Assembly: GCA_000310025.1 (NCBI GenBank)
Contig: FN649731.1
Location: 1,200,349 to 1,229,543, forward strand
Reading direction: 5' to 3'
Length of the DNA stretch: 29,195 nucleotides
Origin: Ectocarpus siliculosus
Taxonomy: Eukaryota > Sar > Phaeophyceae > Ectocarpales > Ectocarpaceae
A program made the translations under genes and the position numbers. A model generated the notes under the pieces. That model searched no databases. It was given only the letters and a program-made list of their open reading frames with translations, and was not told where the DNA came from. Shown here piece after piece: positions 1 through 29,195 of the stretch. Each line of letters opens with the position of its first letter. Position 1 is the stretch's first letter.

Positions 1-690
1 GGGCGCCCGTGACAAAAGAGAAATAATGGGGGGAGGCCCCGGGGGGAAAGGAAAGAGCTTGTACCAGGCTGTTTTTTTTTTACACTTTTGTTTTTTTTCA
101 AATTTTTGGGCGCGCTTTGAGTGAGAGGCCTCACAAGCCTGGAGGGGGGGGGGGGGTTGGCGAGGTTCACCGTGGGCCTTGTTCCCCTTGAAGCGGCGCG
201 CGAGGGCAAGCGTGGGGTTTTCAGGCCATGAGCACAAAATTCGGGAGGCTTTTTGCCCTTGGAGAAAAGAGCCCATGATAGGACGAGCGTTGACCGCAGG
301 ATTTTGCTCGTCGTGGTGACGGGGGGGGGGTCACACAAGTTGTGACGCACGCATTGCCTCTCTCGCTCCCGCTATTCCGGCCGGGGGCTGTTCCTCAAGA
401 GGTTAGGGATGGGACGGCAGGGGCCCTTGCTCTGACTACAGAGTGGCGCCGTTTGGGGAGTGGAGAGCTCGTACTCTCCCGAGTGTTCGGGGGTGCGCTA
501 AGAGGAGTGTTACGGGGGTCGGCCGGGGCGGTAACGTGGGTCACCTTGATGTCAAGCGTATTGGGCATATGCCGTCAGCGCGCGTTGGGTAGAGGTCTGT
601 TCTATCAATGGTAGGTAGGTAGGTGTAGTTCTTCTAGTGTGCGAGAGGGCGTACAACGAGCGGAACATTCATCATGTAGTAGGTTGTTGT
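1..690. other. Gene-poor, homopolymer-rich segment
   Basis: The segment has long G and T runs (around 140-155, 320-330, 70-80) and no reading frame with recognisable motifs. The open frame at 342-614 has no ATG start and no recognisable domain. I see nothing that supports a gene. Confidence 0.5.
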
Positions 691-699
691 GTGAGCGTT

Positions 700-825
700 T
701 TGGCGTATGTTTTTGTTGTTGCTTTTGTTGTCTTCGGTCTTCACATTACAAAACCGTTCCGGTCTCCGCTCAGTACCTTCTGATCTCCGTACGTCCGTAC
801 TGGTCCAACTGACGCGACAAGGTAT
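700..825 (+). repeat. Partial copy of dispersed repeat family A
   Basis: It begins with GTT-rich DNA, followed by a CTTCACATT...ACCGTTCCG core, then CAGTACCTTC and GTCCGTACTGGTCCAACTGACGCG. The same order occurs in the longer copy at 1459-1838, as its reverse complement at 3671-4062, and in a diverged copy at 19645-19790. The class of repeat is not recognised. Confidence 0.6.
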
Positions 826-1458
826 TATAGTATTTATTTGGTAGAATCCTGTCGTCGTGGTATGAATCATTCGCACGCACGTCACAAGATCCGTTGTATT
901 TTGTTTAGAGTGGTTGGAGGGCGGCCGCCCGCATCATCAGTATTGAACTCCGGGTTCAAGTACCCGATAGTTTAAACTCTTTGCATCTGCCATTTGTACG
1001 TCGTTGCACCTCTCTCCCGAAGCGCGGGGGTGGGGCAGGGTCAGGGTTGCGGAGCAGTCGGCCGACCCCTTATTGGTCTTGCCGATGTTTCCGTAGTGAT
1101 GGGAAGAAAAGATGGCCTGCACTCGCGACGAGTTTTTGTTCTCATGATATGTGACGGTCTATCGCTCGCGCTGACAGGACGTGCCACATTTATTGTGTTG
1201 TTACCCCGGACTGGAAGGGGAAAGCAGAGGCAGGGGGGGAGAAAGAGATCGAGAGAGATGGGGGGGGTCCAAGAGACGGGTGATGTCGTGCTTGCTTTTT
1301 ATGTTGCGTCGAGACCGGATTCTAGAATATCGGGTTCTAAAATATAAAGAGCCCAAAAAATATCACCCGCCGTTATTTCTTGTTTTCGTTTTTTTATTTC
1401 TCTGAGTCAAGCAGTTGCGAACAGGGTAGCCCTTCGAGGATACATAGCTTCTCGAGAA
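826..1458. other. Intergenic, no feature recognised
   Basis: Mixed-composition DNA with short overlapping frames in several phases and no recognisable protein motif. A purine-rich stretch lies around 1215-1265. Confidence 0.4.
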
Positions 1459-1838
1459 TTGTTGTTGTTGTTGTTGTCTTCACATTAAAAACCGTTCCGA
1501 TCTCTCTCTACCCAGTACCTTCGTATGTCCGTACTGATCCAACACTCGACGCGGTCGATTCCCGTGGTCACAGGTTAACTTACCCTAAAAAGGTACACTC
1601 AAATAAACAGGCCCCGAGGGGTCCGCAAGTCAATAGAAATCAACGACAGATATTTGGAATCCTCCACTCCCTCTTCGCGCTATGCGAGGTATCAACTGAG
1701 ACTAGCAGTCACTATCTATCATGGGCCGGAGAGAAAGAGGTACACCCCCTTGGTTCAATCTTGGTACTTCACAACGCAAGCAGAGACAAGGCCATCTGGC
1801 ACACACAGAAAAAGAGAGAAAAAAGAGAGAAAAAAAAG
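1459..1838 (+). repeat. Dispersed repeat family A, left arm of inverted pair
   Basis: About 380 bp running from (GTT)n through a unique core to an A/G-rich tail of GAGAAAAAA units. The reverse complement lies at 3671-4062 with high similarity by eye and a small insertion in the right copy near 3872-3886. The purine-rich tail resembles a retroelement polypurine tract, but no long terminal repeat flanks this copy. Frames across it (for example 1380-1883) run through low-complexity lysine/glutamate codons and are not genes. Confidence 0.75.
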
Positions 1839-1850
1839 AGAAAAAAAAGA

Positions 1851-2499
1851 ATGAATCGCACACAATCAATAACTTCGCGATGATGACACCACCGTTAGGA
1901 TGTTTTCCTCTTCGATCGTTACGGTTGTGTTATTGCTCGCGCGTGTTCTCCGTTACGCACGACGGGATGATAAAGATATTAGACGGTGAAGCCTCGGCCC
2001 CAACCAACCCCGGAAGAGACCGCGTCAAAGGCTAACTAACTGCAATAATAGCCGAAAGTTCCTACATTGGCGCTCTCTGGGTCATCATTAGTGCAATTAC
2101 AGCGGTGTTGTTGAAGGCGCGTCGTCGTTGTTATTGTTGTTTTCAGTTTTCGTGTTTTGCGGACCCCCCACTATTCATTTGTGTGTGTGTATGTAGAGTC
2201 AGGATCAGGGGTGGCAGACCTCGCGGACGGTCGTGTTGTTTTGTTGCAGGTGCAGGAACTACAAAATCCACACAGAAAGACTACCCGTTCGAGATATACC
2301 CACAGCAGCAGTCGAACGGGATGTGGTGGAGTGCATTTTCAGTGAGCGAGTGGAGGAAGAAGACCGGCTGGGTGCTGGACTTAATATTTTAGGAAACATT
2401 TTTTCTGGGGTGTACTCGTTATTTTGTTATTTTGGCCGCTCAATCGCCTTCAAAGTGCGCCAGCATAGCAGCACTCCATATTTCCCTAACAACGCCTAA
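1851..2499. other. Intergenic, no feature recognised
   Basis: Short open frames only, with no domain-like translation. A GT-rich stretch lies near 2180-2195. Confidence 0.4.
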
Positions 2500-2502
2500 T
2501 CT

Positions 2503-2559
2503 CTATCTATCTATCTATATCTACTGCTGCTGCACTGCTGCTGCACTGCTGCTGCTGCT
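2503..2559. repeat. Compound microsatellite (CTAT)n then (CTG)n
   Basis: Four to five CTAT units run directly into CTG units interrupted by single CTGCA steps. It lies outside any supported exon, so it is likely a neutral length-variable locus. Confidence 0.9.
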
Positions 2560-2639
2560 TTTGTGACGCGACGACGCGACACACTTTTTTCTCATTCCCA
2601 CAACCAACCACAAGCAGTGCGCAGGTAATTTAAAGTTTG

Positions 2640-3300
2640 GCTACCCCCCCCCCCCCAATGGACACTTTTTTCTGGGGCCCACCGCTTACACGCTGTGAGT
2701 CTGTGAGTGACTGACCGCTGGTCTGGTGTAGCTGGTCTGGTGTGGACCTTGACAAGAAGACCGCTTCTCAAACAACCATTGACTGACTATACTGTTAGAG
2801 TTGAAGGTGGCCACCCAATTGCGATGGAACATTCATTGTAGTTCTTGATTGACACACTTTTTTTCTGGGGCCCCAAGGCCTCCTAGAAAAGGCCAACAAC
2901 CACACACCTCCAACTACCACGGGCTCTACGAATTGGAGGTATGCTACTAGATACTATGGACGGATGGATGTGTGTGCGTGCTTTTCAGTTTGGACTCGAT
3001 CGAGCCTACCATATACATACATACCCGCCGTGTCATGGCACACCCACCCACCCATCGTTGATTTCGCACACACACACCGACATACATGTAATAATCGTGA
3101 GGGTTCTTTTCGACAAGCACACGCTGGACGGACACGCCAACGAATCCGGCACTATTGACAAAGACACGCGGATGGTAGGGGTCGGGCGTAAGAAGTCTAT
3201 GACGCCCGCCCGTGGAGAACGGGGCCGGCCGTGCTGCACTTCTTCCGACTTCCGACGTTGCCCCCCCCGAAACTAACTACAGCAGCAGTATAGACTTGTT
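2640..3300. other. Intergenic with poly-C and CA-rich tracts
   Basis: A run of C at about 2645-2657 is followed by two copies of ACACTTTTTTCTGGGGCCC-like sequence (about 2662 and 2852), which suggests a short dispersed motif. CACA and CCAC microsatellite DNA around 3030-3085 explains the overlapping open frames on both strands. No gene is supported. Confidence 0.5.
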
Positions 3301-3592
3301 TTTTATTTTTCTTAACATGACACAACGAATCCATCTCTAAAAATAAGAGTCAGAGACTTTGCTTGTTTGTTCGTTAGTGGTCTCTCCACCGTGTGCCTGT
3401 TTCTGCCTCTTATTTCTTGTTATTTTCGTTTTTTTTGTCCTCGCTCTGTTTCATTTTTAGTTTCATTTTCTCATCTTCTTACTGTTTCCATTTTTTTTTA
3501 TTCTTTCTCTTTTTTCTCTTTTTCTCTCTTTTTTTTATTTTTTATTTTTCTTCATATGACATAACGAATCCATCTCTTTCATACCAATAGTC
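3300..3592. repeat. T-rich block with a repeated ~45-bp segment
   Basis: The segment TTTTTATTTTTCTTnnnATGACA followed by AACGAATCCATCTCT occurs twice, at about 3300-3345 and 3534-3580. The DNA between is extremely T-rich, so the phenylalanine/serine-rich frames there (3367-3590) are compositional. Confidence 0.6.
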
Positions 3593-3669
3593 TGAGACAG
3601 ATTAGCAATGAATTCATAGCGTCAGAAAGTACCTGTCTGTATGTATGTATGTCTACGATTTCCCAGACA
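3593..3669. repeat. Direct repeat flanking right arm of family A (copy 1)
   Basis: A 77-bp segment beginning TGAGACAG and ending CCCAGACA, repeated as an 87-bp version at 4063-4150. Termini of TG...CA and the purine-rich tract (minus strand) next to this copy resemble long terminal repeats of a very small retroelement read leftward. No target-site duplication or clear primer-binding site was found. Confidence 0.55.
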
Positions 3670-3670
3670 T

Positions 3671-4062
3671 GTTTTTTTCTCTCTTTTTTCTCTCTTTTTC
3701 TGTGCCAGATGGCCTTGTCTCTGCTTGCTTGCGTTGTGAAGCAGTACCAAGATTGAACCAAGGGGGTGTACCTCTTTCTCTCCGGCCCATGATAGTGACT
3801 CCTAGTCTCAGTTGATACCTCGCATAGCGCGCAGAGGGAGTGGAGGATTCCAGAATAATATCTGTCGTTGCAATGATAATGATTTCTATTGACTTGCGGA
3901 CCCCTCGGGACCAGTTTATTTGAGTGTACCTTTTGAGGGTAAGTTAACCTGTGACCACGGGAATCGACCGCGTCGAGTGTTGGATCAGTACGGACATACG
4001 AAGGTACTGGGTAGAGAGAGATCGGAACGGTTTATGTGAAGACAACAACAACAACAACAACA
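3671..4062 (-). repeat. Dispersed repeat family A, right arm of inverted pair
   Basis: Reverse complement of 1459-1838. On the minus strand it starts with (GTT)n and ends with a roughly 30-nt polypurine stretch of GAAAA/GAGA units directly beside the direct repeat at 3593-3669. It is enclosed by direct repeats on both sides, unlike the left arm. Confidence 0.75.
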
Positions 4063-4150
4063 AGAGACAGATTAGCAATGAATTCATAGCGTCAGAAAAA
4101 GCTACCTGTATTGATGTATTTATGTATGTGTGTCTACGATTTCCCAGACA
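4063..4150. repeat. Direct repeat flanking right arm of family A (copy 2)
   Basis: Matches 3593-3669 with an expanded TATG/TATT microsatellite portion. It starts AGAGACAG instead of TGAGACAG and ends in the same CCCAGACA. Confidence 0.55.
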
Positions 4151-5706
4151 GCATTTATATAGGACATCTCCCGCGGGTAACAGGCTCGACAAAACAGTTT
4201 GGTAGCTGTCTTGTGTGTCTCATATATGTTATGTTGCGAAGGTGCAGCAGAAAGGCGTTGGGTACTGTTGGGTAGTAGGGCGTTTTGTGTGTGGCACCCT
4301 GTTAGTCGTAGGGCATGCAATCTCCCTCACAGTTTTCAAACGAATGTATGATGATGATGCAGGTACAGGACCGACGCCAACCGTTAGATTTTGAATCTTT
4401 TGGTGGCAGGAAAAATAGCAGAGAGCAGCTGTGTCACGATTGTAGTCAGCTGACAGCAGCAGTCACCCATTCATCCGCACGTTGAATGACTGACTCTATC
4501 TACTCCCTCTCTCCTCCGCCCGTCCATTGCGCAGCCCGTCTCGTTTAGACATGCATAATAAATATGTGAGGACGTGGCCGTATCTCTCACTCTTGCCTCT
4601 CGCCCTCTCAACCCCGTTGGTTGAGGTACCGGCATCGGCGTCCCACACCGCGGTCATTTTCAGAACCTCTGCATATATATGTATGTGCACGGACCGACAA
4701 AGAGAAGAAAGACACAAGAGCGTGCAAACAAGTAATCGAACCGACAACTCGCCCATGTGCCTCTTTGCATGCCCCGAGCCGTGAGACGTTTATGTGGTCA
4801 CGCTCGCTCATGGAAGAAGCCCCCTCCTTTGCTTGTCCGAGGTACGCTGGCTGGACCCAGCCCCGTGGTCGTGGGCGCTGTAGAGCTTCCCACCTTGTGT
4901 TTCTTTCGGTCATCGGCGAACGCGACACGCTTTTTTTATTCAAATATATGAAGACAGCAGGGGGAATACTTGTTTTTTTGGCTTTGAATTTCGGAAATTG
5001 AAATTTCGGTGGGTTTAACCATTTCTCCAGGCCCGTCAACCATTTGTTTTATCTACACAAAAACAGGCCGCACATCTCTCTCTGGGCAACCACCCCACCC
5101 GACACCCGACACAAAATCTTCCGCTTCTTCATCATCACTGCTGCCCCAAGCAAGCGCAAGCGAGCATCTGGAGAAACGTGAGGGAATAGGGCCTCCGACG
5201 TTGCCCTAAGCGGTAGGGGATGACTTGCGCCTTTTTAGGCGTGGTAGGATCATCACCCACCCTGTTGTCTGCCAAAGCGGTAGAAATAGTAAAAAAAGTC
5301 CTGCGTGAGCAGCACGACTACAGCAGTGAGAGAAAGGGGTATAGACCTGACTTTGGAACTTCGGAATAAACCTCGCACGCCCCGCTGCCGCCGCGCCGCT
5401 GCTGCAGCATCAGCAGCTAATGTGACTCTCTACTCTTTATAGTATTATTGTAGTAGGTGTATTTTTTCCGGCATGCTAACCACCACCACCGCGTTAACGG
5501 TTGCTCCTCCCGTCTCGCACTTGGCGCTACACATTAGACTACATGGAGGGGTAAACCCCGCAGGAACAACACACAACACCACGTGGGCTCTGCTTAAGTA
5601 GGTAGCCTACAAGATGCGTAGCCTTGCCTCTCGTGGCCGGCTTCTTTGCATTCGTATATATGATGAAGATGACCTGTTTCCGCATCGAACGCAACAACCA
5701 TTATGT
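4151..5706. other. Intergenic, no gene supported
   Basis: Both strands carry 60-140-codon frames (for example 4608-5039 minus and 4621-5001 plus) that overlap one another and show no motif, repeat register or credible splice context. A ~1.5-kb stretch with no recognisable content. Confidence 0.4.
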
Positions 5707-5903
5707 ATGGCTCATCCTGTTGTATGTATTGTATGTTTGTAGCGAACGGCAAGCAAGATGGATGGAGGATCCTTTTGTGCAATATTATAAATAACTGCCT
5801 GCTGTGGCTCTTCCCGTTGTATGTATTGTGTGTGTAGCGAACGGCAAGCAAGATAGATGGAGGATCCTTTGTGCAACTATTATAATAAACAACTTGCCTG
5901 CTG
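5707..5903 (+). repeat. Tandem duplication, ~98-bp unit x2
   Basis: Copy 1 (5707-5804) and copy 2 (5805-5903) share TGGCTCNTCC, GTTGTATGTATTG, the block AGCGAACGGCAAGCAAGAT, GGATGGAGGATCC and a closing GCCTGCTG. They differ by a few substitutions and 1-3-nt indels. There is no coding register. Confidence 0.85.
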
Positions 5904-6060
5904 ACAGACAACAGGACGTGATGCTGATGATGAACGCCCACAGCCAGCCTTCCGAGATCGCCCCGGGCTGAGACTGAGCGAGGTGGCGAGCTCCATGCCA
6001 CACATAGACGGGCGGCCACGGAAATAAAAGTAGAGCGTGTGGCGTCTCACGATATATGCA

Positions 6061-6261
6061 GTAGTGGACCCTGTATAGTGCCGGTATGTGTTCAGAGGTT
6101 TTACCGGCACTATACTGGGCCACCGGCACTATTCAGAACAGGGATTATAGGTTTTAGGATGGGAGTAGACACCCGTGTCCTGAAATTTGACCGGCACTAT
6201 GGTATGTATATCAGACTGATTGTGTTGCACTTTTCACCCGGCACTATACAGGGCCCACTAC
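6061..6261. mobile_element. MITE-like element with 24-bp terminal inverted repeats and iterated CCGGCACTAT
   Basis: The ends at 6061-6084 and 6238-6261 are inverted copies differing at one base (GTAGTGGRCCCTGTATAGTGCCGG). The core CCGGCACTAT occurs in direct orientation at 6104-6113, 6123-6132, 6191-6200 and 6238-6247, and inverted at 6075-6084. A TA dinucleotide lies in both ends (6062-6063 and 6259-6260), so a TA-flanked element starting GTGGRCCC is possible. No transposase is encoded, so it would be non-autonomous. Confidence 0.7.
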
Positions 6262-6602
6262 TAGTGTTTGTTATGAGCTCCAATTACTGTATGTAGCGTC
6301 GAAGTGAATATTATTTCATCTTGCTTCGTGCCTTGATCGTATGCTGTGCACACGCTTCACCCACCACCCTTTCAGCATAATGCTGAGCTGAGAGACACCT
6401 TGTATGCATACAAGTTAGCTTCACGATACATACAAGTATATATATATATATGGCATGGCGGTTTATCCACTAATAAATACTCCGGGGTACTTCAAAGTAA
6501 GATGCAGACAAGACACAAGATGCCGCACTGTATTCTTCTTTGAGCATGGTACCAGGTACTGTACTACTTGAAACTGCTGCGGCTGTATTTATTTTGAATT
6601 GG
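6262..6602. other. Intergenic; AT microsatellite
   Basis: Contains a short (TA)n run at about 6437-6450 and no supported gene. It separates two unrelated inverted-repeat elements. Confidence 0.5.
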
Positions 6603-6885
6603 CAGTGGCCAAAATCGGGTACACTCGTTTCTTGTTTCGGAGAGAGGCGGCCAGGCGGGTGGATGAATAACTGCCGGAATTCGAGTGCGGGGCGTTGCTG
6701 ACGTATTCGTGAGCGAGTGTGGTCTGTTAGTGGGCTGTTGGTCAAAGACCCCAGCCATTATCGGGTAGGGGAGAGTAAAATCGGGTACCCTTCTCCGGGG
6801 GGTGAGTAGCCAAGATCGGGTGCACCCGGCGGGAATATATATTATAGGGTCGGGTAGGAGCGGGCGTACCCGATTTTGGCCACTG
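6603..6885. mobile_element. MITE-like element with perfect 20-bp terminal inverted repeats
   Basis: CAGTGGCCAAAATCGGGTAC at 6603-6622 is exactly inverted at 6866-6885. Internal near-copies of the GCCAARATCGGGT core occur around 6808-6822, with ATCGGGTA pieces near 6760 and 6780, so the end motif is iterated inside as in the element at 6061-6261. No flanking target duplication was found. There is no transposase frame. Confidence 0.65.
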
Positions 6886-8667
6886 ATCAATAATTAATTC
6901 TATTTTGAAAGTAAGAAGGTATGAACCACGTGTATTCTATTGGTAGAGTCCACCCTCAAAAAGGTGTGTTTCTGATCCACTTTTTTGTCGTATTTTTCGC
7001 GAATTTATCACCCTCTGTTTCTCTACGAAATAGTTCGTAACTACTTACTGTGGGCTCGTACCGCTGTACGCCATTCAAACTAGAATTTATTCCCTCTGAA
7101 CGTCGAGATGGATTGGAGTATTACACTCAGATTAACTCACCATACCTTTCGATAGAAGACCAGATTCACGTAAGACACCACACAGAGCCAGGCATGGACA
7201 AGGGGGAGGGAGACACACACCGCAGCGAGAGCGAGACGGGAGCAGTCAGTTCTCATCGGATCATCGGGGGCGGGATGAAACCCGCACACAAGTTTTCTTA
7301 TACGCTTGTTTGAACAAATAAACAATCCGCAAACATCAACATTAGGGTGTTTGCGGATTGGTCTCAGGTCTTGGTCTTTGAAGTCGGAAGCAAGTCCAAA
7401 ACCAAGACCGGAATTGTGTTTCAAAACTGCTTGCGACGACTCGAGTGTGATGTTTTCGGTCTTGAGCATGCGGAATTTTCCAAGAAAGTTGCGTTCAATA
7501 CGACGGAGCCCCTTTGCCGGCGGCGGCAGACAGATGGTTGAGCCGACTCGGAACACCAAACATACTTATTTCCGACCTTCCGCCTCCAACCCAACAAGGC
7601 TACTATTACTCTACCTTACCTGTACCCTCACCCCCAGCTGACTAAGTAGTCATGGAGAATACTGATGGAGGAACGTACTCGCTCATCATGAACAGGCGGT
7701 TGGCCCAGTTCAGTTGCCGGGAGTGCATGGGAAGCGTAGCGCCGCAAACAGCTGAGGCATGCATGTGTGTACCCCTTCAGCACGCGAACAAGTTGTGATA
7801 CACATCGCAGTCAGTCGTTGACGGAGTCGATCGTTCCCCGTCAAACGAATCACCGCAGCACGGTCCACAGGACCCACGCGCTGCAGCTCCTACTCACGCT
7901 CCCACGCCGTTTGAAGCATCCCTAACTCCATCACCTCCGCCTCCCCCTGTCTGTGCCACACTCCTGAGACTCACCGCCTCACCCTCCTCACGCCGGCTTG
8001 ATGTGTCACTTATGAGCATGCATGCATGCATGTAGAGCGGCATGCTTCGGTTCACGCATATACATCTAAGATAACGCAAAAGTTGCACCATGTCGGCAGC
8101 ATGCAATGCGCATCGGGTCTGCGGTGCAGTGACTCTGTCTGACTGTCTGTCTGGCGGTAGTTGGTTCGCCATGGTGTCGCCTATGACGGCCGAGTTGTGT
8201 GTATTTCGGCAGCTCCACGGGATGGTGCGGCGTCTGCCGGGAGGACGTCGGGAGAAAACTGCAAGGGATCTTTGTAACCTATATGTGCTTTTGTGATTAG
8301 CACCATTTGGCATCACTGAAAACATTTCAGTGCATAGGCTTAGCTAGACTCAGAATAAGCCCATTATCCAGCTGGTTTTCCTCCCACCCACTGCACAGAC
8401 TTCATCGCATCCCTTCGACGGTGGTAATATGTCGAACAGGTTTGTAGTCGTCCAGTGATTGCATACATATTTTCTAAAATACGACGGGACCCCGAGGATG
8501 CACTACTTCCTTCCGCCTGCCGTAGATAGACCGGCCATCCAATATGTAGTTACCTTTTCACTGCGGCGCCAACAAATACTACTGTTCCACCGCCTTGCTC
8601 GTGCTCCGTCACAATCAAGTGTTTAATACATTTGTCTTACATCCTCTAACGTTGCCGTTGGCCGCAG
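6886..8667. other. Upstream region of gene 1; no exon identified
   Basis: Several overlapping frames exist (7050-7313, 7137-7559 minus, 7306-7641, 7894-8325 minus, 8090-8296), but none shows a domain or a phase-compatible splice pair. Perfect stems occur at 7323-7335/7348-7360 and 7367-7375/7401-7409. Any promoter and 5' exon of gene 1 probably lies here, because the next exon begins at a good acceptor (8667). Confidence 0.4.
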
Positions 8668-8673
8668 AAACAA

Positions 8674-9213
8674 ATGAAGGCCATGAAGAACAGCCTCCGG
8701 AAATTGGGGAAGAGGCACAGACGGGGAAAGGCGGAGGTTCCGAGGGACCCCCCGCGACTACACACGTCAACCCCATCGGAGGCTGGCATACCAACGCCGC
8801 CCTTTGGCGAAGAACAGACAAAAAAGAAGGAGGAGGGCCAGGAGCAGAGTAGCGTCCAACTCGAGCAAGACAAGCGTGAGAGGGAAACACCGAATGAAAA
8901 ACGCGCGGAAGATGGGCAGGAGAAACTGCAAGAGGACGATCCCGAGAAGCAGGGCGGAGGGGGACGTGAAGACAAAGCGGAGGAGGAAGGGAACGGACAG
9001 GTAAAACGTCCTGGGGAGGAGGGCGAGGAAGAGGGCCCAAAGGCCGAGAACGGGGGCTGCCGTGAGCGTGAGGAGGAAGCGACAGAGGAGGAAGGAGAAG
9101 GGCGGGAGGAACACCCAGAGGAAGATGCCAAAGACGGCTCGGAGCCCCAGAAGGATGAGAGAAGGGAACACAAAGACTCAACGGAGGATGTCGCAATGGA
9201 ACCGCTGGACGAG
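8674..9213 (+). CDS. Gene 1 exon A: charged, disordered N-terminal segment of the NB-ARC-TPR protein
   Basis: Encodes 180 residues. The first 20 are strongly basic (lysine/arginine-rich), followed by about 150 residues dominated by Glu, Lys, Gly, Arg and Gln with no hydrophobic core, which predicts a disordered polyampholyte. A pyrimidine-rich tract and CAG end at 8667, so the ATG at 8674 may be the start codon just inside a second exon (upstream exon 5' UTR), or the frame may continue from an unseen coding exon. The exon ends GAG with donor GTAAAC at 9214, phase 0, matching the next exon. The large opposite-strand frames here (8615-9250, 8646-9221) are mirror artefacts of Glu/Lys codons. Linking it to the NB-ARC exon is inference from phase, strand and order. 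Confidence 0.6.
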
Positions 9214-9340
9214 GTAAACAAGCATGTTGTGTGTTGCCACCCTCTCGCACTTCACGATGCCTTCGTGCATGTTTTTACTCCCCAGGGACTCCTACAGTAT
9301 TGCGTCCCCGTCTTTGAACGGGGACAGTCACAAGCGCGTA

Positions 9341-9703
9341 AGGCGTGCCCAAAACTGACCCGCCACTTCGGTTACCGAGAAGTACGAAGTAAGCTTGGAA
9401 AAGCTTGGAACATCGGACGACCTTGTTTTGGAGCCCTCCGCAGTGCCTAGCAAGCCGACGTTGATCTGGAATATCATAGGTTGCTGCATAGTGCTGATGA
9501 GTCACATCCATACGCTTGTCGGCTGTCAAGTTTGAGCCCCCATCTGACCAAAGGGGTCGAACATAAACACGAACAGTTGCGCTCATGCTTCTCCTTTACG
9601 TTCTTGTGCACATTTTCCTCTGTTTTCGTTCGTTTAGCGTTCACCTGAGGAGAAACAAAATGATGGAATGAGTGTCGAGGATTACTCCAGTCCGACCAAC
9701 GAG
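9341..9703 (+). repeat. Tandem intron-exon repeat, unit R1
   Basis: About 300 bp of intron beginning GCGTGCCC and ending at TTCGTTTAG, plus the following 66-nt exon. Units R2 (9749-10108) and R3 (11695-12072) repeat the same order. Spacing of R1 to R2 is 408 bp. Shared blocks include GGAATATCAT, CATCCATACGCTT and ATGCTTCTCC. Confidence 0.9.
9638..9703 (+). CDS. Gene 1 exon B1: 22-residue repeated microexon, copy 1
   Basis: Acceptor CGTTTAG ends at 9637 and donor GTACGT starts at 9704. The 66 nt encode 22 residues starting RSPEEKQ and ending SPTNE, phase 0 on both sides, so it can be included or skipped without a frame shift. Copies B2 and B3 keep the splice sites and frame. The peptide is short, polar and rich in Ser, Glu and Asp, and would extend the disordered linker between exon A and the NB-ARC module. 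This copy diverges most from the others (NDGM, DYSS). Confidence 0.75.
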
Positions 9704-9748
9704 GTACGTGGCACTACGGGGTGTCCCTCCCCAGGGACTACTCTCGTG

Positions 9749-10108
9749 AGGCGTGCCCAAGACTGACGCGTCACCTCTCTTGCCGAGAAGTACGAAGAAA
9801 GCTTGGAAAAGCTTCCAACATCACACGGAGCCTCTCAGCAGTGCATTGATCGCAAGTCGACGTTGACCTGGAATATCATGCGTATACTGCATAGTGCTGA
9901 TGAGCCACATCCATACGCTTGTCGGCTGTGAAGTTTGAGCCCCCATCTGACCAAAGGGGTCGGAACATAAATCACGAACAGTTGCGCTCATGCTTCTCCT
10001 CTACGTTCTTGTGCACATTTTCCTCTGTTTTCGTTCGTTTAGCGTTCACCTGACGAGAAACAAACGGAAGGAACAAGGGTCGAGGATGCCACCAGCCCGA
10101 CAACCGAG
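9749..10108 (+). repeat. Tandem intron-exon repeat, unit R2
   Basis: Second copy of the unit described at R1, with intron and exon conserved together. The DNA following its exon (10109-10150) matches that after exon B1 up to CTACTCTCG, where the LINE insertion interrupts the match. Confidence 0.9.
10043..10108 (+). CDS. Gene 1 exon B2: 22-residue repeated microexon, copy 2
   Basis: Acceptor TTTAG at 10042, donor GTAAGA at 10109, 66 nt, phase 0/0. The peptide starts RSPDEKQ, contains VEDATSP and ends TTE. It is closer to B3 than to B1. Substitutions leave length and frame intact, which fits protein-level selection, though recent duplication would look similar. Confidence 0.75.
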
Positions 10109-10150
10109 GTAAGAATCGCCACGTGATGGTCCTCCCCAGAGACTACTCTC

Positions 10151-11694
10151 GAAATTGCTTCACCGCCTGTGCACGCGGGGCGAACTCTTCTGGTTTGCAT
10201 GCCTTAGCGGTTAGACCATTGACCATGCGTCCTCGAGAGGACGGAGAAATGTTCCCACAAGACCGATCACCGATGGCCAATCGTCCCATCCTACTTTGCC
10301 AAATGTGGCTCAAAAATGTTGTCCCTAGCCCATCTATCCTATCGACATCACCTCCCGCCTCTTCAACCCACTCCCTATGCCCCAGTATGGCTACCGTCTT
10401 CTACTGGCAATGCTAAGCTTCAAACATCTCCCTGTACCTTCCTTCTACTTTTCCCAGTTCAATCATGTACACTTCCTTTCTCCTTCTTGTACAATGGACA
10501 TTCCGCAACTACATGAACGCGGTCTTCGCACTCGGAGCCGCATTCACATTTCAACTTGTCGTCTTCATTGTCTACCTTTCGAAATCTTCGTCTACGTTCT
10601 CGAAGACCAATGTCCCAGATCCTAAATTCGACCTCCAGCTTTGTCCTTGCATCCATTGGTCCATTTAGGTAATCCTTGAACCCTTTGCCTTCTTTTAACA
10701 TTCCGTACACATGCAGACCCTCTTTATCCTTGGTGTCTTTGGTTAGATTCTGTTCTTCTTTCTAGGCAAACACACCAGATATCTTCTCCTTGAACCCCTT
10801 TTAGACCCTCCGTTAGCATATCGCCATCGTCAATTTTGAACCCCTTCCATACGTCATCTACTCTTGACCTACTTCGTTCGTTGTCTACCCCTCTTTTTGT
10901 GTGCCCACTTCGCATCCCAAGCTGTTCCCGGCAACCTCTCTTCTCCCACACCGCACATGCGGTACTGTCATTTTTGCTCCCTTGCGTCTCTTCAGGTGGT
11001 AGGGATTGGATCCCCAGTTCTGCCCTGACGGTTGCATTACTTGTGCTCTTGGAGCATCCTAGGATGATTTTTGCTGATTTCGTCCGCGCTACCTCGAGCT
11101 CTTTGAATACTACTTCTAGTATATGTTTCCTTCCCATGCTTTTCCGGCGTACTCTAGCGGCGGTACGATTACGCTCTTCAAAACTGTCAATTTGGTGCGT
11201 GTATCGAGGTGCCGGTTGGCTATTATTGGATACAGTTTCCCTGCTCGTGCTTTTGTCCTTTCCGCTACCTTGGTCATGTGCGCATTCCATCTACAGCAGT
11301 CTTTTGCGATCTCTTCCCCGAGATATGTGTACTGATCTACTATTGCAAGCTCCCCTACCCCCCTTCATCTTTTTCTCTATTGGTTTCTCCCTGTCCTCGT
11401 TGCATACCATGACGGCACTCTTCTTAACGTTAGCAGACAATCTCCGCTCACCAACAAAATCCTTCGCTGCGTCAATATGCGGTTGAAGTCCCTCAGGGGT
11501 ATCCGCCATCCCAACAACATCACCCGCAAACAGCATTCTCTACGCCGTAGTTTCCCTACCTTTACCCCTTTCCCAACTGTATCTACGACTTTCAACAGAT
11601 CGTTGATGAACACCTAGAACAATCTTGGGGGCAAAGTGCAACCTTGTGGGAGCCTGTTCAATGTTGAAAATTTAGTGTGAACAGGCAGCCAACA
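10151..11694 (-). pseudogene. 5'-truncated, decayed LINE (non-LTR retrotransposon) fragment
   Basis: Lies minus-strand inside the intron between exons B2 and B3; the surrounding intron repeat resumes at 11695. Read on the minus strand, pieces appear in order. First is an RT segment around 11690-11614 (QGCTLPP), then FINDLLKVVD (about 11613) and FAGDVVGMADTPEGLQ (11536 downward). Next are KIILGCSKSTSNA (about 11040) and VDDVWKG. Last is a C-terminal CECG...HVVAEC zinc-finger-like stretch (about 10540-10470). It is dead: an in-frame TAG follows the PPRLF segment, a frameshift precedes FAGD, and the catalytic FADD reads FAGD. The N-terminal half is absent. No poly(A) tail or target duplication is visible. 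Confidence 0.8.
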
Positions 11695-12072
11695 GCGTGC
11701 CCAAGACTGACGCGCCCCTTCCGTTGTCGAGAAGTACGATGAATGCTTGGAAAAGCTTGGAACCTCAAGCGACCTACTGCTGGAGCCCCCACAGTGCATA
11801 TATAGCAAGTCAACGTTGACCAGGAATATCATACGTATGCTGCTTAGTGCTGACGAGCAACATCCATACGCTTATCAGCTGTGAAGTTTAAGCCCGTAGC
11901 TGACCAAAAGGGTCGAGCACAGAACACGGACAGTGGCGCTCATGCTTCTCCTCTACGTTCTTGTGCGCATTTTCGTGCACATTTTCCTCTGTTGCCGTTC
12001 GTTTAGCGTTCACCTGAGGGGAAACAAACGGATGGGACAAGGGTCGAGGATGCCACCAGCCCGACCAACGAG
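11695..12072 (+). repeat. Tandem intron-exon repeat, unit R3
   Basis: Third copy of the unit described at R1, slightly longer because of a duplicated TTTTCNTGCACA segment near 11965-11985. The similarity stops soon after its exon, at about 12080. Confidence 0.9.
12007..12072 (+). CDS. Gene 1 exon B3: 22-residue repeated microexon, copy 3
   Basis: Acceptor TTTAG at 12006, donor GTACGT at 12073, 66 nt, phase 0/0. The peptide starts RSPEGKQ and ends SPTNE. The next compatible acceptor is at 13553, also phase 0, so this exon would be spliced to the NB-ARC exon across a 1.48-kb intron. Confidence 0.75.
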
Positions 12073-13553
12073 GTACGTGGTGTGACAAAACTTATTCAGC
12101 GGACGTGTCGAGCTCGTCCATTACGTCTGGAAAAGTACATTGCGTGAAAAATTCCACTTCTTCACACCAGGTTCTCCGGCATATTGCGTACTGTGGGCCC
12201 CCCAAGTGGTGGTAGAAACGGTCAAGCGTCAAGCTCATGGCGATTCCCCAAGCTCTTCTGTGTCCCGTGTGCGTGAGGCTTTGTGGCCGTTGTTCATGGG
12301 TTTTGGGTTGTCCGTAGCATAACCATATTGTAGAAATGGGAATGCTATTTGGGCTTTGACGTACCGCCGCGAACGGGGTGCCCTTCTGCCTGGATGCCGT
12401 CAATTTTACGCCCCCTTTGAGGAAAACGGTCTAGGCATGGGTAGTGAACCCGAAACGAAGAAGAAATTACGTGTGTAGCCACCCAGCTCAACATCAATTT
12501 AAGCCCAGCATTGCTCAAGTCTGGAGTGGGGAAATAATTCAATATGTTCACGGGTTTACTCGGCAATTTACCGCCTTGAAAGTACCGGTATACCGCCGGT
12601 TTAGCCGCCTCCACCACATTCGTTACCGTCGTATGGCGTTGCTGCAGAGAAGTACGGCCATATGTTCGTTTCACCGCCTCCGCCAAAGTCGTTACCACCG
12701 AAAAATGCCATACCGCCTACCGTAAAATACCGCCATGTGAGACAAATTACCGCCATTTACCGCCAACGGGAAAGTGGCCGATGGGCTGAGTGGGCAGACG
12801 CCTCGTCTCGTCGACTGCCCGAGCAAAGCAGGGGTTCGATTCCATGCAGGATACTCGCTTATATCGTTTTTACTTGGTTTGCCTCAAGTTTTGATGTTAA
12901 CACGTGGAAATCGCTGGTGAAAATTCCAAGCATGTGTACAGATTAACCGTCGGACAACAAAAAGCACCTTTCGTTCGGGCACCCTAGCTTAGCACCGCAA
13001 TGGTCGCTTGGTTGGTGTCTTATTCTTACAACCACATGGCGTTCATCGCCGCCGTGAAATTTCCGTCCTGTTGGACGGCACTGCCGCCGGTTTACGCCGT
13101 TTCTCTGTGTCACCGCTTCCGCGAAGGTCGTTTCCGCCGAAAAACTCAAATACCGCCTACCGCCGAGATTTTTCCGCCGTATGGCATTGCCGCCGAGCCA
13201 TCATTGCTGTTTTTTTTTGTTCTCCCGCCTACACCACAGTCGGTACCGCCGAAAACACATGACAGTTCTGCGTACCGCCGGAAAGACTACCGTTGTTTGA
13301 CATTATGACCGTTGCCGTTGCGCCTATAAAAACCGTTACCGAGTCAACCCCTGGAATTTTTCGAATGCTACTGCTGTAGGCCCATACTTCTAGCGTGCTT
13401 TGACGTATGTACAACCCGTGCAAATCATAAAGTTTCAAGTTAACGTTGAAGTTGAAGCCTTGCGCGATTTTGAAGCCTACCCTGATGACAAAGTAGAGCT
13501 AGAGCATGTAAAACTCTTGATAATGCTCAACTCCATTTCGCACCCCCCTGCAG
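12073..13553 (+). other. Gene 1 last intron, with TACCGCC-rich degenerate repeats
   Basis: Donor GTACGT at 12073, acceptor CCCCCCTGCAG at 13553. Two blocks (about 12560-12770 and 13070-13300) are dense in TACCGCC/CCGCCG and share degenerate ~60-bp units of the form CCGCCTNCNCCANAGTCG-TACCGCCGAAAA. These explain the Arg/Pro-rich short frames there. A minus-strand frame at 12092-12403 shows no recognisable domain. Confidence 0.6.
12782..12860 (+). other. tRNA-like sequence / possible SINE head
   Basis: An A-box-like TGGGCTGAGTGG (12782-12793) and a consensus B box GGTTCGATTCC (12833-12843) are spaced as in a tRNA gene. The T-stem pairs poorly and no acceptor stem closes, so this is not a functional tRNA. 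It could be the pol III promoter of a tRNA-derived SINE whose body includes the neighbouring CCGCC-rich DNA. Confidence 0.4.
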
Positions 13554-16500
13554 GAGGAAACAAGGACGAAGAGGCTGGACAGCATAGCCAAGAGTCCTGC
13601 CGAGGCCCCACTGCTTCAAGACTGGTTCATACAACGTGAGCCGGTAGTTGCTGCGATATGCGACCGTCTCGGAGTCAACGATCGTGGCCGCAGCAGAGCC
13701 TCGGGGGAGCCGCCGGTGGTCGGCGTAGCGGGACCAAGCGGCGCCGGAAAGTCAACCATTGCCTCGATGATCGTCGCTCGGCACGACGTGCGAGGGCATT
13801 TCTCCCAGAAGGGAGTTGTTTGGCTCTCCGTTGGCCAGGGGGCGCGGGACCGCCTTCTGGACGTCATGTACCGTCTTGCCGTCATGGTGCACGAGCTCGC
13901 AGACTCGTCGTCGTCCCCCGACGACGGCCCGTTCAGACCACCTCGGACGCCGGACATCGGAGTGGAACCCGAGGACGGGGCGGCGTACGTTCGTGAGATC
14001 CTAGCGGCGGACGAGGGCGAACGGAGCAGTGGCGGTTTCGGGGAGTTGCTGGTGGTAGCCGATGATGTCTGGGAAGCTGAGGTTTTGGCGGAGCTGAGGA
14101 ACACGGGGGCGTCGATCCTCTACACCACTCGGTCCGAAGAGGATCTGCTGGCGGCCAGCGGCGGTAGTTCCGTCCTACGAGTAGATGAGGTCACGGAGGG
14201 GGAGGCCGAAGAATTACTCCGCAGGGCAGCCGCCCTCCTCGACTATTCCAAGCTTCCGGATGCAGCTCATGACATCATTCGACGGGGTGGATCCGTGGCG
14301 ATGGACGTCGCCTACGTGGGGAGATGGGACATAGTCCGCGGCAAAAACGACCAGGCAGCGTGGGCGGCGGTGTTAGCCCACGTCATCGACGCCCAGAACT
14401 TCATGAAGGGAGCCGCGCTGCTGCCTTGGAGATCAGCCGTGCTTCGGGTCGGGGTGACCAGGTTAGGGCTTGCTGACCAGGGCACCAAGGAGCTCTACCT
14501 GTCCTTGGGGGTCCTACCTCGCAACCTTTCCTTTTCGGTTGACGACGTCACCGCACTTGTGAGCGACGGCTCGGCTGAAGAACTTCAAGCGGCGACACTA
14601 GCCATGGCAACCCTCGAACAGTGGTCCGTGTTGGTGAGAACAGAAGGGGGAAGGTACCGGGTACACCACTCGCACGCGGATATGGCCTGGCAGGGTATAT
14701 CCGAAGACCCAGCTATCTTGGGCCCAGCTCTAGCAAGGTGGCGGAACCGCGTATCCACGGCAGAGGCAGTGTTAACTTGGCGTACCGAGGAGCTTGTGGA
14801 CATCTGGGAGACTATATGGAGCCTGGAAATCGGCGAGGGGGCTGAAGATATTGGCCAACCCTACGCTGAAACTGTCGACGCTATGGACCTCTCGGATGCC
14901 GGCGCATTTCAGCTTCTTCGTCGGATTGCGTTCTTCCAGTGGCTGACAAATGAACCCGATGCGGCCTGCATGTCCTGGTCGAAGTTGCTCGCCTCGGGCG
15001 AGGACTCCGCTGCGAACCATCCGGACGTACACGTGACCATGTATACGCTCGGGGCGCACGCGTTGATTTCAGGGCGGACACCCGAAGCCGAGGGTTGGTT
15101 CAGGCGAACATTGGCCATCGAAGAAAAAGTTCTCGATTCTGACGACGCCGCCATCGCAGATACGCTTCATCAGATCGCGTTGTGCGCGTTTCGCGAGGGC
15201 AGGGTGAAAGAAGCGGAGTCGTTTCACTTGCGCGCCCTGGCCGTCAGAGAGAGCTTGAAAGGCCACGAGCATCTGGACGTGGCCAGAACCTTACACTCGC
15301 TCGGCTTGTGCATCTTGAAAATGAATACCAGAGCCAAGGAAGCCGAGGGATATTTCCGTAGAGCGCTGCGGATCTTCTCGGAGAAGCTGGGAGCGACAGA
15401 CACCAAGGCTTCTACCGCAATGTACGACCTCGGACGCTGTCTTTCGTCGGCAGGGCAGACCAGAGAAGCTGAAGAGTACCTCCAGAGGGCCCTGTCCATT
15501 CAGGGAAATAGGCAGGGCCTCAAGAGCCCTGCAGTGGCGGACACGCTGTACGCACTGGGAGGATGTATGGCAGACGCGGGGCAGCCTGCGGTTGCGGGTG
15601 TCTTCTACAGGCGAGCGCTCGCTATCCGAGAAGAGAGCCTGGGTGTGGATGATCCATCAACCGTGCGAACCGTGCGCGCCCTCGCGCAGGTGCTGCTCGA
15701 CACTGGGTACACCGAGGAAGCGCAAGACTTGTTCCAGAGAGCGCTCGTGAGCGTGGAGAACTCTCTCGGCAGCAACCACCGTGAGGTGGCCGTGCTGTTT
15801 CATGGCCTTGGAGCGTGCGCTCTAGCCGAACAGAAGCCCGAGGAAGCCGAGCAGCAGTTTAAGAGGGCTCTGGCCATCAGAGAGAGGTCTCTGGGGGCTG
15901 ACCAGTCAAGCATCGCGCATACCCTGTACGACTTAGGAAGGTGTGCATCGCAGGCCGGGCGGATGCAACAAGCGGAGGATTTCTACCGAAGATCGCTCAT
16001 GATTGAGGAAGCGAACCTAGGCGAACACCACGAGGAGGTGGCTACCGTGCTGTACTCCCTCTCTGTGTGCGTGGCGGAGCAGGGGGGGCGCAACAAGGAG
16101 GTGGAGGGTCTGCTTGAACGAGTCGTGGGGATCAAGGAGATAAACCGAAAGGCGATGAAACCGACGGAACGCAACGACGTAGAGCTCGCAGACATCCTCG
16201 GCGGGCTAGGGGCTGCCTCTTTCCGGGCAGGCCATCTGGACGCTGCGGCTAAGCATATCCGTCATGCTCTAGCGATCTACGAGAAGGCGCTGGATGCTCA
16301 CCACCCCAAGATATCCTTCACACTAAACGCGCTGGGCAAGTGCCTGTTGAAGGCGGGTCGAGCGGAGGAGGCCGAAGTGTCTTTCCGGCGGGTGCTGGAC
16401 ATGACCACCGCTGAAGGCGAGCACAAGGGGGGCGGAGACTCCGTCCACAACTGTAGCTATCCACCCATTGGCGACACTTTAGATTTTCTGGGACAATGCG

Positions 16501-16778
16501 CCATGTTCGAAGGGCGTACGGAGGAAGCGCGTCGACTGTTTCACCGTGCGCTCAAGGGAAGGGAAGATCACTTGGGCCCGGACCACCCCAGGGTTGCACT
16601 AACCCTGTACAGCATCGGACGATGTTTCTTCGACGAGGGCAACCTGGAAGAAGCCGAAAACCATCTCAACTGCGCGTTGTCGATACAGGAGAAAACGCTT
16701 GATCCTGAACACCCAGCCATAGCTGCCACCCAGGCCGGCCGCGAGTCCATCAAGCGGAAGCAAGTCTACTTTCGTTAA
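13554..16778 (+). CDS. Gene 1 main exon: NB-ARC / winged-helix / TPR receptor-like protein
   Basis: Encodes 1074 residues (about 247-1320 of the model). Known family role: STAND-type ATPase switches in which NB-ARC binds nucleotide and repeats sense a ligand. Visible in order: P-loop GPSGAGKST (from 13731), kinase-2/Walker B LLVVADDVW (DDVW at 14061-14072), RNBS-B-like ILYTTRS (about 14113), a GLPL-equivalent SVAMDVAYVGR (about 14290), a winged-helix segment KELYLSLGVLP (about 14486), and an MHD-like RVHHSHAD (about 14658). From about 15020 to 16720 there are about 13 TPRs of 42 residues, kinesin-light-chain style (LG-C...EAE-~RRAL-I-E--LG--HP); repeats 9 and 11 are irregular. The frame is open upstream to the acceptor at 13553 and the GTG at 13716 is not a start. 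There is no signal peptide or membrane span, so it is probably cytoplasmic. The TPR array has no introns. The stop lies inside a 26-bp tandem duplication. Confidence 0.9.
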   Translation, partial: EETRTKRLDSIAKSPAEAPLLQDWFIQREPVVAAICDRLGVNDRGRSRASGEPPVVGVAGPSGAGKSTIASMIVARHDVRGHFSQKGVVWLSVGQGARDRLLDVMYRLAVMVHELADSSSSPDDGPFRPPRTPDIGVEPEDGAAYVREILAADEGERSSGGFGELLVVADDVWEAEVLAELRNTGASILYTTRSEEDLLAASGGSSVLRVDEVTEGEAEELLRRAAALLDYSKLPDAAHDIIRRGGSVAMDVAYVGRWDIVRGKNDQAAWAAVLAHVIDAQNFMKGAALLPWRSAVLRVGVTRLGLADQGTKELYLSLGVLPRNLSFSVDDVTALVSDGSAEELQAATLAMATLEQWSVLVRTEGGRYRVHHSHADMAWQGISEDPAILGPALARWRNRVSTAEAVLTWRTEELVDIWETIWSLEIGEGAEDIGQPYAETVDAMDLSDAGAFQLLRRIAFFQWLTNEPDAACMSWSKLLASGEDSAANHPDVHVTMYTLGAHALISGRTPEAEGWFRRTLAIEEKVLDSDDAAIADTLHQIALCAFREGRVKEAESFHLRALAVRESLKGHEHLDVARTLHSLGLCILKMNTRAKEAEGYFRRALRIFSEKLGATDTKASTAMYDLGRCLSSAGQTREAEEYLQRALSIQGNRQGLKSPAVADTLYALGGCMADAGQPAVAGVFYRRALAIREESLGVDDPSTVRTVRALAQVLLDTGYTEEAQDLFQRALVSVENSLGSNHREVAVLFHGLGACALAEQKPEEAEQQFKRALAIRERSLGADQSSIAHTLYDLGRCASQAGRMQQAEDFYRRSLMIEEANLGEHHEEVATVLYSLSVCVAEQGGRNKEVEGLLERVVGIKEINRKAMKPTERNDVELADILGGLGAASFRAGHLDAAAKHIRHALAIYEKALDAHHPKISFTLNALGKCLLKAGRAEEAEVSFRRVLDMTTAEGEHKGGGDSVHNCSYPPIGDTLDFLGQCAMFEGRTEEARRLFHRALKGREDHLGPDHPRVALTLYSIGRCFFDEGNLEEAENHLNCALSIQEKTLDPEHPAIAATQAGRESIKRKQVYFR

Positions 16779-16804
16779 AGCGAAAGCAAGTCTACTTTCG
16801 TTGG
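16754..16804 (+). repeat. 26-bp tandem duplication spanning the gene 1 stop codon
   Basis: GCGGAAGCAAGTCTACTTTC (16754 on) is repeated as GCGAAAGCAAGTCTACTTTC (16780 on). The TAA at 16776-16778 lies at the junction. The period is not a multiple of three. Confidence 0.9.
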
Positions 16805-18986
16805 CGATCGAAATGAAGGTGTCCACCCGTAGGCAATGACACAGCAGTCGTGTCGTCAACGTTCCCATTTTTTTAGGGGGACAGCTTTACTTTGAAGAAG
16901 TCTGCTGGCCATGTTCCTTGGTTGGCTGATTCCTACCTTTTGGAGAGTAGTACGACAGTACTATTTCGCGGGTGTGTGTTGAACTCACGCCAGGAGAGAG
17001 AGAGAGGTACGGGGGGGGGGTACTCATGAAAATGCATGTCGTAGTCCTTATATCATTTCTTTGAATCTCTACACCACGGGATGTGGGGAGGGGGTAATGG
17101 ATAGAGAGACAGGGATGAAAACAGGGGTGAAAGGGGAGACGGGCACGGCAGAGGGAGAGAGGCGGGGGGGGGTACGGTAAATGTAACAAAACAATTGACC
17201 ACCCAAAGGCATGCGTTAAAGTATTTTCGACACCCTACTGTAGGTAGTTTGCTTATTTTCTTGTTTTGGATGCATTTTCAGGGGATGAGGGTACGGCATG
17301 ACCACCCGCACTCCCCCAAGCGCAATTACAGTATCCCTATATGGTACATGACAAGATCATATTATTTCATGGTATGAATATAAAGGGGGCACCGTGTGAT
17401 GAAAGGTGTGAATGTGCGTGCCCGCTAGCCATGCGCGCTGGCCACGTCTGTGCACGCTGTACTGCGTACCACCTTACTTAGACGACGAGAGGGAGAGCAC
17501 AATGAGCGCGCCCTGCACCCTCAGGGGGGGGGCAGTGAGGAAGAGGGATGGAGGGAGGAGGAGGAGGAAGACGAGCCGGACGAAAGCTCGAGGGGGACTC
17601 ATGCGCCCCGCAACAGCGTTTTGTGAGGCAGTTTAAGGTGCGGTTAATATGTTTATCGGAAAGTAGTATTGGTGAGGGGTAGGTGGAACGGAACAATCAT
17701 CATTTTTACTAGCACTTCTACGTGTGTGTTTCGGTTGACCATTGGGTTATTTTTGTTCACGAAGAGGTGTGTTTCTTGTTCGGGCTTGAGTACTAATGGA
17801 AATTGACCCCAAGGATTTTGTGTGTAGGTGATTTGATGCATGCGCGGTTTGCCAACGGCGCACAGTTTTTAGGGCAAGATTCATATTCCGAATTTCAATT
17901 TCTATCGCGTCGCTTTTTCGAATGTAGACTGTTAGCAACTGTTTTTTTGTGGTCTTGTCAGAAATCCCCACTTGCAAATAGGGAGAACATCAATATATGG
18001 GGGGGGGTTACTACCTGGGTTGCGGGCGTAACGTTTTTCGCGTACCCTTTTAAAGTGTTTCTACGTTTCTACGCTATAGCGTAGAGAAACGAAATTACAT
18101 CTCGCGTCTGTGCGTGGTCGCCCACCGTATTGTTGGTTCTCTCAACAGAATAAACACCGGCGTCTGTCCGGTGCTGTACGGAGTGTACGTACCAGTAGTA
18201 GTATGACTGTCGCCGCGCACGGTGCGCGTGTGGCGTGGATTTCGGGGCAATCCCTCAAGTTCCGCCGTAGACCACACCGCCCGATTTGTGGATATTGTAC
18301 CGATTCTGGTAGAAGTCAATCGACGCATTCCCTGCGAATCGGGTCCTCCTTGACATTTTCCCACCCAGCATTTCACAACAACACAATTAATGATTGTTGC
18401 GCTTGGATATGGCACAGAAAGACTTGGTCCCCCCCCCCCCTTCTCATTGGCGATGTCTCGGCGTGCTGTGATCATTTTTATTTTCCAGTTCCCCTCGATT
18501 ATCCCTCGTGGACAGCAAATAGCCCAAACATATAATCTTCACTTTCTTCGAGAGCATGAAAGGACCTCGAAACACCCGTCAAAGCTCCACTCTCAACCTC
18601 ACCGTACTTCTTCGTCTCCACATCCATCCATCACACTCGAAGTATAGACTAGGCTATTTGGGGAAACCGCACACTTCCCTCCAGAGTGCTGTGAACAACT
18701 GAATGCAATATGATTGCGATATGGAGCGGACATGACTATCGTAGAGTCCCCAGCCAATCCTGCAGTACCATTACATTTTAGGAAACATAAATACAAACAC
18801 AGAAAGACTGAAAGACTATGTGTACCGGCGGCGAATATGCGGCTGAATTGTTGCCGTTTCGGCGAGCTCGTTCTCGAGTGGAGCACCGGACGGGCGACAG
18901 CGATTGTTCTGATGTATTGCACAATCACCTCATCATCCTCCTGTTGTTCATGTTGGCCTAGCCTGCATAGATGCCAAAACAGAGCA
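16805..18986. other. Intergenic between gene 1 and gene 2
   Basis: No gene is supported. It contains a purine-rich (GA)n/G-run area (about 16995-17170), a poly-C run at about 18430, a perfect 16-bp palindrome CTACGCTATAGCGTAG (18069-18084) and a CACCGG/CCGGTG hairpin (18155-18173). The frame 18714-19133 is open upstream of the gene 2 ATG, so gene 2's 5' UTR or an earlier start may extend into 18714-18986. Confidence 0.45.
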
Positions 18987-19129
18987 ATGGACAACGATGA
19001 AGTTGACTACCGCGAGCTACTGCTGCATAAAACACCAGAGCAACGAAAGATTCAGCGGTTGGAGTGGAGGTGGGCCCGAAAACTGCCGAAGTGGGAGAGG
19101 GCTACGCTGAGAGTGCAGGCATGGTATCG
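18987..19129 (+). CDS. Gene 2 exon 1: N-terminus and first half of IQ motif
   Basis: Starts MDNDEVDYREL, followed by a basic/aromatic helix (LEWRWARKLPKW). It ends with the first residues of the IQ motif (VQAWYR) at donor GTGAGC, phase 2. The split arginine codon CG+A is completed by exon 2. Confidence 0.75.
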
Positions 19130-22100
19130 GTGAGCCACGATCCCGATGAACACAGCTAGCGTTCATATGAATTTATCAAGTGTTCCTTCTCGGGCGTCTT
19201 CCTCTGCCCAGGGCAAATCGAGTCTCCAACTACCAGTGTAAATTGAGTCTTTTTTCCTACACCAGAAACAGGAAATTTTCTTCACGGCGGGCCGCAACTA
19301 CTGTAGAGAAGAGGAGACCAGAGCAAGAAGCGAGACACGTGCCAACATCCACATCGGTGCCCTTGCATGGATGGGAGAGCAGGATCAGCGAAGGAATTTG
19401 TTACTACTGTACGCATATAGTCTGTCGTCTAGTGCCGAGCCGCCGGCGGTGCGCCAATCCGGAGTGTGTATACCATGTTCCGTCGATGCCTCTGGACGGT
19501 TGACTGTATGGCGGGATGCCCGTATGTTGTAGCTGCAGAGGTAGGGGCCCCATGCCAACTTTCCCCGTTCAGCGGCTCTAGAATAATTGGGAATCTTCTG
19601 CCATTGAAGACCACGTACATAAAGCACGATTTAGTCTCAAGTGTAATCCATGTTGTTGTTGTTTGCTTCACCATAAAATCGTTCCGGTCTCTGTTCAGTA
19701 CCTCCTACAGTAGTATCCGTACTGGCCCAACTGACGCTGGCGCCTTCGGTGGTTACAGGCCAACTACCCGAAGAGGGTGCACACTTCTAGAAACCAACCG
19801 AATAAAAAATGGACTCAGAAAATCCTCTCACGGACACCATGCAACAGCACCTCACACAGATAAACCGGGAGGCGAGCGAACCGGGAAACTATTAAATAAT
19901 AATGTAGGATACAGGGACGCCCCATCCAGGCAAAAAGAAAGAGAGCCCACCGCTCCCGCTAGGCACGCTATATCGAGAAAAGTTGGAAAAGAAGAATAGG
20001 TAATCAAAGACAACCAATCAAGGCAAATCATACGAAAGAGTCGCCTATTCTCCACCCTCAATAGCACCCCCGTACGCCCTCCTCCACCCTCGCTGTGAGA
20101 GTTCAACAGGCACGAGAAACCCCGAACATTCTCTTGTCGTCTTCCGTGGATTCGTCTGTGGCACTGAACTCCTCGATGTCGTCTTCCAGGTAGTCCAGCC
20201 AGTTCTGCTCCGGACGCCCCTCGATTCCCCACAATTTTCCCGACAATCAACCGTGTCGGGAAACGCCTGTCCGGTTGGTTGTCTGTAGGCCTGGGCAAAT
20301 TGTACACAAACCTTGTTTATCCAACGTGGCGCTTTCTTACGCCTACCACCCTTCCGTTTCGACGGCCGCGCAACGTTTCTGCGCATCATTGGATGGCCCC
20401 TTCAACTCGTTGCGTCGGGTCATCACGCAAAGAGGGTGCTTGGGTCGCGCGCGAGCAAAGAGAGCACGAGCAAGGAGGGCGCCGATTCTGGAGTCTCGGC
20501 GCCTGCAGGCAATCGCCGAGGAGGCCGTCCAAGGCGGGCGGTTCGAAGATGCCATGCACTACCTTACCGAGGTTGGTGGAGAGACCTGGATGGTTCAGTC
20601 CAAACCGCGACGTCCTCGTTCAGCCTGGATCATAAATCAACACGGTCTAATGTGCTCTGGGGGTAGGGCAAGATATCGCCGCGCTCTGTGGGCCGCAGGA
20701 TACAGTAGCAGGCAGAGTGATACTGGCCTACTGGCCTACGGTGTATCAGGAAAATAAATGAAACCTTGGGGATAACACACGTAGGCTATCATGTAAAGGG
20801 TTGCTCATGTGGGAACGTGCAGTAGCTCCTGTTGTGTTCCGCCGTTTTGCTTCGTATCTCCATATTCTTCCGAGTACCCGAAAGCTGACTTATTTTACGC
20901 CCGACTACACCCCAGTCAATCGAGCAACATACCTCCACCTACTGGTCAGCTTACTCGCTGCGAGGGCGGGTGAGGTACAGATCTGGCGATATCGCCGGGG
21001 CACTGCGGGACCTGACGGTGTGCGTTGATGAGGCACCTCACGATCGAGCCGCGCTGAAGACTCGCGCAAGGTACGAATCGTTGTGCCCCTATTGCCATCC
21101 GTGATGAAAAGGGGGTCTACCAGCCCATTTGTCGTTAGCAATGGCACGCGGATTTGGTTGAGTTCGACAGAGAGACAACTTTAAGCGCAAACACTGGTGT
21201 GGGTTAGACACCTGAGTGAGTGCTCTTCGAAAGAAGTAAGGAGGCCATGCAGGCACAAGGGAAGACGTCGAGAACTGCAAAGCACACACACTGCAGTTCT
21301 TTCAAACAAGTAGCCGCACCATTCTTGCGAACAAGGATACCGTGTACTTCGTTTTCCAAGGACCAGAACTTCGTGTTCATCCCGCTCTTTGTTGGTGGCG
21401 AACGCCCAAGGCGGTGTGTACGTTCCAAGTATGGCATAAATACTGTCGTTGGTAAGAGAAGCATCCAGTAGGCGCTGGCTCGTCACTCCAAAGGTTATTT
21501 TATTCCGGGAGGGCGCATGGCCCGCCAATGAGTGTTTCAACACAGCGCTCCTTCTTTTCGCGGCGATATTTTCGCTGCGACACCACCGACAGGCTGTTTG
21601 CAAGCCAAGAGCGCTGGGAGGACGCATCGCGCGACCTTTCCGCTGGACTGCGCGGGGATCCCAACGATGTGAGACACGCGCCAAACTTGCTGGTGCCGGG
21701 TACAAAGCGAATTAATCACAGCAGCAGCAGCAGGTGCTGGAGACGTAGCTCAGCACGCACTCGTGCACGTTCCAGCAGCCGTACGTTTAGAGAAAGATGC
21801 AGCACACCATGGGAGGCAGGTTGCGCGGCAGCAGTGGTGTTAGTCGTCCCGTGTTCTTTGAGGACGCCCTAGCCACCCCATTCCGTGTAGTGACAACAAT
21901 CCGCGGACAGCGCAGTCAACAGATCCGGACGCCTCCCATTGCCACCGTGCCTCAAAGCGTCCCTTATCGAAAACGATCGGCGCTCGTGGATCCAACCTAC
22001 CGGGCGGGATGCCTGGATACAACACCAGCTGGAGGGGTATCTCCTTCGCGGAAACGCCTTGATACACGTAAGAGGGCGACGCGTAAAGTGGCCGACACCT

Positions 22101-24299
22101 TTGCAGAGAGAGAAATAAAACGTTCCTAACGAAGGCCCTGAAAGGGTGTCAATTCTCAGACAACGCCACTCCAGAAACACACAATATTGCAGGAGGCTAA
22201 ACGCTCAGAAGGCACACAGAGCTCATCACTTAGAGGAGGGGGGCCCGCGAAAACCACAGCTTTCGTAGGCATATCTAGGCGCCAACGGACCCCCGAAGGA
22301 CCTGTCTTCGCGCCCCTGTGACACCCACTAGTAGTGCGAATCTTCTTGTCGTCCTCCGAGCCGACCAGCACCACGATGTCCTGGGATTTGCGCGGGTCGT
22401 GCTTAAGGAGACCGTCATCAAGATGCAAGAAGAACGGAGCGTGAAGTCTGATTGCACGGACAAAGTCATGATTCGTGGCGAGAGAAATATTGGGACTTCG
22501 TCTGTCGATGCTGGAGGCGCCTCCCACGCCTCGTTGTACAATGTAATGGGCACGTTTCGATGGCAATGGTCGCGTTTGTCGTGACGACAATATTCAATGG
22601 ACGGGGCAGAACCGGTCGCTGTGAAATACCGTCGGAATCGCTATACGCATCTATTCTTGTGCGGTAACAAGGCGTCAGCCCACAGAGACTGTCCATTCTA
22701 CGTAGTATGTAGTTGAACTTCCTTTGAAACATCAGACAAGACTTGAGCCCTCCAAGTAACTTTTTCGTTGCTCGTCTAGCCCAAAGGTAGCTTTTTCAAG
22801 GAAAATGCGCGAGAGGCGCCTCATCCATCGCGTTTTAGGTTGGACGGATGAGGTGGTCCCATCGTGCGACTATGTAGCACCACCGCCGGACCCCGTCCTG
22901 AATCGGTTTGGACGAAAACGGGATTTCCGCAGAGTACTCGCGGAAGCGCATCGTTTGTTATTAGACTTGTGGCTTCTCAAGCACGTCGACCCACAACAAC
23001 ACCGCGAGCAGCACTCCTCCCGCCATTCCTGACGACTGTGCCGATCGACCCTTCTTCTCTTGGCCCTCAAACAACGCAATAAACACTCTTCCCGTGGGCT
23101 GCGGGGGCAACAGACGGGTAACTATGGTGGAGCGGTGTACGACTTTGGCATGATCATCGACCGCGCCGAACTCCCCTCTGCCGACGACTACATCCGGCGG
23201 GCCTGTGCTTTCTGTTGCGGACAGGTACCTTTATGTGTTCACCACCGTGGCTGATTCCACGTGACCCAGGCCCCTTTTCCCCGAGAACGTTGTTGTCGGC
23301 GAGATGGGGGACTCATCACCAGCTGCAAACTTGCAACGGTCCTGTATTGTGTGCTGCGAAAGGGTTTGGTTGTGGTCAGATCTACGGGAAGATATCGTCG
23401 CAACGCCAACTGCACACCTGGCTCACTCGTGACGCGTCCATTGGGTTGGTTGTGTCTGACAACGGCACACAATACAGAACGGGCCCGGAGATAAGAAACG
23501 TCAAAATCAGGTCGAGCCTCAATATCTTGTTTTGGGCAGAAGGACCAGCCGAAGTCGGCCAACTTCTTAAAACGGATTTCTTATTCCTTTGGGCTATCGC
23601 ATCCTGCAAATTATCTTGTTTTCTTATTTTCTTATGTCTGGCGAAGAAAGCAACACACCAGTACAGCAGCAGTGGCTGGTGGGTATAGCGCTGCCCGCGG
23701 CGGCCCGGGGGCGCGGGAGCCGCCCCCCTACCAATAAATATTACATGAGCTAGGTAGGGGTCGGGAGCATGGCAGCAGCAGCATCATTTGGGATGTTTCT
23801 CATTGGACACGCTCCCCCAGCAACCCCTCTTGTTTCTTATATCTGGGGGGTATCGCACGATCATGTTTCTTATTGGGACGTTTCTTATGTTGTGGCCGAG
23901 ATTGAGATGAGTTTCTTAGCCCTGTTTTCTTATTTTTCGTGAAAAGTTGAGCCTATTGTTCTTAACAGAATTGTTGTTAATTGCGGGCCCATTCTGTAGT
24001 GACATGCCTAAAACCTAAAAAAGTTCCCCCCCGAAAACGTACAGAATTGGAAAAAGGCACTGGACGACCTGGGGCGCTCCATCGCGATTGAGGAAACGGC
24101 TCAGGCATATACGCTAAGGGGACGCGTCCTTGCTTGCATGAGGAAGTGGGAGCTTGCGGTGGCCGACTTCGATGCTGCCATAGAGCTGAGCCCCGACCAC
24201 GCAGCGGCGTTGGAGGGTAGAGCCGAGGCACTGATCCCTTACGTAGCCCTGCCCATGATGAGTGACGAGGACAGAGCTAGGCTTGCCGCTGGGGAGTGA
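18987..24299 (+). CDS. Gene 2: IQ-motif plus TPR protein, seven exons, 305 residues
   Basis: Spliced from 18987-19129, 20433-20571, 20916-21070, 21593-21668, 22029-22067, 23114-23224 and 24045-24299 (918 nt, in frame). Every junction is GT-AG with matching phase, and together they rebuild motifs that no single exon contains. Exons 1 and 2 create VQAWYRGCLGR, a consensus IQ motif (IQxxxRGxxxR), known to bind calmodulin or EF-hand light chains. Exons 2-7 give six TPRs of 33-34 residues with G8, A20 and P32 positions in register, plus a capping helix ending at TGA. TPRs form protein-binding superhelices, so this is likely a Ca2+/calmodulin-responsive adaptor in the cytoplasm or cytoskeleton (inference). 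There is no membrane span or signal peptide. The ATG is chosen as the first Met after which the sequence looks protein-like; an in-frame upstream ATG at 18714 is possible. The weakest splice site is the exon 2 donor (GTTGGT). Confidence 0.8.
19645..19790 (+). repeat. Diverged copy of repeat family A in gene 2 intron 1
   Basis: Same order of blocks as 1459-1600: GTTGTTGTT, CTTCACNATAAAA-CGTTCCG, CAGTACCTYC, TCCGTACTGGYCCAACTGACG and a GGTTACAGGCCAACT block. More diverged than the other three copies. Confidence 0.6.
20100..20390 (-). pseudogene. Possible decayed coding fragment, minus strand, in gene 2 intron 1
   Basis: One minus frame reads a Lys/Arg-rich stretch then KAPRWINKVCVQFAQAY. A second frame, after an apparent frameshift near 20215, reads EQNWLDYLEDDIEEF and DDKRMFGVSRA before a stop. 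The acidic, tryptophan-containing text looks protein-like and could be the C-terminus of a retroelement protein. I do not recognise the family. Confidence 0.3.
20433..20571 (+). CDS. Gene 2 exon 2: second half of IQ motif and first TPR
   Basis: Acceptor CGCAAAG ends at 20432. It completes the IQ motif (GCLGRARAKR), continues through a basic linker, then gives TPR1 helix text EEAVQGGRFEDAMHYLTE. It ends GAG at 20571; donor GTTGGT is non-consensus but is the only site here giving phase 0, which exon 3 requires. Reading through would add a non-TPR tail to a stop near 20755. Confidence 0.7.
20916..21070 (+). CDS. Gene 2 exon 3: TPR2 and start of TPR3
   Basis: Acceptor ACACCCCAG at 20915. Reads YWSAYSLRGRVRYRSGDIAG (TPR helix A), then ALRDLTVCVDEAPHD (helix B and P32), then RAALKTRAR. 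Donor GTACGA at 21071, phase 2 (AG+G). An apparent small intron GTGAGGTACAG at 20970-20980 is rejected, because reading straight through gives exact 34-residue spacing. Confidence 0.8.
21593..21668 (+). CDS. Gene 2 exon 4: rest of TPR3
   Basis: Acceptor CACCGACAG at 21592 supplies the G that completes an Arg codon split with exon 3. Encodes LFASQERWEDASRDLSAGL then RGDPND, the classic TPR end with P32. Donor GTGAGA at 21669, phase 0. Confidence 0.8.
22029..22067 (+). CDS. Gene 2 exon 5: 39-nt microexon, helix A of TPR4
   Basis: Acceptor CAACACCAG at 22028 and a perfect donor GTAAGA at 22068. Encodes LEGYLLRGNALIH, which supplies TPR positions 1-13 (Y4, R7, G8). Exon 6 begins at position 14 (TGNYGGAVYDF), so the two join into a 34-residue repeat with no gap. 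Phase 0 on both sides, so skipping would delete half a repeat but keep the frame. Confidence 0.8.
23114..23224 (+). CDS. Gene 2 exon 6: helix B of TPR4 and helix A of TPR5
   Basis: Acceptor GGGGCAACAG at 23113, the first AG after a pyrimidine tract near 23048-23067. The 111 nt encode 37 residues starting TGNYGGAVYDF and ending ACAFCCGQ, phase 0/0. Donor GTACCT at 23225. Confidence 0.8.
23475..23996. mobile_element. 522-bp MITE with TA flanks in gene 2 intron 6
   Basis: Termini CAGAACGGGCCCG (23475-23487) and its inverted copy with one mismatch (23984-23996) are each flanked by TA (23473-23474 and 23997-23998), the target duplication typical of Tc1/mariner or Stowaway-like elements. The interior carries repeated TTTCTTAT motifs (about eight between 23573 and 23935) and one AAGAAACGTC near the left end, which resemble subterminal transposase-binding repeats. 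No transposase is encoded. Confidence 0.65.
24045..24299 (+). CDS. Gene 2 exon 7: TPR5-6, capping helix and stop
   Basis: Acceptor AACGTACAG at 24044 after a C-rich tract, phase 0. Encodes NWKKALDDLGRSIAIEETA, then a textbook TPR6 (AYTLRGRVLACMRKWELAV, then ADFDAAIELSPDH), then a solvating helix AAALEGRAEALIPY and a short acidic tail to TGA at 24297-24299. 84 residues. Confidence 0.85.
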   Translation, partial: NWKKALDDLGRSIAIEETAQAYTLRGRVLACMRKWELAVADFDAAIELSPDHAAALEGRAEALIPYVALPMMSDEDRARLAAGE

Positions 24300-25319
24300 C
24301 ATTACCACGACGTCTGGGGCGTTCCTGCGTTACAGTGTTGTTGCTGTTGTTTGTTTTTGCTGGACCTCTCCACGTCGAGGCGCTTCACCACGATGATACT
24401 TGTGGTCCGCCTACTACCAGGTAACCGAGACAAACAAATTTTCTTTCCGAAGATGGATATGTCCACTTCGCAATTTCATAGCTTGCAGATACCGACTACG
24501 ATGTCCTCCAGGTAGGGGACGCAACTTCGCAAACCTTTTCACCGGCACTCTTCCAGGCATACGTGGTGTTGTCAACACATTGTTCTGCACGACGTCGTCA
24601 GTTTTTGTATATTTCGGTAGGCGTTTCTTGGACGTATCAGCCGCGATAGCACAGACAGGAGGAAAGGGTGGGGGAGGTGATGCACACCAAACCACAAAGA
24701 AGTGTGTCTGAACTTGTTTTTTATTCACTTGTTTTGTTGTACTATATCCCGCTGCGCGTCCTTGCAATCACTATGATTGGTGGCTGGGGGTCTTGTTAAT
24801 ATTATTATCGTGTTGGGTGGTACACCGAAAGACCCCGATAATTCTACGGAAAGCCCTCGACGAGATGTTTCCAAAAACACCATTTTTTTGTGTCGGCACA
24901 ACCAACCTTGGTTGTGGAGCAATCAAGCTTTGATAATCGGCCTAGGGAGGGCCGGTACATAATTACTGTTGGGAATATAATGGTAGCCGAAACAGCCCGC
25001 AACGGGGTTTTGGGCCGCCACGCGGCGCACGCCCTTGACGACATCCGCCTCAAGGAATGAGAGTCATGGGAAACTGGGTAGAATCGCCTTGCTCGATTTG
25101 ATCGCGCAGCGAGCGTCCTCAAGGACGACCGCCCCTACCTTTCTTTCTGAAGAGCATTATTACTACTGGCTGGTCTTCACCGCAGAGAACCTCCACCATC
25201 TCATGAACCGCGCCGTGTCGCTCTGCTCACACGGGGAATGGACCGAGGTCCCTTTTCCACGCGCAACTTGTGGGCATCATGGAGAAAAAACGAGCGAGTT
25301 GGAAGCGGGGCGAGGAGGG
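24300..25319. other. 3' flank of gene 2; no further gene recognised
   Basis: Probably begins with gene 2's 3' UTR. No consensus poly(A) signal is convincing. Overlapping frames (24400-24711, 24414-24767 minus, 25035-25331) show no motif; the last may be the upstream part of the integrase relic that follows. Confidence 0.4.
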
Positions 25320-25740
25320 AACCGCGAATGAATACGCCCTTGCCAACGACAAGTTGCTCTGGCACGTACCACGACGCCGCGCGTACGCGAGTACTGCGCC
25401 CCAAACGGCCTCATTCAAGATAGAAGGCCGTGCCTACGTCCTGTCCTGCAAATAGATGCTACTGTCGGAGAAAGCGGGCATGGAGTAAGCAACTGCTCAT
25501 GATGCCGGCCCGACTTCTCCAGCCGTGGGAGGTCCTCGAGATGTATGTATGTACATCAAGGGCATGAGAGTGTCGTCCGACAAAGGCAACCGGTACTTGC
25601 TCGTCGTGGTCGACCGAGCGTCCGAGCTCATCGTCGCTCTTCCTGTGCCGTCGAAGGAACTGCCGGCATGATGAGCCGCAAAATGCTAGAACTCATCCTC
25701 GTTCTTGGCTGCGTGGTCAACTCTGCAAGGACTTCTACGC
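25320..25740 (+). pseudogene. Ty3/gypsy-type integrase relic
   Basis: Fragments in order but in different frames: EYALANDKLLWHVPRRRAYA (about 25330-25390), YVLSC (about 25433), RRKRAWSKQLLMMPARLL then QPWEVLEM (about 25470-25543), and SDKGNRYLLVVVDRASELIV (about 25575-25634) followed by ALPVPSKEL. This matches the spacer, zinc-binding end and start of the catalytic core of gypsy integrases. An ATGTATGTATGT run at 25541-25552 disrupts the frame where the first catalytic Asp is expected, and stop codons and frameshifts show decay. No LTRs were found. Confidence 0.65.
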
Positions 25741-25871
25741 TACCGCGGTTCTTCGACCCAAACAAGGAATTGAGCCTCGACCTGACACTGCGTTTGTTCG
25801 TTTGTTCCCATACAGGTCCCGTTCTGTGTGACTGCTGGTGGGCATCGTCATTTCGCCCTTCTATATGTACT

Positions 25872-26037
25872 CCCCAAACCCAAAAACAATTAATTAAATC
25901 AAACACACACCCCATAGTCTATATATCATACATAGCGTCTCTCTTGGATACGTTGAGAATCACCCCAAACCCAAAAACAATTAATTAAATCAAACACCCC
26001 ATATACATCATAAATATATCAATTAATTAAATCAAAC
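25872..26037 (+). repeat. A/T-rich local repeat, three copies of AATTAATTAAATCAAAC
   Basis: CCCCAAACCCAAAAAC plus AATTAATTAAATCAAACAC begins at 25872 and again at 25963. A third, shorter copy (26021-26037) ends exactly at the TRIM insertion, and its expected continuation ACCCC resumes at 26521 beyond the element. Confidence 0.85.
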
Positions 26038-26118
26038 TGTGGAGACCACCTTCATAAAGGTAGAAACTCCCCAGCGTCTGTCGAGGACGATTCCCTCTTT
26101 TCACAATGGCGTCGACGT

Positions 26119-26176
26119 GAGATGTCAGGGTGTCTGCTTTTGGTTGCAAAAGACACGGGTTCAAAACCCGCTGGTC
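26119..26176 (+). other. tRNA-like segment inside the TRIM
   Basis: CTTTTGGTTGCAAAAG resembles an anticodon arm. It is followed by a B-box-like GGTTCAAAACC in a GGG/CCC T-arm and a GTGA/TCAC closing pair. The D-arm half is not convincing, so I call it tRNA-like rather than a tRNA gene. Confidence 0.35.
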
Positions 26177-26236
26177 ACTAAATTTTCTTCCGGATAACGG
26201 AAAAAGAAAAACGGTGGGTGGGCCAAGGGAGGACGC

Positions 26237-26304
26237 ACTGGCTATCGAACTCGGAACTTCTGAAAACGTCACTGGCTATCGAACTCGGAACTTCTGAAAA
26301 CGTG
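26237..26304 (+). repeat. 34-bp tandem duplication inside the TRIM
   Basis: ACTGGCTATCGAACTCGG plus AACTTCTGAAAACGT is present twice back to back (26237-26270, 26271-26304), nearly identical, indicating a recent duplication. Confidence 0.9.
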
Positions 26305-26522
26305 GCGGACGTAGCGAACCCGTAAAACACGTACAGAGGATTGTGAGGAATGTGAATCGCCCCGCCGCCAGCCGGTCGGGTTCCGGTTACCCCAAGAAGA
26401 CTTCTCTTGCCTGGGCAACAAGAAAAAGTCTCGAAAAAAGGGGGGGGTAATGTGGAGACCACCTTCATAAAGGTAGAAACTCCCCAACGTCTGTCGAGGA
26501 CGATTCCCTCTTTTCACAAAAC

Positions 26523-28821
26523 ACCCCTATATATTTGCAATGAATGGCATCAGAACAAATACGCGAAGAAATTGAAATGGCATCATCACCAAATGACAAC
26601 TACATTCACGCCGGGTTGCATGAATGTTTAGAGTCGTGCCATTGCTTGACTGTCCTACTGCATGCATCGAACTCCACAAAATGTAGCCCATTATGTCTGC
26701 ACAGACAGACAGACAGGTGAATGAACCGTGAAGGCCTGATTAATACACAGAGATGATGTTGTAGCTCGATGTGTTCTGAACACCCCCGGAAAATGACGAA
26801 GGTTGCGTAAGATACCACACCCCCTTGACCGCTTGTCAAAGCTGTGGGCGCTCCGCAGCAACAACAGCAGAGCAGCAGTAACGGCGCCGAAACGGCGGCG
26901 GCATTACAACCGTCTCGCCGAGAGTTTTCCAAAAGCATATAATTTTATCGTGACATCATCTTTGTCGCGGAAGTAACACTACTTTGATAACTTTGAAAAA
27001 TCGGTCCGTGTGGTGCTGAATCTGCCGCAATCACCGTAATTTGCATCCTGTCTTTGCACACGGATCCTCCTAAAAAACTAACAACGTGATACATTTTCCC
27101 GTCCGTGTAGACACATACTAGACAATGTATGTATGTATGTGGAGAACCCTTGCCGTGTGTGCGAACGAGTAAGTAAGGTGGAGCGGTGGAGCCATAAACA
27201 TGTTAACCACGGCCACCACGCACGCGGTACGCTGTGTGCAAGTGTGCAGGCGTACATGTGAATGACTGATGACTGACTATGGCATGATGGGGTACATGTA
27301 TGACCTATAAAGAAAAGGGTATGTATATCTAATTGTCACTGGCGGCACAACAGCAGCCGGAGCCCCCCCCATTCCCTCCCAACAACGAGAATGAATGTAT
27401 TCTGCGGAGCTCCGCTGAGCAGAACCTGTGTGTGCGACAGGTGATGCCGTTCACCACTACTGCGCCACTGCGCCACTGCGCAACGGAGCAGCCGGGCGTG
27501 AGTTAGCGAGTGGAGGCCTGGATAACAATAGGTATCTCCTTCTGTTTGGTCCCTGGACCAGGTCTGTGCTGGAGGTGAGCTGTCCAGGACGATGCGTTGG
27601 TCTCGGTTTTTCCTCCGCCGCTGTTGCGCCCTTTGTTCGTGGTCCGGTTCACATACCCCTTATACAGGTAGCCCTCCACCGGTCTGATTCATCCACGATA
27701 GTTGTGACGACACGTGAGTGTGTGTGTGCCACGTCTGGTTTGCATCCCCCCGCTGCTTTGGTATTCTGAGCCCTAGACGCGCAGCAGTTTCGAGTTTGTG
27801 TGATCTGGTTTTCGGCCCCCCGCTCAGCAAAGAGGGGAAGAGAGCCCGCTCTATAACCGGTTTCCCACGATTATTTTGAAATTTGGCAGTTTGCCTTTCT
27901 TTGTTGAACGGCGGGCCTCTGCTGGTGGTACCGGCGTGGCTGGAGAGGAAGGCGCACACTCTGCTCTCGCGCTAATCTGCGTCTGTCACACCACCGGGTG
28001 ACGCGCATATCCTCGTTTCTCACCCGGTGACAATGGTCGCTTGTTGAATCGCTCAACCCTTGCCCCCTGTCCCGCAGGCCCTTTGGTTTGACAGCCTTTG
28101 TCGCGCTTGAGACACAGGCAGGTAGGCGGGCAGGATGCTTCTCCTGGGGCGGCTCCTGGGCCGACCTGTAGCTGCAGCGATGTGAGTGCGATAACCTTTT
28201 GTGACGCCAACAAAACGCTATTGGTTTGTGCCGGTTTCTGCATGCCCCAGGAACGGCGCTGCGTATGATGCCGGCCTATGCGGGCATTAAATAGTGTTCA
28301 TAATGTTCACGAGGATTGATGGTGTGCATATCTTCGATATACTGTACTCCTACACCAGTACATGGTAGAATACCGCGTGGTGTTTTGCGCACTCCCGCTG
28401 CCGCGGGCGCGCGGACTAACCGCAAGGATGCACGCCGTTAGTGGCATTACAAGTACGCGTTGAAGGATGAAGTCGTGATCAGGTGGTTCGGGGGAGCTTG
28501 CATGCCCTACGCCTGCCGCTGAGTTGTTGGCCAAGGGTGTGGGATGGAGTATGGTCAGCAGCAGCAGACGTATGCATACAGCCTGTGAGGACCGCCCGAC
28601 ATCCGTTTGTCAACCCCCTGCCCTCCACCCTTCGAAATATAACGGCGCCCAACAGAAATTCAGCGTATCTGCCAAAGTGCGCCCCACCCAGCAGTAGGAC
28701 AATCAATCCATCAGCCGATATCCTGGTGTGCGAAGTAGACCGAGGTATCTTCGGATTGATCTTTTTCCTGTACAGACCGTGCTTCGAGCTTAGCATTTTC
28801 TCATTCCCACGGATATCCTAA
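26523..28821. other. Intergenic, no gene supported
   Basis: Contains a (TATG)n run near 27125-27140, GCAGCA-rich DNA near 26855-26880 and short frames (27428-27769, 27660-27959 minus, 28483-28821) without recognisable motifs. A weak possibility is an exon ending at GTGAGC near 27575, but nothing else supports it. Confidence 0.4.
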
Positions 28822-29195
28822 TCTCGAGTCGAGAACCCCCCCCCCCCGTTCCCCGACCCTCCGTTGGCCTGTCCACGAACACCGGTAACTTGGCGTGAAA
28901 CCTTCCGGTACATATATGCAATCCAAACACACATCAGCATCGAAGTCGACGGCGGCGTCGACGTGTATGTCCTACTCCGGCGGTGTCTCGTCGTGGCCTT
29001 CTCCTCGCCGTGGGTAGAGATCATCGGCATCGCCCTCGGGATATGCATGGGCTGGTACTTCGGACGGCGTGATGTCATCACGAAGAGGGAGACGCAGCAG
29101 CAGCAGCAGCAGCAGCAGCTGGTGGTGGGCTGGCGGGAGCAGGCGCTGACCGCCGTCCCCGCGACCCGCTCAGCAGCGGCGGGGGAGGCATCCGC
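28822..29195 (+). CDS. Candidate internal exon of a membrane protein, running off the right edge
   Basis: One frame is open from 28822 to the window end. After a poly-C run (28836-28847) the text becomes protein-like: WRETFRYIYAIQTHISIEVD, then VYVLLRRCLVVAFSSPWVEI, then a probable membrane helix IIGIALGICMGWYFG followed by positive residues (RRDVITKR), then eight CAG-encoded glutamines and an alanine-rich stretch. The exon may really start at an acceptor such as CACATCAG (about 28935) or CATCGAAG (about 28942), since there is no AG between the poly-C and there. No family is recognised and no start codon is visible. The minus-strand frame 28818-29081 is its shadow. Confidence 0.45.
29095..29118 (+). 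repeat. (CAG)8 microsatellite, in frame with the edge exon
   Basis: Eight uninterrupted CAG units in the glutamine phase of the candidate exon, so length variation would change a polyQ tract without shifting frame. Confidence 0.9.

Follow-up and report, generated by a model that had tools for sequence, protein, structure and literature searches.

The window, that is the whole stretch of 29,195 nucleotides of Ectocarpus siliculosus DNA analysed here, carries on its forward strand a candidate receptor gene made up of an acidic leader frame, three putative small exons, and a long frame encoding an NB-ARC domain and TPRs (Table 1). The leader is of low complexity, with glutamate and aspartate making up 31% of its residues, and it has no Pfam or NCBIfam match. 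By codon usage it is the best of the six frames, at 0.39 bits/codon. A possible phase-0 acceptor (CAG) is found just 5′ of this frame, so that the ATG at 8674 is not necessarily the start of the gene. At the other end, the NB-ARC frame begins in phase 0, with CCCTGCAG followed directly by GAG. The NB-ARC domain is recognized by Pfam (PF00931, E 1.4e-11, 44.6 bits against a cut-off of 23.5), and 3′ of it in the same frame come nine stretches matching TPR_12 (E 2.9e-86). All TPR matches fall within this one open frame, and the TPRs are not on separate shuffled exons, which are a trait of one subgroup of NB-ARC-TPR genes. A 26-bp sequence is repeated twice at 16752-16802, spanning the stop codon that closes the NB-ARC-TPR frame.

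Table 1. Features of the candidate gene and its introns (positions are those of the window; exon and intron limits are predicted)
Feature	Position	Strand	Remarks
Leader exon candidate, 180-aa acidic low-complexity frame	8674..9213	+	Open frame, ends GAG/GTAAAC, phase 0
Intron 1 (424 nt)	9214..9637	+	Holds first intron-tail copy (from 9343) and outlying CTCCCCAGGGACT block at 9278
66-nt exon copy 1, 22 codons	9638..9703	+	Donor GTACGT
Intron 2 (339 nt)	9704..10042	+	Duplication junction at ~9725-9750, then second intron-tail copy
66-nt exon copy 2	10043..10108	+	Donor GTAAGA
Truncated, probably old LINE (non-LTR retrotransposon) fragment	~10177..11675	-	In intron 3, between unit copies 2 and 3
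Repeated intron tail, third copy	11695..12006	+	3′ of the LINE
66-nt exon copy 3	12007..12072	+	Donor GTACGT
Intron 4 (1481 nt)	12073..13553	+	Dispersed repeats inside
NB-ARC plus TPR exon, 1074 aa, single open frame	13554..16778	+	Pfam; phase-0 entry after CCCTGCAG

Three copies of an intron-exon unit

Within 9343-12120, a unit of about 400 bp, composed of an intron tail, a 66-nt open exon and a donor, is present three times, with copies starting at 9343, 9751, and 11695 as located by repeat search and alignment. Two or more homologous intron-exon blocks, in this case three, are therefore found in one gene. An nhmmer model built from these same three copies yields exactly three matches in the window (E 1.6e-144 to 6.8e-143) and no fourth. 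The original prediction spoke of three tandem copies: their number is borne out by nhmmer and by the repeat families, but only copies 1 and 2 are truly in tandem, lying head to tail with a period of about 405. From the start of copy 2 to that of copy 3 there are 1944 nt, because a LINE fragment of about 1.5 kb lies between them.

The intron part common to the three copies covers some 285-295 aligned nucleotides 5′ of the exon. In each copy CGTTCGTTTAG directly precedes the 66-nt stretch, whose 22 open codons are preceded by AG and followed by GTA. Phase 0 is the sole forward frame of the three that is open in all three exon copies. As its length is a multiple of three and its phase 0/0, the putative exon fits both flanking frames at the splice boundaries predicted from the sequence, and all eight inclusion patterns of the three exons read through, giving proteins of 1254-1320 aa. 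It had been proposed that acceptor, donor, frame and symmetric phase were all kept, and that gain, loss or skipping of the exon would do the protein no damage; as far as the reading frame goes, both statements are supported by these AG and GTA ends and by the phase-0 joins to the leader and NB-ARC-TPR frames. The amplified unit also lies where it was expected, before the NB-ARC domain and outside the TPR repeats delimited by Pfam. The duplication of an intron with its exon is thus real, symmetric and of an already known kind, but in an unusual place.

The ends of the duplicated segment can be approached from the introns. A block, CCTCCCCAGRGACTACTCTCG, starts 22 nt past donors 1 and 2, and the 21 nt found 22-43 nt past the donor are common to these two copies only. 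This junction block is absent past donor 3, where only 8 nt match, and the outlying sequence listed in intron 1 also matches it. Such a placement puts the duplication breakpoints within introns, close to the block and shortly beyond the donor.

The same block has an acceptor-like CCCCAG 22 nt past donors 1 and 2 (9725-9746 and 10130-10151), followed in copy 2 by a donor-like GTGAGG, and GTAAGG stands ahead of copy 1, all of which are probably due to chance; a hidden micro-exon at this site was rejected by eye, as it would break the frame. An origin of the 22-residue module in the final part of the leader, or in the first part of the NB-ARC exon, was also rejected, the best p-value against shuffles being about 0.28.

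The LINE fragment is 83% like many dispersed copies in the genome. With 40 of 2116 candidates scored, at least 41 matches lie elsewhere; 39 of the 41 listed begin at the equivalent of window position 10177, and 17 of the 41 reach the equivalent of 11675. Three relatives that were fetched are 99.1-99.5% alike mutually and 83% like the window copy, and in one of them RVT_1 is recognized (E 6.3e-16), whereas RVT_1 matches in the window copy are below threshold and lie in two frames (E 0.04 and 0.17). This distance from relatives that are about 99% alike, together with the weak RVT_1 matches, suggests that the fragment is old or belongs to an older subfamily. Its position past the junction block of copy 2 makes insertion after the duplication most likely. 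Its divergence of 17% is no smaller than that between the introns of the unit copies (10.5-16.5%), a figure that would fit either exchange between the copies at a later time or a LINE subfamily of greater age. In intron 4, positions 12560-13360 contain dispersed ACCGCC-rich repeats with at least 79 matches in the genome, their own copy included (40 of 70 candidates scored). ARAGORN found no tRNA in the window, despite a tRNA-like piece spotted by eye near 12790-12850.

Divergence among the copies

The original prediction held that the exon would have changed less than its intron, and it named beforehand, among the results that would speak against its interpretation, equal divergence of the two together with frame-breaking changes in other strains. 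Equal divergence, one half of that test, is what was found. In any copy, 15 of the 66 exon sites vary, compared with 57 of 285 in the intron (p=0.61). Taken by pairs, exon and intron differences amount to 13/66 and 30/285 for copies 1-2 (p=0.058), 11/66 and 45/294 for copies 1-3 (p=0.85), and 6/66 and 48/291 for copies 2-3 (p=0.18). An exon better conserved than its intron is thus not supported by these counts. The Nei-Gojobori dN/dS ratios between copies are 0.88, 0.68, and 0.60, each estimated from only 14-16 synonymous sites.

Such figures would be expected if the 66-nt pieces were not exons at all, the intron having been tandemly duplicated along with an open frame and AG/GT ends that came from a single chance or dead exon. 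Retention of the frame by chance is indeed not improbable. In simulations that place 6-13 random substitutions in the exon, 65-81% of runs produce no stop codon; were indels as frequent as in the intron, the exon would escape them with a probability of 0.33-0.51 per pair; and among noncoding 66-nt windows, 1615 out of 3834 have no stop in the frame considered. The open frames by themselves therefore say little for exon use. The module also has no relative in the paralogue stretches described below. We nonetheless consider this explanation unlikely, since donors and acceptors are kept in all three copies, the phase fits both flanking frames, and the run-up to the acceptor is the most conserved part of all three units. 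The last 60 intron alignment columns vary least (3/48 sites, compared with 54/237 elsewhere in the intron, p=0.009) and less than the exon itself (p=0.020), these p-values being unadjusted and the region having been picked after looking. The conserved run-up modestly favours the idea that the putative exons are really spliced. Codon usage points in the same direction, phase 0 being the best of six frames in all three exon copies, although these are not independent of one another. Among open noncoding 66-nt windows drawn from the same noncoding stretches, 11% score as high as copy 1, 4.7% as high as copy 2 and 1.3% as high as copy 3. To judge from the alignment, the splice signals look kept, and constraint at the protein level is not apparent at the low power of these comparisons.

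The three copies form a mosaic, described here by segments picked after looking and by unadjusted p-values. Of the 22 two-state sites in alignment columns 140-313, 17 set copy 3 apart from the other two, whereas in the exon it is copy 1 that stands apart, at 9 of 15 (p=0.0006 for the contrast). The longest run of agreement between copies 1 and 2 covers 10 of 72 sites and lies inside the intron (p=0.0016 against shuffles), that between copies 2 and 3 covers 7 sites inside the exon (p=0.0038), and that between copies 1 and 3 is not significant (p=0.16). Across columns 190-324 one aligned site differs between copies 1 and 2, whose first exon difference comes at base 12. Exon copy 1 carries private changes at 9 of its 66 sites, compared with 12 of 285 in its intron (p=0.008). 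Conversion between copies would be the simplest reading of this pattern, the alternative being a faster change of exon 1; the excess of private changes in that exon could also reflect decay.

In ROCO and NB-ARC-TPR genes, the repeat exons have been proposed to be under diversifying selection. If such selection acted on the modules here, the exons would outpace the intron since the linker would meet a pathogen or a partner. Between copies 1 and 2 the exon differs far more than the adjoining intron tract does (13/66 against 5/159, p=0.0001), the excess of private changes in exon 1 fits as well, and amino-acid changes account for 22 of the 30 pairwise differences (10/13, 8/11, and 4/6). That share, however, is close to the share of replacement sites, dN/dS stays below 1 in all three pairs, the contrast fades when the whole intron is taken (see the pairwise p-values above), and the low intron divergence between copies 1 and 2 looks like conversion. 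Selection of this kind is accordingly held to be improbable. Rather, the duplicated exon most likely lengthens a linker and drifts almost freely, as far as the differences between its copies suggest.

Relatives elsewhere in the genome

The genome searched comprises 189,456,909 bases in 492 contigs. A DNA search returned only the three copies of the unit (2 candidates scored), and a pattern search allowing up to three mismatches gave three forward hits, none in reverse and none for the control, within the reach left by N stretches and by skipped common words. Within that reach, both searches speak against the unit being a dispersed repeat. With the gene's first 289 residues as query, 37 matches were found genome-wide, including its own and with several being pieces of one gene. 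Used as query, the leader region found itself and, on C16, a stretch of 78 bases that corresponds to window positions 8400-8477 and thus lies outside the leader.

Six stretches around seven paralogues were fetched. Neither the leader nor the module has a relative in them by tblastn or nhmmer, which found the gene itself only, and window frames of at least 40 aa matched none of the six paralogue frame sets, in which the second gene of stretch L007 is left out. No acidic leader was seen in stretches L004-L006, where the listed frames of at least 70 aa in the last 5 kb contain at most 12% glutamate and aspartate, compared with 31% in the leader. On chromosome 21 (C21), three paralogues (L007-L009) have a common but different N-terminal frame of 177-236 aa, for which tblastn at E<=1 found nothing in the window and nothing in L004-L006. 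By these comparisons, the N-terminal part of the gene is peculiar to it among the stretches examined. As read from the DNA, all seven paralogues have an in-frame CAG at the equivalent position ahead of the NB-ARC frame; the next codon is GAG in five of them, GAA in another and GAT in the last. This supports a phase-0 boundary before the NB-ARC exon.

A gene decaying at its 5′ end might also look like this, with leader and modules as remnants and the working gene, if any, starting near the NB-ARC exon. Introns 3 and 4 are filled with the LINE and other repeats, and the N-terminal exon of the chromosome-21 paralogues has no counterpart here. Introns filled with transposable elements are however common in large genomes, the leader is open for 180 codons in the best of six frames, and the NB-ARC-TPR frame is intact over its 1074 aa, which together leave such decay very improbable.

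Two observations concern the paralogue stretches themselves. In L006, positions 7276-7851 (on the complement of the gene) hold copies repeated in tandem about every 229 bp and 76-79% alike; this array lies about 6 kb 5′ of an NB-ARC paralogue, has Pfam matches below cut-off only, and is perhaps another repeated intron-exon unit. Stretch L007 (G000:C21:3134700-3144699) carries two NB-ARC genes in inverted orientation; where their NB-ARC exons begin they are 96% alike across 424 bp, and in the upstream part 74-81%.

Origin and meaning of the array

On this evidence we find it fairly probable that a symmetric exon of an NB-ARC-TPR gene was tandemly duplicated, lengthening a disordered linker before the NB-ARC domain, and that it has since evolved almost neutrally. 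In such a scenario, the leader and NB-ARC exons would have been set apart by phase-0 introns, and the gene would have gained two extra blocks, each made of an intron tail, a 66-nt phase 0/0 exon and a donor, by unequal crossing-over or slippage. With both breakpoints in introns, one near the CTCCCCAGRGACT block and the other immediately beyond the donor, each duplication would have left the splice signals and the frame undamaged. Provided that the 66-nt pieces are spliced in, each copy would extend a flexible acidic stretch 5′ of the NB-ARC domain, presumably a disordered spacer, by 22 residues that are charged and rich in Ser, Thr and Pro. Later exchange may have homogenized the intron tract of copies 1 and 2 as the exons drifted under little protein-level constraint, and the LINE would then have come in and parted copy 2 from copy 3. 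What probably results is a variable linker length, perhaps through exon skipping, and not a new ligand specificity.

Tandem duplication of symmetric exons is generally marked by intronic breakpoints, symmetric phase and adjoining copies. The array differs in that its copies are mosaic and its exon is no better conserved than its intron. Among brown algal genes, the LRR exons of the ROCO family are described as being 72 bp long, in phase 2, alternatively spliced and each encoding one folded LRR (PMC11378527). Both systems consist of small repeated tandem exons of uniform phase in a candidate receptor, but the exon here is 66 bp long, in phase 0, of low-complexity charged composition, and has no domain match. 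Exon shuffling in NB-ARC-TPR and ROCO genes is cited in PMC12879055 and PMC8307928. The present gene resembles those NB-ARC-TPR genes in having an NB-ARC domain followed by TPRs and an amplified exon in a receptor gene, but here the amplified exon is 5′ of the NB-ARC domain, and the TPRs are all in one frame of 1074 codons. NB-ARC-TPR genes with shuffled TPR exons and an N-terminal four-helix bundle are reportedly the subject of work by Teng et al. in 2023 (Plant J). The N-terminal exon of the C21-type subgroup, perhaps that same four-helix bundle, is absent here, which is not family-defining. No paper found by title or abstract opening, a scope outside which Teng 2023 and Zambounis 2012 fall, names the array.

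A functional likeness, with no homology implied, exists with the PEVK region of titin, whose small exons encode a disordered charged spacer and are described as gained and lost by duplication, with LINE insertions in the region (PMC6469411). The array here has three copies and is not long, and its LINE, although lying inside it, looks later than the duplication and not its cause.

If the exons are used, amplification known from ligand-sensing repeats also occurs before the switch domain, and one gene may yield isoforms differing in linker length; with intron and exon of equal age next to each other, the locus would also offer a small natural test of how freely an exon for a disordered linker drifts. 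If they are not, the locus is a caution that one duplicated intron can yield three matching open exons. A more speculative proposal, to which we give a slim chance, is that the array serves as a length- and phosphorylation-tuning module, with zero to three modules included by alternative splicing setting the N-terminal reach or the switch threshold; in that case the variation would serve signalling instead of ligand sensing. Two Ser-Pro sites per exon are kept in all three copies, one within RSP at the start and the other as SP at codons 18-19.
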